A stretch of DNA of 64,000 nucleotides. Origin: Bacteroidetes bacterium HGW-Bacteroidetes-8 (lineage in GTDB: Bacteria; Bacteroidota; Bacteroidia; Bacteroidales; UBA932). The number at the start of each line of letters is the position of its first letter. Position 1 is the first letter of the stretch. The notes beneath the pieces were generated by a model that was not told the DNA's origin, made no database searches, and saw only the letters and a program-made list of their open reading frames with translations. A program made the position numbers and the translations under genes. Location: assembly GCA_002840895.1 (NCBI GenBank), contig PHCZ01000006.1, forward strand, positions 1-64,000, in the 5' to 3' direction. Of the stretch, positions 1-64,000 are shown one piece after another.

Positions 1-112
1 CAATAAATATAAAATATTATAATTTAAATTTGGAAAAGTCTTAGAATACGGGAGCCAATGTTTTCCTTTACTGACACCGTTATTCTTATAGATTGACAAA
101 AAAACACTTTGA

Positions 113-742
113 TTAAATGGTTTCGAAAACCTCAGTTATAGGTTTTCTCACTTTTTTGAATATCGCATATGGATCGTCATCCGCTCTGTAGCCAATAGCA
201 CCAATTACAGACGCAGATAAACCCTTCTGCTTAAGACCCAGAATATTGTCAAATTCAACTTTGTTAAATCCCTCCATAGGACACGAATCTATCTTCAGTT
301 CTGACGCTGCCGCTAATAGTGTTCCAAGCGCAATATATGTCTGCTTAGATGTCCAAACCTCGATCTGCGCTGGAGAGAGTGCTGCCATTTGAGATTTCAT
401 CATATCACCATAGTCCTTAGAATCTTCAAGCTTTAAATTGTTGATTTCTGCCCTTAATTTCAGATACCCGTCTACTTTATCCGGACCTAACTCTATATAG
501 TTGCAAAACAGTAAAAGATGAGATGCGTCAGTAATCTGAGCCTGCCCCCACGATGCGGCCTTAAGTTTCTCACGAACTTTAGGATCCTCAATTATTAGCA
601 CTTTAAATGGTTGCAGACCATAGGAGGTGGCCGAAAGGTTAATTGCTTCTTTTAAAAGCTCCAGATTATCTGCTGTTATCTTTTTGTTTGTATTAAATTT
701 CTTTGTAGCGTAGCGCCACTTAAGATTATCTATTATGTTCAT
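113..742 (-). CDS. Nitroreductase family protein (NAD(P)H-dependent oxidoreductase, NfsB-like)
   Basis: ORF 209 aa; N-terminal RYATKKFN and SATSYGLQPFKVLII typical of nitroreductases. Confidence 0.88.
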   Translation of the reverse strand: MNIIDNLKWRYATKKFNTNKKITADNLELLKEAINLSATSYGLQPFKVLIIEDPKVREKLKAASWGQAQITDASHLLLFCNYIELGPDKVDGYLKLRAEINNLKLEDSKDYGDMMKSQMAALSPAQIEVWTSKQTYIALGTLLAAASELKIDSCPMEGFNKVEFDNILGLKQKGLSASVIGAIGYRADDDPYAIFKKVRKPITEVFETI

Positions 743-828
743 TTTATTGTGTTTATTATAAATGTTTTGTTTGTTTAATTTTTGCGTTCTTAGTGTAAGA
801 GTGCTCTCTTTTTATTTTTTTATGAGGT

Positions 829-1563
829 TTACCACTTAAGAGGTACCTCCATTAGGAGAATTTTAGCCCCTTTTGATATCTCTATTTTCAACTCATCTGC
901 ATTTACGACGGCCAAAGCATCTCTTTTGCTTAAAAGGTAATTTTGAACCCTCGCTTCTCCCTCTATAACAAAAATATATATGCCATTATCTATACTTTTA
1001 GTTCTGTATTTTTCTACCCTATCTGAATCAAACTCTCCAAGATAGAACCAAGCGTTTTGGTATATCCATATTGCGTGAGGGTTATTCTCCCCTTTCGGTT
1101 GAATTATATTCAGAAGTTGGTTTTTAACAGACTCCGGGTTTACTCTCTTCTGGTCATACCTGGGTGTTACCCCTTTTTCATTGGGGAATACCCAAATCTG
1201 CAGTAGTTCAACATTGCTCTGTACACTATTGTTCATTTCGCTGTGAAAAACGCCGGTTCCGGCACTCATAACCTGAATCTCTCCGGCAGTGATTACAGAG
1301 CTGTTTCCCATACTATCTTCGTGACGCAGCTCTCCTTTTATGGGAATAGTTATTATCTCCATATTATCGTGGGGATGTTTCCCAAAGCCTTCTGATGGTG
1401 CTACAATGTCGTCATTGAGAACCCTTAAGGCACCAAAGTGAACTCTTTCCGGGTCATAGTAGTTTGCAAAGGAGAATGAGTGCTTTGCATTTAGCCAACC
1501 GTGGTTCGCACCACCTCTGGAATCTGATTTTATATATTTAAATATTGTCTCTCTCTTTTCCAT
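829..1563 (-). CDS. Pirin family protein (YhhW-like bicupin)
   Basis: ORF 244 aa; GGANHGWLNAKHSFSFANYYDPERVHFGALRVLNDD and HPHDNMEIITIPIKGELRHEDSMG are pirin signatures. Confidence 0.93.
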   Translation of the reverse strand: MEKRETIFKYIKSDSRGGANHGWLNAKHSFSFANYYDPERVHFGALRVLNDDIVAPSEGFGKHPHDNMEIITIPIKGELRHEDSMGNSSVITAGEIQVMSAGTGVFHSEMNNSVQSNVELLQIWVFPNEKGVTPRYDQKRVNPESVKNQLLNIIQPKGENNPHAIWIYQNAWFYLGEFDSDRVEKYRTKSIDNGIYIFVIEGEARVQNYLLSKRDALAVVNADELKIEISKGAKILLMEVPLKW

Positions 1564-1696
1564 AATTTTTTTATCATAATTTATGATGCAAAGTTACTTT
1601 CAAGAGGGCCCGGAGTCAATGTATAATTCCGAGGAGTTAATGTATAATTCCAAATGGTTATATTAATCCTACGCGCTGTTGTAACAATTCAGAGAC

Positions 1697-2611
1697 TTAA
1701 GAGAAGGCTCCCTCTCTGAAATTAGTAAAGTTTTCTCCCGTTGTGCTTTTGAAAAATTTACTGAAGTGGGCGGGGTCATTAAACCCCAGCATATATGCTA
1801 TCTCTTTTGATGATAAAGAGGTGTTAACTCCCTGCCTTTTAGCCTCAAGCACAAGCCTGGCCGCAATCATCTCTTTTGCAGTTGATCCGGTAACATTTTT
1901 AAGCACATTATTAAGATAGTCGGGTGAGAGGCCCATTTTCGAGGAGTATCTGTTTACCTGGTGCCAGGTTTTGAAATGGCTCTCCAACAAATCCTTAAAT
2001 TCGCCTACTATGTGAGCACCACTCTCCATTAGCTGTGTGTTTTCCAGCTTCTTGGCTTCAATAAATTGACTGCACTCGATTAAAAACAGCTTTAGCCAAG
2101 CTGCGACTGATTCGTTTCGGAACTTATCACTCTCTGCCCGTCTTGATTCAAACTGTGCTGTAATGCTCTCCGATATGTGCAAAAGAGAAGAGATCTCTCT
2201 GCCGGCAGAGTCAATATATGGCCTCTCTGCAACAATATCAAAGAGAGCTAGCATCTTTAAAAATTTATCTCCGATATTATATCTGCACACAAACTCTTGT
2301 GTAAACATTAGAACCAGCCCTGTGGGTCTTTGTGGAGTAATTACCTGATGTACCTGACCCGGTGCAAGAAAGAATATCCTCCCCGAACTTATCTCATACC
2401 TTGTAAAATCAACAAGATGGTTTCCCGAACCACTCTTAACCCAAATTATTGTAAAAAAATTATGCCTGTGTGGCAGGTCCGGTTCACCCTCTGTTTCGTC
2501 CCAAATATCCTCCATCTTTTTGTAGGCAAAGAGAACCTGCTCCTGATTATTTGTCAGATCAAAAGAGGGGATAGACCTTTGGTCCGATTCTGTAAAAACA
2601 CTCTGTTTCAT
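1697..2611 (-). CDS. AraC family transcriptional regulator (cupin plus C-terminal HTH)
   Basis: ORF 304 aa; C-terminal KEIAYMLGFNDPAHFSKFFKSTTGENFTNFR is the AraC second HTH. Confidence 0.93.
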   Translation of the reverse strand: MKQSVFTESDQRSIPSFDLTNNQEQVLFAYKKMEDIWDETEGEPDLPHRHNFFTIIWVKSGSGNHLVDFTRYEISSGRIFFLAPGQVHQVITPQRPTGLVLMFTQEFVCRYNIGDKFLKMLALFDIVAERPYIDSAGREISSLLHISESITAQFESRRAESDKFRNESVAAWLKLFLIECSQFIEAKKLENTQLMESGAHIVGEFKDLLESHFKTWHQVNRYSSKMGLSPDYLNNVLKNVTGSTAKEMIAARLVLEAKRQGVNTSLSSKEIAYMLGFNDPAHFSKFFKSTTGENFTNFREGAFS

Positions 2612-2649
2612 AATTTCTAAAAAGTATTGTACTTAACAACCCTTGTAAA

Positions 2650-3171
2650 TCAAGAGAGTCTCCTTACAACCGAGGTGTCTTTGCATTTTTCAAGAAGCCT
2701 GAGAAGAGTCAGGTTGAACCCGGGATGAATATCGTCCGGAGCAATCTGTACAATGGGCTCCAGAACAAAACGCCTAAGGTGCATTCTAGGATGTGGAACA
2801 ATAAGAGAGTCTTCTTGAATGATCTCCGAATTAAACAGGATAATGTCTATATCTATCTCCCTTGAGTTGTATGCAGAGCGCACCTCCCTTAAGCTTCTGC
2901 TTTGTGTTTTATCTCTTACTCTCCCTAGCCTGGCCTCAATTTTAAGAATTTCACTAAGCAGTTCCCCGGCGCTCATTGGGGTCTCCATAATAACAGCCAT
3001 ATTCAAAAACCATCTATCAGCATCAAACCCCCAGGGTTCACTCTCATAAATTGAAGATAAAACCATTTTACTTTGAGGGTTAGCCAGAGAGGAGAGAGCA
3101 GCAACGGCAATTTTTAGAATTGACTCCGAATCTCCCTTATTGCTACCTAAAAGAAGTACTGCTCTGTTCAT
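2650..3171 (-). CDS. folK: 2-amino-4-hydroxy-6-hydroxymethyldihydropteridine diphosphokinase
   Basis: ORF 173 aa; LLGSNKGD, YESEPWGF, REIDIDIILFN, VPHPRMHLRRFVLEP. Confidence 0.93.
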   Translation of the reverse strand: MNRAVLLLGSNKGDSESILKIAVAALSSLANPQSKMVLSSIYESEPWGFDADRWFLNMAVIMETPMSAGELLSEILKIEARLGRVRDKTQSRSLREVRSAYNSREIDIDIILFNSEIIQEDSLIVPHPRMHLRRFVLEPIVQIAPDDIHPGFNLTLLRLLEKCKDTSVVRRLS

Positions 3172-3228
3172 CTTTTTTGAGATAAATTTTCTTTATGAAA
3201 TCCTGGTATATATTTTACAGACAATCTC

Positions 3229-3531
3229 CTAGAGCATTCCCAGCTCAAAGAGAGCCTCTTCACTCATTCTCCCTTTATCCCAGGGAGGGTCAAAGGTTAG
3301 CTCAATCGCAACATCGTCAATTGACGGGACGGTTGAAACTGCATCATATACATCCTGCAGTAACTCGTCTACCATTGGACAATTTGGTGCTGTAAGGGTC
3401 ATCTTAATATGGGCCTTTTTGTTATTGTCTACTTTTATCTCGTAGATAAGGCCCAGGTCGTAGACATTCACCGGTATCTCAGGATCGTAAACCTGTTTTA
3501 AGGCCATAACAATATTTTTCTCTACACTCAT
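3229..3531 (-). CDS. DUF59/MIP18 family Fe-S assembly factor (SufT-like)
   Basis: ORF 100 aa; VYDPEIPVNVYDLGLIYEI and LTAPNCPMVDELLQDV. Confidence 0.9.
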   Translation of the reverse strand: MSVEKNIVMALKQVYDPEIPVNVYDLGLIYEIKVDNNKKAHIKMTLTAPNCPMVDELLQDVYDAVSTVPSIDDVAIELTFDPPWDKGRMSEEALFELGML

Positions 3532-3546
3532 ATTCTACTTTTTAAT

Positions 3547-3957
3547 TTATGAGTAGGCAGCTGCATAGTATTTAATTTGCCGAATCATAGAGAGTAAGCC
3601 ATTTGCTCGTGTGGGAGAGAGATTGTCCTGCAGACCGATCTTCTCGATAAACTTAATATCAGACTCAAGAATCTCCTTTGGTGTTCTCCCGGAATAGACT
3701 CTTACCAGTAGCGAGATTATACCTTTGGTGATAATTGCATCACTATCTGCAGTAAAAAACAATTTACCTTCAGAAATTTGCGCATTAAGCCATACTCTTG
3801 ATTGACAGCCCTTTATTAAGTTTCCCTCCTGTTTGGCGTTTTCCCCTATTATTGGCAGAGATTTCCCTAGCTCAATCAGGTACTCATATTTATCCATCCA
3901 CTCTGTAAAGATTGAGAACTCATCAACTATCTCCTGCTCTACCTCTTTAATTGTCAT
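3547..3957 (-). CDS. sufE: SufE family Fe-S cluster assembly protein
   Basis: ORF 136 aa; EYLIELGKSLP, IKGCQSRVWL. Confidence 0.92.
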   Translation of the reverse strand: MTIKEVEQEIVDEFSIFTEWMDKYEYLIELGKSLPIIGENAKQEGNLIKGCQSRVWLNAQISEGKLFFTADSDAIITKGIISLLVRVYSGRTPKEILESDIKFIEKIGLQDNLSPTRANGLLSMIRQIKYYAAAYS

Positions 3958-4091
3958 AATCTATATTATTATATTACAGTTCTTTATTCTCTGTTTGCTT
4001 CTATCTTTAATCTTTTTCCTATCAATTGTAGATATATTGTTGATTTTCTTTAATTTCCACAATGTTGTTTAACTTAGACCTGAATTGCTCT

Positions 4092-5318
4092 TTATCTTAA
4101 CATCTTCAATGCTCTCTTGAGCCCTTCTACAAAAATTTGTGCCTCTTCCATTGTGTTATACATCCCAAAAGAGGCTCTTAACATAGATTCCGCACCAAAT
4201 CTTTGCATTAGCGGTTCTGCACACATAAACCCTGAACGCAGAGCTATCCCCAGTTTGTCCATAATCATTGCTATATCAGATGGGTATGCTCCCTCTGCAG
4301 TAATTGAGAAGAGAGGAATTTTTTTATCTGAAACTCCAAAAATCTTAACTCCTTCAATCTTTGTCAACTCCTCAATTAAAAATGTAACTATCTCTTTTTC
4401 ATATATAGAAACTGCTGCTAAATCAATTTGATTCATAAACCTAATTGCTTCGCCCAAGGCGGCGGCCCCAATAAAATTTGGAGTTCCTGCCTCAAATTTA
4501 AGCGGTAGTGCAGCGTAGGTTGTCTTTTTTAATGTCACACTCTCTACCATATCGCCTCCACCCATCCAGGGAGGCATAGATTCGAGAAGCTCCTTTTTCC
4601 CGTATAGGACACCTATCCCGGTTGGTCCGTATAATTTATGACCGGAAAAAGCATAAAAATCACAGTCCAACTTTTGAAGATCTACCTTTGTATGTACAAC
4701 TCCCTGAGCGCCATCTATCAAAACCGGAATTCCAAGAGAGTGTGCTTTAGTGATAACGGCCTCTATTGGATTGATAATTCCAAGAACATTTGATATTTGA
4801 CTTACCGCAACAAGCTTTACGGAGTTATCAAGCAACTTGTCCAGAGATTCAAGAATCCAGTTGCCGGAATCGTCAACCGGTAAAACTTTTAATTCCGCTC
4901 CTCTCATATCGCAGACCATCTGCCAGGGAACAATGTTTGAATGGTGTTCTGCCTCAGTAATTAATATTGAATCTCCCCTATTTAAAAATTTTGATGCAAA
5001 ACTATAGGCAACAAGATTAATAGATGCCGTAGTTCCGGAGGTGAAAATTATCTCCTCTGGGTGTGCAGCGTTAAGATATTTTTGAATATCCCTCCTTGCG
5101 GCCTCGTAGAGTGCTGTTGTTTGTGCGCTCAGTTCGTGAACTGCTCTATGGATATTACCATTTGTGCGAGAGTTCATCTGGTTTATCAAATCTATTACTG
5201 AGTGTGGTTTATGGGCTGTAGCGCCATTGTCCAGATATACAAGTCTCTTTCCGTTAACCTGTTGCTCTAAAGCAGGAAAATGTTTTCTAATCTCAGAAAC
5301 AGATGATATTTTTCCCAT
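4092..5318 (-). CDS. sufS: SufS family cysteine desulfurase
   Basis: YLDNGATAHKP, DFYAFSGHKLYGPTGIGVLYG, ALRSGFMCAEPL. The ORF track opens at 5372, but a TATTTTTG -7-like element (minus strand, ~5356-5363) lies inside that extension, favouring Met at 5318 (MGKISSVSEIRKHFP). Confidence 0.93.
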   Translation of the reverse strand: MGKISSVSEIRKHFPALEQQVNGKRLVYLDNGATAHKPHSVIDLINQMNSRTNGNIHRAVHELSAQTTALYEAARRDIQKYLNAAHPEEIIFTSGTTASINLVAYSFASKFLNRGDSILITEAEHHSNIVPWQMVCDMRGAELKVLPVDDSGNWILESLDKLLDNSVKLVAVSQISNVLGIINPIEAVITKAHSLGIPVLIDGAQGVVHTKVDLQKLDCDFYAFSGHKLYGPTGIGVLYGKKELLESMPPWMGGGDMVESVTLKKTTYAALPLKFEAGTPNFIGAAALGEAIRFMNQIDLAAVSIYEKEIVTFLIEELTKIEGVKIFGVSDKKIPLFSITAEGAYPSDIAMIMDKLGIALRSGFMCAEPLMQRFGAESMLRASFGMYNTMEEAQIFVEGLKRALKMLR

Positions 5319-5430
5319 TGTTGTTTTGGTCGTTAAAATTTCTTGTTCTACGCGACAAAAATAGTAAAACAAAGTTGCCCGTTATACCTTAAAAACATAA
5401 ATTTGTGACAATTGTTTAGATACAGTAATT

Positions 5431-6021
5431 ATGTATGAATATATAAAAGGCGAACTTACAGAACTTACCCCCACCGAAATAGTGGTTGAAAACGGCGGCA
5501 TTGGTTATAAAATTCTAATCTCTCTGCAAACTTACTCGAAATTAAAAAGGGGTGATATGAGCAAACTTTTTATCTATCACCATATAAGAGAGGATATTGA
5601 ATTGCTCTTTGGATTCTTTGACAAGGAGGAGAGATCTATTTTCACTCACCTTATTGCCGTTTCCGGTATTGGTCCAAATACTGCAAGGATGATGCTCTCC
5701 TCTATGAGCTCAGACGAAATTCGTAATGCGATTATTACAGGAGATCTCAACAGATTAAAAAGTATTAAGGGTATTGGTTTAAAAACAGCACAGAGACTGC
5801 TAATAGATCTAAAGGATAAAATGGTTAAGATCAGCGGTCAGGATGGTGTTTCTACCTTTATTGGAGGCAGTGAAAACAAAAAACACGAAGAGGCCTCATC
5901 TGCACTGATTCTTCTTGGTTTCTCCAAGCCTAATGTAGAGAAGGTTCTTGATATGCTGTTAAAGGAGAACCCCGCCTACTCGCTTGAAGAGCTTATTAAG
6001 CTTTCTCTAAAAAGGTTATAA
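5431..6021 (+). CDS. ruvA: Holliday junction branch migration protein RuvA
   Basis: ORF 196 aa; MYEYIKGELTELTPTEIVVENGGIGYKI, SVSGIGPNTARMML, IKGIGLKTAQRLLIDLKDK. Confidence 0.95.
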   Translation: MYEYIKGELTELTPTEIVVENGGIGYKILISLQTYSKLKRGDMSKLFIYHHIREDIELLFGFFDKEERSIFTHLIAVSGIGPNTARMMLSSMSSDEIRNAIITGDLNRLKSIKGIGLKTAQRLLIDLKDKMVKISGQDGVSTFIGGSENKKHEEASSALILLGFSKPNVEKVLDMLLKENPAYSLEELIKLSLKRL

Positions 6022-6067
6022 TATTAATATTTTTTAATACTTTTGTACAAAATTTAACTCAAAAGAT

Positions 6068-6442
6068 ATGAATATCCCTGCAAATCTTAAGTATTCTCCA
6101 GACCACGAATGGATTAAAATTGAAGGAAACATTGCCACAGTCGGCATCACCGATTTCGCCCAAGGTCAGCTTGGAGACGTTGTTTTTGTTGACATCCCGT
6201 CTGAAGGTGAGACTCTTGAAAAATCTGATGTATTTGGAGCAATTGAGGCAGTTAAAACTGTTGCTGACGCTTTTATGCCTGTTTCAGGTAAGATTATCGA
6301 AATTAATGCCAATCTTGAATCCTCTCCTGAGTCTGTAAATAAAGACCCATACCAGGAAGGCTGGATGGTCAAAATTGAGATGAGCGATCCTTCTGAAGTG
6401 GACTCATTGCTAGACGCAGAGGCTTATAAAGCGTTATTATAA
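6068..6442 (+). CDS. gcvH: Glycine cleavage system H protein
   Basis: ORF 124 aa; YSPDHEWIKIEGN, GDVVFVDIP, GAIEAVKTVADAFMPVSG (lipoyl lysine). Confidence 0.96.
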   Translation: MNIPANLKYSPDHEWIKIEGNIATVGITDFAQGQLGDVVFVDIPSEGETLEKSDVFGAIEAVKTVADAFMPVSGKIIEINANLESSPESVNKDPYQEGWMVKIEMSDPSEVDSLLDAEAYKALL

Positions 6443-6502
6443 TAAGCACCTCAAAACTCAATACTAACAATAGTTCAAAAAACATTTGAACTTTTTAGTA
6501 AT

Positions 6503-6540
6503 AAACCTGCTGTAAAAACACAGCAGGTTTTATTTTTTTA
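6503..6540 (+). terminator. Rho-independent terminator after gcvH
   Basis: 11-bp stem aaacctgctgt / acagcaggttt, 6-nt loop, then tattttttta; a second small hairpin gttcaaa...tttgaac precedes it. Confidence 0.8.
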
Positions 6541-6569
6541 TAAATTTACCAATATTTAACACTTATTGT

Positions 6570-7598
6570 ATGATTCACAGCTTTGGCAGCGACAACCACT
6601 CAGGGGTAGCACCCGAAATTATGAAGGCAATAGTGAGTTCTAATCTCGATTTTCAAGTTGCTTACGGAGAAGATGAATTTACAGCTCAAGCCGAAAAAAT
6701 TTTTAAACGAGATTTTGGCCCCGAAACAGAGGTTTTTTTTGTTTTTAACGGCACAGGTGCAAATATTCTAGCTCTAAAGGCTATGACAAACAGCTATAAC
6801 TCCATTTTATGTGCAGTTTCTGCCCATATAAATGCAGATGAGTGCGGAGCTCCCGAAAAGCTCACCGGATGCAAGCTTATAGCTATCCCTGCAACAGACG
6901 GAAAGGTCTCTGTAGAGGATGTAGAAAAAGAGTTAAGAGGATTTGGGTTCCAGCACCATTCACAACCTAAGGTTCTCTCCATATCTCAACCTACAGAGCT
7001 AGGTACACTTTATACACCTGCAGAGATAAAAGCTCTCACAGAGCTTATGCACAAGCACAACTGCTATATTCATATTGATGGGTCAAGAATCTCTAATGCC
7101 TCAGAGTCTTTAAACTTACCAATCCGTGAGTTTACCTCTGATCTTGGTGTAGATGCCATCTCTTTTGGTGGAACAAAGAATGGTTTGCTGATTGGTGAAG
7201 CCGTCGTTTTCTTTAAGCAAAAGTTGGCCCACAACTTCCTCTATATCAGAAAACAGGCCGCTCAGTTATTCTCAAAAAACCGTTTTATTGCAGCACAGTT
7301 TGTTGCATACCTGGAGGATGGCCTTAATATTCGACTTGCGGCCCACTCCAATAAAATGGCGAAATATCTTGAGCGAAGTCTCCGGGGAATACCACAAGTT
7401 GTTGTCTCCAGAACTGTTGAGACAAATGCTGTATTTGCAATCCTGCCGGCTGAAATCTCCTCAAAACTTAGAGAGAAGCACTATTTTTATGTTTGGGACG
7501 AAGATCTGAATGAAGTTCGCTGGATGTGTTCATTTAACACAAGAATGGAGGATATAGACCTGTTTATAAAAGACCTTAAAAGTTTGGTTTTAAAATAA
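6570..7598 (+). CDS. Low-specificity L-threonine aldolase / beta-eliminating lyase family
   Basis: ORF 342 aa; SDNHSGVAPEIM, YGEDEFTAQAEKIFKRDFG, HIDGSRISNA, SFGGTKNG. Confidence 0.9.
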   Translation: MIHSFGSDNHSGVAPEIMKAIVSSNLDFQVAYGEDEFTAQAEKIFKRDFGPETEVFFVFNGTGANILALKAMTNSYNSILCAVSAHINADECGAPEKLTGCKLIAIPATDGKVSVEDVEKELRGFGFQHHSQPKVLSISQPTELGTLYTPAEIKALTELMHKHNCYIHIDGSRISNASESLNLPIREFTSDLGVDAISFGGTKNGLLIGEAVVFFKQKLAHNFLYIRKQAAQLFSKNRFIAAQFVAYLEDGLNIRLAAHSNKMAKYLERSLRGIPQVVVSRTVETNAVFAILPAEISSKLREKHYFYVWDEDLNEVRWMCSFNTRMEDIDLFIKDLKSLVLK

Positions 7599-7625
7599 AT
7601 AACTAACACAATAACCTAAATTACT

Positions 7626-9401
7626 ATGGAAGTAACAAGAACCTTCGACATTCTAGAGCAGCTGGTTAAAGAGTATCCTAAAGATGATATTCTCAGCAGA
7701 AAGGTCAACGGGAAATGGATCAAATTTACGTGTGACGAATACCGCAAACACTCACATCTTCTCGCTTATGCATTCCTCTCAATGGATCTTATGCCTGAAG
7801 ATAAGGTAATTACCATTACTAATAATCGCCCTGAATGGAACTTTGTAGATATGGGACTTACTCTAGCCCGTCTTATACACGTTCCTGTTTATACCACACT
7901 AAGCAATGATGACTACCTTCATATTTTTGACCACAGTGATGCTAAGGTTATTTTTGTGGGCGGCGATGCTCTGTTAAAAAAACTAACGCCGCTTGTTAAA
8001 AAAATTGGCCGTGAGATTGAAATCATCACAATGGACAGGACAGATGGCTTCCGCTGTATTGAAGATCTTTATAGAATTGGCGAAGAGCTTGAAGGCAAGA
8101 ACAAAGATATTATTGAAAATAATAAAAAGAGTATCGACGAAAACTCTGTTGCAACCATAATTTACACTTCAGGAACAACAGGTGCACCAAAAGGTGTGAT
8201 GTTATCGCATAAAAACCTGGTATTCAATTTCAAAGGTAGTGCGGCACAACAAAGTAAAGACTACAGACATAAAATGCTAAGTTTCTTGCCTTTATGCCAC
8301 ATATATGAGAGAACTATGAACTACAATTATCAATATTGTGGTATTAGTACTTACTATGCAGAGAGTCTTTCCACAATTGCTGCCGATCTTGCAGATTGTC
8401 ACGCAGACGGATTCTGTGCCGTTCCGAGGGTTCTTGAGATGATGTACAACAAACTTGAGGCAGCAGGCAAAGATCTCAAGGGTATTAAAAAAATAATTTA
8501 CAAATGGGCATTCTCTATCGCCAGTAAGTTTGACTACACTAAAACAAGTCCATTCTATACCCTACAATACAAAATTGCAGATAAGCTGGTTTATAGCAAA
8601 TGGAGGCAGAAACTCGGAGGAAAGGAGATGCTCATTGTTTCCGGCGGCTCTTCAATACAGGCAAAGATTATTAGACTCTTTACGGCAGCAAAGATGTATA
8701 TTTTTGAAGGTTATGGTATGACAGAAACCTCTCCTGTTATTGCTGTTAATAATCCTAAAGAGATGATAATTAAGATTGGCACCGTTGGAAAGGCAATGGC
8801 CGGAACAGAGATGATGATTGCAGAAGATGGAGAGATTCTTACCAGGGGACCTCACGTTATGTTAGGCTACTATAAAGATCCGGAATATACCAAGCAGGTA
8901 ATTGACTCTGATGGATGGCTTCATACCGGAGATATTGGTGTGATGGTAGACGAGATATTTCTAAAGATTACAGACCGAAAGAAGGAGATCTTCAAACTCT
9001 CTGCCGGCAAATATGTGGCTCCACAGGTTATAGAAAATATGCTAAAGGAGTCTTCTTTTATAGAAAATTGTATGGTTGTCGGAGAAAACCAAAAATTTGC
9101 CTCTGCAATTATAATTCCGGACTTCAACAGATTACACTTTTGGGCTGCAAAAAATAAGATTCACTATAAAGACAACATAGATCTTATCCAAAACGACGCG
9201 ATAATAGATAAGATAAACAAGGAGATTGATATGATAAATAAAAAGTTGGCTGTTCACGAGCAGGTTAAAAGAGCTAGACTTGTTGCAGATGAATGGACTC
9301 CTCTTAATGATATGCTATCACAAACCCTTAAGTTAAAAAGAAATAAAATTAAGGCTAAGTACCAGACGTTGATAAATGATATCTACAAGAACGAAATTTA
9401 A
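7626..9401 (+). CDS. AMP-dependent long-chain fatty acid-CoA ligase
   Basis: ORF 591 aa; TIIYTSGTTGAPKGVMLSHKN, GYGMTETSPVI, DGWLHTGDIG. Confidence 0.93.
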   Translation: MEVTRTFDILEQLVKEYPKDDILSRKVNGKWIKFTCDEYRKHSHLLAYAFLSMDLMPEDKVITITNNRPEWNFVDMGLTLARLIHVPVYTTLSNDDYLHIFDHSDAKVIFVGGDALLKKLTPLVKKIGREIEIITMDRTDGFRCIEDLYRIGEELEGKNKDIIENNKKSIDENSVATIIYTSGTTGAPKGVMLSHKNLVFNFKGSAAQQSKDYRHKMLSFLPLCHIYERTMNYNYQYCGISTYYAESLSTIAADLADCHADGFCAVPRVLEMMYNKLEAAGKDLKGIKKIIYKWAFSIASKFDYTKTSPFYTLQYKIADKLVYSKWRQKLGGKEMLIVSGGSSIQAKIIRLFTAAKMYIFEGYGMTETSPVIAVNNPKEMIIKIGTVGKAMAGTEMMIAEDGEILTRGPHVMLGYYKDPEYTKQVIDSDGWLHTGDIGVMVDEIFLKITDRKKEIFKLSAGKYVAPQVIENMLKESSFIENCMVVGENQKFASAIIIPDFNRLHFWAAKNKIHYKDNIDLIQNDAIIDKINKEIDMINKKLAVHEQVKRARLVADEWTPLNDMLSQTLKLKRNKIKAKYQTLINDIYKNEI

Positions 9402-10299
9402 TTACACGATTCGTCTTGCCGAAAAAGATGACACTCTCTCTATACTACGAATATGGAGAGAGTGTTTTACTGATGATTTACTTTACATTAGTAATTTTAT
9501 AAACTACTGCCTTCCATATACAAAAACTTGGGTAGTGATTCCACAAGAGTCCACATCTGCAGTTTCAGTTCTATCTCTTTTACCTTCATACGCAATTATT
9601 GATAACCAAAAAATATCTGGAGGGTATATCTATGGCGTTGCAACTCTACCGAATTTTAGAGGACACTCCCTCTCTAAAAGACTAATAGAGACTACTATTA
9701 GCTACTGCAAAGAGAAGGAAATACAGTACATTGTTATAAGGCCTGCAGAGAGCTCCCTTTTTGACCTTTACAAAAAACAATCTTTTGAAACATTCATTTC
9801 AAAAAACTTAACAAATATTGACCTTAGCCAAATCAATTTCTCAGATGTTACTCCACTTAAAAGAGTAGAAAATTTTAGTATTGCTGAATTATACTCTTTA
9901 AGAGAGGAAGAGCTCTTTAAAACACACTTACTATGGCCAATAGATATCCTCAACTATACTATAGAAGATGCAAAGTCAAAGGGAGGCTCTTTAATAGCAT
10001 TAATGGATGAAACTACGGTGAAAAAGATACTTTTTTATGTTGCATATCCGGACGAATCCAATGTATCTAGCATAAAAATAGCTGACTCTAACATTGTGCA
10101 TACTAACGATCTAAAACAAATTATATTGGATATTAAATTTGCATTTCCATACGCAAAAAAAATAATAATAGAGAGCTCTTCCGCTGGTTTTAAAACTGAG
10201 AATACTACCCTTGCGAACTCTGCACTAATAAAAATTCTTGACAGCAAAATTAGCTCAGAAAAACTCTCTTTACTGCACTTAGCTTTACCAATGGAGTAG
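9376..10299 (+). CDS. GNAT family N-acetyltransferase
   Basis: ORF 307 aa overlapping the upstream CDS by 26 bp; GVATLPNFRGHSLSKRLIETTISYCKEKEIQYIVIRP is an acetyl-CoA binding motif. Confidence 0.75.
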   Translation: MISTRTKFNYTIRLAEKDDTLSILRIWRECFTDDLLYISNFINYCLPYTKTWVVIPQESTSAVSVLSLLPSYAIIDNQKISGGYIYGVATLPNFRGHSLSKRLIETTISYCKEKEIQYIVIRPAESSLFDLYKKQSFETFISKNLTNIDLSQINFSDVTPLKRVENFSIAELYSLREEELFKTHLLWPIDILNYTIEDAKSKGGSLIALMDETTVKKILFYVAYPDESNVSSIKIADSNIVHTNDLKQIILDIKFAFPYAKKIIIESSSAGFKTENTTLANSALIKILDSKISSEKLSLLHLALPME

Positions 10300-10342
10300 C
10301 GAACCGCTGCTTAGATAATCAATTTGCATATTTGGCTATAAA

Positions 10343-10358
10343 TGTTCCACGGGAAACA
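10343..10358. promoter_or_regulatory. Candidate parS centromere site (copy 1)
   Basis: TGTTCCACGGGAAACA differs from the parS consensus TGTTNCACGTGAAACA at one position. Confidence 0.6.
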
Positions 10359-10511
10359 TTTATGAATTAACCCTCTGACAGTAAAAGAGAAGGGTAATCT
10401 TTCCTGTGCTAAAGATTTCATTACATAAATAGAGATATTGGTATACCTGTTGAATTGAATATACAAGTAAAAGATTACACTTACGAAGGAGAACTACTGA
10501 AAAATATATTC

Positions 10512-10645
10512 TTAGAGATAGATCCTATTAAACCCTTAGAGACAGATTCTGAGTGAGATATCTTAAGAAATAGATACTCAGAGCAATATCATTAGAGACA
10601 GCTCCTGGGAGAGATATCCTGAGAGATAGTCTAAGAGAAACGGAC
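10512..10645. repeat. Degenerate ~27-bp tandem repeat, about 5 units
   Basis: Units such as ttagagacagattctgagtgagatatc (10536-10562) and ttagagacagctcctgggagagatatc (10592-10618), with diverged units between and around them. Confidence 0.6.
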
Positions 10646-10682
10646 TCTCCGAGATAAATTGAACCCACTTTGGAAAAAGCGA

Positions 10683-12635
10683 CTATCTTCCGAAGTAAAT
10701 AAGGAGTACCGATATATCTGCCGGTGAAACACCAGGAATTCTGGATGCTTGTGAAATTGTTTTAGGTCTGTGCTTATTAAGTTTCTGTCTTGACTCAGTA
10801 GAGATTGAAAGCAATGCAGAGTAGTCAAACTTTTCCGGAATTATTATATCCTCTAGTTTCAGAATTTTATCTGCAATCCTTTTTTCTCTTTCTATATACC
10901 CCTTATACTTTACCCTTATCTCTGCAGATTCGAGTATCTCTTTAATGACAATGTCTGTTGATATCTCTGAGTTTACATCAACCTTTGGTTGATATGGGAG
11001 CGGGGTAACCTCCTGAGGTGTTGGGAAATGATTAAAGAATGTTTCTCGTGGAACATCTTTCATTAAAGGCTCTAGAGTGACCTCAGGCCTGGTTAGTATT
11101 TCTGCCAATTTTTTCTTTTGGGAAATAGTTGCCGAATTAAGAGAGGCCAAATATGGATTAACCTCTGATGGTGAAATAGAGGTAAAATTCAGATAATTCA
11201 TTAAACTCTCAACTGAGGTATACTTTAATTGTGCCAATTTGAACCTCTCCTCTGTTGCAAGACCTATTTTATAACCTGTTTCTGTTAGCCTTAAATCTGC
11301 ATTGTCCTGTCTTAGTAGAATTCTATACTCTGCACGGGAGGTAAACATTCTGTATGGTTCGTCTACCCCTTTTGTTACAAGGTCGTCAATTAGTACCCCA
11401 ATATAAGCCTGATCTCTTTTTAAAATCACAGCTTCTTTGTTATTTATCTTTTGATGTGCATTAATACCCGCCATCAATCCTTGTGCCGCTGCCTCCTCGT
11501 AGCCTGTTGTTCCATTAACTTGTCCGGCCAAATATAGGTTTTCTATGTTTTTTGTCTCAAGTGTATGATGTAGTTGTGTTGGTGGAAAATAATCATATTC
11601 AACAGCATAGGCAGGTCTATAGATATTGATTTTCTCAAATCCAGGTATAGACCGTAACGCTTTATACTGTACCTCCAGGGGGAGAGATGATGAAAATCCC
11701 TGAAGATAGTACTCGTTTGTATTCCACCCCTCAGGTTCAAGATATAACTGATGGGAATTTTTGTCTGAGAATGTTTTTAATTTATCCTCTATACTTGGAC
11801 AATAACGTGGTCCTCTTCCGGAGATTTTACCGGAAAAGAGAGGAGAAAATTCAAATCCCTCTCTCAATATATTGTGCACCTGTTCATTAGTATGCACCAT
11901 ATAGCAACACATCTGGCTTGTACCAGCCTGTATTGGAGAAGGAATGTTTAAGAATGAGAATTTTTCCGGATTAATATCACCATCCTGTCTTTCAAGTTTT
12001 GTCAAATCTATAGAGCGAGCATCTATCCTGGGTGGAGTTCCTGTTTTCATTTTATCTACAGTAAGACCTTTAGAAAATAACTGCTCTGAAAGATGCAGGG
12101 AGGGGAGTTCCCCTATCCTTCCTCCTTGCGATGTGTTGAGTCCAATGAAAAGACGTCCATTAAGAAATGTTCCTGCCGTGAGAATTGTAGCAGTTGAGTA
12201 GAATGTTGCACCCATTGCAGTTTTTACTCCAATTACCTTGTCGTTGTCGAATATAAATTCGGTCACTGTGTCTTGCCATAGATGTAGGTTATTTGTGTTC
12301 TCGAGCAGAAATCTCCAGTTCATAGAGAAGTGCTGCCTGTCACACTGAGCTCTTGGGCTCCACATAGCAGGCCCTTTGGATCTGTTGAGCATTCTAAATT
12401 GAATAGTTGAGGAGTCTGTAATGATTCCTGTATATCCCCCTAAAGCATCTATCTCTCTTACGATCTGACCTTTAGCGATGCCTCCTATTGCCGGGTTGCA
12501 AGACATTTGAGCAATCTTACCCATATCCATTGTGAGCAACAAAACCTGAGATCCCATCTTTGCTGCTGAGTATGCTGCCTCACATCCAGCGTGCCCTGCT
12601 CCGATAACAATTATATCATATTTTTCCTTCATCAA
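10683..12635 (-). CDS. mnmG: tRNA uridine-5-carboxymethylaminomethyl(34) synthesis enzyme MnmG (GidA)
   Basis: ORF 650 aa; YDIIVIGAGHAGCEAAYSAAKMG, CNPAIGGIAKGQIVREIDALGG, MFTSRAEYRILLRQDNADLRL. Confidence 0.97.
   Translation of the reverse strand: MMKEKYDIIVIGAGHAGCEAAYSAAKMGSQVLLLTMDMGKIAQMSCNPAIGGIAKGQIVREIDALGGYTGIITDSSTIQFRMLNRSKGPAMWSPRAQCDRQHFSMNWRFLLENTNNLHLWQDTVTEFIFDNDKVIGVKTAMGATFYSTATILTAGTFLNGRLFIGLNTSQGGRIGELPSLHLSEQLFSKGLTVDKMKTGTPPRIDARSIDLTKLERQDGDINPEKFSFLNIPSPIQAGTSQMCCYMVHTNEQVHNILREGFEFSPLFSGKISGRGPRYCPSIEDKLKTFSDKNSHQLYLEPEGWNTNEYYLQGFSSSLPLEVQYKALRSIPGFEKINIYRPAYAVEYDYFPPTQLHHTLETKNIENLYLAGQVNGTTGYEEAAAQGLMAGINAHQKINNKEAVILKRDQAYIGVLIDDLVTKGVDEPYRMFTSRAEYRILLRQDNADLRLTETGYKIGLATEERFKLAQLKYTSVESLMNYLNFTSISPSEVNPYLASLNSATISQKKKLAEILTRPEVTLEPLMKDVPRETFFNHFPTPQEVTPLPYQPKVDVNSEISTDIVIKEILESAEIRVKYKGYIEREKRIADKILKLEDIIIPEKFDYSALLSISTESRQKLNKHRPKTISQASRIPGVSPADISVLLIYFGR
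11040..11055. promoter_or_regulatory. Candidate parS centromere site (copy 2, inside mnmG)
   Basis: TGTTTCTCGTGGAACA; reverse complement TGTTCCACGAGAAACA differs from parS consensus at one position, the same position as copy 1. Confidence 0.55.
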
Positions 12636-12706
12636 TAATTCCTCTTAAAACATTTCTAATGTTTAGAAATCGGTCTTACAATAAATACTAATTTACAGAA
12701 CTTGAT

Positions 12707-13138
12707 TTAAACCTTTCTCATTTTTAGAGCTTTGTCTTCTCTTTCTCTCATTTCTATTCTCTGCTGGTCATTAGAGTCATTAAAGCCCAACAAGTGAAGA
12801 ATACCGTGAATAATAACGCGGTGAAGTTCGTCAATAAATTCGCATTTATACTCTTTAGAGTTGTATTTAACAGAATCTATACTTATAAAGATATCTCCGC
12901 TAATACGCTTATTATCTGAAGAATAAAATGTAATGACATCTGTGTAATGGTTGTGTTTTAAATACTGATTATTAAGCTTAAGCAAATAATCATCACTGCA
13001 AAAAATAATATTGATATCTCCTGATTTTAAACCGCTTTTGTTAAAATCGAGATTCTTTATTATCTCTTTAATCCAAGAGTTACAAGCCATCTTTCCTGTG
13101 AACTTGAATGAGGTCTCCTCAGTAAAATATGAAATCAT
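12707..13138 (-). CDS. ybeY: Endoribonuclease YbeY (rRNA maturation)
   Basis: ORF 143 aa; HYTDVITF, GDIFIS, HRVIIHGILHLLGFND. Confidence 0.93.
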   Translation of the reverse strand: MISYFTEETSFKFTGKMACNSWIKEIIKNLDFNKSGLKSGDINIIFCSDDYLLKLNNQYLKHNHYTDVITFYSSDNKRISGDIFISIDSVKYNSKEYKCEFIDELHRVIIHGILHLLGFNDSNDQQRIEMREREDKALKMRKV

Positions 13139-13141
13139 ACA

Positions 13142-13498
13142 CTATCCGTTTTTCTCTTGACTTGATGCAAGCAGATCCCAGTACTCAATAGCTCTTCTTG
13201 TGTGTGGTATAACAATCGATCCACCAACAAGGTTCGCTACAGAAAAAATTTCAAATACCTGATCTCTTGTTACTCCTAGCTCATAACACTTTTCAATATG
13301 ATACTTTACACAATCGTCACAGCGTAAAACTAGCGACGAAACTAAACCAAGCATCTCCTTCGTTTGTTTAGGTAATGCACCATCTTCATAAGTCCTTGTA
13401 TCTAAATTGAAAAAACGCTTAAAAAAGAGGTTATCTGCATCAAGAATTACTTTGTTCATCTTGGCACGATATGTGCGGAATTGTGCGATCGAATCCAT
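13142..13498 (-). CDS. Carboxymuconolactone decarboxylase (AhpD-like) family protein
   Basis: ORF 118 aa; LGLVSSLVLRCDDCVKYHIEKCYELGVTRDQVFEIFSVA. Confidence 0.87.
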   Translation of the reverse strand: MDSIAQFRTYRAKMNKVILDADNLFFKRFFNLDTRTYEDGALPKQTKEMLGLVSSLVLRCDDCVKYHIEKCYELGVTRDQVFEIFSVANLVGGSIVIPHTRRAIEYWDLLASSQEKNG

Positions 13499-13556
13499 AA
13501 CTGATATTTTTTTGCAAAACTACAAAATTATAGGCTAAATAAAATTTAATAGAGAT

Positions 13557-14498
13557 ATGTCAAAAGTTACGGTAGTAGGAGCAGGAAATGTTGGCGCAAC
13601 TTGCACAAATGCAATAGCTAATATGCAGTTTGCGTCGGAGCTTGTATTGTTGGATATTAAAGAGGGTCTGGCAGAGGGTAAGGCAAAAGATATGATGCAG
13701 ACGGCAAAATTATATCGGTTCTTTACAAAAGTTACCGGTGTAACAAATGATTATGCTGCTACAGCTAACTCTGACGTTATTGTTATTACCTCAGGTATAC
13801 CCCGTAAGCCCGGAATGACAAGAGAGGAGCTGATTGAGACTAATGCGAAAATTGTATCTAACGTTATAGACCAATCCCTTAAATACTCTCCTAATGCAAT
13901 CTTGGTTATTATATCCAACCCTATGGATACAATGACATATCTTACATTTAAAAAAACCTCCCTTCCAAAGAATCGTATTATTGGTATGGGGGGGATTCTT
14001 GATGGAAGCAGGTTTACAGATTACCTCAGTGATGCACTTGAAGTTCCATCAAGCGACATTGAGGGTATGGTGATAGGCGGACACGGAGATACAACAATGA
14101 TTCCTCTTGCACGGTTTGCAAGTTATAAAGGTATTCCTGTTACAGAACTTCTTTCAGAAGAGAAGCTTGGCAAAGTTATTGCAGACACAATGGTGGGAGG
14201 AGCTACACTCACCAGACTGCTGGGCACATCTGCCTGGTACGCACCGGGAGCTGCTGCTGCGGTACTGGTTAAGTCAATAGTTCTGAACGAAAAAAGGGTA
14301 TATCCTTGTTGCGTTTATCTTGAAGGAGAGTATGGACAAAAAGATATCTGCATAGGAGTCCCGGTAATGATTGGAAACAAAGGATGGGAAAAGGTTATAG
14401 AGTTTAAACTCAACGAAGATGAGAAAGCTCTTTTCAAAAGAAGCGCAGACTCTGTAAGAGCCACAAATAATGTTCTTTTTGAAATAAACCTTATTTGA
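13557..14498 (+). CDS. mdh: Malate dehydrogenase
   Basis: ORF 313 aa; VTVVGAGNVGATCTN, ITSGIPRKPGMTREEL, SNPMDTMTYL, GGHGDTTMIPL. Confidence 0.95.
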   Translation: MSKVTVVGAGNVGATCTNAIANMQFASELVLLDIKEGLAEGKAKDMMQTAKLYRFFTKVTGVTNDYAATANSDVIVITSGIPRKPGMTREELIETNAKIVSNVIDQSLKYSPNAILVIISNPMDTMTYLTFKKTSLPKNRIIGMGGILDGSRFTDYLSDALEVPSSDIEGMVIGGHGDTTMIPLARFASYKGIPVTELLSEEKLGKVIADTMVGGATLTRLLGTSAWYAPGAAAAVLVKSIVLNEKRVYPCCVYLEGEYGQKDICIGVPVMIGNKGWEKVIEFKLNEDEKALFKRSADSVRATNNVLFEINLI

Positions 14499-14539
14499 AA
14501 TTAAAAATAATTCGCATCTTTGCGGAGCTAAATTTTAAA

Positions 14540-14613
<74 letters not shown>

Positions 14614-14763
14614 CAAGTTTTTAACAATTTAAAATAAATCTATCTCGTTCTTTTTGAGTAATTTAACCTTATTTTACAAAAGTTTATCAACAATATCTTT
14701 TGTTAAATAATTATTTGTTTGTAAATTTACAATCCAAATTTAAATCTGAACATTCGCTTAGTT

Positions 14764-15456
14764 ATGGAAGTAAAAAAAACACCTAAGGCAGATCTCGAGA
14801 ACAAAAAAGTCTTGTTAAGAGAGGTTGGACTAATTCTGGCACTGTTATTAGTTCTAGCTGGTTTTGAATATAAAACCTATGAGAAAAGTTTATCAGAGCT
14901 TGGAGATTCTAGTGCTGCTATGATTGAAGATGAGATGATTCCTATTACCAACGAAACTCCGCCGCCACCGCCCGATATGCCTAAAATTCCTGTTGTATCA
15001 GACGAAATTATCATTGTGGATGACGATATGAAGATCACTACAGACCTTATGATCAATACAGAGGATGATAAAAATCTTGGCGTTGAGATCAAAGAGTATG
15101 TTCAGGGAAAGAAAGAAGAGGTAGTTGAGGAAGAGGAGTTGCCGTTTATGATGGTAGAAGACAAACCTAAATTTCAGGGTGGAGACGAAAACTCATTCAC
15201 CAGATGGGTTGCTGAGAGGCTTGTATATCCTGAGATCGCTAAAGAGAATAGCGTTCAGGGACGAGTAATTCTTCAGTTCCGTGTTAACACAGATGGTAGT
15301 GTTTCTGATGTAAAAGTGGTAAGGGGTGTAGACCCATCACTGGACAAAGAGGCTGTACGCGTTGTATCTTCATCTCCAAAATGGACTCCGGGAAGACAGA
15401 GAAACAAACCGGTTAGGGTTGTTTATGTATTCCCTGTGATTTTCCAGCTTAGATAA
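14764..15456 (+). CDS. TonB family energy transducer
   Basis: ORF 230 aa; N-terminal TM helix, PPPPPDMPKIP, C-terminal YPEIAKENSVQGRVILQFRVNTDGSVSDVKVVRGVDPSLDKEAVRVV. Confidence 0.93.
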   Translation: MEVKKTPKADLENKKVLLREVGLILALLLVLAGFEYKTYEKSLSELGDSSAAMIEDEMIPITNETPPPPPDMPKIPVVSDEIIIVDDDMKITTDLMINTEDDKNLGVEIKEYVQGKKEEVVEEEELPFMMVEDKPKFQGGDENSFTRWVAERLVYPEIAKENSVQGRVILQFRVNTDGSVSDVKVVRGVDPSLDKEAVRVVSSSPKWTPGRQRNKPVRVVYVFPVIFQLR

Positions 15457-15479
15457 TGATCTTTAAACCGTAATTTATA

Positions 15480-15510
15480 AAGGCTGCCTCGAAAGAAGCA
15501 GTCTTTTTTG
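15480..15510 (+). terminator. Rho-independent terminator after tonB
   Basis: aaggctgc / gcagtctt stem (one G-U) followed by a T run. Confidence 0.65.
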
Positions 15511-15520
15511 TATAAAACAG

Positions 15521-16684
15521 ATGGAAAAAACAGTATTAGTAGGAGTCTCTTTACCAAATGACGATAGTCAGAAGACAAAAGAGTATCTAAATGAGCTTGA
15601 ATTTCTTGCTGAGACAGCTGGGGCAGCATCTCAAAAGATTTTCACCCAAAATTTAGATAAACCTAATCCTAAGACATATATCGGGAGCGGTAAGCTTGCA
15701 GAGATAAAAAGCTTTATTAACGAGAACGAGATTAAGCTTGTAATCTTTGACGACGAGCTTACCCCATCTCAGCTTCGCAACCTAGAGCGTGAACTGGAGT
15801 GCAGAATCCTTGACAGGACAAATCTCATTCTTGATATTTTCGCACATAGGGCTAAGAGTGCATATGCTAAAACTCAGGTTGAACTTGCACAATATCAATA
15901 TCTTTTACCACGACTTACCAGAATGTGGACCCACCTGGAGAGGCAGAGAGGTGGTATAGGAATGAGAGGGCCGGGTGAGAGTCAGATAGAGACAGACCGT
16001 CGTATAATTCTGGATAAGATAAGCCGGCTCAAAGAACAACTTAAGAAGATAGATAAACAGATGTCTTCCCAGAGGGGTAACCGCGGCAATATGGTTAGAA
16101 TATCGTTGGTTGGTTATACAAATGTTGGAAAGAGTACACTAATGAACCTGCTTGCCAAAAGCGAGGTTTTTGCAGAGGATAAGTTGTTTGCCACGCTGGA
16201 TACCACTGTCAGAAAGGTTGTTATTGAAAATGTTCCCTTTTTATTGAGTGATACTGTGGGCTTTATACGTAAGCTACCTCACCAATTGGTTGAGTCGTTT
16301 AAGAGCACTCTTGACGAGGTTAGAGAGTCTGACATTCTTATGCACGTTGTAGATATATCCCATCCTAACTTTGAGGAGCAGATAAAAGTGGTAGAGGAGA
16401 CTCTTCTGGAGATAGGGGCTAAAGATAAACCTGTTTTTCTGGTCTTCAATAAAATTGATGCTTATAATTATATTCCTCTGGATGAATTTGATTTTCAGCA
16501 AAAAAGGGCAGAGAATATAAGTTTGGAGGAACTTAAAAGCAGCTGGATGAACAAAGAGCACGCACCTTGCATATTTATATCTGCAAAAGAGAAGAGAAAC
16601 CTGGATAAATTAAGGAACGACCTTTACAAAATGGTTGCAGAGATTCACTCGGGGAGATACCCTTTCAACAATTTTCTTTGGTAA
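15521..16684 (+). CDS. hflX: GTPase HflX
   Basis: ORF 387 aa; LELAQYQYLLPRLTRMWTHLERQRGGIGMRGPGESQIETDRR-type region and P-loop GYTNVGKSTLMN. Confidence 0.95.
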   Translation: MEKTVLVGVSLPNDDSQKTKEYLNELEFLAETAGAASQKIFTQNLDKPNPKTYIGSGKLAEIKSFINENEIKLVIFDDELTPSQLRNLERELECRILDRTNLILDIFAHRAKSAYAKTQVELAQYQYLLPRLTRMWTHLERQRGGIGMRGPGESQIETDRRIILDKISRLKEQLKKIDKQMSSQRGNRGNMVRISLVGYTNVGKSTLMNLLAKSEVFAEDKLFATLDTTVRKVVIENVPFLLSDTVGFIRKLPHQLVESFKSTLDEVRESDILMHVVDISHPNFEEQIKVVEETLLEIGAKDKPVFLVFNKIDAYNYIPLDEFDFQQKRAENISLEELKSSWMNKEHAPCIFISAKEKRNLDKLRNDLYKMVAEIHSGRYPFNNFLW

Positions 16685-16689
16685 TACTA

Positions 16690-17823
16690 CTACCTACTCT
16701 TTAGAATTGCTTTAACTACCTGCTCTTTTGGGATCTCCTCTACTACCCTGCCGTTAAAGCCTTTGGTAGTTTTTGCAGCAAAAAGTGAATTTATGATGGC
16801 CTCTTCTGTGGCCTCAATGGTTGCCAAAAAGAGTGAAGAGATTGAGTGGTTATGAATCTCTATAGGATTATACAACTTAGTAGTCTCATCAATAAGATTC
16901 TCTTTTGCAACTGAGATTGCTATCACATAGTCTCCACTTCCGTTTGATGCAATTCCTCCGGTTTTTGCCAAACCCATCATCGCTCTTTTGGCTATCCTCT
17001 CAAGATTACGCGATGTAACGGGTGCGTCGGTTACAACAACAATCATACAAGAGCCGTCGGCATATTTTTCTACATCTCTCTTAAAGTCAAACTTGCCAAG
17101 CATTCTCCCAACCTGAACCCCGGCTATCTCGAGAACTCCTCCAAAATTTGTCTGTACTAAAACCCCAACGGTATATCCTCCAAGAGTTTCCGGAATAACT
17201 CTGGACGAAGTTCCTATCCCGCCTTTAAAGCCAAAACAGATAGTACCTGTACCTGCACCAACTCCCCCCTCCTCTACAGGGCCGCTCTTTGCTTTTGCTA
17301 TGGCATCCAGAACATCCTCCTGTTTAACAGCTCTCGCTCTTATGTTGTTAAGCCCGCCATCATTGGTCTCTCCCACCACCCCATTTACAGACCCTATACC
17401 GGATGAGCCCTCCTGTGCTAAAGTGTAGGTTATCAAGGCATCCAGGGCAACTGCCACACTAAGTGTGTTTGTCAAAATAATTGGAGTCTCTATATTGCCA
17501 AGCTCTTTGACCTGTGTGTACCCGGCAAGCTTCCCAAAACCATTCCCTACATAGATGGCAGCAGGAGTCTTAAGTTTAAACAGATTGCCTTCGTGAGGTA
17601 TAATTGCTGTTACGCCTGTTCTTATATCCTCCCCTTTAATAATGGTTGTATGGCCAACCTTTATGCCTGCCACATCTGTAATCGCGTTATTCTTTCCCGG
17701 TTTAAAAATGCCTGTTTCAATTCCGTAATCCCTCATTTTTTTCTGAGCAGATAACGGGTTATTCGCAAAGATAAGAACAGTAAAAAACAAGAGAGAGATA
17801 TGGGTTAAAAAGCTGTTTTTCAT
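16690..17823 (-). CDS. P1 family peptidase (DmpA/BapA-like), secreted
   Basis: DYGIETGIFKPGKNNAITDVAGIKVGHTTI, ANGSGDYVIAIS-like region. Start trimmed from 17898 to the Met at 17823 (MKNSFLTHISLLFFTVLIFANNPLSAQ signal peptide). Confidence 0.9.
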   Translation of the reverse strand: MKNSFLTHISLLFFTVLIFANNPLSAQKKMRDYGIETGIFKPGKNNAITDVAGIKVGHTTIIKGEDIRTGVTAIIPHEGNLFKLKTPAAIYVGNGFGKLAGYTQVKELGNIETPIILTNTLSVAVALDALITYTLAQEGSSGIGSVNGVVGETNDGGLNNIRARAVKQEDVLDAIAKAKSGPVEEGGVGAGTGTICFGFKGGIGTSSRVIPETLGGYTVGVLVQTNFGGVLEIAGVQVGRMLGKFDFKRDVEKYADGSCMIVVVTDAPVTSRNLERIAKRAMMGLAKTGGIASNGSGDYVIAISVAKENLIDETTKLYNPIEIHNHSISSLFLATIEATEEAIINSLFAAKTTKGFNGRVVEEIPKEQVVKAILKSR

Positions 17824-17869
17824 ATTAATCAATCTATTTAAATTTTCTATACGGGTGGCTGCATTAAAA

Positions 17870-18670
17870 TTATTGATTACCGGGTAAGATAAAATCAACT
17901 ATCTTATCAAGGCACAACTGGGTCTCCTCTTCAAAGCCTATATGGCCGGAGTTTTCCAGCATCAGATATTGGGGCTCTTTAAGGCTCTCCAGGAAGGTTA
18001 ATGCTGCCTCCTGAGGTATGTAGTTGTCATACTTACCAAAGATATAAAGCACGGGGGTTTGAGTAGTTTTCAGGAACTCTGTGTTATCTACCCTCTGCAT
18101 CATCCCCTCAACAACCGCAACCACTCCTTCCGGGTCGTGAATCTCTGCAATCTCTATAATCTCAAAGATCTTCTCCTCCTTTTTGCTAACATTCTGTTTT
18201 GCAAACATCTTTGGTACCGAGAGTTTAGCAATATTTAGAAGCTTGTTCTGTCTTATTAACTGAATCTCTCTTTTTCTCTCTTCAATTTTTTCAGGAGAGT
18301 CTGCAAATGGAGATGAGTGCATCATAATAAGAGCACTAAACCTCTGTGGATATTTTTTTACCGCCTCAAGAGCAACATACCCGCCCATAGAGTGTCCCAG
18401 AATAGCGGCCTTTTCAATTTTTAGACTCTCTAGCAGAGCGTTAACAATATCTCCACAAAACTCCATAGTATTTACCTCTCTCGAGCCCGAAAGGCCGTGT
18501 CCCGGGATATCTATAGAAACAACCCTCATCTTCTTGGATAACAGAGAGGTAAAGTTCTCCCAAATGTAGAGTGTTTCCAGATATCCGTGAAGCAGAACAA
18601 TGCAGCTCTCCCCCTCCTTAGTATCAGAAATATGAATGGGTAAACCGTTAATCGTTGAGAAATATTCCAT
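17870..18670 (-). CDS. Alpha/beta hydrolase
   Basis: ORF 266 aa; VLLHGYLETLYIWE, IDIPGHGLS, ILGHSMGGYVALE. Confidence 0.92.
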   Translation of the reverse strand: MEYFSTINGLPIHISDTKEGESCIVLLHGYLETLYIWENFTSLLSKKMRVVSIDIPGHGLSGSREVNTMEFCGDIVNALLESLKIEKAAILGHSMGGYVALEAVKKYPQRFSALIMMHSSPFADSPEKIEERKREIQLIRQNKLLNIAKLSVPKMFAKQNVSKKEEKIFEIIEIAEIHDPEGVVAVVEGMMQRVDNTEFLKTTQTPVLYIFGKYDNYIPQEAALTFLESLKEPQYLMLENSGHIGFEEETQLCLDKIVDFILPGNQ

Positions 18671-18773
18671 TGTGCTATATTTTGTACAAATCTAATAGAT
18701 TTAAAGGTAATTTTTATACTTTTGTCTCACCTAAACAAGACTATCAGTTTTGTAATCCTTAAAAAAATTAACA

Positions 18774-19298
18774 ATGAAAATTAACAAAGTTATCTCTCTC
18801 TTCTCTGTCCTGATGCTTGCAATCTCTATATCAAGCTGTAACAAGGAGTTGCAACCGATTGTACTTACAGGTACCTGGGAGCTTGATACAGCTGCTGTTA
18901 TTGTGAGAATAGTTTATAGCCCTGTAGTTGCAAATGAGTTTCCTGAGACTGTAAAGTTCCTTGCTGCCAATATAAATAAAATTAAACAGGAGCTTATGAA
19001 GCCTCAAAGCATTGTTTTTAGGGCGCCTAATCTCACAGAATTCAACTACAACGATGTTCCTCTTCCTATACACGGAACATACGTCCAGGAAAACGCCTAT
19101 TTTTCAATTACTAACCCACTTTTTCCTGCAGGAATCAGCGGAGCTTCAGATAATTTAAGGCTTGAGCTCTACTACGACAGAGATTATCTTATGATGATTC
19201 TCTACACCCTTCTTACCGACGAAGATGATTTGCCATCTACCTACGATCGACTCATTGAGACGTTTCACGGAGTTGGATCCTATAAAAAGACAAATTAA
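18774..19298 (+). CDS. Hypothetical lipoprotein (DUF, unresolved)
   Basis: ORF 174 aa; lipobox LAISISSCNK. Confidence 0.65.
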   Translation: MKINKVISLFSVLMLAISISSCNKELQPIVLTGTWELDTAAVIVRIVYSPVVANEFPETVKFLAANINKIKQELMKPQSIVFRAPNLTEFNYNDVPLPIHGTYVQENAYFSITNPLFPAGISGASDNLRLELYYDRDYLMMILYTLLTDEDDLPSTYDRLIETFHGVGSYKKTN

Positions 19299-19313
19299 TT
19301 CCGAAATCTTTAG

Positions 19314-20093
19314 TTAATCCTTAATTTTTGCGAGTAGAAACTCTCTGTTCATACGAGCAATATGTGATACCGAGATGCTTTTAGGGCACTCCATTTCGCA
19401 CGCTCGTGTATTTGTGCAGGCACCAAAGCCAAGCTCATCCATCTTAGCAACCATTGCCTTTACTCTTCTTGAAGCCTCTACCCTACCCTGTGGAAGCAGA
19501 GCCAAAGAGCTGACCCTTGCCGAAACAAAGAGCATTGCAGATCCGTTTTTGCAGGTAGCAATACAGGCACCGCAGCCCACACAGGCGGCAGCGTCCATAC
19601 TATCCTCTGCATAATCTCTTGGAATTGGTATTGTGTTGGCATCAGGAACTCCTCCGGTATTTACCGATACATACCCTCCTGCCTGAAGAATCTTATCCAA
19701 TGCGTTTCTGTCCACTATAAGATCTTTTATTACCGGCATCCCGGCAGAGCGCCAAGGTTCTATTGTAATTGTTTGACCATCTTTGAATTTACGCATATGA
19801 AGCTGACAGGTAGTAATCTCATTGTCCGGACCGTGAGCCCTACCATTAATGTATAGTGAACACATCCCGCAAATTCCCTCCCTGCAATCGTGGTCAAAAG
19901 TTACCGGCCCATCACTTTTACACCCCTTCTCTACAGCAACGCTATCGATACCTTTACGGGTTAACTGATCGTTTAGAATATCCAACATCTCCAGAAAAGA
20001 GGTATCCGGTGAGATATCTTTTATCTGATATGTATGGAAAGAGCCCTTCTCCTTTGCGCTTTTCTGACGCCAAACTTTTAGTGTAAAGTCCAT
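19314..20093 (-). CDS. sdhB: Succinate dehydrogenase/fumarate reductase iron-sulfur subunit
   Basis: ORF 259 aa; [56 protein letters not shown]. Confidence 0.95.
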
Positions 20094-20106
20094 ATCTAAT
20101 CAATAA

Positions 20107-22053
20107 TTAATCTTTGTAATTTCTTGTGGCTATCTTCACAAACTCATATTTAAGAGGCTCTTTATGAACAATATTGCCAGCCTCTTTACCCGCATACTCC
20201 CAGCATCCCACATACATAAAGTTCTGGTCATCCCTTTTGGTTTCACCCTCCTCCGTCTGCATCTCTTCACGGAAGTGACCTCCGCAGGACTCTTTTCTCA
20301 TAAGTGCATCCATAGCCATTAGCTCTCCAAGCTCCAGAAAATCTGCTACCCTAGTGGCCTTCTCTAGCTCCTGATTTAGCTCTTTGTTCTCTCCAGGGAT
20401 ATAGAGATTTTTCCAAAACTCATCCTTGAGAGCCTTTATCTCTGTTATTGCTTTTTCCAGACCCTTTTCGTTACGCGCCATTCCAACATAGTCCCACATT
20501 ATGTGACCAAGTTTTTTATGGAAAAAATCTACACTCTCTTTTCCCTTTATTGATAAAAGCTTCTCAATTTTTTCCTTAATACCCCTCTCTGCCTCATCAA
20601 AAGCCGGGTGGTTAATATCTGTTTTAGGTGCCTGAATCTTTCCTGCGAGAGAGTCCCCAATTGTATAAGGAAGGATAAAATAACCATCTGCAAGACCCTG
20701 CATAAGTGCAGATGCACCAAGTCTGTTACCTCCGTGATCGCTAAAGTTAGCCTCCCCTATAGCATAAAGACCCGGTATTGTTGTTTGCAGATTGTAGTCT
20801 ACCCACAGACCTCCCATTGTGTAGTGAATGGCCGGATAGATCATCATCGGCTCCTGGTACGGGTTAACATCTGTGATCTTCTCATACATCTGGAAGAGGT
20901 TTCCGTATCTCTCCTCAATCACCTTCTTTCCCAATCTCTCTATTGAAGTTTTGAAATCCAGAAAGACTGCCAGCCCGGTCTCATTTACACCATATCCTGC
21001 ATCACATCTCTCTTTTGCCGCTCTGGATGCCACATCTCTTGGAACGAGGTTACCGAAAGCAGGGTATCTGCGCTCCAGGTAGTAATCTCTATCCTGTTCA
21101 GCTATTTGAGATGCCAATATTTTTTTCTCTCTTAGCTTCTCAACATCCTCTTTTCTCTTTGGAACCCAAATTCTGCCGTCATTTCTTAGTGATTCGCTCA
21201 TTAGAGTAAGCTTAGACTGCTGCTCTCCGTGAACCGGAATACAGGTTGGGTGAATTTGCGCAAATGAGGGATTCCCAAAGAAGGCTCCCTTTTTATAACA
21301 CTGCCATATAGATGAGGCGTTGCTATTCATTGCATTGGTAGATAGGAAAAAGACATTTCCATAACCTCCCGTTGCAATGACAACTGCGTGTGCGCCGTAA
21401 CGCTCAATCTCTCCGGTAACAAGATTTCTTACAATTATTCCCCTGGCCTCACCATCGATTAGCACTACATCCAGCATCTCCCTTCTGGTGTAAGATTGTA
21501 CGCTTCCCAGATTTATCTGACGGTTTAGTGCTCCATAGGCTCCCAGCAGTAGCTGTTGCCCGGTCTGACCTCTGGCATAAAATGTCCTGCTAACCTGAGA
21601 ACCTCCAAAAGAGCGATTATCGAGCAGCCCTCCATACTCCCTTGCAAATGGAACTCCCTGAGCAACACACTGATCTATAATAAGATTACTCACCTCTGCA
21701 AGACGATAGACATTTCCCTCCCGGCTTCTGTAGTCACCACCTTTTATTGTGTCGTAGAAAAGACGATGGACAGAGTCGTTATCATTTGGGTAATTTTTTG
21801 CAGCATTTATCCCACCTTGAGCAGCAATTGAGTGAGCTCTTCTTGGTGAGTCGCTTATACAAAAAACCTTTACATTGTAGCCCAATTCACCCAGTGCAGC
21901 AGCAGCCGAAGCCCCTCCCAAACCTGTTCCCACCACAATAATATCAAGTTTTCTTTTATTAGCCGGGCTAACCACTCGAATCTGACTCTTATGCCTGGTC
22001 CACTTCTCGGACAAAGGGCCCTCAAGAATCTTAGAATTAAGTTTTTCGGACAT
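20107..22053 (-). CDS. sdhA: Succinate dehydrogenase/fumarate reductase flavoprotein subunit
   Basis: ORF 648 aa; [76 protein letters not shown]. Confidence 0.95.
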
Positions 22054-22205
22054 TTTTTAACAATTTTTGAGTGGTCAAAATTACCTATTTTAAGTCAGAT
22101 TCCAAACTACAGGAGACCATTTGCTTTTTTATTATCTTTGCCATAAGAGTTATTACTCTATATTTGAAAGAGACATTATTACTACTTAATATAAAAGTGA
22201 CGGCT

Positions 22206-24428
22206 ATGAAAAGAGTATTCAGTCTAATATTTACAACATTTTTAGCACTCTCGGCTGCTGCCCAGGTTTCGGTTATTCCAAAACCAAACAAGGTAGAGGC
22301 AGAGGAGGGTAGGTTTAAATTTGACAACAACACAACTCTCTTTTCAAACGAAAAGAGCTCCTCTAACTTAGAGTATCTTAAAGCTCTTCTTGTGCCTGCA
22401 ACCGGGTTCAGCTTTAATACCACAAAAGAGGGACCTGCAGATAATTATATTGTTCTGGATCTCTCCGAACAATATGGTATAGATCCCGGCAAAGAGAACG
22501 GGCTACCGAAGGAGGGGTATATTCTGGATATATCTGCCAAGGGAATTACAATTAAAGCAGCAGACGGAGCCGGTATTTTCTACGGAATACAATCTCTTCT
22601 CCAGCTAATGCCTGCTGTTGTCTACTCCGGAAGGTCCTCCGGTCACGAAGATTGGAGCGTTGCTGCTCTTAGAATAGAGGATAGCCCAAGGTTCGGTTAC
22701 AGAGGGATGATGCTTGATGTTTCACGCACATTCTTTGACGCAGCCACTGTAAAAAAATATATCGACTGGATGGCCTATCATAAGATCAATAAATTTCACT
22801 GGCACCTCACCGATGATAACGGCTGGAGAGTTGAGATAAAAAAATACCCTCTGCTTACAAGCAAAGGTGCTTGGAGAGGGCCCGGAGAGGTTCTATCTGC
22901 AGCATTCGGTTCGGGTAAAACCAGATACGGCGGATTCTACACTCAGGAGCAGATAAAAGATATTGTTGCTTACGCTGCAAAGAGACACATCGAGATAATT
23001 CCGGAGATAGATCTTCCAGGTCACAGCAAAGCAGTTACCGCATCCTACCCAAATGTTGCCTGTGACGGAAATGATACCGGGCTGAGCGTACAGGGTGTAG
23101 GGCAGAATGTTTGGTGCGTCGGAAAAGAGGCTAACTTCCATATGCTTGAGAATATAATAAAAGAGATGGTTAAGCTCTTTCCTTCCAAGAATTTCCATAT
23201 TGGCGGAGATGAGGTTAACTATACCTCCTGGGATAACTGCCCTCATTGCCAGGCTTTAATGAAAAAAGAGGGGATGAAGGAGCACGACGAGCTTCTTAAC
23301 TACTTTGTTCGTAGAATGGAGGCAATTCTGGAGAAGCAGGGTAAGGATATGTCCGGATGGGATGAGATTTTGGAGGGTGGTAAACTTAGCCCAAACAGCC
23401 GTGTCTATGCCTGGAGAAGCGTAGCCAAAGGTATAGAGTCTGTTACTAAAGGACAGCCAACCATAATGATGCCGGGAGAGTACTGCTATTTTGATATGAA
23501 ACAATCAAAAGAGGAGAGGGGTCACAACTGGGCAGGGATAGTAACTCTGGAGAAGAGCTACTCTCTGGACCCTATCGGTACAGCAAAGCTAAGCAGCGAG
23601 CAGGCTAACCTAATCGTTGGGGTTCAGGGTGCACTTTGGACAGAGCTTCTTGGATGGCCTGTAAGGTTTATAGATTATCAGACATATCCACGCCTTGCTG
23701 CAATAGCAGAGGTTGGCTGGACAAAACCGGAGCTGAAGGAGTGGGGTGAGTTCTATAACAGAGTGGTCTCGTCTCACTTTGAGAGGATGTTCCATATGGG
23801 TATAGCATTTAGGGTCCCCCCTCCAGTGGTAAAATTTGAGCAGGGTGCTGTAAAGGCAGAACTTCCATATCCTTGGGCAGTTGTAAGATACACTTCAGAT
23901 GAGAGCAATCCAACAGTACACTCGCCTGTATACAGAGGAGAGATTATTACCGATAAAGCGCATAAATTCAGGTTTGCAACATTCTACAGAGATGAGCTTG
24001 TAAGCCAGGTTGTAAAACCGGAAAATGCAGAATATAAATATCTGAAACCAGTGACCACCATTATTACATCTATGGCAGAGAATCCAAAATTCCCTGTAAA
24101 AAATCTGGTTGATTATAAATTTGAGACATATTTTAGAAGTGAAAAGAAAATTGTCGCCGGAGATTACCTAACTTATCTCTTTGATGAGCCTGTAAAGGCT
24201 AAAAGAGTTACCATCGAGACCGGGATTCCAAATATCTCCTTTTACGGTATTACAGAGGGATATGCAGAATACAGTTATGACGGAACTAATTACATAAGGG
24301 GTGACGATTTTGTTCGAGGCACAGTAGTTATATATCCGCAAAAAGCTGTAAAAGCTATAAGATTGGTAGCCAGCGATACAAATGACGGTCACATTCTCTC
24401 ACTGCAGGATCTTAGAATTGAGGAGTAA
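22206..24428 (+). CDS. Beta-N-acetylhexosaminidase (GH20)
   Basis: RGMMLDVSRTFFDAATVKKYIDWMAYHKINKFHWHLTDDNGWR, FHIGGDEVNYTSW. Start moved from 22071 to Met 22206 (MKRVFSLIFTTFLALSAAAQ signal peptide); a tatctttg -7-like element lies in the extension. Confidence 0.94.
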   Translation: MKRVFSLIFTTFLALSAAAQVSVIPKPNKVEAEEGRFKFDNNTTLFSNEKSSSNLEYLKALLVPATGFSFNTTKEGPADNYIVLDLSEQYGIDPGKENGLPKEGYILDISAKGITIKAADGAGIFYGIQSLLQLMPAVVYSGRSSGHEDWSVAALRIEDSPRFGYRGMMLDVSRTFFDAATVKKYIDWMAYHKINKFHWHLTDDNGWRVEIKKYPLLTSKGAWRGPGEVLSAAFGSGKTRYGGFYTQEQIKDIVAYAAKRHIEIIPEIDLPGHSKAVTASYPNVACDGNDTGLSVQGVGQNVWCVGKEANFHMLENIIKEMVKLFPSKNFHIGGDEVNYTSWDNCPHCQALMKKEGMKEHDELLNYFVRRMEAILEKQGKDMSGWDEILEGGKLSPNSRVYAWRSVAKGIESVTKGQPTIMMPGEYCYFDMKQSKEERGHNWAGIVTLEKSYSLDPIGTAKLSSEQANLIVGVQGALWTELLGWPVRFIDYQTYPRLAAIAEVGWTKPELKEWGEFYNRVVSSHFERMFHMGIAFRVPPPVVKFEQGAVKAELPYPWAVVRYTSDESNPTVHSPVYRGEIITDKAHKFRFATFYRDELVSQVVKPENAEYKYLKPVTTIITSMAENPKFPVKNLVDYKFETYFRSEKKIVAGDYLTYLFDEPVKAKRVTIETGIPNISFYGITEGYAEYSYDGTNYIRGDDFVRGTVVIYPQKAVKAIRLVASDTNDGHILSLQDLRIEE

Positions 24429-25652
24429 TTAACGCTTTGTTGTAAGAGAGAGATAGGCGCCTGTGACAGCTTCATCTACATCTGAATAAAGCTCCTGAAG
24501 CTCTTTTTGGTTTATCCCCTCTCTTCTCCAACGCTCTATAGGTTCACGGAAAAGAGACTCAATATAGGTCTCGGTGCTTGAGAGCTCCTGCATATAACCT
24601 GTGCGGCTACTGTTATGAATAAGATTAAAGTTCATATACTTAGATCCGTTGCCTCTCTTTATTGAGAATGTTTTATGCTTTAGAGCAACTGCTCTGTCGC
24701 ACGCAAATGCATTTTCGCTACTCTTAGACTTCACAACTACGGTAGGTTGTCTCTCCTCCGCTTTTACCCAGAGAGGTACAGCTATACCAGCTGCAGGATA
24801 ACCAAGAATTGTCCACATTGTTATCATCTCCGGATTCTCGCCTGGTTTAACACCTTGAATTGCTACAGATGCAGTTGTAGATTTTCTTGGAATAAAATCC
24901 TGATCTATAAACCAACCCCCGTTTCTCTCAGGAGAGTCTTCCGGTTTAAGCAGGTCTACACCTAAAAGAGAGTGGTAATATGAGCGCGATAGGTTATTGA
25001 AAATCCAGTGAGGAGTGATTGAACTTAAAGGTGACGCTTTTGATAGAATATCTGTAGCTGTTTGGTGCCTGATGTAGCCCATTCCCTCATTGAAACGACC
25101 TGTGTACGAAAAATTAGTGTAGATAAGATAACCCTGCGGTGCGTTTTTTTGGTCATTGGCATCTACCTTTACAAATCTGGTATTGTTTGTCTCATAATAT
25201 GCAGCGCCGCCCTCGGCATCAATAACCCCAAAATTGGCCTCAACCCTCATAGGGCGTGGAAGCTTATTTAGAAACTCCTCAAAATCTGAAAGGTTTTTAC
25301 AAACAGCAAGAGCTTTATACATTAACTCTCCCTCCATATCCATATCTTTAATATCATCATCTTTAAGATTATAGGAGGCAGTATTCATTATTGAGAAGCC
25401 TGCACTGTTTGTCCCTATCCAAACAACCCCTCCCTTATCCGGACTGTTTACCAGAGCAAGAAAATTATATTTCTCCCCTTTGAAGTACTCAACCCTGTTG
25501 TTCTCTTCACCGGTATCTCTGTGTTTCCAGAGAATTGGTCTTCCGTCTGCGGTTATCTTGCCGGTTATTATTGCAGAAGTGCAGCTAATAAGTTGGTTAT
25601 AGGAAAAAACCGAAAGAATTGTTACCACTATTGTAATGTATAGTCTTCTCAT
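24429..25652 (-). CDS. Secreted Ntn-hydrolase of the penicillin acylase-related C45/AAT-like superfamily
   Basis: ORF 407 aa; signal peptide then SCTSAIITGKITADGRPILWKHRDTG (predicted catalytic Cys at new N terminus). Confidence 0.75.
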   Translation of the reverse strand: MRRLYITIVVTILSVFSYNQLISCTSAIITGKITADGRPILWKHRDTGEENNRVEYFKGEKYNFLALVNSPDKGGVVWIGTNSAGFSIMNTASYNLKDDDIKDMDMEGELMYKALAVCKNLSDFEEFLNKLPRPMRVEANFGVIDAEGGAAYYETNNTRFVKVDANDQKNAPQGYLIYTNFSYTGRFNEGMGYIRHQTATDILSKASPLSSITPHWIFNNLSRSYYHSLLGVDLLKPEDSPERNGGWFIDQDFIPRKSTTASVAIQGVKPGENPEMITMWTILGYPAAGIAVPLWVKAEERQPTVVVKSKSSENAFACDRAVALKHKTFSIKRGNGSKYMNFNLIHNSSRTGYMQELSSTETYIESLFREPIERWRREGINQKELQELYSDVDEAVTGAYLSLTTKR

Positions 25653-25719
25653 TTTTATATATTTAAATATTGCTTTTACTTCTTAATCTATAAATGAAAC
25701 TAAAAGTTTATGGCAAACG

Positions 25720-26748
25720 TTAGAAAATAGTTGGACCCGAAATGCTCTCTTTTAAAATTCCGAGATGTTTATAGGCCAACTCTGTCACTTCTCTTCCTCG
25801 TGGTGTTCTTTGTATAAAACCCTCTTTTATGAGAAATGGTTCATAAACCTCCTCTATGGTTCCAATATCTTCACTTACCGCAGTTGCAATTGTTGCCACA
25901 CCTACCGGCCCCCCCTTAAATTTATGAATTATTGTAGAGAGTATCTTATTATCCATTGAGTCCAAACCCCTCTTATCAATATTTAGTGCATCCAGTGCAT
26001 AAAGAGTTATATCCAAATCAATTACGCCGGTACCCTTAACCTGTGCAAAATCTCTGACCCTTCTAAGAAGAGAGTTTGCAATTCTGGGTGTTCCTCTGCT
26101 TCTTCTGGATATCTCCATAGCAGCACTATCTTCTATTGGGATGTTGAGAATTGCAGAGCTTCTTTTGATAATCTCCAAAAGTACAGATGCGTCGTAATAC
26201 TCAAGATGAGATTGAATTCCGAAACGCGCCCTGAGAGGAGAGGTAAGAAGACCGCTTCGTGTTGTTGCCCCAACGAGAGTAAACGGATTCAACGAAATTT
26301 GAACAGACCTGGCTCCCGGCCCTTTATCTATCATCAAGTCTATGGTAAAGTCCTCCATTGCAGAGTATAGATACTCCTCCACAACCGGGGAGAGACGGTG
26401 GATTTCGTCAATAAAGAGAACATCACCCTTCTCCAGACCTGTTAACAAACCTGCAAGATCTCCCGGTTTATCCAGAACCGGACCGGAGGTAATCTTTAAA
26501 TCTACCCCAAGTTCATTTGCAACTATATGAGCAAGAGTTGTTTTACCTAACCCTGGAGGACCGTGAAAAAGAACGTGGTCCAGAGCTTCTCCTCTCATCA
26601 TAGCGGCCTTAACAAAGATTTTAAGATTTTCAATAATCTTATCCTGCCCGGAGAATTGAGAAAAATCTCTTGGCCTAATCTGTCCTTCAAAATCTCTATC
26701 TTTATTCTCCCGCTCTTGTCTGGGATCGAAATTAACCATGGTTTTCAA
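25720..26748 (-). CDS. ruvB: Holliday junction branch migration DNA helicase RuvB
   Basis: ORF 342 aa; [65 protein letters not shown]. Confidence 0.97.
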
Positions 26749-27130
26749 CAGTTATAATATTTACAAATATATTCTAAATTTTAATACTTTATTTTGTTTT
26801 TATTATGGTTTGTTCATATGTTTATAAGTAAAGATATTAACCGAATTTTTTAATTATTAACAGATATTAACAAACTTTTCCACAATATATTAAGAGATTA
26901 AATGGCTTAAAAATAAGTTATTATAAAAATTTTACAACATTTATTAACTGCTGTTGATAATGTTTAAGTTGAGTGATTAACATTGGTGGTCTGTTGATAA
27001 TTGTTCGATATCTTGGTGAAAAAATGGGTCAGAAAAATTTGGATAAACCGAAGCGATATTCATATAATAAAATCCACAATATTTAAAAAAATTATTATCA
27101 ATATTTATTAACAGAAAGTGGTTAATAACC
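26749..27130. other. Candidate oriC-like AT-rich region
   Basis: DnaA-box-like TTTTCCACA (26876-26884), TTATCAACA on minus strand (26952-26960 and 26992-27000, 40 bp apart), TTATCCAAA on minus strand (27038-27046), repeated TTATTAACAGA (26854, 27105). Confidence 0.35.
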
Positions 27131-27138
27131 TATCTTTG
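27131..27138 (+). promoter_or_regulatory. -7 promoter element (TAnnTTTG) of mfd
   Basis: tatctttg 11 nt before the mfd ATG. Confidence 0.65.
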
Positions 27139-27148
27139 CATCCTAATT

Positions 27149-30100
27149 ATGAGTCATACAATTTCAGAAGATAGATTTATCCGCCAGGAGCCTGTTAAAA
27201 AGCTTATTAGTTGGGCAGAGGATGGAGCGGAGAGGTGTGTTGTAATAGAGGGTCTCTACTCTTCGGCAAAAGCGTTTGCAATTTCGGCAGCAGCAGTTAA
27301 AGGTATACATTTAATTCTCCTTAACAACAGGGAGGATGCTGTCTATTGTAGTGGAGATCTATATAAACTCATTGATAAGGAGAGAGTTTTCTTCTTTCCG
27401 CCATCAAAAAATTTTTCTCATAAGAGTGTTAATAAAGACTCTTCTCATCAGGTACAGAGAACAGCAGCAATAAACGCAGTAAAAGAGTATCTCGAGGGCA
27501 GCTCAAAGTTTAAAAGCATTGTTCTGGTCGGTTATCCCCACTCAATTACAGAGTTGGTGATAAACAAAAAATCACTCGACTCAAGTATTCTAAAGATTTC
27601 GCGCGGAGATACCCTATCTCACGATTTTGTTCGGGAGACCCTTCTTGCCTACTCGTTTGAAAGGGTAGATTTTGTGTCGGAGCCCGGTCAGTTTGCTTTA
27701 AGGGGTGGCTTGATAGACCTATTCTCATACTCAGACAACAGACCCTGGAGGCTTGACTTCTTTGGAGATACTGTAGAGAAGATTAAAGTCTTTGATATCG
27801 ATAGCCAGCGGTCACTTGAGGAGAGAGAGTGTGTAGAGATCTTCCCCGACATATACGAAACACCTCAGATTGAGCAGGAGAGTATCTTCTCCTTTGCACA
27901 GGGAAAATCTACACTGTGGATAACAGATGAGCAATATTTTAGATCTCAGATCAAGCTTATAGAGGAGCACAAAAGGGAGGGAGAGATAATTTTCGGTTCA
28001 AAAGAGCTGAGCACAATTTTGGAGAGCCATAAAAAAGCGCTCTTTGCACCGGTCTCAAGAGAGTTTGAATCTATTCAGAGAATAGTGTTTCACACAACCC
28101 CTCAGCCGGTTTTCAATAAGAATTTTGAGCTGTTAGCAAAGGATATCTCACAAAAGATATCTCAAGGATATGAGGTATCTATCCTTAGCGAAAACCCAAA
28201 CCAGACAGAAAGGATCAGTAGTATATTCTCCTCTCTTGAGGGGGTTGGGCACACCCATTTCGACGCAGAGAAGATCTCTATTCACGAGGGGTTTATTGAC
28301 CACAATGCTAAAATATGCCTCTATACAGATCATCAGATATTTGAAAGATACCACAGGGTCAAGCCTCATAGAACTGTTGAGAAGAGCGAGCGACTCACCA
28401 TAAACGAGATCAACTCATTTGAGATAGGAGACTACATTGTCCATATAGATCACGGGGTGGGGCAGTTTGGAGGGTTAGTAAAGACCCAGACAGCCGGAAA
28501 GCAGCAGGAGGCAGTTAAACTTATCTATAAAGATGGGGATGTTATTTTTGTCTCCATACACGGTCTTCACAGGATAGCAAGGTACAAATCAAAGGATTCT
28601 CAGCCTCCCAAGATCTATAAACTGGGCACAGGTGCCTGGCAAAAGCTTAAGTCACAAACTAAATCTAAGGTAAAGGATATTGCCAGAGATCTTATAGAGC
28701 TCTACTCAAAAAGAAGAGACGCAAGAGGTTTTGCTTTCTCCGGCGATACTTTTATGCAAAACGAGTTGGAAGCATCATTTATTTATGAGGATACTCCGGA
28801 CCAGATTAAGGCTACAAGCGCTATCAAAGAGGATATGGAGATGGAGTTTCCGATGGACAGACTGGTTTGCGGAGATGTGGGATTCGGAAAGACAGAGCTG
28901 GCTATTCGTGCTGCATTTAAAGCCGTGGCAGACAGCAAACAGGTTGCAGTTCTTGTTCCAACAACAATATTAGCCCTGCAACACTATAAAACATTCACTG
29001 CCAGGTTAAAAGATTTCCCCTGCAACATCTCCTACATTAGCCGTCTCAAAACTGCCGGTGAGATAAAAGAGACATCGGAATCGATTGAGAGTGGGAAAAC
29101 AGATATTATAATAGGTACTCACAGGCTGCTCAACAAGGAGATTAAATTCAAAGATCTTGGACTCCTTATTATTGACGAAGAGCAGAAGTTCGGGGTATCT
29201 GCAAAAGAGCGCCTTAGACAACTTAAGCTAAATGTAGATACACTGACACTTACAGCAACACCCATACCTCGAACCCTTCAGTTTTCACTGCTGGGAGCCC
29301 GGGACCTCTCAATTATCAACACTCCTCCCCCAAACAGGTTGCCGGTTCAGACGGAGGTGATAGATTTTAACGAAGAGATAATAAGGGATGCAATAAACTA
29401 CGAGATGGAGAGGGGTGGTCAGGTGTTCTTTGTGCACAACAGGGTTGAAGATATTCGCTCTGTTGAGGAGATTGTAAGGAGATTATGTCCCGGGGTCAAG
29501 AGCTGCATAGGGCACGGAAAGATGGAGCCGGCAAACCTTGAGAAGACTGTGCTGGACTTTATGATGGGAGATTATGATGTGATGATTGCCACAACCATAG
29601 TGGAGAACGGGATAGATATACCAAATGCCAACACAATAATAATTAATCAGGCTCAGAACTTTGGGCTGAGCGACCTGCACCAGTTGAGGGGCAGGGTAGG
29701 GAGGTCTAACGTCAAGGCATTCTGCTACCTGATAATTCCATCTGTCTCATCTCTAACGGACGAGGCCAGAAGGCGAATACGTGCAATAGAGACCTTCTCC
29801 GACCTGGGGAGTGGTTTCAATATAGCGATGCAGGACCTGGACATAAGAGGAGCAGGGAATATGCTGGGCGCAGAGCAGAGTGGCTTTATTGCGGAGATGG
29901 GTTTTGAGACCTACCAGCGTATTTTGGCTGAGGCCTTTACAGAGATAAGGGAAGAGAGAGAGCTTGCAGGTGCTAAGGAGGGTAAAGATGAAGATATAGG
30001 TGATTCAGGCAGATTCCGGGCAGGGGCAAAGAGAGAGGAGATTGCATATATAAATGACTGCTCAATAGATACCGACCTGGAGATTCTTATACCAGACAGC

Positions 30101-30502
30101 TATATAAATATTACAGCCGAGAAGATAAGGCTATATAAAGAGCTTGATGCAATTAAAGAGGCTAAGGAGCTCCAAAGATTTACAGATGAGATGCAGGACA
30201 GATTTGGCCCTCTACCCGAAGAGGCGAGACAGCTAACTTTTATTGTGAAACTGAGATGGCTTGCTATTGAGCTGGGCTTCGAGAAGATAATCCTAAAAAA
30301 CGGAATACTTATAGCATATTTTGTAAGTAACCAGCTCTCCGGCTACTATGCCTCTGCTAAGTTTGCATCGATTTTGCAATTCCTCCAAAAACAGCACAAG
30401 AGGTTCAGGGTGAAAGAGCAAAAAGAGAAGCTATATATAACGGTAGATAATGTATTGAGCGTAGAGCAGGCCTATAATATATTTTTAGAGATGAAGTTGT
30501 AA
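27149..30502 (+). CDS. mfd: Transcription-repair coupling factor
   Basis: ORF 1117 aa; GDYIVHIDHGVGQFGGL, RLVCGDVGFGKTELAIRAAFKA, TATPIPRTLQFSLLGARDLSIINTPPPNRLPVQT, LRGRVGRSNVKAFCYL. Confidence 0.97.
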   Translation: MSHTISEDRFIRQEPVKKLISWAEDGAERCVVIEGLYSSAKAFAISAAAVKGIHLILLNNREDAVYCSGDLYKLIDKERVFFFPPSKNFSHKSVNKDSSHQVQRTAAINAVKEYLEGSSKFKSIVLVGYPHSITELVINKKSLDSSILKISRGDTLSHDFVRETLLAYSFERVDFVSEPGQFALRGGLIDLFSYSDNRPWRLDFFGDTVEKIKVFDIDSQRSLEERECVEIFPDIYETPQIEQESIFSFAQGKSTLWITDEQYFRSQIKLIEEHKREGEIIFGSKELSTILESHKKALFAPVSREFESIQRIVFHTTPQPVFNKNFELLAKDISQKISQGYEVSILSENPNQTERISSIFSSLEGVGHTHFDAEKISIHEGFIDHNAKICLYTDHQIFERYHRVKPHRTVEKSERLTINEINSFEIGDYIVHIDHGVGQFGGLVKTQTAGKQQEAVKLIYKDGDVIFVSIHGLHRIARYKSKDSQPPKIYKLGTGAWQKLKSQTKSKVKDIARDLIELYSKRRDARGFAFSGDTFMQNELEASFIYEDTPDQIKATSAIKEDMEMEFPMDRLVCGDVGFGKTELAIRAAFKAVADSKQVAVLVPTTILALQHYKTFTARLKDFPCNISYISRLKTAGEIKETSESIESGKTDIIIGTHRLLNKEIKFKDLGLLIIDEEQKFGVSAKERLRQLKLNVDTLTLTATPIPRTLQFSLLGARDLSIINTPPPNRLPVQTEVIDFNEEIIRDAINYEMERGGQVFFVHNRVEDIRSVEEIVRRLCPGVKSCIGHGKMEPANLEKTVLDFMMGDYDVMIATTIVENGIDIPNANTIIINQAQNFGLSDLHQLRGRVGRSNVKAFCYLIIPSVSSLTDEARRRIRAIETFSDLGSGFNIAMQDLDIRGAGNMLGAEQSGFIAEMGFETYQRILAEAFTEIREERELAGAKEGKDEDIGDSGRFRAGAKREEIAYINDCSIDTDLEILIPDSYINITAEKIRLYKELDAIKEAKELQRFTDEMQDRFGPLPEEARQLTFIVKLRWLAIELGFEKIILKNGILIAYFVSNQLSGYYASAKFASILQFLQKQHKRFRVKEQKEKLYITVDNVLSVEQAYNIFLEMKL

Positions 30503-30523
30503 TTTTTTTTATCTTTGCCGATT

Positions 30524-31249
30524 GTGATAAATCTGTTGATAGATATAGGCAATAGTTCCGTAAAAGCCTCTTATGCCAAAGGGAGCTCGCTTGAGGAGGT
30601 TATAAGGTATGAGGGGGAGAATCTTTACGAATTTATAGCCGGGCTTGCAAAGAGAAGAGAGGTAGAGGTTATTGCGATATCAACTGTAAGAAGAGATGGT
30701 GCCCTCTTTTTTAAGGAGCTGGAGAGTGAATGTAACAAATTGATAGTGGTAGATAGTGAAACAGATCTACCTGTTGTCAACAGATACAAAAGCCCCGAAA
30801 CCCTTGGGAGTGACAGGATTTTATCTGCAGTTGCAGCAAAGCAGATGTTCCCCGGAAAGGATCTGATGATCTTTGATTTTGGAACGGCGCTTACAATTGA
30901 TTTTGTTTCACGAGATGGAGAATTTTTAGGGGGAAATATTTCACTTGGTTTAAGGGGTAGATTTAAGGCTTTAAATGATTATACTCAACTACTTCCGCTA
31001 CTGGATAACCCTTTGGATATAGTTGATGTAGGGGGTACGACAAAAGAGGCTATTGAGTCCGGAGTTGTTTTAGGTCTGATTTTTGAAGTTAGTGGTTATA
31101 TAAAGGAGTATCCGAACCATATTTATATTTTTACAGGTGGAGATGCTATTTATTTTGCAGAAAAATTGAAAAGTTCGATATTTGTAGTTTACAATTTAGT
31201 ATTGATGGGTTTAGCCCGCGTAGCAGAGAATTATGCGAAATCGGAATAA
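30524..31249 (+). CDS. coaX: Type III pantothenate kinase
   Basis: LLIDIGNSSVKASYA, SPETLGSDRILSAVAAKQMFPGKDLMIFDFGTALTIDFV. GTG start at 30524 preferred over the TTG at 30515, which lies within the -7-like tatctttg. Confidence 0.92.
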   Translation: MINLLIDIGNSSVKASYAKGSSLEEVIRYEGENLYEFIAGLAKRREVEVIAISTVRRDGALFFKELESECNKLIVVDSETDLPVVNRYKSPETLGSDRILSAVAAKQMFPGKDLMIFDFGTALTIDFVSRDGEFLGGNISLGLRGRFKALNDYTQLLPLLDNPLDIVDVGGTTKEAIESGVVLGLIFEVSGYIKEYPNHIYIFTGGDAIYFAEKLKSSIFVVYNLVLMGLARVAENYAKSE

Positions 31250-32537
31250 AATTAGGATCATTGCAGCAACGGCAGCAATTTTTTTCACAGGAACTTTTGC
31301 CTTTGCACAGAGTACCGATGCATTGGGTACGTTTACCCCATACTCCGTATTTGGCGTAGGAGATATTAACAGGGCAGGAACCGCCTTTAACAAAGCAATG
31401 GGAGGTACCGGTATAGGTATAAGAGATAACCGTCTCATAAATATACTTAACCCTGCTGCATATTCGGAGAGAGATACCCTCTCTTTTATGATGGATTTCG
31501 GAATGGATCAGAAAAATCTCTTTATTTCGGGGCAGTCAACAAAATCTGCATATAACGTATTTAATATGCACCATATGGTAATGAGCTTTCCTCTGTTTAA
31601 AAAATCTGCATTTGCATTCGGAGTTACTCCATACAGCAGTGTCGGTTACAAATTCGAAGAGGTGGAGAGTGACCCTGCAACTATTACGGAGCTTGGCGAT
31701 ATTCGTTACCAGAGATATGGAACAGGAGGAATAAACAGAGCATTCCTGGGAGCTTCAATAGGGGTATTTAAAAACTTCTCCCTTGGAGCTGAGGGGGTAT
31801 ACTATTTCGGGACAATTGATCGCAACTCAAATATTATCTTTACTACAAACCAGAGTTACAGAAGCATAAGCACAGGAATGGATTATGTTGTAAGCTCTCT
31901 ATCGGCAAAGTTTGGGATGCAATACAAGACAGATTTTGCAGATGATCTAAATCTTACAGTGGGGGCAACCTGGCTTGCAGGGTCAAAACTTGCCGGGGAT
32001 CTTACAAAATTTGCATACGCTACAAATGCAAGCGGGCTTAAAGATACAATCTACCACAATGTAGAGGAGAACACACAGATGGAGATTCCATCTGAATTGG
32101 GGTTGGGCGTCTCATTAAGAAAAAAAGATAAATGGATGGTTGCTCTGGATTACACAAGACAAGATTGGAGCAAGGTGCAGTTTTCAGAGACACCGGGAGT
32201 AAGTTTCTCTCCCTCGGTGAGCAACTCTATCAAACTGGGTTTTGAGTTTATACCAAACCGATACGATATAAGATACTATTCAAAAAGAGTGACATACAGA
32301 GGTGGAGTCTATTACGAAAACACCTATATGAAGGTTGCGGATAAACAGATTAGTGCAATGGGAATAACATTAGGGGCAACTCTCCCTATTTTTAGGCTTT
32401 ATAACGGAGTTGGGCTCTCAATGGATATGGGGCAACGCGGGTCACTTAAAAACAACATTATACGTGAAAGATATGTGATGTTTAACATAAGCATCTCACT
32501 TCACGACATATGGTTTATTAAATACAGATATGATTAA
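31233..32537 (+). CDS. Outer-membrane beta-barrel protein (OmpP1/FadL-like), hypothetical
   Basis: ORF 434 aa; signal peptide FFTGTFAFAQ, PYSVFGVGDINRAGTAFNKAMGGTGIGIRDNRLINILNPAAYS; overlaps coaX by 17 bp. Confidence 0.75.
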   Translation: MRNRNKIRIIAATAAIFFTGTFAFAQSTDALGTFTPYSVFGVGDINRAGTAFNKAMGGTGIGIRDNRLINILNPAAYSERDTLSFMMDFGMDQKNLFISGQSTKSAYNVFNMHHMVMSFPLFKKSAFAFGVTPYSSVGYKFEEVESDPATITELGDIRYQRYGTGGINRAFLGASIGVFKNFSLGAEGVYYFGTIDRNSNIIFTTNQSYRSISTGMDYVVSSLSAKFGMQYKTDFADDLNLTVGATWLAGSKLAGDLTKFAYATNASGLKDTIYHNVEENTQMEIPSELGLGVSLRKKDKWMVALDYTRQDWSKVQFSETPGVSFSPSVSNSIKLGFEFIPNRYDIRYYSKRVTYRGGVYYENTYMKVADKQISAMGITLGATLPIFRLYNGVGLSMDMGQRGSLKNNIIRERYVMFNISISLHDIWFIKYRYD

Positions 32538-32567
32538 TTACCGGTAATATAATAATTTCTAAAAATC

Positions 32568-33884
32568 ATGAAAAAAGTGCGCATTTTACTAATTTCTACC
32601 ATTCTTTCGCTGTTTGCAACTCTTGGTTATGCCCAAGGTGCTCTGGCAGGCGCCAGCGAAGAGTGTAAATTGAATCTGTCATTTTACAACGACTGGATGA
32701 AACAGGATAACTATGCCGAGGCAGCTCCGCTTTGGAGAGAGGCGTTCCGTCTTTGTCCTCCGGGAGTTAGACAGGGGCTTTACCAAGACGGACAGAAGCT
32801 TTTCAAATATTTCATAGAGAAGAATAAGGACAATCCGAAGGTAAAGAACGCCCTGATAGACTCTTTACTGATGATGTACGACCTGAGAATCCAATATTTC
32901 CCCGGAAGTGCAAGATCGGCTGCAGAGTTCAAGGTTTACGATATGAATCAATATTTGGCAGAGAATGACGAAAAGATATTTGCAGCCATAGAGAAGGCGA
33001 TGGAGTTGGGAGGAGACCGGACCGAGCCCTCAATACTGGTACTTGCTATGCAAAAGGTAAGTAGCCTTTATGCTGCAAAAAAAGTTACCACAGAGAAGGT
33101 ATTGGAGACATACACACGTATAGAGAAGAAGATTGATGCTCAAGTTGCTGCAAAACATCAGGATGCAGATGCAGCAAAGAAAGATATAGACAACCTTTTT
33201 GCAACCAGTGGTGTAGCAAGTTGTGCAAACATTGTTGATCTCTTTACCCCAAGATTTGAGGCGAATCCGGACGATAAAGCTCTGGTTACCACAATTGTGA
33301 AACTGCTCAGCGACCTCGAGTGTACAAATGAAGATCTCTTCTTAAAGACTGTACAGGCTCTTCACAAAATGGAGCCTAACTACCAATCTGCATACTACCT
33401 CTATAAACTATGCAGCGCGAAAGGTGACCACGCAAGTGCTATACAGATGCTTCAGGAGGCAATTGACAGCGATGGAACACCTGACGAGCAGGATGCATCT
33501 CTGCTACTTGAGCTTTCGGATTACTATATGCGTAAAATGGAGAACATCGGCAAGGCTGCCGAGGCGGCAAAACAGGCTATTCAAAAAAGCCCGACTGTTG
33601 CCGGAAAAGCAAATCTTATTATCGGCCTTGTTTGGGGCTCGCTCAGATGTACAGGAAATGAGATTGAGGTGAGGGCGAAATACTGGGTTGCAGTAGATTA
33701 TTTGATTAGGGCCAGAAATGCAGATCCTTCTATTGCAGAAGAGGCCTCAAGGTACATCTCTACCTACAGCCAATACTTCCCTGCACAGGAGGAGGCATTT
33801 ATGTACAATATAATTGACGGCTCTTCATATACAGTTAACTGCAATGGAATGAGTGCTGTAACAACAGTGAGAACCCGCAAATAA
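32568..33884 (+). CDS. TPR repeat secreted protein
   Basis: ORF 438 aa; signal peptide, helical repeats YYLYKLCSAKGDHASAIQMLQEAI. Confidence 0.7.
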   Translation: MKKVRILLISTILSLFATLGYAQGALAGASEECKLNLSFYNDWMKQDNYAEAAPLWREAFRLCPPGVRQGLYQDGQKLFKYFIEKNKDNPKVKNALIDSLLMMYDLRIQYFPGSARSAAEFKVYDMNQYLAENDEKIFAAIEKAMELGGDRTEPSILVLAMQKVSSLYAAKKVTTEKVLETYTRIEKKIDAQVAAKHQDADAAKKDIDNLFATSGVASCANIVDLFTPRFEANPDDKALVTTIVKLLSDLECTNEDLFLKTVQALHKMEPNYQSAYYLYKLCSAKGDHASAIQMLQEAIDSDGTPDEQDASLLLELSDYYMRKMENIGKAAEAAKQAIQKSPTVAGKANLIIGLVWGSLRCTGNEIEVRAKYWVAVDYLIRARNADPSIAEEASRYISTYSQYFPAQEEAFMYNIIDGSSYTVNCNGMSAVTTVRTRK

Positions 33885-33888
33885 CAAT

Positions 33889-34527
33889 ATGAGGGCAGAC
33901 TCTTTTCATAGAGTTAAGAATATGGTAGCAGTCACTCTTGTGGTTGCTACCACTCTTTTATCTTGTAAAGATGATATCCCTCTCTCTGAGATCTCTTCAA
34001 CAGAGGAGCTCCCAACCCAAAAGATCGATAATATGACGGTTGTGCAGTACAGGAAAGGGATAACCGCCTATATTGTAGACGCTCCGTTGATGGAGAGATA
34101 TACAGATAATCAAGCCCCATATGATGTCTTCCCATCCGGAATCGTTATGAGGGGCTACACACCGGAAGGGCTGCTTGAAACCAGAATCAGGGCAAACTAC
34201 GCCAAGCACGTTAAAAAGCCGGACGAAGAGATTTGGGAGGCACACGGAAATGTGGTAATAAACAACTATATAAACGGAGACAGAATAGAGACAGATACTC
34301 TCTTCTGGAACAGACTCTCCAAAAGAATCTACACCCACTCCTGGGTAAAGATTACTACTGTAGATCTCTTTATGCAGGGGTATGGAATGGAGTCAGATGA
34401 GATGGCCAGAAATGCAGTAATTCAGAATCCGTTTGACAGCTATGCAATCGTTAGAAGAGATTCCACAGAAATTCCCTATATTGATACGGCCAATTTTATT
34501 GGACCGCTTTTACCTCAATTAAAGTAG
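33889..34527 (+). CDS. lptC: LPS export ABC transporter periplasmic protein LptC
   Basis: ORF 212 aa; lipobox TTLLSCKD, RANYAKHVKKPDEEIWEAHGNVVINNYINGDRIETDTLFWNR. Confidence 0.85.
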   Translation: MRADSFHRVKNMVAVTLVVATTLLSCKDDIPLSEISSTEELPTQKIDNMTVVQYRKGITAYIVDAPLMERYTDNQAPYDVFPSGIVMRGYTPEGLLETRIRANYAKHVKKPDEEIWEAHGNVVINNYINGDRIETDTLFWNRLSKRIYTHSWVKITTVDLFMQGYGMESDEMARNAVIQNPFDSYAIVRRDSTEIPYIDTANFIGPLLPQLK

Positions 34528-34542
34528 AGAGTTTTAACAAAT

Positions 34543-35661
34543 ATGGTGATTCAAATAGTCATATCTTCGGTCTCACTAATCTTACTGGCTCTCTTTACAG
34601 CCATTGAGAGGGCTTTGGGCTCTTTCAATCAACTACGCTATGAGGTCGATAAGAAGCAGGAGAAGAGCTATGCGCTGGTTACAGAGGAGCTGCTGGAGAG
34701 GGAGGGGGAGTTGTTAAGTTCGCTGAAAGTGGGAACAGATATCTTTCTGATAACATTCGGAGTTTCGTTTGCTCTTATCTTTCCAAACATTCTATGGGGA
34801 GTGCCACTAGCTTTTGTTGCAGTACTTCTACTGGCAAAGGTCTTACCTATGGCTGTTGCCACAGTAAATGCGCATTTTATTATAGAGCACCTGATCTTCT
34901 TTGCAAAGGGGGTGCTTACAATTCTTTCGCCATTTATTAAGAGAGAGACCCAGAGTCATATTCCGGAAAGAGAGGAGTCTAACGAGATGGTCATTTTCCA
35001 AAATGTACTCAACTTCTCAGAGGTCAAGGTAAAAGAGTGTATGATTCCTCGTACCGAAATCTGCGCAATATCTGAAAGCGCCACAATTGAGGAGCTTTTA
35101 ACTCTATTTGCAGATTCAAAATACTCAAGAATAATAGTTTACAGAGAGAGTATAGATAAGATAACCGGATATGTTCACTCCAAAGATCTCTTTTCCGGTG
35201 GGAAACCAATTAAGGATATTATCCGGCCGATAGACTTTTTTTCGGAGGAGATGGGGGCACAGAAGCTTCTCGCCACACTCATCAAGAACAAGCGCTCAAT
35301 AGCTGTTGTGAATGACGAATACGGAGGTACGGCCGGGATTGTAACTCTGGAAGATCTCATTGAGGAGATTTTTGGGGAGATATCGGACGAGCTGGACAAG
35401 GAAGATCTGGTAGAAAAGAGAGTATCGGATAGTGAATTTATCTTCTCGGCCCGTCTTGAAATCAAATATCTGAACAAAAACTACGATCTTGATATTCCTG
35501 AGAATGAAGATTATGAAACACTGGGTGGATTCATAACCTATTTTCACGAGAATATTCCGGCCCAGGGAGAGACCCTACTTTACAGAAATTTAGAGTTTAC
35601 TATTCTTAAAACAAGTACAATCAGGCTGGAGAGTGTGGTCCTTCGAATTGTTGGGGAATAG
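34543..35661 (+). CDS. Hemolysin/CorC family protein with CNNM, CBS pair and CorC_HlyC domains
   Basis: ORF 372 aa; VKECMIPRTEICAIS, DKITGYVHSKDLF, VNDEYGGTAGIVTLEDLIEEIFGEI. Confidence 0.92.
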   Translation: MVIQIVISSVSLILLALFTAIERALGSFNQLRYEVDKKQEKSYALVTEELLEREGELLSSLKVGTDIFLITFGVSFALIFPNILWGVPLAFVAVLLLAKVLPMAVATVNAHFIIEHLIFFAKGVLTILSPFIKRETQSHIPEREESNEMVIFQNVLNFSEVKVKECMIPRTEICAISESATIEELLTLFADSKYSRIIVYRESIDKITGYVHSKDLFSGGKPIKDIIRPIDFFSEEMGAQKLLATLIKNKRSIAVVNDEYGGTAGIVTLEDLIEEIFGEISDELDKEDLVEKRVSDSEFIFSARLEIKYLNKNYDLDIPENEDYETLGGFITYFHENIPAQGETLLYRNLEFTILKTSTIRLESVVLRIVGE

Positions 35662-35729
35662 ACAAATCATTAATAAAAAATTACTATCTTCGCGCCTTAC
35701 AAGAAAATAACCTATTAAAAAAAAATAAA

Positions 35730-37829
35730 ATGGCAGTTCTCGAGAAGATCCGCGTTAAAATGGGTGTCTTTATCACTGTAATTATCGGTGTGGCACTACT
35801 TTCATTTATTGTTGACGCAGACACACTACAGTCGGCTGTATCTATGTTCTCATCCAGATATAATGTTGGGGAGATGGATGGTAAAGCCATATCTTATCAA
35901 GATTTTCAGAAAAGGGTAGACTACTTTACCCGGATAAATCAACTAATGACAGGTTCGGCAGCTCTGGACGAAAAGAGCTCCGAGATGGTTAACCAAAGTG
36001 CGTGGCAGGACCTGCTGAGCGACAATGTTCTTATTCCTACAATTGAGGATGCCGGCATTGCAGTAGGAGAGGAGGAGCTTTTCGACCTAAGCCAGGGATC
36101 TAATATATCTCAGGTTCTCTCTCGCGAGAGAGGTTTTCTTGGAGCAGACGGGCAATTTGACAGAAACCTTCTAATTCAGTTTATCAAATCGATTCCACAG
36201 GACAACACCGGTGACCTTGCTACATATTGGGAGTATCTTGAGAAGAATATGATAGTTGACCAGATGGTTAACAAATATGTTACTCTACTCTCTAAGAGCA
36301 ATATTCAGAATCCTGTACAGCTCAGAAGAGTAATTGAAGACAACAACATCACATCTGATGTCTCTTTTATTATCCAGCCTTACGGTTTTGCCGAGGATAC
36401 AACAATACTGGTATCAAAGAAAGAGGCTAAAGATTACTACACAAAATATAAGCATACCCTTGAACAACCTGCCGGCAGAGATCTCGAATATGTAGTATTT
36501 GAGGTGGTTCCGTCTACACAAGATATTATATCAGCAGAGAGTGAGATAGAGAAGCTTGTGGAGGAGTTCTCCACCACTACTAACTTGAGAGGGTTCCTTG
36601 TTAGAAATTCAGATAAACCTTTGGATCTGAATTATTATAAAGCAGGCGAACTTGCCTCTAAATCTCCGGTTCTGGACAGCTTCGCTTTTAAGGCAAAGAT
36701 TGGAGAGGTGCTTGCACCATACAAAGAGGGAGATATCTTCCGTTCGGCAAGAGTTATATCTGCAAAACAACTTCCGGACTCAGTTTTTGTAAACCACATT
36801 CTTCTTGCCAATCAGGACAAAGCGGTTGCAAAGAGATCTGCAGACAGCCTTATACAACTCATAGAGAAGGGTGCAGATTTTTCTCAGATAGCTGCTGCAA
36901 ACTCACTGGACAAAAACCCTAATGTTACTCCTGGCGAACTTGGATGGCTCACACAGGCAACTCTTATTCCAGGCTTCGATACCTGCTTTGTATCTCCTGT
37001 TAACAAACTTATCACAGTTGAGACAAACTACGGGCTTCATATACTTAAAGTATCACAAAAGACAAAACCTGTAACAAAGGTTCAGGTTGCCATTCTTGAG
37101 AAGGCTGCTGTTGCCAGCAAAGAGACCTTCCAGAGCTTCTACTCTAAGGCAAACGAGCTAGCTTCCAAGTCTGATGGTAAAATTGAAAAGTTCAATGAGC
37201 TTACTGCTCAAATGAACCTATATCCGCTTCAGGCAAAAAACATTGCAGAGGGGGCAAAAAGTATCTCCAGCTATAACAATGCAAGAGAGATAACAAGATG
37301 GGCTTATGAGGCAGAGGTAGGAAGCGTTTCTCAGATAATATCTATTGACAACAAATATTTCTTTGTTGTTGCACTTACGGGTATCAGAGAGAAGGGCATT
37401 CCGCCATTTGAGATGATTGAGAAAGAGATTGCAACCACAATCAGGAGAGAGAAATCGTGGGAGAAGGCTCTCGCTTCGGTAAAAGAGAAGGTTTCCGGAC
37501 TTACATCTCTTGATGCTATGGCGGAGAAGCTTGGGACAACCGTTAGCAAGCAGACAGGTGTTTCGTTTGGTGCTCCCGGCTCACAAAGCTTTGACCCTAA
37601 GTTCATCGGCTTCGTTGCAGGTGCTCAGCCAAATACTCTTGTAGGCCCGGTTGCGGGTAATGTGGGAGTTTACATCTTCCAGGTAGATTCAAGGGAGACA
37701 GGAGCATTCTTTACAGAGGACGACGCAAAAACAGCCGGCCTGCAAGCTTTCAGCTACCAGATCCAAATGATTCCATCAATACTGGAGAAGAAAGCAAAGG
37801 TACAAGATAATAGAGCGAAGTTTTTTTAA
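35730..37829 (+). CDS. Peptidylprolyl isomerase/foldase with SurA_N and PpiC domains (PpiD-like)
   Basis: ORF 699 aa; N-terminal TM, VNHILLANQDKAVAKRSADSLIQLIEKGADFSQIAAANSLD...GELGWLTQATLIPGFD. Confidence 0.88.
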   Translation: MAVLEKIRVKMGVFITVIIGVALLSFIVDADTLQSAVSMFSSRYNVGEMDGKAISYQDFQKRVDYFTRINQLMTGSAALDEKSSEMVNQSAWQDLLSDNVLIPTIEDAGIAVGEEELFDLSQGSNISQVLSRERGFLGADGQFDRNLLIQFIKSIPQDNTGDLATYWEYLEKNMIVDQMVNKYVTLLSKSNIQNPVQLRRVIEDNNITSDVSFIIQPYGFAEDTTILVSKKEAKDYYTKYKHTLEQPAGRDLEYVVFEVVPSTQDIISAESEIEKLVEEFSTTTNLRGFLVRNSDKPLDLNYYKAGELASKSPVLDSFAFKAKIGEVLAPYKEGDIFRSARVISAKQLPDSVFVNHILLANQDKAVAKRSADSLIQLIEKGADFSQIAAANSLDKNPNVTPGELGWLTQATLIPGFDTCFVSPVNKLITVETNYGLHILKVSQKTKPVTKVQVAILEKAAVASKETFQSFYSKANELASKSDGKIEKFNELTAQMNLYPLQAKNIAEGAKSISSYNNAREITRWAYEAEVGSVSQIISIDNKYFFVVALTGIREKGIPPFEMIEKEIATTIRREKSWEKALASVKEKVSGLTSLDAMAEKLGTTVSKQTGVSFGAPGSQSFDPKFIGFVAGAQPNTLVGPVAGNVGVYIFQVDSRETGAFFTEDDAKTAGLQAFSYQIQMIPSILEKKAKVQDNRAKFF

Positions 37830-37877
37830 CCTTGCCAAGCATCGTGGGGCTTCGCTGATTTCCAGTGATTTAAATAA

Positions 37878-37912
37878 AAGAGGCTGTCTAAAATTAGGCA
37901 GCCTCTTCTTTT
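37878..37912 (+). terminator. Rho-independent terminator after the PpiD-like gene
   Basis: 13-bp stem aagaggctgtcta / taggcagcctctt (one G-U), 4-nt loop, T-rich tail. Confidence 0.82.
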
Positions 37913-38053
37913 ATGTAAAGTCTCTACTTATGCTGTGGAAAGCCCACCGGCTGCAACGCAGTTTTTCTTAACGCTTTTTTCTTTGTGTTTTTCGGGGCTT
38001 CCGGAACGCCTCCCTACGGTCGTTGAACGGTCCTCAGCCTTTTTCCGAACAAG

Positions 38054-38177
38054 CTTTGCCAGAGTTTGATGTAATTACTTATCTACCTAATAATTATAAA
38101 ACCCAGTTTTCCGAATTTGGAAAACTGGGTTTTATGTTTAATTGACTTATTGCGAGATACATCAAACTCTGGCAAAG
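38054..38177. repeat. 124-bp nested inverted-repeat element (20-bp arms around a 40-bp hairpin)
   Basis: ctttgccagagtttgatgta (38054-38073) and tacatcaaactctggcaaag (38158-38177) are perfect reverse complements; perfect 17-bp stem hairpin 38096-38135; both share the centre 38115.5. Confidence 0.92.
38096..38135. terminator. Probable bidirectional intrinsic terminator hairpin
   Basis: ataaaacccagttttcc-gaattt-ggaaaactgggttttat, with A/T flanks on both sides. Confidence 0.75.
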
Positions 38178-39281
38178 TTAGACGTTAAACCGGAAGTGCA
38201 TTATATCACCATCCTGGACAACGTACTCTTTACCCTCTACGGCCATCTTTCCGGCCTCTTTGCAGGCGGCTTCGGTTCCGTATTTTACATAATCGCTGTA
38301 TTTGATAACCTCTGCACGGATAAAACCCTTTTCGAAGTCGGTGTGAATCACTCCCGCAGCCTGTGGTGCCTTGAATCCTCTTGGATAGGTCCACGCCCTC
38401 ACCTCCTGGATGCCGGCTGTAAAGTAGGTCTCCAGGTTGAGCAGAGAGTAGGCAGATCTTATAAGGCGTGCAACTCCGGAAGAGTTTAGACCGATTTCGT
38501 TCAAAAACATCTCCCTCTCCTCAAATGTATCCAGTTCCGCAATCTCGGACTCTATCTTAGCTGCCACAACCAGCAATTCGGCATCTTCCTCTTTTATTGC
38601 CTCGCGAACCATATCAACATAGGCGTTTCCATCTTTAGCCGATGCCTCATCTACGTTACAAACATATAGAACAGGCTTATTGGTAAGAAGAAACAGCTCT
38701 TTTGACATCTTTGCATCCTCGGCATTTTCGAAGATAACTGTTCTGGCAGACTTTCCCTGAACTAAAGCCTCTTTAAACTTAATCAGAATATCGTACATCC
38801 TTTTGGCATTTTTATCGCCACCGGTTTGAGCCATCTTCTGAACCTTGTTTATACGACTCTCAACAGTGTCGAGATCTTTTATCTGCAACTCTGTGTCAAT
38901 TATCTCCTTATCTCTTACAGGATTTATGTTTCCGTCTACGTGCACAATATTGTCATCGTCAAAACAGCGAAGCACGTGAATGATTGCATCTGTCTCACGA
39001 ATGTTTGCAAGAAACTGATTTCCAAGCCCCTCTCCCTTACTGGCCCCCTTTACCAATCCGGCGATATCTACAATCTCTACAGTTGCAGGAACAACCCTAT
39101 GGGGTTTAACCAGCTTTTCCAGAACCTGAAGCCGCTCATCCGGAACAACTGTTGAGCCTATGTTGGGCTCTATCGTGCAAAAAGGGAAGTTTGCAGATTG
39201 AGCCTTACCCGAACTGATGCAATTAAAGAGTGTCGATTTGCCTACGTTGGGAAGTCCAACTATTCCACATTGAAGTGCCAT
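38178..39281 (-). CDS. ychF: Redox-regulated ATPase YchF
   Basis: ORF 367 aa; MALQCGIVGLPNVGKSTLFNCIS, FPFCTIEPNIG, VDIAGLVKGASKGEGLGNQFLANIRE. Confidence 0.96.
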   Translation of the reverse strand: MALQCGIVGLPNVGKSTLFNCISSGKAQSANFPFCTIEPNIGSTVVPDERLQVLEKLVKPHRVVPATVEIVDIAGLVKGASKGEGLGNQFLANIRETDAIIHVLRCFDDDNIVHVDGNINPVRDKEIIDTELQIKDLDTVESRINKVQKMAQTGGDKNAKRMYDILIKFKEALVQGKSARTVIFENAEDAKMSKELFLLTNKPVLYVCNVDEASAKDGNAYVDMVREAIKEEDAELLVVAAKIESEIAELDTFEEREMFLNEIGLNSSGVARLIRSAYSLLNLETYFTAGIQEVRAWTYPRGFKAPQAAGVIHTDFEKGFIRAEVIKYSDYVKYGTEAACKEAGKMAVEGKEYVVQDGDIMHFRFNV

Positions 39282-39465
39282 TACCTTATATTTTACTAAT
39301 AATTATATACTACTGCTTTTTTGAGGGTGCGAAATTAGCAAAAAAAGGGGGATAAATCTAAATTCAGATAATTTATGCTTAGAATCAGATATTTATGCTG
39401 CAGTAAAACTGTTTTTATCTATATAGTTTTTATGTTTGTAACGCATTTAACGGCGACTCTACCCA

Positions 39466-40608
39466 ATGGTAAGATTTGTATTGATAATCTGTTTTGCATT
39501 TTGTGTAGGGCCGGCAAGCAGTCGGCCGCAGGGTAACCCTCACGATAGCGTGAAGGATTACCTTATTGTTTTCTGGAATTTGGAGAATTTTTTTGACACC
39601 AGGTTTGATCCCGGCAAGGAGGATGGAACCTTTATCCCTACGGGGGAGAAACGGTGGACAAGGAGCCGTTTTATTGATAAACGAAACGGAATAGCAAAAA
39701 CAATTATAGATATAGGAGCTTTCCCGGCTCTTATTGGGTTAGCTGAGGTTGAGAACAGATATGTCCTTAATCAACTTATCTATGAGACCCCGCTGGCGAT
39801 GGGTGGGTTTGCAATTATTCACAGAGACTCTCCGGACAGGCGGGGGATTGATGTGGCACTACTTTATTGCCGCAGTCAGTATCGACCGCTTAAAAACAGC
39901 TTTATAAAGGTAAGGCTTACTGACACGGCGAATAGCTATTTAACAGACTCTATAAAGGTCCATCCGGCAGGCTCCGCAGACCCTTATATCACCAGAGAGA
40001 TTCTCTATAGCAAAGGTGTTTTTCACGACCTGGATACTGTGCACTTATTTGTAAACCACTGGCCGTCAAAGTTTGGAGGAGAGGATGCCTCTGCTCCTTA
40101 TCGGGAGGCTGCTGCAGATGCTCTGGCCGGTGTGTGTGACTCAATTCTTGCAAAGAGTAGCAGGGCAAATATCCTGGTGATGGGAGACTTTAATGATACA
40201 CCGGATTCTGAGGTGATTAAAAATATTCAATTAAGATGCAGTTTAAAGGTTCTCAGGAGTTACAGGCAGGGTGGCAGGAGGCCTCTGGGAGAGAGAATTT
40301 TTGGAGGTCAGAAAGATGAAGAAAACAATAAGGAGGGGGGGGCAAGAGTAATAGAGACAGGGACAATTAAGTATAAGGGGGTGTGGGAACAGATAGATAT
40401 GTTTATGGTTTCGCAGAATCTTTTAGATAGCAGAGAGCCTATCTCTACCGGGGATGAGTGTTTTACTCTCTTCTCCCCACCATATTTGATGGAGAGGGAC
40501 AGGGCATATACCGGATTTAAACCAAAAAGAACCTATATCGGGCCCAGGTATAACGGGGGGCTGAGTGATCATCTGCCTGTAATACTTAAAGTTAATAGAA
40601 ATTGGTGA
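39466..40608 (+). CDS. Endonuclease/exonuclease/phosphatase family protein, secreted
   Basis: ORF 380 aa; FWNLENFFDTRFDPGKEDGTFIP, GLAEVENRYVL, NILVMGDFNDTPDSEVI, GGLSDHLPVILKV. Confidence 0.88.
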   Translation: MVRFVLIICFAFCVGPASSRPQGNPHDSVKDYLIVFWNLENFFDTRFDPGKEDGTFIPTGEKRWTRSRFIDKRNGIAKTIIDIGAFPALIGLAEVENRYVLNQLIYETPLAMGGFAIIHRDSPDRRGIDVALLYCRSQYRPLKNSFIKVRLTDTANSYLTDSIKVHPAGSADPYITREILYSKGVFHDLDTVHLFVNHWPSKFGGEDASAPYREAAADALAGVCDSILAKSSRANILVMGDFNDTPDSEVIKNIQLRCSLKVLRSYRQGGRRPLGERIFGGQKDEENNKEGGARVIETGTIKYKGVWEQIDMFMVSQNLLDSREPISTGDECFTLFSPPYLMERDRAYTGFKPKRTYIGPRYNGGLSDHLPVILKVNRNW

Positions 40609-40648
40609 TCCGTTCAATGCATACTTTTAATTTTCCTATCTTTGCGCT

Positions 40649-41452
40649 ATGTATGTAAGAGCTAAAAAAGCACTTGGTCAACACTTTTTGAAAGACCAAA
40701 AAATTGCCACACGAATTGTAGAGGCGCTCCAGATTCCGGAGGAGAGTTTAGCAGGCGGCACAAATGTAATTGAGGTTGGGCCGGGAACGGGTGTGCTCAC
40801 TCAATACCTTGTTAATAACCCCAAAATAAATCTGGTTTTGGCAGAGATAGACAGTGAGTCTGTACAGTTTCTAAAGATCCACTATCCAAACCTGGGATCT
40901 GCACTTATCGAGGGGGATTTTCTTAAGATGGATCTTGCAAAGATCTTTTCCGGAGATTTTATGGTTATTGGAAACTTTCCATACAATATATCTTCTCAGA
41001 TATTCTTCAAGGTGCTTGAGTACCGGGAGAGGGTACCTCAGGTGGTGGGGATGTTACAGAGAGAGGTGGCAGAGAGGCTTGCATCTCCTCCCGGAAACAA
41101 GAGTTACGGGATACTATCTGTGCTACTGCAGGCGTGGTACGACATTGAGTACCTCTTTACCGTAGACGAAAATTCATTTACCCCTCCACCCAAGGTAAAA
41201 TCTGCAGTTATAAGGATAAAGAGAAATTTGAGAACATCACTGGGGTGCGATGAGGTGTTGTTCAAAAGTGTAATAAAGACAACCTTTAACCAAAGGAGAA
41301 AGACAATAAGAAACTCAATTAAGCCCATAGCGGGCGGTGTGACTCTGCCGGAGGATATATTAATGACCAAGAGGCCGGAACAGCTCTCCGTAGAGCAGTT
41401 TGTAGAGCTTACAAACCTACTGGAGAGATGTCTACAACAACCTGCTACTTAG
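40649..41452 (+). CDS. rsmA: 16S rRNA (adenine1518/1519-N6)-dimethyltransferase
   Basis: ORF 267 aa; AKKALGQHFLKDQKIATRIV, IEVGPGTGVLTQYL, VIGNFPYNISSQIFFK. Confidence 0.95.
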   Translation: MYVRAKKALGQHFLKDQKIATRIVEALQIPEESLAGGTNVIEVGPGTGVLTQYLVNNPKINLVLAEIDSESVQFLKIHYPNLGSALIEGDFLKMDLAKIFSGDFMVIGNFPYNISSQIFFKVLEYRERVPQVVGMLQREVAERLASPPGNKSYGILSVLLQAWYDIEYLFTVDENSFTPPPKVKSAVIRIKRNLRTSLGCDEVLFKSVIKTTFNQRRKTIRNSIKPIAGGVTLPEDILMTKRPEQLSVEQFVELTNLLERCLQQPAT

Positions 41453-42716
41453 AGTTTATCGCCTCAACAGGGTTGAGATTGGCAGCTGTGTAGGCCGGAA
41501 CAAACCCTGCAATAATACCTATTACAGAGGATATTACCAATCCACGAATTATGTTGTAGATGCTCAACTGCATCGGGAAGGATTCGTTGCTGCCAATTGC
41601 GACTACAACGAGAAAGACCATAAATATCCCTATTGCACCTCCCACAATTGCAAGAGCGGCAGCCTCTGCAAGGAATTGAGTAAGAATTGTATATTTCTTT
41701 GCACCTAACGCTTTTTGAATTCCTATTAGGTTTGTTCGCTCTTTAACAGAGACGAACATAATATTTGCGATCCCAAACCCGCCGATTAGAATTGAAAACC
41801 CACCTATAACCCAGCCTGCAAGAGAGATTCCGGCAAAGATCTCTTTGGTGGAGTTTAGCAGAAATGTCATCTCATTGAGAGCAAAATTGTCTTTCTGTTT
41901 AGGCTTTAATCTTCGCACAGACCTTAGTAACTGCCTCATCTCCTGGATAAACTCATCTCTACTCACACCATCAAGCGGTTTAAGACAAATCATAGCGTCA
42001 GATCTCTTTACATTAAAGAGATTAGAGGCAAAACTGTAGGGAACAAGAATAGAGTTGTCTGTATCGAAGATGTTCACTATGCTCTCTCCCGCTTTCTTCA
42101 TAACCCCGATAACCCGAGCATTGCTGTTGCCAACCTTGATAACCTTGTTTAGCGGATCCTCTCCGGCAAAAATTATCTCTGCAACAGAGCTCCCCAGGAT
42201 AACAACCGGTACTGCAGATTGTGTCTCATATATCGAAAAGTAGCGGCCAATCTCAATATCTACATTTGCAACCATATTCCACTCGAATGTGGGTGCGGTG
42301 ATAAACCCCCCGTTAAATGAGTTTCGGCGGTACTTTACATTCATTCCGGTGAATGTTACAAATGCTATTGCGTCAAGAGTTTTGGAGTTAGTCTTTAGAA
42401 ATGTGTACTCCTCATATTTTGGTCGAGGTCTGGTGCGAAACTCCCACCACTTATACTCCTGTCCATCTTCGGGAGCAAAAGGAAATTGCTGAACATAGAC
42501 AGTTGTAGACCCAAAGCTGTTGAGGCCGCTCTCCACATTTGACTTAAGAGCGTCAATTGCGGTGAATACCGTAACTATGGAGAATATCCCAATGGAGACA
42601 CCAAAGAGAGAGAGAAAGGTCCTGAACCTATCCCCTTTAAGTGACCCAAATGCGAAGATGATACTCTCTGCCATAAGCTTAGATACCATCGTAACTCTTC
42701 TGTAAAATTTAATCAT
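41445..42716 (-). CDS. MacB-like ABC transporter permease (FtsX domain)
   Basis: ORF 423 aa; RTFLSLFGVSIGIFSIVTVFTAIDALK, FGIANIMFVSVKERTNLIGIQKALGAKK, PAYTAANLNPVEAI. Confidence 0.92.
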   Translation of the reverse strand: MIKFYRRVTMVSKLMAESIIFAFGSLKGDRFRTFLSLFGVSIGIFSIVTVFTAIDALKSNVESGLNSFGSTTVYVQQFPFAPEDGQEYKWWEFRTRPRPKYEEYTFLKTNSKTLDAIAFVTFTGMNVKYRRNSFNGGFITAPTFEWNMVANVDIEIGRYFSIYETQSAVPVVILGSSVAEIIFAGEDPLNKVIKVGNSNARVIGVMKKAGESIVNIFDTDNSILVPYSFASNLFNVKRSDAMICLKPLDGVSRDEFIQEMRQLLRSVRRLKPKQKDNFALNEMTFLLNSTKEIFAGISLAGWVIGGFSILIGGFGIANIMFVSVKERTNLIGIQKALGAKKYTILTQFLAEAAALAIVGGAIGIFMVFLVVVAIGSNESFPMQLSIYNIIRGLVISSVIGIIAGFVPAYTAANLNPVEAINSK

Positions 42717-42725
42717 CTGCCCTCC

Positions 42726-45359
42726 TTAAAGACCGAGTCTCTTTTTTAAATTTCTTAATTTGTCGAAGGCGTCCAGTGGAGAGAGAGAGTTGATGTCCAT
42801 CTCCCGCAGTTCGTCCCGTATTGATATCAGAAGAGGATCTTCCAGTTGGAAAAACGAGAGCTGCATTGCATCTTCGTTATCTGAAACCCTCTTTTTTGTT
42901 CCACCTTTTTTCCCGCTGCTCTCCAGTTGCTTTAGCACTCTCTCTGCTTTAGAGACAACATCCCTGGGCATTCCGGCCATTCTTGCAACGTGTATTCCAA
43001 AGCTGTGAGCAACACCACCTCTGCACAATTTTCGCAGAAAGATAACTCTTTTTTCTACCTCTTTTACAGATATGTGCCAGTTTTTTACTCTGGCAAACTT
43101 ATCCTCGAGGTCATTAAGTTCGTGGTAGTGAGTTGCGAAAAGGGTTTTTGCCCTGTGTTCCGGGTGTTCGTGCAGATACTCTACAATAGCCCAGGCGATT
43201 GACATTCCGTCATAAGTGCTTGTTCCGCGACCAATCTCGTCCAGCAGCACTAAAGAGCGAGATGAGAGATTGTGCAAAATTGTGGCGGTCTCCAGCATCT
43301 CCACCATAAATGTGGACTCCCCTTTGGTTATGTTATCGGAGGCACCTACCCGGGTGAAGATCTTATCTATGATTCCGATGTTTGCAGCTTTTGCCGGAAC
43401 AAAAGAGCCGATTTGGGCCATAAGGACAATGAGTGCTGTCTGGCGGAGCAGGGCGCTTTTACCGGCCATATTTGGTCCTGTAAGTATTATAATCTGCTGG
43501 TTCTCGTTATCCAGTGTGAGGTCATTTGCAATATACTCCTCACCTGCAGGCATAAGAGCCTCAATAACAGGATGCCTACCCTCAATAATCTCCAGAGCTG
43601 TACCAAGGTTGAGTTGCGGGCGGCAATATTTTCTCTCCTGAGCCAGGTGAGCGAAGCCGGCAAGGCAATCCAGAGTAGCGAGTTCGAATGCATTTTTCTG
43701 AATAGCTGAGATGTTTTTTTGAATTGCAGATACAATTTCGTTAAATAGCAGCTGCTCCAGAATAAGTATCTTCTCCTCTGCTCCGAGTATCTTCTCTTCA
43801 TACTCCTTGAGCTCCTCCGTAATGTATCTCTCTGCACTCACAAGGGTCTGTTTACGGATCCAATCTGCAGGAACCTTATCTTTGTGGGTGTTACGCACCT
43901 CGAGATAGTACCCGAACACATTGTTGAAACTAATTTTCAGTGAGCTGATTCCCGTTCTCTCGCTCTCTCGCCTCTGTATATCGTTGAGAATATCCTTGCC
44001 GTGGCGGGCAATATTGCGCAGAGTGTCCAGCTCTTCATTTACTCCTGTTGCAATAACATCTCCCTTTCCAATCATACCAGCAGGGTCTGCAAGCATCTCC
44101 CTGTCAAGTTTTTCCAAAAGAGCGGTGCAGCAATCCAGTTGTAGCGCCAGTTTGGCAAGCTCCTTAGAGCCACAGGTTGAGCAGAGCTCTTTGATTGGGG
44201 CGACCTGTTCGAGTCCCCTTTTGAGCATAGTCACCTCGCGTGGGGAGATTCTGCCTGCTGCAGCTTTCGAGACAACCCTCTCCAGGTCGCCCACATCGTG
44301 CAGGTATGCCCGAAGCTGCTCTTTAAGTGTGACACTATCATCCCCGTAGGAGCCTGAGTTAAAGAGGTGCTCCACAACATTAAGGCGGATATTTAGATCG
44401 TCAATATTCTTTAGCGGCATTGCCAGCCAGTTGCGCAAGTTTCTGGCCCCCATAGGGGTAGAGCACCGGTCAATAGTTTTAATTAGAGATGCAGCCCCTT
44501 GATGATATCCGTCAAAGACCTCCAGATTGCGAAATGTGAATTTATCTATCCACACATACTCCCCCTCATCCAGACGGGAGATGGAGCAGAGGTGCCCCAG
44601 CCCTTCGTGTCGGGTGAGCTCCAGATAGAATAGGATTGCTCCGGCGGCGGTAATTGCTAGTGGCATATTCTCAATTCCAAAACCTTTGAGGGATGGGATG
44701 CCGAAATGGGTTTTCAGTTTCTCAAGCGCCGCCTCAGGGACAAATGCCCACTCGTCCATTGTGGAGACAAAGTAATCGTTCCCGAATTTCTCCTCAAAGC
44801 CCTTTTTGTATGAGCGCTCTATCAATACTTCCTTTGGTGACATACTTGCAAGAAGCAGCTCAATGTAGGCATAAGAGCCGCTAGCTACGTGAAACGACCC
44901 GGTAGATATGTCCAGAAATGCTATCCCCGCAAGATCTTTCTGGAAATAGAGCGAGCAGAGGTAGTTGTTCTCCTTGTTGGAGAGCAGCTGGTCGTTATAT
45001 GCAACCCCGGGGGTAACCAACTCTGTGATTCCCCGTTTTACAATCTTCTTGGTCAGTTTGGGATCTTCCAGTTGGTCGCAGATTGCCACCTTATATCCGG
45101 CTCTTACCAATTTAGGCAGATAGCTGTCTATCGAGTGGTGGGGAAATCCTGCGAGCTCTACATAGGAGGCTGCTCCGTTTGCCCTTCGGGTAAGAACTAT
45201 TCCTAAAACCTTAGAGGCGATTATAGCATCCTGTGAAAATGTCTCGTAAAAGTCACCGACACGAAAGAGTAAAATGGCCTCCGGATGCTTCGCTTTAATG
45301 GCGAAGTACTGCCTCATAAGGGGTGTGTCGGCTATTTTATTATCGGTGTTCATTCCCAC
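42726..45359 (-). CDS. mutS: DNA mismatch repair protein MutS
   Basis: ORF 877 aa; TPLMRQYFAIKAKHPEAILLFRVGDFYETF, ILTGPNMAGKSALLRQTALIVLMAQIGSFVPA, LVLLDEIGRGTSTYDGMSIAWA. Confidence 0.97.
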   Translation of the reverse strand: MGMNTDNKIADTPLMRQYFAIKAKHPEAILLFRVGDFYETFSQDAIIASKVLGIVLTRRANGAASYVELAGFPHHSIDSYLPKLVRAGYKVAICDQLEDPKLTKKIVKRGITELVTPGVAYNDQLLSNKENNYLCSLYFQKDLAGIAFLDISTGSFHVASGSYAYIELLLASMSPKEVLIERSYKKGFEEKFGNDYFVSTMDEWAFVPEAALEKLKTHFGIPSLKGFGIENMPLAITAAGAILFYLELTRHEGLGHLCSISRLDEGEYVWIDKFTFRNLEVFDGYHQGAASLIKTIDRCSTPMGARNLRNWLAMPLKNIDDLNIRLNVVEHLFNSGSYGDDSVTLKEQLRAYLHDVGDLERVVSKAAAGRISPREVTMLKRGLEQVAPIKELCSTCGSKELAKLALQLDCCTALLEKLDREMLADPAGMIGKGDVIATGVNEELDTLRNIARHGKDILNDIQRRESERTGISSLKISFNNVFGYYLEVRNTHKDKVPADWIRKQTLVSAERYITEELKEYEEKILGAEEKILILEQLLFNEIVSAIQKNISAIQKNAFELATLDCLAGFAHLAQERKYCRPQLNLGTALEIIEGRHPVIEALMPAGEEYIANDLTLDNENQQIIILTGPNMAGKSALLRQTALIVLMAQIGSFVPAKAANIGIIDKIFTRVGASDNITKGESTFMVEMLETATILHNLSSRSLVLLDEIGRGTSTYDGMSIAWAIVEYLHEHPEHRAKTLFATHYHELNDLEDKFARVKNWHISVKEVEKRVIFLRKLCRGGVAHSFGIHVARMAGMPRDVVSKAERVLKQLESSGKKGGTKKRVSDNEDAMQLSFFQLEDPLLISIRDELREMDINSLSPLDAFDKLRNLKKRLGL

Positions 45360-45425
45360 AAAAATAGTGAAATATGTTGGATTGATTAATAATCTGGAAT
45401 GCTATCTTTGTATTGAATTTTTACA

Positions 45426-46499
45426 ATGATAAAAGCACTTTATAACAAGCACCAATATTTTTTCAATATTTTTGCTGTTCTGGCATTGCTGGTAATTACC
45501 AGGTTGCTGGATGGATTTGCCTGGTATCCTCCATATCCGGATAAAACAAAATCCTTACTACTCGAACATCTGTTTCAATTCATCTCGTTTTTCCCATTTA
45601 TTTTCTTGATAATTTACACATACGGTTGGGCATTAAAAAGGAGAACGAAAACAGTTATATATTCTCTTATAATATTTTATGCTGTTTTCGCCCCTCTCTT
45701 TGTACTATGCTTTAGTACCTGGCTGGAGATAACGTTATTAAGAGCCAAAACTCTTCCTGTTACACTTAAACTTATTGAACAGTTCACTCCTGGAGCAGGT
45801 ATGGTTATCCTTTTTTTAAGTGCAACATACTTCCTTACATACCTTAAAATCCAATCTGCAAGTCAAAGAGAGGCGGCTCATAATGCAGAGTCATTGGTCA
45901 AAGACGTACAAATCAAAATGTTTCGCTATCAGATAAACCCTCATTTTCTATTTAATGTTTTAAACTCTATCTATACCTTAATAGATGAAAATACAGAGAA
46001 GGCGAAAAAACTTGTACTTGATATGTCGGATTATTACAGATATACTCTTACAAAACAAAAAGAGTGCGTCTCCATAGAAAGCGAGATAGAGTCTATCATT
46101 AAATACCTTGAAATTCAAAAAACAAGATTTGAAGAGAAGTTTCAATATGAGATATCTGTTGACGAAGCAGTAAGGCCTCTTTTAATACCCTCGTTTATTA
46201 TTCACCTTCTCATAGAAAACGCCATAAAATATGGCACAAAGACTACTAAACAAAAATTATTGGTCAATCTTTCAGTTAAACTTGTCAAAAAGGACCTTTT
46301 TATAAGAGTCTCAAATACGGGCAAACTACTTGAATTACCGACCAATAATGAAAAAAACACAGAAGGGACCAGCAATGGAATAGATAATTTAAAAAACAGA
46401 CTGGCCCTATATTTTGGAGACAACTACTCATTTTCGCTTGAAGAGGTTGACGAATGGGTTTTTGCAACAATAGAGATTAATAACATCATCACCCAATGA
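45426..46499 (+). CDS. LytS-type sensor histidine kinase (His_kinase family, N-terminal TM helices)
   Basis: ORF 357 aa; FRYQINPHFLFNVLNSIYTLI, LVLDMSDYYRYTL, VPSFIIHLLIENAIKYG-like region. Confidence 0.92.
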   Translation: MIKALYNKHQYFFNIFAVLALLVITRLLDGFAWYPPYPDKTKSLLLEHLFQFISFFPFIFLIIYTYGWALKRRTKTVIYSLIIFYAVFAPLFVLCFSTWLEITLLRAKTLPVTLKLIEQFTPGAGMVILFLSATYFLTYLKIQSASQREAAHNAESLVKDVQIKMFRYQINPHFLFNVLNSIYTLIDENTEKAKKLVLDMSDYYRYTLTKQKECVSIESEIESIIKYLEIQKTRFEEKFQYEISVDEAVRPLLIPSFIIHLLIENAIKYGTKTTKQKLLVNLSVKLVKKDLFIRVSNTGKLLELPTNNEKNTEGTSNGIDNLKNRLALYFGDNYSFSLEEVDEWVFATIEINNIITQ

Positions 46500-47227
46500 C
46501 ACCTATAAAAGCTATCATCGTAGATGACGAAAGACTTGCCAGGGTTAGTCTCAGGAGGTTGCTGGAACCTTACCCGGAAATTGAGATAGTGGGAGAGGCA
46601 GATTCGTGTAAAAGCGCCATTGATTTGATTGATGCCAATAAACCCAATTTGGTTTTTCTGGATATCCAGTTGAGCGGAGAGACCGGGTTTGATCTATTGG
46701 AATCGATTGACAAATCAATTAAAATATTTTTTGTTACAGCATTTGATGATTTTGCTATTCGCGCCTTTGAGGTTAATGCCATCGATTACCTGCTAAAACC
46801 TGTTAGTCCTCAGCGTCTAAAAGTCTCTCTGGATAGGTTGATAAACAGAGAAGATGTTCAGAAAAGCGTAGCAAACAGTTATGAATATTCCGACAGCATC
46901 TATGTGCGGATAAGTAATTATGCTTCCCGATTCATAAAAATCGGCACGATAACACTTATTGAACCGGTGGGAAATTACTCCAAAATCTTTACCACCGACG
47001 GTAAAAATTGTTTGGTACTAAAGACATTAAAACAGTGGCAGGAAGAGCTGCCCGGTAATTATTTTGTAAGGATTCACCGCTCTTGCATTATAAATATAGA
47101 ACACGTAGATCGCATAGAAATAGACTCAAAAACCCAGCACCGGGTTTTTCTGAAAAACATACCAAAACCGCTTGATGTTAGCCGTAGGTATGCGAAGAAA
47201 CTAAAATCCACTCATCACATTATTTGA
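46496..47227 (+). CDS. LytTR family response regulator
   Basis: ORF 243 aa; AIIVDDERLARVSLRRLL, LVFLDIQLSGETGFDLL, LytTR domain IEPVGNYSKIFTTDGKNCLVLKTLKQWQEELPGNYFVRIHRSCIIN; ATGA overlap with the kinase. Confidence 0.95.
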   Translation: MTPIKAIIVDDERLARVSLRRLLEPYPEIEIVGEADSCKSAIDLIDANKPNLVFLDIQLSGETGFDLLESIDKSIKIFFVTAFDDFAIRAFEVNAIDYLLKPVSPQRLKVSLDRLINREDVQKSVANSYEYSDSIYVRISNYASRFIKIGTITLIEPVGNYSKIFTTDGKNCLVLKTLKQWQEELPGNYFVRIHRSCIINIEHVDRIEIDSKTQHRVFLKNIPKPLDVSRRYAKKLKSTHHII

Positions 47228-47242
47228 CCACTAGTCATATTT
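47208..47242 (+). promoter_or_regulatory. Operator-like motif copy 1 (candidate LytTR binding site)
   Basis: CCACTCATCACATTATTTGACCACTAGTCATATTT; overlaps the LytTR gene stop codon and precedes the 47313 operon. Confidence 0.75.
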
Positions 47243-47265
47243 CTCATTGTTTTTGAATATCTCAT

Positions 47266-47276
47266 TATTTTATTTG
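47266..47276 (+). promoter_or_regulatory. Promoter-like -7 region downstream of motif copy 1
   Basis: TATTTTATTTG; final G is 51 bp after the T of the TGACC core. Confidence 0.55.
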
Positions 47277-47312
47277 TGCCGTTAATTTATACAAATTCGC
47301 AACAAATAAATT

Positions 47313-48167
47313 ATGAATATGGTTAAATATTTCTTTTTACTTTTTGTAATCTGTTTTCAATCGGCTATTTCTTTTTCTCAGGATACTCGCAAGATAAATT
47401 CTGATAAATCTCATGTTTTTTCATTTTATACGGGTTATTCTAAATACATAGAAAGAGATGATGCTATGTCTCCTTTTAAATATCGGGGATATTCATTACC
47501 ACTTGAGGTTACTTATAGGCACAATGGGGCTAAATGTCGCCAAATTTTTTATGTGAATTTTGATAAGTTGAAACTTTTATCTTCGCTGCCAAATTATGAA
47601 AATGCCGGCTTAAGCCATTATGTTCAGAATACCAATATTCAAATTGGATATTCTTATATGTACAGATTATTCAGATTAGCCAAATTTCAAACTGATATAT
47701 ATTTCGGAGGTGAAATCAATTCTTTATTAAATTTAAGACGACATGCGTATATTAATAATAATGAATTTTTGATGTTAGACCAGTTCAGCAGTATAGGATT
47801 AAAAGCTTTGATTGAAAAAAGATTTTCAAATGACAAACAAGTAGCAACTTTAAACATTAATATACCAATTCTCTCATATGCTTTAATGAAAAATACATAT
47901 AATGCCTATAACGGAGATAAAATTGACCCACTAATGAATTATAGTGGGAACATGTTGTTATACTTAGCTAAAAATGGAGATTTTGTTTCATTAAACAGGT
48001 TAGTATATTTTAAAACAGAGCTCTCTTTTATACAGTTTATTAGTAATCATATTGGCGTTGAATGTAAATTAAGTCTTCGCTACTATCAATTTACCCAATA
48101 TGAAGATATGAATTATTCCAAAAACCTTCAGAGTCAAATTTTAATAGGAATAGTTGGCAAATTATAA
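47313..48167 (+). CDS. Hypothetical secreted / outer-membrane protein
   Basis: ORF 284 aa; signal peptide FFLLFVICFQSAISFSQ, aromatic beta-strand-like repeats. Confidence 0.6.
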   Translation: MNMVKYFFLLFVICFQSAISFSQDTRKINSDKSHVFSFYTGYSKYIERDDAMSPFKYRGYSLPLEVTYRHNGAKCRQIFYVNFDKLKLLSSLPNYENAGLSHYVQNTNIQIGYSYMYRLFRLAKFQTDIYFGGEINSLLNLRRHAYINNNEFLMLDQFSSIGLKALIEKRFSNDKQVATLNINIPILSYALMKNTYNAYNGDKIDPLMNYSGNMLLYLAKNGDFVSLNRLVYFKTELSFIQFISNHIGVECKLSLRYYQFTQYEDMNYSKNLQSQILIGIVGKL

Positions 48168-48172
48168 AGAAT

Positions 48173-49213
48173 ATGAAAACTAAAATTTTTATTTTACTTC
48201 TTAGCATCATTTCGCTTTCAAGTTGCGAAAAGATTTTTTTTGAAGAGGATATCTCAAACACCCCAATAAATAACTTTGAAATGTTTTGGAGTGATTTTGA
48301 TAAGTTTTATCCTTCTTTTGAGATAAAACAGATAGATTGGGATTCTGTATATCGTATTAACAGACCTGGAATTTCAGATCAAACATCGGATATTCAGCTG
48401 TATAATGTTTTATCAAGTATGATTAAACCACTTAAGGATGGACATGTAACTCTTGTAAGTAATTTGGGGCAATGTGATTCAGATACAATTCCGCATGGTT
48501 ATTACAGCAATATGAGGATACATCCTCAAAACTACTTGTCTTCATTTGGGATTAATAATTCAAATATTTCTAATTGGTCCGTTAAGAATTATAATATTGG
48601 CTATATCAGCATAAATACATTTGATGTCAAAGGAGAAGCATTTGTTTATGCCGATGACAGCTTTTTAATAATTGATGATATAATAAAACAATTTAAAGAC
48701 AAAGACGGGATTATTATTGATTTGAGGTGGAATGGTGGAGGACTCCCCACAAATGTTGAAACAATTGCTAATAGGTTTACGGATTCAAAACGGCTTTATA
48801 TAAAACTTCGCTCTAAAAATGGGCCCCGGAAGAATGATTTTTCTGACTGGATCGATTGTTATATAGAACCAAAAGGTCCCGAGCAATTTTTAAAGCCTGT
48901 TGTAGTTCTTACAAGCAAGAGTACCGGAAGTGCTGCCGAATGGTTTACTTTAGCAATGAAAACATTGCCAAATACTTCAATTGTCGGAGATACGACTGCA
49001 GGTTGTTTTAGCCCAAAAATTGAACGAGAGTTGCCAAATGGCTGGTCGTTTACTTTATCGTCAAAAATTGCAGTTTCTGCCGGAATGGTACAGTATGAGG
49101 GTTTTGGCATTCCTCCTGATTATTATGTGCTTAACACAAAAAATGATTTAGATAACAAAAGAGATGCAATACTTGAAAAAGGGATTGAATTAATAGAAAT
49201 GAAAAAGAAATAA
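48173..49213 (+). CDS. S41 family (tail-specific) peptidase, lipoprotein
   Basis: ORF 346 aa; lipobox SLSSCEK, DGIIIDLRWNGGG, VVVLTSKSTGSAAEWFTLAMK. Confidence 0.9.
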   Translation: MKTKIFILLLSIISLSSCEKIFFEEDISNTPINNFEMFWSDFDKFYPSFEIKQIDWDSVYRINRPGISDQTSDIQLYNVLSSMIKPLKDGHVTLVSNLGQCDSDTIPHGYYSNMRIHPQNYLSSFGINNSNISNWSVKNYNIGYISINTFDVKGEAFVYADDSFLIIDDIIKQFKDKDGIIIDLRWNGGGLPTNVETIANRFTDSKRLYIKLRSKNGPRKNDFSDWIDCYIEPKGPEQFLKPVVVLTSKSTGSAAEWFTLAMKTLPNTSIVGDTTAGCFSPKIERELPNGWSFTLSSKIAVSAGMVQYEGFGIPPDYYVLNTKNDLDNKRDAILEKGIELIEMKKK

Positions 49214-49234
49214 TTATTATAAAAGGATAAATAA

Positions 49235-49660
49235 ATGAAAATTAATGTAAAAAGTGTATTTAAAAGTGGATTGGTTGCTGGGTTAGTAATCAGCATTAGC
49301 GCAATAAGTATGGTCCCTGTGGTTGGGAATGAAATGGATGTGGTTCTTGCAAGTAGGGGAGTCCCTCCATTAAGCAATCTGGCAATGGTGTTCTTCTGTT
49401 CAATATCGTTTATTTTCGGCATTTCTCTTGTCTGCTTGTATGCCCTTGTAAAAGAACACTTAGGGTCCGGGATTAAGACAGCGTTAATTGTATCATGTAT
49501 ATTCTGGTTCGTGACTTATTTTTTAAGTAATGTTTCCTTGCTGGCATATGGTTTTATGCCGGTTAAACTAACCGTTATAGGAACCATCTGGGGCTTAGGC
49601 GAACTATTGCTGGCAGGAATTGTCGGATCAAAATTATATAAGGATGTCAAGCCTGAATAA
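49235..49660 (+). CDS. Hypothetical membrane protein
   Basis: ORF 141 aa; four predicted TM stretches. Confidence 0.65.
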   Translation: MKINVKSVFKSGLVAGLVISISAISMVPVVGNEMDVVLASRGVPPLSNLAMVFFCSISFIFGISLVCLYALVKEHLGSGIKTALIVSCIFWFVTYFLSNVSLLAYGFMPVKLTVIGTIWGLGELLLAGIVGSKLYKDVKPE

Positions 49661-49671
49661 ATTAAAAAAAT

Positions 49672-50304
49672 ATGATAAAATTTGGAGAAACCGTAGAGGG
49701 TTATAATATCCCGGTTTTAAACGAGCGCGAAATACGAGCATCCGCAGGCATCTTGTTTTTGGCTACTTTCATTTCTTTAATGTTCATTCTCTTTAAAGAG
49801 AACTTTGTTCCAATAAAGTATGTAATTACTTTTTTCCTGGCAGATTTTCTGATACGGGTCTTTATTAGTCCAAAATTTTCGCCAACCCTCATTTTAGCGC
49901 GCTTGATTGTAAGGAATCAAACGCCTGAATATGTTGGAGCTCCCCCAAAAAAATTTGCCTGGATTATAGGTGTGGTATTATCGGCTACAATGTTTTTCTT
50001 TTTCATTATCGAAAATGCCTATAGCCCAATTACAGGTATTATCTGCCTCATTTGCCTTGTATTCCTGTTCTTTGAATCGGCTTTTGGAATTTGTCTGGGA
50101 TGTCTGTTTTATCCGCTATTTTTTAAAAATAAAACACTTTATTGTCCGGGTGACGTTTGTGAAGTAAAGAAAAAACAGGATATTCAAAAAACTTCTATAG
50201 GTCAGATACTTATTTTGCTGGCATTTATTGCATTCATCATTCTTACGGCATATTTTATGAATGATAGTTTTAGTGAAAAACCTTACGACTTATTTAAGAA
50301 TTAG
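49672..50304 (+). CDS. DUF4395-like membrane protein
   Basis: ORF 210 aa; PVLNEREIRASAGILFL, GAPPKKFAWIIGVVLS, FESAFGICLGCLFYPLFF. Confidence 0.7.
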   Translation: MIKFGETVEGYNIPVLNEREIRASAGILFLATFISLMFILFKENFVPIKYVITFFLADFLIRVFISPKFSPTLILARLIVRNQTPEYVGAPPKKFAWIIGVVLSATMFFFFIIENAYSPITGIICLICLVFLFFESAFGICLGCLFYPLFFKNKTLYCPGDVCEVKKKQDIQKTSIGQILILLAFIAFIILTAYFMNDSFSEKPYDLFKN

Positions 50305-50314
50305 AATATTGTTT

Positions 50315-51121
50315 ATGGAAAGTAATGCTCGGTTTCCTTACCGTTTTTTCGTTATAACATTTATATGGTCGTGGATAATCTGGACTCCACTCATCCTTGG
50401 CAACTTCGGAATCATCCCTGTCTCAGATAAATTGTTGTCAATCTTGACAATGCCAGTGTTAATGTTGGGAGTTTTCGGGCCACTTGCTGGTGCACTTTTT
50501 ACTTTATACAAAGAAAAAGGCAAGGGTTCTTCAAGAAAATACCTACGAAGTTTTTTTGATTTCAATTTAGGTTGGAGAACTTATGTTTTTCCCATAATAA
50601 TATTTGGTGGCAGTACATTTATTGCTTGGTTTTCTCCGGAACTGTTTGGCGAAAAAAGATTGTCAATGTTGCTACCCTCAATATGGGTCTTTATTCCTTG
50701 TTTATTATTCATGATTATTTTAGGTGGAGGTCAGGAAGAGTTTGGCTGGCGCGGATATGCTCTTCCGTTTCTTGAAAGGAAATTTGGACTATGGTTCGCA
50801 AACATTATTTTAGGGATCATCTGGGCTTTCTGGCATTTACCTTTATGGTTCATAGCAGGTACAAGTCAGATTTACATGAACTTCGGAGGTTTTATACTCC
50901 TGATGGTTGGATACTCCTTCATTTTATCGTGGCTCCTAAAAATCTCAGGCAACAGACCGTTTTCTGGACTTTATGTTCATGGCCTTTTTAATGCCTTAAT
51001 CTCTCTTATGCCAACCTTTATTATGCAAAAAAATGTACCACAGACCCGTTTTTGGATCTGGGCAATTCTGACATTATTAATTGGTATTTCGATTACCATA
51101 TTGCGTAAAAGAAATCGATAA
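50315..51121 (+). CDS. CPBP family intramembrane metalloprotease
   Basis: GGGQEEFGWRGYALPFLERKFG...IIWAFWHLPLWF. Start trimmed from 50261 to Met 50315. Confidence 0.92.
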   Translation: MESNARFPYRFFVITFIWSWIIWTPLILGNFGIIPVSDKLLSILTMPVLMLGVFGPLAGALFTLYKEKGKGSSRKYLRSFFDFNLGWRTYVFPIIIFGGSTFIAWFSPELFGEKRLSMLLPSIWVFIPCLLFMIILGGGQEEFGWRGYALPFLERKFGLWFANIILGIIWAFWHLPLWFIAGTSQIYMNFGGFILLMVGYSFILSWLLKISGNRPFSGLYVHGLFNALISLMPTFIMQKNVPQTRFWIWAILTLLIGISITILRKRNR

Positions 51122-51154
51122 AACATTCTATAAGTCATAATTAAATAACAAATT

Positions 51155-51316
51155 ATGATAGTTACTAAAAAGAGTAATTAGGTTATAATAACATTAGTTG
51201 TTTTAATCACTGCCAAAAATGGTTTATTTGCACAACAAGAAAAATTATTATCCAAAAGGTTTCAGGAGGATATTGAAAAAGTTGAAGCTGCATATTTGGA
51301 AAGTATCTCACATTAA
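51155..51316 (+). pseudogene. Truncated secreted-protein gene remnant with an in-frame TAG
   Basis: atg...MIVTKKSN-stop(51179)-VIITLVVLITAKNGLFAQQEKLLSKRFQEDIEKVEAAYLESISH-stop; signal-peptide-like reading frame continues past the TAG. Confidence 0.5.
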
Positions 51317-52429
51317 CAATTCGGAAGTCTTAAAGATTGAATTCAAACCTTCAGGTATCTTCTTATTAAACGGCCAGTCCAGGTAATTCAGATCGTGATT
51401 GTGTCCCTCAAAAAAGAAACATTTTAAATTTGACTTATTGGCTTGCCTGAATCTGGATTGAATATCGTATACTCCTTCGACAGGAGCATTACCATCTTCA
51501 ATTCCATGAAATATATAAGTCGGAATATCAATTCTTAACAATCTTGTTTTATTGGCTTCAAGCTTAAAATGCTCCTTAAGCCATCTGCTGCTTACTCTGA
51601 AATAATTTTTCCATATCCAGGCATCACTGTCTGAATCAATCATTTTTAATAAATATTCAAAATATGGAGCAGCCCTAGTACCAAAGTCACGGTAATCAAG
51701 AACACTGTCTTTTACTATGTCGAGCGATTCAAACGAAGCATTCCCCAGCACTCTGGTTCTGCCCAGTACGGCAATTGAGTCAGATGATTCATACTCATTT
51801 TTACTAATCATATTGTCCTTGTTCGAATCAAAGTATTTTCGAAGGTTAATAATAGAAGCTTTTCCTGAGTATTGCCATTTTATTATATCAAACAAGTTGT
51901 CGTTAGCATAACCAAATAGTAGTAGTGCATCAATTTTTTCAACCTTCCTGTCTGCAACTATTGACGCAATTATTGTTCCTTCACTACAACCCAGCAAAGC
52001 TATTTTTGTGTTTACGAATCTCTTGTCATTCCTTAAAGTTGAAATTATTGCTTCTATATCCTCTGCTTCCGTTATGGGAAGATATTTAGAGTATTTTACG
52101 GAATCAATTTTATCATAATAAGGAGGAGTATCTCCAATTTCTACCCCTCTTCTGTTATAGGAAAAAAATCCAATTCCTCTTTTGTTAAATTCGTCGGCAA
52201 ACAGATCAAAATAGTTAAATTCGGTATTCCCAATTTTTCTTTTATTAATATAGGTATTCGGGCCTGTACCGTGCACGAAAACAACCAGTAATGGGACTTT
52301 ATTCCCCTGTGGAAGTTTCAATTGTCCTGTTATGCTTTCTCCATCGGACAACCGTACTTTCACAATTTCTTCTCCAAACGCGCAGATACTTAAGTTAATA
52401 ACAATCAATAATATTAAAATCTTTTTCAT
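51308..52429 (-). CDS. Secreted alpha/beta hydrolase with an internal EF-hand-like insertion
   Basis: ORF 373 aa; VFVHGTGPNTY, LLGCSEGTIIAS nucleophile elbow, DSNKDNMISKNEYE EF-hand loop. Confidence 0.85.
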   Translation of the reverse strand: MKKILILLIVINLSICAFGEEIVKVRLSDGESITGQLKLPQGNKVPLLVVFVHGTGPNTYINKRKIGNTEFNYFDLFADEFNKRGIGFFSYNRRGVEIGDTPPYYDKIDSVKYSKYLPITEAEDIEAIISTLRNDKRFVNTKIALLGCSEGTIIASIVADRKVEKIDALLLFGYANDNLFDIIKWQYSGKASIINLRKYFDSNKDNMISKNEYESSDSIAVLGRTRVLGNASFESLDIVKDSVLDYRDFGTRAAPYFEYLLKMIDSDSDAWIWKNYFRVSSRWLKEHFKLEANKTRLLRIDIPTYIFHGIEDGNAPVEGVYDIQSRFRQANKSNLKCFFFEGHNHDLNYLDWPFNKKIPEGLNSIFKTSELLM

Positions 52430-53052
52430 ATAGATTCGCTATTAAAAGTTAGTTGAGTATGCAACTCTTTCAAAAATTCAAGATTTTTTATTTGATACTT
52501 GCGAATTTTATTAATTGCAAAGTAGGAGACGAAAAAGCCAACCAGAAACCCGACGATAAGACCGATTATTGATTCTTCACTCTTCATTACTTCAACAAAC
52601 GGTTTATATTCATAATAAACGTGGATTGATATATTTATCATCACTAAAAGAATTGGAATTATTACAATATATAATTTGCTGTATTTACCCAATAACCATC
52701 TTGACAACAAATTGATTCTTTGTTCCAACCAATCCTTTAATGACAAGTTGCATTGATTACGATTCAATTTATTCAATGAAAATAGAGAAATAATTAAAGC
52801 GGAGAATGTTATAAGAAAGAGTATAGAATTATTAATCAGATAGAAAATGTCATCCTGCCTGTTAAGAGCTGTCACGATTAAAAAGACAATCAAACCAAAA
52901 CTCACAATAATATCTATACTAAGAATAAAGAAAAATTTATTAATTGTTTTCCTGATTTTGTTATCTAATAATTGATTCAGTTGCCCGGTTGTTTTTAGAT
53001 CAATTTCGGAATCAATATTTTTCCATATTTTTTGTAGCTCATTATTTTCCAT
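52426..53052 (-). CDS. Membrane protein encoded with an ECF sigma factor (possible anti-sigma role)
   Basis: ORF 208 aa; multiple TM helices; overlaps the sigma gene by 11 bp and the hydrolase gene by 4 bp. Confidence 0.6.
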   Translation of the reverse strand: MENNELQKIWKNIDSEIDLKTTGQLNQLLDNKIRKTINKFFFILSIDIIVSFGLIVFLIVTALNRQDDIFYLINNSILFLITFSALIISLFSLNKLNRNQCNLSLKDWLEQRINLLSRWLLGKYSKLYIVIIPILLVMINISIHVYYEYKPFVEVMKSEESIIGLIVGFLVGFFVSYFAINKIRKYQIKNLEFLKELHTQLTFNSESI

Positions 53053-53545
53053 AGTTGAGGGGATTTAAATTTTGTTTCAGGAGTTCTTTAGCTCTATTAA
53101 TTCGTACACCTACATTGGATTTGGATATACCAATGATTTGGGCAATTTCATCATAACTCTTCTCTTCAAGGTATAAAAGCATTATCGGTTTGTCAATTTC
53201 ATTAAGATTGTAAATCGCTCCCAATAGCATCTTACTTACTTCACTTAAGGATAGTTCTTCAATTATATCAATCTTGTCAAAAGATTCTGGGAGTTTTTCT
53301 CGGTACTCAATTCGTGACTCTTTCTTCAATTTCGAAATTGAAGTATTAATAGATACAGCATAGATCCACGAGCCTATACTACTCTTATTCTTTAAACCCG
53401 GGAATGATTTCCAAAGTTGATAAATGATCTCTTGAAAATTATCCTCTCTGTCCGAAGCATTTTTGAAGTAGATAAGGTTTACCTTATGCAGTATGCCTTG
53501 ATAATTTGATAATATTTCCAGAAAATCGTCTTTAATTGACTTCAT
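53042..53545 (-). CDS. ECF RNA polymerase sigma-70 factor
   Basis: ORF 167 aa; DREDNFQEIIYQLWKSFPGLKNKSSIGSWIYAVSINTSISKLKK, LEEKSYDEIAQIIGISKSNVGVRINRAKELL. Confidence 0.93.
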   Translation of the reverse strand: MKSIKDDFLEILSNYQGILHKVNLIYFKNASDREDNFQEIIYQLWKSFPGLKNKSSIGSWIYAVSINTSISKLKKESRIEYREKLPESFDKIDIIEELSLSEVSKMLLGAIYNLNEIDKPIMLLYLEEKSYDEIAQIIGISKSNVGVRINRAKELLKQNLNPLNYGK

Positions 53546-53665
53546 ATTAAAATTCTTTACTTATAAAGTATCACGGAATGAAGATTTATTACAAAATAAC
53601 TGAAAAAATATTTTGAAATGTATACAAACGAATTGGACCTGTAAAAATGGTTTCTAAAAATAGCA

Positions 53666-53700
53666 CCAGTTATCATATTATTTGACCGCTAGTCATATTT
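53666..53700 (+). promoter_or_regulatory. Operator-like motif copy 2 (candidate LytTR binding site)
   Basis: CCAGTTATCATATTATTTGACCGCTAGTCATATTT upstream of the 53766 operon. Confidence 0.75.
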
Positions 53701-53723
53701 TTCATTGAGTTTATCTGCAGGGA

Positions 53724-53734
53724 TATTTCCTTTG
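53724..53734 (+). promoter_or_regulatory. Promoter-like -7 region downstream of motif copy 2
   Basis: TATTTCCTTTG; final G is 51 bp after the T of the TGACC core. Confidence 0.55.
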
Positions 53735-53765
53735 GGCAATTAAAAAAATAAAAGCGAAATAACTT

Positions 53766-54230
53766 ATGACATCTAAAACAAAATTTTTAAGACAAATCTT
53801 AATCACAGTAGCTGTAATAGCCTTGCTTTCAAGCTGCAGCACAATTAATCGCAGTATGAGAGAGCCCGATACAAGGGTTAATCTAAGAATGAGCGATTTC
53901 TCACTATCAAACCAAGTAACAGCAACAGCAACATCAGTAAAGGTTATTGGCATCGACTGGGCAAGACTTTTTAAGAAAAAAACAGGGGTGGTTGATGGTA
54001 GTAGATCCTCCACAATCAATCTGGTATGTATTCCTGTAATTGGAAATATTGTATCAGACAGGACTGCAAATTATTCTCTCTATGAGTTGATGAGTGATAG
54101 TCCCGGGTACGATGTGGTCTTTTACCCTCAATATGAAACAAAAATTTTAAGACCCGTGTTAGGCATCGGCTTCTTTTCTAAAATTACAACGGTAAAGACA
54201 ACAGCCAGACTTGGGAAAATGAATAATTAA
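53766..54230 (+). CDS. Hypothetical lipoprotein
   Basis: ORF 154 aa; lipobox ALLSSCST. Confidence 0.7.
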   Translation: MTSKTKFLRQILITVAVIALLSSCSTINRSMREPDTRVNLRMSDFSLSNQVTATATSVKVIGIDWARLFKKKTGVVDGSRSSTINLVCIPVIGNIVSDRTANYSLYELMSDSPGYDVVFYPQYETKILRPVLGIGFFSKITTVKTTARLGKMNN

Positions 54231-54243
54231 AAAGGGGGATTAT

Positions 54244-55257
54244 ATGAAAGCAATTGTTTTTACAGAATATGGCGCACCAGAGGTGCTGAAACTCAAAGAG
54301 GTTCCAAAACCAAAGCCAAAGGATAATGAAATCCTTATAAAGATCTACGCAACGCCATTAAATTTTGGAGATACACTTGTAAGAAAATTCAACACCATTA
54401 CCCCGAAAAAATTCCATATGCCGTTCATATTCTGGTTTTTAGGAAAATTTTATTTTGGTTTCAAAAAACCTAAAATAGAGATATTGGGGAGTGAATTTTC
54501 CGGGAAAGTTGAATCTATCGGTAAAAATGTAAAGAGGTTTATAGCAGGAGATCAGGTCTTCGGATATCGTGGCCCACGTATGGGTGCTTATGCAGAGTAC
54601 TTGTGTATGAACGAGAATGACGTTGTTGCTCATAAACCAACCAATATGTCATATGAACAGGCAGCCGCTATACCTTACGGTGCAATTATGGCATTAGGTT
54701 CTATTAGAAAAGCAAATCTGAAAGCTAAACAGAGCGTTTTAGTCAACGGAGCTTCCGGCGGCATAGGTCCTATTGTGGTGCAACTTGCAAAATATCATTT
54801 TGATGCAATTGTAACCGGAGTTTGCGGGACACCTAGAATACCGTATGTTATCTCTATGGGTGCAGATAAGGTAATCGACTACACTAAAGAGGATTTTAGT
54901 AAAAACGGAGAGACCTATGACTATATTTTTGACATTCTAGGGAAATGTTCAATAGAAATGTGCAAACGCTCACTTAAGAAAAACGGGAGCTGCCTATACG
55001 TAAGTTTTAAGATGAAGCAGGTTTTTCAAATGTTATGGAGATCAATAGCCGGAAATAAGAAAATAGTCTGTGTAATGGTTAATGAAAACAGAAAAGATTT
55101 GATTTTCATTAAAGAGCTTATAGAGGCGGGTAAGATTAAATCAATAGTAGACAGATGCTATAGATTAGAGGAGGCTGCCGAAGCACACAGATATTTTGAA
55201 AGCGGGAACAAGCAAGGCAGTGTTGTATTAAAGTTATATGATGAGCATAATATTTAA
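54244..55257 (+). CDS. MDR-superfamily NAD(P)-dependent alcohol dehydrogenase / quinone oxidoreductase
   Basis: ORF 337 aa; MKAIVFTEYGAPEVLKLKEVPKP, VLVNGASGGIGPIVVQLAKY, GADKVIDYTKEDF. Confidence 0.92.
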   Translation: MKAIVFTEYGAPEVLKLKEVPKPKPKDNEILIKIYATPLNFGDTLVRKFNTITPKKFHMPFIFWFLGKFYFGFKKPKIEILGSEFSGKVESIGKNVKRFIAGDQVFGYRGPRMGAYAEYLCMNENDVVAHKPTNMSYEQAAAIPYGAIMALGSIRKANLKAKQSVLVNGASGGIGPIVVQLAKYHFDAIVTGVCGTPRIPYVISMGADKVIDYTKEDFSKNGETYDYIFDILGKCSIEMCKRSLKKNGSCLYVSFKMKQVFQMLWRSIAGNKKIVCVMVNENRKDLIFIKELIEAGKIKSIVDRCYRLEEAAEAHRYFESGNKQGSVVLKLYDEHNI

Positions 55258-55286
55258 TAGCACTATTTCACAATAACGGAAGATGA

Positions 55287-55321
55287 CCACTTATCACATT
55301 ATGTGACCACTAATCATAATT
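55287..55321 (+). promoter_or_regulatory. Operator-like motif copy 3 (candidate LytTR binding site)
   Basis: CCACTTATCACATTATGTGACCACTAATCATAATT upstream of the 55379 operon. Confidence 0.72.
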
Positions 55322-55344
55322 ATAGTTTATTTTATTGACTCTGG

Positions 55345-55355
55345 TACTTTCTTTG
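55345..55355 (+). promoter_or_regulatory. Promoter-like -7 region downstream of motif copy 3
   Basis: TACTTTCTTTG; final G is 51 bp after the T of the TGACC core. Confidence 0.55.
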
Positions 55356-55378
55356 AAGCAAATAGAGATATTTTCAAA

Positions 55379-56221
55379 ATGAAACAAGTAAAACTAACAC
55401 CCAAAAAGGCATTTATGAAATGCGGAACCTGCAGCAGTGCTATGTTCCGTTTGCTTAATCAGGAGTTTGACAACCTGAGTGAGACAGAAGAAAAAGCGTG
55501 TGACCTTTTAGCAGGAGGGGTAGCACAAAAGGGGCACCAGTGCGGGATGCTTTGGGGTGCCTCTCTGGCTGTCGGAGCGGAATCACTCAAAAGACACAGT
55601 GACAAAAACGAAGCAATTGCATCTTCAATAACAGCGTCACAATTCATAGTCGAATCATTTAAAAAGAGAACCAAAACAGTTAATTGCAGGGAGATTTCAG
55701 GAATTGATTGGGAAAACAAACTGGATTTTGCCCTCTATATGGCAAAAACTATTCTGCAGGGATTTGTATACAGTCCTTGTTTCAAACTTATTGACAAATG
55801 GACCCCGGAAGCCATTCAGGCTGCAAATAAAGGGTTTGCAGGTAAAACGAGATACAGCAAAAATTGTATAAGCTGTGCATCCGAGGTTGTAAAAAAAATG
55901 GGGGCAAGTGAGCAGGAGAGTATTATAGTTTCGGGTTTTGCAGGAGGAATTGGCCTGAGTGGAAATGGTTGCGGGGCTTTAAGTGCAGCAATATGGTATA
56001 AAATGTTAGACTGGGCGAAAAAGAATACCGGGAAAAACCCTGCCTTTTTTAATAATCAGGATGTAAAGAGTTTATTAAGGTCATTTTATATCCAAACTGA
56101 CTCCGAAATGTTGTGCAGGAAGATTTGCGGGAAACAATTTGAATCAATTGACGAGCACTCGGATTATATTCGAAGCGGTGGCTGTAAAAACATAATTGAA
56201 GCACTGGCAAATTCACGATGA
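55379..56221 (+). CDS. C_GCAxxG_C_C family putative redox protein with duplicated domain
   Basis: ORF 280 aa; AGGVAQKGHQCGMLWGASLAVG and AGGIGLSGNGCGALSAAIWYKM, each preceded by a CxxC (CGTC, CISC). Confidence 0.82.
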   Translation: MKQVKLTPKKAFMKCGTCSSAMFRLLNQEFDNLSETEEKACDLLAGGVAQKGHQCGMLWGASLAVGAESLKRHSDKNEAIASSITASQFIVESFKKRTKTVNCREISGIDWENKLDFALYMAKTILQGFVYSPCFKLIDKWTPEAIQAANKGFAGKTRYSKNCISCASEVVKKMGASEQESIIVSGFAGGIGLSGNGCGALSAAIWYKMLDWAKKNTGKNPAFFNNQDVKSLLRSFYIQTDSEMLCRKICGKQFESIDEHSDYIRSGGCKNIIEALANSR

Positions 56222-57369
56222 ACAGATTTCTTTATAAACGGCAGGTCTATCTTGACAATAATGCCACAACACGCGTTAGCAAGAGTGTCAGGAGAGTAAT
56301 GGGGCGTGTATTGAAATACAATTGGGGAAACCCATCTTCCGGATACTATATGGGCAAAAGGGCTGCCCGTATAATTGAAAAGGCACGGCAGCAGGTTGCC
56401 GATTCAATAAATGCACATTCGCACGAGTTATATTTTACGGGTTGTGCTACAGAGTCGAATAATGCAGCTTTAATAACCCTAAGTAATCACTTCTATCCAA
56501 AGAAGAAAAAAATCATCACAACACCTATTGAACACCCCTCTATAATGAACACTCTAGAGTTTCTGCAAACTCAAGGAGTTGTGGTTCAACTCTGTCCTGT
56601 AGACAGATATGGATTTATTTCCCTTAAAGAGTTAGAGACTCTTATAGATGAAGAGACCTTTTTAATATGCTGTATGTTTGCAAATAATGAGATAGGATCA
56701 ATTCAAAATATCAAAGAAGTTTCTGCCCTTGCAAAATCACAGAATGTTCTAGTTTTGTGTGATTGCGTTCAGGCGCTTGGCAAGGTTCCTGTTGATGTAA
56801 AGGATCTCGGTGTTGATTATGCCACATTTTCTGCACATAAACTCTATGGGCCAAAGGGAGTTGGAGCACTATATGCAAAAATAAGTACTCCTCTGGAGCC
56901 ATTCATTCACGGCGGGCACCAGGAAGAGGGAATGCGTGCCGGAACAGAGTCAACTCATAATATCGCAGGATTTGGTATGGCTTGTAAGGATGTTAAAAAC
57001 CTTATAACCAATTCCGAAAAAACAAGACGACTAAAAGAACAATTTATAAAACAACTTAAAGGCATCAAACCAGATATAATAATCAATTCGCCAACAGATA
57101 ATTGTTTGCCAAATACAGTCAGTATTACTTTCCCAAATATCAACATCAAAGAACTAATGATGATGTTAGATTATAACGGCATTGCCGTATCATCAGGTTC
57201 TGCGTGCAGCAGTCAATTAAACAAACCGTCCCACGTTTTAAAAGCGATTGGATTATCCGATATAGCAGCAGCAGGAACTCTTCGAATCAGTTTCAGTAAA
57301 GAGACATCGGAGAGAGATATTAGATATACTGTAAAAGTGATAGATAATTATTTAGCACTAGCAAAATAA
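56218..57369 (+). CDS. IscS/NifS-type cysteine desulfurase family protein
   Basis: ORF 383 aa; VYLDNNATTRVSKSV, DYATFSAHKLYGPKGVGALY, GIAVSSGSACSSQLNKPSHVLKAIG; ATGA overlap with upstream CDS. Confidence 0.92.
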   Translation: MNRFLYKRQVYLDNNATTRVSKSVRRVMGRVLKYNWGNPSSGYYMGKRAARIIEKARQQVADSINAHSHELYFTGCATESNNAALITLSNHFYPKKKKIITTPIEHPSIMNTLEFLQTQGVVVQLCPVDRYGFISLKELETLIDEETFLICCMFANNEIGSIQNIKEVSALAKSQNVLVLCDCVQALGKVPVDVKDLGVDYATFSAHKLYGPKGVGALYAKISTPLEPFIHGGHQEEGMRAGTESTHNIAGFGMACKDVKNLITNSEKTRRLKEQFIKQLKGIKPDIIINSPTDNCLPNTVSITFPNINIKELMMMLDYNGIAVSSGSACSSQLNKPSHVLKAIGLSDIAAAGTLRISFSKETSERDIRYTVKVIDNYLALAK

Positions 57370-57389
57370 GAGTAACTAAAACTAAATAA

Positions 57390-58106
57390 ATGACAATTGA
57401 ATCAATAAAAAAGAGAGGTTTTGGAATCTCAATAATTGTATTTCCAGTAATGCTGTTTGTAGGGTTTTTAATGCACCCCAACATTCTAAATCTCGAGGCT
57501 CTTCAAACGGTTGAACAACTAGTTGGAAGATTTCATAATCAGCCCATATTCCATTTTGGGCACCTGCTTGTAATGTTTGCCGTCCCGGTTATAATGATAG
57601 CGCTGATTAGTTTTATGAATGTGCTGCGAGGGAAGGGCAAACAATTAGGTTTTTGGGGCGGGGTTATTGGTTTATTTGGAGCTTTCATCTTAGCCGTGGA
57701 CAAAGGCGCTTTATGTTTGGTATTATCTGCATTCGATACTTTGCCAGAGGCTCAATTTCAAGAGTTTGCTCCTTTTCTTAGTGTTGTTGTAAATAAAGCC
57801 GGCTTGCTTTGGGTGGTTTGGTTATTACCATTATTACCAATTGGTGCATCAATACAAGCACTGGGCCTATTAAAAGAAAAATTTATCAGCAAATGGCAGG
57901 GAGTGTGCATTATTTTGGGGCTTCTGTTGCTTAACAACCCAGATATTGAACTAATTAGTGCAACTGGTGCTTTGCTTATGTGTGCCGGATACATTCCGTG
58001 GGGCGTCAGGATACTTCAGGGCAGAATGTATTGCTCTTCAACCTCTTGCCCTATATACGACAAAAAAAAAGATAAAAACCTTAGGTGTCATAAACCGTGT
58101 AATTAA
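57390..58106 (+). CDS. Hypothetical multi-pass membrane protein with Cys-rich C-terminal tail
   Basis: ORF 238 aa; several TM stretches; tail YCSSTSCPIYDKKKDKNLRCHKPCN. Confidence 0.65.
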   Translation: MTIESIKKRGFGISIIVFPVMLFVGFLMHPNILNLEALQTVEQLVGRFHNQPIFHFGHLLVMFAVPVIMIALISFMNVLRGKGKQLGFWGGVIGLFGAFILAVDKGALCLVLSAFDTLPEAQFQEFAPFLSVVVNKAGLLWVVWLLPLLPIGASIQALGLLKEKFISKWQGVCIILGLLLLNNPDIELISATGALLMCAGYIPWGVRILQGRMYCSSTSCPIYDKKKDKNLRCHKPCN

Positions 58107-58178
58107 ATATTTTAACCCATAACATATGGATAAAACATACAGACTCAAAACCGGGTTGATAAATTATACAAACATAAA

Positions 58179-59453
58179 ATGAGACATATAGCATTATTAT
58201 TTCTGTTTACAGGTTTAACTATTAATGCGTTAGGGCAAAGCTCAACACTAAAAGAACAGGCTCTGAATGAGTTCAAAAAAGAACATTACTCAGAAGCAAT
58301 TGCCCTGTTGGAACAAGCGGCAAAAGTGACCCCAAAGGATGCCGAAATTTTTTACTATTTAGGATGGTTCAACCATTACAGGGCATACGATAGTCGACCA
58401 TTGAGCGGATACAACTTTTCATATTCCGAACAAATTTTGAAATATTTGGACAAAGCCCTTGAACTCAAGCCCGATTATGGTGATGCAAAGTACTTTTACG
58501 GTGCGGAATGTAGCGGAAACGCCTTTATTGCAATGCAGGATAATGATGCAGAGAAGTTAAGGTATTTCTATAAATTGGCCAATGATAGAGGTGCATATCC
58601 GGCCTGGCTGAAAGAGTTTGGGCGGAATTTCCTGAATAGTTGCGATACAAACGCAATTTTATTTACTGGCGGAAATGCCGATTTTGATGTTTGTCTTTAT
58701 TTGCAACTTCACGAAAAGATAAGAACCGATATTACCCTTTTGCCCATTGGAAACATTGACCGGCCTTGGTATGTGAAATTCTTGAAAAACGGATTGGAAG
58801 GTGCTATTAAAAAAGTTGAATTAAACCTTACCGACCAACAAATAATGGATATACATCCCTTTAAATGGGATACGACAATGGTTTCGATAAAAAGTTCATC
58901 AGAGGACAAAAAGCAATTTGGGTTATCAGACAACTATCTGTTTCAATGGCAGGTTGAACCTGACCTGTTTTCTGAAAGGATGCACTCAAAAATTGAAAGC
59001 GAAAAAGCAAAAAAGCGCGCATACCTAAGCCCGCAAAGAGCCATACTTTTGCAGATAGTAGAAGACAATTTTTCTCACAGACCAATTTATTTCTCAAACT
59101 TTTGCTCCCCAACACTTTTTGGGGGACTGAATTCATTTTTTCAAAACTGTGGGCTGGTTTCACGCCTAACGCCTGTTTTGACAAAGGACACAGAATTTGC
59201 ATTCAATTATTCAAAAATGGAAGAATTGCTTCAAGAACAGAATGTTATAAATTTTAAAACATTAATAAATAGTAGTATGCCTCGCATTTCCGGTGTTATA
59301 GTATCTGGTTATTACAACACTTTGCTTAATCTATCTGAAAAATACGACAAGACGAATAACTTAAAAGGTAAAAATTACCTGAAACTGCTATTTGAAAAGC
59401 ACATAAAGATAGGATATGACACAGAATTTGAGAATGAAATACAAATAAAATGA
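58179..59453 (+). CDS. TPR protein with a DUF2723-C-terminal-like segment, secreted
   Basis: ORF 424 aa; signal peptide, TPR EQALNEFKKEHYSEAIALLEQAAKVTPKDAEIFYYLG, then NAILFTGGNADFDVCLYLQLHEKIRTDITLLPIGNIDRPWYVKFLKNG and HRPIYFSNF. Confidence 0.7.
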   Translation: MRHIALLFLFTGLTINALGQSSTLKEQALNEFKKEHYSEAIALLEQAAKVTPKDAEIFYYLGWFNHYRAYDSRPLSGYNFSYSEQILKYLDKALELKPDYGDAKYFYGAECSGNAFIAMQDNDAEKLRYFYKLANDRGAYPAWLKEFGRNFLNSCDTNAILFTGGNADFDVCLYLQLHEKIRTDITLLPIGNIDRPWYVKFLKNGLEGAIKKVELNLTDQQIMDIHPFKWDTTMVSIKSSSEDKKQFGLSDNYLFQWQVEPDLFSERMHSKIESEKAKKRAYLSPQRAILLQIVEDNFSHRPIYFSNFCSPTLFGGLNSFFQNCGLVSRLTPVLTKDTEFAFNYSKMEELLQEQNVINFKTLINSSMPRISGVIVSGYYNTLLNLSEKYDKTNNLKGKNYLKLLFEKHIKIGYDTEFENEIQIK

Positions 59454-60445
59454 AAGCAATTGTACATTCAAAATATGGACCTCCTGACGAACTACAGCTT
59501 AAAGAGGTACAAAAACCAGTTCCCAAGGAGAATGAAGTGTTGATAAAAATACACGCGACAACAGTAACAACTACGGACTGCAACGCTCGTAACTTCACAT
59601 TTGTCCCTAAATCATTTATGTTTTTCGCGCGATTAGTGTTTGGCTTCAAAACCCCCAAAATAAATATACTAGGGATTGATTTGGCAGGAGAAATTGAAGC
59701 CGTAGGCAAAGATGTGAAGCTATTTAAGAAGGGTGACCAGGTTTTTGGATCACCCGGAACCAAATTCGGTGCCCACGCAGAGTATGTTTGTGTTCCCGAA
59801 GATGGTGCACTGGCCATAAAACCGGCTAGTATGTCCTGGGAGGAGGCTGCCGCTATTTCATTAGCAGGAAATACAGCACTGTTTTTTATAAGAGATTTGG
59901 CAAAAATTCAAGCCGGACAAAAAATACTTATCCACGGCGCTTCCGGGGCAATAGGGACTTATGCCGTTCAACTTGCCAAGTTCTACGGAGCAGAAGTTAC
60001 CGGAGTCTGCAGTTCAACAAATGCACAAATGGTTAAATCTTTAGGTGCAGATAAGATAATTGATTATACCAAAGAGGATTTTACCAAAACCGATGAGAGA
60101 TATGATTTTGTTTTTGATGTAGTAGGCAAGACGACATTCTCTCAATGCAAGGGCATATTAAAACAAAAGGGAATTTATCTTGAAAACAACCTTGAACTAA
60201 AGGATATTCTAATAATGATGTGGAGATCATTAGTTGGAGGTAAAAAAATTAAGGGAGGGGTATCAATTGAGAGTGCAGAAAACCTGAATTTCTTTATTGA
60301 ACTGATAGAATCAGGAAAGTTAAAACCGGTTATTGATAAAACATTTCCACTTGAAAAGACCGCAGAAGCTTTTCGATATGTCGAGCTAGGACATAAAAAA
60401 GGGAATGTAGTCATTATAAACCAGTCATTTAATTGTAACTTTTAA
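59450..60445 (+). CDS. MDR-superfamily NAD(P)-dependent alcohol dehydrogenase (paralogue of 54244-55257)
   Basis: ORF 331 aa; MKAIVHSKYGPPDELQLKEVQKP, ILIHGASGAIGTYAVQLAKFYGAEVTGVCSS; ATGA overlap with upstream CDS. Confidence 0.92.
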   Translation: MKAIVHSKYGPPDELQLKEVQKPVPKENEVLIKIHATTVTTTDCNARNFTFVPKSFMFFARLVFGFKTPKINILGIDLAGEIEAVGKDVKLFKKGDQVFGSPGTKFGAHAEYVCVPEDGALAIKPASMSWEEAAAISLAGNTALFFIRDLAKIQAGQKILIHGASGAIGTYAVQLAKFYGAEVTGVCSSTNAQMVKSLGADKIIDYTKEDFTKTDERYDFVFDVVGKTTFSQCKGILKQKGIYLENNLELKDILIMMWRSLVGGKKIKGGVSIESAENLNFFIELIESGKLKPVIDKTFPLEKTAEAFRYVELGHKKGNVVIINQSFNCNF

Positions 60446-60455
60446 AAAATAAATA

Positions 60456-60698
60456 ATGAGGATGAAAAAGATTACAGTATTATTATTTTTGGTGTTTTTC
60501 AACATCTCACTCTTCGGCAAAGAGTTTGTTAAAATCGCAACACCTACTGTTGCTGATAAAAAAATGTCGGAGAATACTGCTAATGATAAGTTAGCCGATC
60601 TATATGCAATGACAGAGAAATACAATTTGGCTGTTGAAAAGTTTAATTCTTCTATGTCAAAATTACGCGAATCAAAATACAAGCATCCGGTTAGCTAA
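60456..60698 (+). CDS. Small secreted hypothetical protein
   Basis: ORF 80 aa; signal peptide KKITVLLFLVFFNISLFGKE. Confidence 0.5.
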   Translation: MRMKKITVLLFLVFFNISLFGKEFVKIATPTVADKKMSENTANDKLADLYAMTEKYNLAVEKFNSSMSKLRESKYKHPVS

Positions 60699-60706
60699 AG
60701 TCTAAT

Positions 60707-61627
60707 ATGATAAAAGGTGCGCTGTTATTGCTCACGCTTATATTAACCTCGTGCAGCGGAATGAAAAACCTAGAGAGAGCTCTCCCCAAAGAGGGTGAAG
60801 CGGGTAGCTTTGTTGCGGTGAGAGATGGCCTTAAAATATTTGTTTATGAGTATGTTCCAGAGAGTAATTTTTTAAATACAATTTATATTATTTCCGGAAT
60901 TACAGGCATAAACCATAAAGAGGAGAGAGATATTATTGAGAAATTAAGTAATAATGAGAATCGTGTGGTTGTGATACATCCCCGCGGTACAGGATATTCA
61001 GAGGGTAAAAGGGGCGACGGCAAAAATTTAGACGATTTTATTGGAGACTACGTAGAAATAATCAAGAGCGATGAATTTTACAACGATAGAACCGGTAAAG
61101 TAATTTTATACGGACACAGTATGTCCTGTGCAGTTGCCCTTGTAGTGGGGAATGAACTGCAAAAAATTGACGCTCTAATTATGGTTAACCCTCCGTATAA
61201 ACTAAAGCCTGTCAAAGGGATGTCTCCTGGTTTCGGAGATTATCTCAAATATATAGGCTACTACATTTTTGCACCACATATACCGATAGTCAATATGGGA
61301 GGAGATCCGGCAACTATTGAAGATGATGCAGACAGAGAAGAGTCGTACAAAAGAAACCGCGATACTCTGCTGGTAAAGTATTTCAGTATGCATTATATGA
61401 ATGAATCAAAGAGGGTAATGGATGCGATGGTTAGAAATGCTCGTTTGGCAGACTATCCATTGATGCTAATTTACGGGGAGAGAGACAAGCTTGTAGAGAA
61501 AGCGGGATGTGATGAGATTTTTGCCGCCTGGAGAGGTGAAAATAAAAAGTATATAGTAATTAGCGGCGGGTCACACGGAAAATCTACGGCAATAAAGAGT
61601 ATTGAAAAATTTCTACCACTCTTATAA
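60707..61627 (+). CDS. Alpha/beta hydrolase lipoprotein
   Basis: ORF 306 aa; lipobox LILTSCSG, VIHPRGTGYSEG, ILYGHSMSCAVALV, LMLIYGERDKLV. Confidence 0.85.
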   Translation: MIKGALLLLTLILTSCSGMKNLERALPKEGEAGSFVAVRDGLKIFVYEYVPESNFLNTIYIISGITGINHKEERDIIEKLSNNENRVVVIHPRGTGYSEGKRGDGKNLDDFIGDYVEIIKSDEFYNDRTGKVILYGHSMSCAVALVVGNELQKIDALIMVNPPYKLKPVKGMSPGFGDYLKYIGYYIFAPHIPIVNMGGDPATIEDDADREESYKRNRDTLLVKYFSMHYMNESKRVMDAMVRNARLADYPLMLIYGERDKLVEKAGCDEIFAAWRGENKKYIVISGGSHGKSTAIKSIEKFLPLL

Positions 61628-61723
61628 ACGACTTTAATTCCTCCCGGATTCATACTTGCCGTAAAGTGGGCATTCAGTATACGGCAAATTTCACTATTTT
61701 TGTAACTAATCAAAGAATTACTT

Positions 61724-62911
61724 ATGAAAAATAGATTTAACATCCGGCAGATTTTGTCGTTAATCCTGGCCATAACTATGTTTTCGGCCTGTAGTCAAAC
61801 TAAAGAGGAGAGGGCTCAGGAGCAGATGGGGATAATCTTAGACAGTACCGGGGCAGTTGGCCTTGCAGTTGCTGTGGTTAAGGATGGAGAGATAGTTTAC
61901 AGCGCCACTTTCGGTAAAAAGAGTATAGAGGAGGGAACACCAATTGCTCAGGAGGATATCTTTAGGATTGCCTCAATCTCTAAATCATTCACAACAACCG
62001 CGCTAATGACCTTGGTAGAGAAGGGGAAACTCAGCCTGGATATGGATGTAAGTGATCTAATTGGGTTTCAGGTAAGAAATCCGAAGTTCCCGGATGTGGT
62101 AATAACCTTAAAGATGTTGCTGTCGCACTCATCAAGTCTTAACGATTCTCAGGGGTATTTTCGTCTGGACTACCTAAACCCTGCAACCAATCCGGATTTT
62201 GCAAAGTGTTACAACGACTACCAGCCCGGTTCAAAATATGAGTATTGTAACTTAGGATTCAATACTATAGGAGCTATTGTGGAAAAATATTCGGGTGTAA
62301 GATTCGACAACTATATTGCAGAGGTGATCTTAAAGCCACTCGGGCTCTATGCAAGCTTTAACCCGGACTCTCTGGATCCGGCAAAGTTTGTTCCCCTTTA
62401 CAGCTACGAACCAATCGACACACTTGAGGGATCGGAGAAGATATTCAAACACCAGCCGATGGCATATGTGAGCAGGGCAAAGGAGATAGACTCTGCCTAT
62501 GTAATGGGTTACAGCACACCTCTCTTCTCGCCTACTGGAGGAATGAAGATATCTGCATATGACCTTGCCCGCTATATGGTAATGCATATGAATTATGGTG
62601 TGGTACCGGCAACCGGAGTCAGGATTATTTCCCAAGAGAGTGCAAAACAGATGCAATCCCCTGTTATTGAGACAGGAGCAGGTGAGTTCTATTGCTTTGC
62701 TTTGAGGACAAGCGAAAATCTCATCCCGGGGGAGAAGATGGTTGGCCACACAGGGTCTGCCTATGGTCTTTACAGCGCAATGTTTTTTGAGCCTGAGAAG
62801 AGATTCGGAATCGTTATGATGACAAACGGATACTCGCCTGCATACAAGAATGGGTTTACCACCATTCAGGGAGATGTTACAAGGGCACTTTACGATATCT
62901 TTATTAAGTAA
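61724..62911 (+). CDS. Serine hydrolase, beta-lactamase/class C family lipoprotein
   Basis: ORF 395 aa; lipobox MFSACSQ, FRIASISKSFTTTALMTLVEKGKLSLD, YEYCNLGFNTIGAIVEKYSG, GHTGSAYGLYS. Confidence 0.92.
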   Translation: MKNRFNIRQILSLILAITMFSACSQTKEERAQEQMGIILDSTGAVGLAVAVVKDGEIVYSATFGKKSIEEGTPIAQEDIFRIASISKSFTTTALMTLVEKGKLSLDMDVSDLIGFQVRNPKFPDVVITLKMLLSHSSSLNDSQGYFRLDYLNPATNPDFAKCYNDYQPGSKYEYCNLGFNTIGAIVEKYSGVRFDNYIAEVILKPLGLYASFNPDSLDPAKFVPLYSYEPIDTLEGSEKIFKHQPMAYVSRAKEIDSAYVMGYSTPLFSPTGGMKISAYDLARYMVMHMNYGVVPATGVRIISQESAKQMQSPVIETGAGEFYCFALRTSENLIPGEKMVGHTGSAYGLYSAMFFEPEKRFGIVMMTNGYSPAYKNGFTTIQGDVTRALYDIFIK

Positions 62912-62944
62912 ATTTATCTATCTCTTTAGCCAATAAAAAGCGGG

Positions 62945-64000
62945 ATGAAAAGGGTTCTGATAATAACATACTACTGGCCGCCGGCCGGGGGGTCAGGTGT
63001 TCAGCGCTGGCTCAAGTTTGTCAAATACCTGCGGGAGTTTGGCTATGAGCCGGTTGTCTACACACCTCTCAACCCGGAGTTTATGGCAGTAGACAAAACT
63101 CTTCTAAGCGAGATCCCGGCCGGCGTAGAGGTGATCAAGAGAGAGATTACAGAGCCCTACTCAATCTACAAGCTCTTTACCGGTAAAAAGAGGAGCGGAG
63201 TCAAACCAGGATTTATCAAAAGCAGTAACGGAAAATCTAGAATTTCGGAGAGGGTATCTCTTTTTATACGGAGCAACCTCTTTATTCCGGATCCAAAAAT
63301 GTTGTGGATATCACCATCTGCACGCTTTCTAATCAAATACCTAAAAAAGAGTAGTGTAGATGCAATTGTAAGCACAGGACCGCCACACTCAATGCACCTT
63401 ATTGCAAAACGGGTATCAAAGGCAACAGGAATCCCGTGGCTGGCAGATTTTCGCGACCCCTGGACAAAGATGTACAACTTCAAATATCTGGGCTGTACAA
63501 AACCCATTCTCTCGCTTCACAAAAAAATGGAGAGGGGTGTAATCAAGAGTGCAGACGCCGTTGTTACAGTCACAAATACAATAGCCGCAGAGCTCCAGGA
63601 GCTCAACCCAAAAAGGAGAGTCGAGGTAATCACAAACGGATACGACAGTGCAGATTTTAAGGAGATGGATGTTATGCCTGAGGAGAAGTTCACCATAACC
63701 TATACCGGACTGTTTGTGAGCACCCAAAACCCAACTGTTTTATGGAAGACTCTTGGGGAGAGAGTGGGGGCCGGCAAAACCGGCTTGGCAGAGAGTTTGC
63801 AAATTAGACTGATAGGCCATATAGATAGCTCTGTTCTGGAGGATATTGCAAAATACGGCTTGGAGCCATATCTGGTCAAGATGGACTATATGCCTCACAA
63901 TGAGGTAATACAAAAACAGAGAGCGGCTACTGTTCTGTTGCTCGCCTCCGGGCGTGAACCGGAGTCTGCAGGAATAATGACCGGGAAATTTTTTGAGTAT
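62945..64000 (+). CDS. Glycosyltransferase family 4-like protein, truncated by the window end
   Basis: Not in the ORF track; open frame MKRVLIITYYWPPAGGSGVQRWLKFVKYLREFGYEPVVYTPLNPEF...WLADFRDPWTKMY...LLASGREPESAGIMTGKFFEY to the window edge. Confidence 0.88.
   Translation, partial: MKRVLIITYYWPPAGGSGVQRWLKFVKYLREFGYEPVVYTPLNPEFMAVDKTLLSEIPAGVEVIKREITEPYSIYKLFTGKKRSGVKPGFIKSSNGKSRISERVSLFIRSNLFIPDPKMLWISPSARFLIKYLKKSSVDAIVSTGPPHSMHLIAKRVSKATGIPWLADFRDPWTKMYNFKYLGCTKPILSLHKKMERGVIKSADAVVTVTNTIAAELQELNPKRRVEVITNGYDSADFKEMDVMPEEKFTITYTGLFVSTQNPTVLWKTLGERVGAGKTGLAESLQIRLIGHIDSSVLEDIAKYGLEPYLVKMDYMPHNEVIQKQRAATVLLLASGREPESAGIMTGKFFEY

Follow-up and report, generated by a model that had tools for sequence, protein, structure and literature searches.

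Beside a LytTR two-component system in a Bacteroidales genome lie three copies of a repeated motif, each in front of a different operon. Are these copies the operators of that LytTR regulator and, if so, how would it act on them? We examined a stretch of 64,000 nucleotides that contains all three copies (the window), the whole genome assembly and related genomes. We think it very probable, as a whole account, that the phosphorylated LytTR protein binds to direct repeats and activates the three neighbouring operons as a local regulon. The features of the locus are collected in Table 1.

A repeat joined to a promoter at fixed spacing

We scanned the window with a degenerate 35-mer and found matches with 0 mismatches at 47208, 53666 and 55287 (+ strand) and nowhere else, as the original prediction had it; in dinucleotide shuffles, the count was 0.00 even when up to 3 mismatches were allowed. 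Extended to the whole assembly (2,903,425 bp, 22 contigs), a scan that had been proposed together with the motif, the pattern occurs in the same three places only and is not scattered through the genome. When a 72-position profile was run on this genome, the next match after the three copies had an E-value of 0.08 with partial coverage of the model. A different gene starts downstream of each copy (separate ATGs at 47313, 53766 and 55379), and copy 1 does overlap the stop codon of the LytTR gene, whose reading frame ends within the copy (...AAA TCC ACT CAT CAC ATT ATT TGA, or ...KSTHHII-stop).

The internal structure of the motif differs from the one first described. By aligning the copies together with their flanks, we found that the repeat unit is ACCRCTNATCAT-N8-ACCRCTNATCAT, a direct repeat with the 20-bp period that had been correctly read from the start. 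We rejected TCAYATT as the half-site: the conserved core begins at ACC, TCAYA is merely the 3′ part of ACCRCTNATCAT, and the supposed opposed TGA midway between the half-sites is the TGACC that opens half-site 2. The 9-bp cores (ACCRCTNAT) are separated by a spacer of 11 bp, and copies 1 and 2 have an imperfect half-site 1. Sites of LytTR response regulators consist of two 9–11-nt repeats with 11–13 bp between them, near target promoters (PMC4847170); here, two ACCRCTNAT cores with an 11-bp spacer stand beside each of three promoters.

The unit is also longer than the proposed length of about 35 bp. It spans 72 bp, comprising the repeat and a −33/−7 promoter at fixed spacing. In the aligned copies, a Bacteroidota-type promoter (TTTG-N19-TTNNTTTG) begins 10 bp after the 9-bp core; its −7 element lies at an identical base offset in all three copies and ends 52 nt after the start of TGACC, and the start codons follow 24–37 nt beyond it. 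When the DNA downstream of the three window copies was shuffled 20,000 times, a −7 offset shared by all three arose in only 2 cases. Among 17 sites, 16 share a single start offset of the −7 element, compared to at most 4 of 17 in shuffles. The primary sigma factor of Bacteroides is reported to have the consensus TTTG near −33 and TAnnTTTG at −7 (PMC7366714). A promoter of this sigma-ABfr type (TTTG-like, N19, TTNNTTTG/A) is present at 16 of the 17 sites, and the second base of the −7 element is nearly always T. If the −7 element is placed at −7, the centre of the repeat falls at about −57.

Across families, the repeat and the promoter elements vary little or not at all, and the stretch from −33 to −7 is nearly unconserved, which argues against a small dispersed repeat, or a duplicated promoter segment, whose copies have no common regulator. 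The spacer ATTAT between the half-sites is common to copies 1–3, which may mean that one copy arose from another. Unrelated genes stand behind the sites, however, the genome holds no further copies, and the co-occurrence of the sites with one clade of LytTR regulators, described below, makes such an origin unlikely; we consider it exceedingly improbable.

Table 1. Coordinates of the kinase–regulator pair, the operator copies, their promoters and the putative target operons in the window.
Feature	Position	Strand	Description
LytS-type sensor histidine kinase	45426..46499	+	357 aa; Pfam His_kinase PF06580
LytTR response regulator, proposed operator ligand	46496..47227	+	Pfam LytTR 2.1e-22; receiver (Response_reg) 2.4e-21
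Operator copy 1	47207..47238	+	half-sites 47207-47218 and 47227-47238; half-site 1 within last LytTR codons
Promoter copy 1	47246..47276	+	−33 ATTG 47246-47249; 19-nt spacer; −7 TTTATTTG 47269-47276
Putative target operon 1	47313..51121	+	behind copy 1; predicted exported 284-aa protein of no known family, S41 peptidase, 141-aa membrane protein, DUF4395, Rce1-like protease
Operator copy 2	53665..53696	+	half-sites 53665-53676 and 53685-53696
Promoter copy 2	53704..53734	+	−33 ATTG 53704-53707; −7 TTCCTTTG 53727-53734
Putative target operon 2	53766..55257	+	behind copy 2; 154-aa predicted lipoprotein, zinc-type dehydrogenase
Operator copy 3	55286..55317	+	half-sites 55286-55297 and 55306-55317; closest to consensus
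Promoter copy 3	55325..55355	+	−33 GTTT 55325-55328 (weak); −7 TTTCTTTG 55348-55355
Putative target operon 3	55379..60445	+	provisional extent; behind copy 3; C_GCAxxG_C_C redox protein, NifS-like cysteine desulfurase, membrane protein, TPR protein, second zinc-type dehydrogenase

The LytTR clade and its sites

The regulator has the domain order of a LytTR response regulator, a receiver followed by a LytTR domain, and the FhRhHRS motif of the LytTR family, to which AgrA belongs, aligns with FVRIHRS in its sequence. Hydropathy analysis places at least three strongly hydrophobic segments in the N-terminus of the kinase, Pfam recognised no domain other than His_kinase in this protein, and kinase orthologues at L077, L099 and L100 are 57–58% identical. 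In the window genome, the histidine kinase gene has no site in front of it, and autoregulation is therefore not evident. In G346, an extra site (L100:11322) is found 88 nt upstream of the kinase gene, and the system looks autoregulated there.

Using a protein search that made no use of the motif, we found LytTR orthologues in five further genomes at about 50–72% identity. These genomes, from other families of the order, are G265 (67%), G346 (60%), G267 (52%), G396 (50%) and G163, which has two orthologues (72%, cut by the contig end, and 53%) and was independently recovered with a strict pattern. At the orthologue loci, the repeat and promoter recur in the same 72-bp layout with an unchanged offset, directly after the stop codon of the regulator. 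Every LytTR gene of the clade has a site at its stop codon, and all three sites are retained in two genomes of the same genus (G016 and G008). Near more distant LytTR regulators (42–50% identical), no such site was found.

A strict pattern scan of 85,462 species returned only the two nearest relatives and G163, because the sites of the orthologues differ in their letters and a profile model is needed. Applied to 393 genomes of the order, the 72-position profile gave 16 strong sites (E ≤ 2.5e-6, the model E-values being rough), confined to six genomes that also supplied the training sites, so that their recovery is by construction and it is the 387 absences and four further sites that are independent. 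The six genomes with full-length sites are exactly those that hold the LytTR clade. Three of the four further sites have the complete layout, and the fourth (L166) has a degenerate −7 element. Profile matches below about 28 bits were partial and were taken as chance. A class-wide scan of 388 genomes with the profile found no full-length site beyond the window's own genome.

Sites from outside the window also recover its three copies. With a matrix built from nine sites of other families, the copies scored 50.6, 46.2 and 45.7 bits and the next match in the 64 kb scored 3.6; with 14 external sites, they scored 47–49 bits, the next match −1.0, and the maximum in 30 shuffles was 4.6. The site-bearing regulators are monophyletic (support 99/98). 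In G433, a genome of the same family as G346 that was found by the profile, a site with the full layout overlaps the 3′ end of the gene of a 67%-identical LytTR protein, like copy 1. Based on the orthologue loci, the occurrence of sites with this clade only, its monophyly and the G433 site, the original assignment of the neighbouring LytTR protein as the candidate binder is therefore supported and extended, and we infer from these comparisons that it binds the three sites directly. Given that about 15 proteins in the genome match this response regulator, another LytTR protein could share the sites.

The LytTR gene is the only gene that adjoins a site in 6 of 6 genomes, which bears on whether the operators belong instead to another nearby regulator, such as the ECF sigma factor at 53042-53545. 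Copies 1 and 2 do enclose the gene of this factor and its partner genes, a set of three that is conserved in G396 at 65–81% identity. The promoter half nevertheless has the form of a housekeeping promoter, TTTG/TTNNTTTG, and what precedes it is a direct repeat spanning two turns, built on a half-site known from LytTR regulators. At the examined site-bearing loci of G163, G265, G346 and G267 (the loci only), we found no ECF orthologue. Because an orthologue is missing from most of the site-bearing loci examined, the ECF sigma factor is an unlikely binder, and we regard control of the operators by a regulator of this kind as very improbable.

A sequence-free geometry search at 18 more distant LytTR loci yielded scattered weak candidates only, and we therefore do not claim this layout for other LytTR subfamilies.

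A weaker site was seen in G267 (L166:3903, contig C116), in front of a 127-aa receiver-only relative of the regulator, which is 52% identical over 108 aa and is without a LytTR domain.

Direction of control and comparison with known LytTR systems

We propose that the proteins encoded at 45426-47227 form a LytS/LytTR two-component system whose LytTR protein would act when phosphorylated. A pair of LytTR molecules would sit head-to-tail on one face of the DNA, at the 20-bp-period repeat ACCRCTNATCAT-N8-ACCRCTNATCAT centred at about −57. Once bound, the pair would recruit or stabilise RNA polymerase with the housekeeping sigma-ABfr-type factor at the adjoining weak promoter, TTTG-N19-TTNNTTTG, and the three neighbouring operons would be switched on together as one local regulon. 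Most probably, each site serves as an operator for activation, at a constant position of about −57.

Alternatively, the LytTR protein could use the same repeats to repress the three promoters, or to exert both signs of control according to its phosphorylation state. Every site ends upstream of −33, in the activator position of AgrA (about −60) and of HdrR/BrsR-type systems, and activation by polymerase contact would be expected to go with a constant helical phase between site and promoter, as seen here. A LytTR protein beside the −33 element could also block the polymerase, and for AgrA both signs of control are reported, activation from upstream sites and repression of bsaA from a site downstream of its promoter (PMC4227749). 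We consider repression, alone or in part, to be unlikely, and we infer that control is by activation and depends on phosphorylation.

The closest known systems are those of AgrA, HdrR/BrsR and BtsR. AgrA of Staphylococcus aureus is a LytTR response regulator with direct repeats at about −60, just upstream of the P2 and P3 promoters (PMC4227749), in agreement with the centre of the window repeat at about −57; AgrA differs in being part of a quorum-sensing peptide system with another type of promoter. The HdrRM/BrsRM LytTR Regulatory Systems of Streptococcus mutans and its relatives have repeats of the form ACCACTTAT-12 bp-ACCGCTTAT, mostly 10 bp upstream of −35, and a minority of the HdrR/BrsR-type repeats have 11-bp spacing (PMC6193735). 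The window follows their rule of about 10 bp to the −35/−33 element (10 bp from ACCRCTNAT to TTTG), and its 11-bp core spacing corresponds to their minority class. The regulators of those systems are paired with a membrane inhibitor protein and control their own operon, whereas the window regulator has a receiver domain, a histidine kinase partner and sites in front of three other operons.

The half-site itself is also found upstream of btsT in Escherichia coli (TGACCGCTTA-...-TAACCACTCA), the target of BtsS/BtsR (YehU/YehT), which, like the window pair, combines a LytS-type kinase with a LytTR regulator. Among NCBIfam models, the window regulator matches BtsR best, at 158 bits against a cut-off of 246, and we rejected membership in the BtsSR family on this score. 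The repeat period is 21 bp at btsT and 20 bp in the window and at the sites of its relatives. The BtsS type of kinase has 7 transmembrane segments and binds pyruvate, whereas the 357-aa window kinase has His_kinase as its only recognised domain and three clear hydrophobic segments. In addition, the targets in the window are unrelated and the promoter is of the Bacteroidota type.

There is thus precedent for every design element, namely the half-site, the 11-bp spacer and the 10-bp promoter distance, and the window system appears to be an unusually clean new example in Bacteroidales of a known type of LytTR switch. Because half-site, spacing and promoter distance repeat the rules of Firmicutes, the view that the geometry of LytTR activation is conserved across phyla, despite different sigma factors, is supported. 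Predicted LytTR repeats in Bacteroides are followed by TGTA-19 bp-TATCTTTG (PMC6193735). Our literature search, in which subscription journals were poorly covered, returned only these predicted repeats and no experimentally defined LytTR operator in Bacteroidota. In this little-documented group, a regulator, its recognition sequence and the promoter geometry are here linked by sequence alone, and with the 72-bp model, members of the regulon can be found in Bacteroidales genomes assembled from metagenomes.

Putative targets and possibly mobile cargo

The content of the putative regulon is almost completely different between genomes, and the element is constant. In other genomes, the genes behind the sites encode secreted beta-propeller proteins (PD40, SBBP, Kelch), some with a type IX secretion tail, and a CarboxypepD_reg/TonB-plug-like protein. 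The varied target genes mean that functional coherence gives no argument for the regulon.

In G163 (contig C120, L077:5870-7649), one of the operator-promoters is followed directly by genes for a class I lanthipeptide precursor (NCBIfam lant_leader_L1a) and a LanC-like protein. This arrangement suggests that lanthipeptide production may be regulated there through the LytTR element.

Some cargo is held in common with G396 and is far more alike than the regulators: the ECF sigma factors are 81% identical, the DUF4395 proteins 84% and the hydrolases 79%, compared to 50% for the LytTR proteins. This difference hints at a transfer of cassettes between genomes. The 72-bp element might then be a portable regulatory address, with which cassettes cross between families to be captured by the recipient's LytTR protein of the clade, although we hold this extension to be rather doubtful.

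The ECF sigma gene of the window belongs to a unit on the − strand (51308-53545) that also encodes a small predicted membrane protein and an alpha/beta hydrolase; its counterpart in G396 lies beside other LytTR sites.

In G008 (contig C130, L041:10566-12134), an AAA_14/DUF4143 ATPase gene has been inserted exactly in operator copy 1. The insertion is flanked on both sides by a duplication of 22 bp of the operator (CCACTCATCATATTATTTGACC), and the downstream copy is intact, with its promoter kept.
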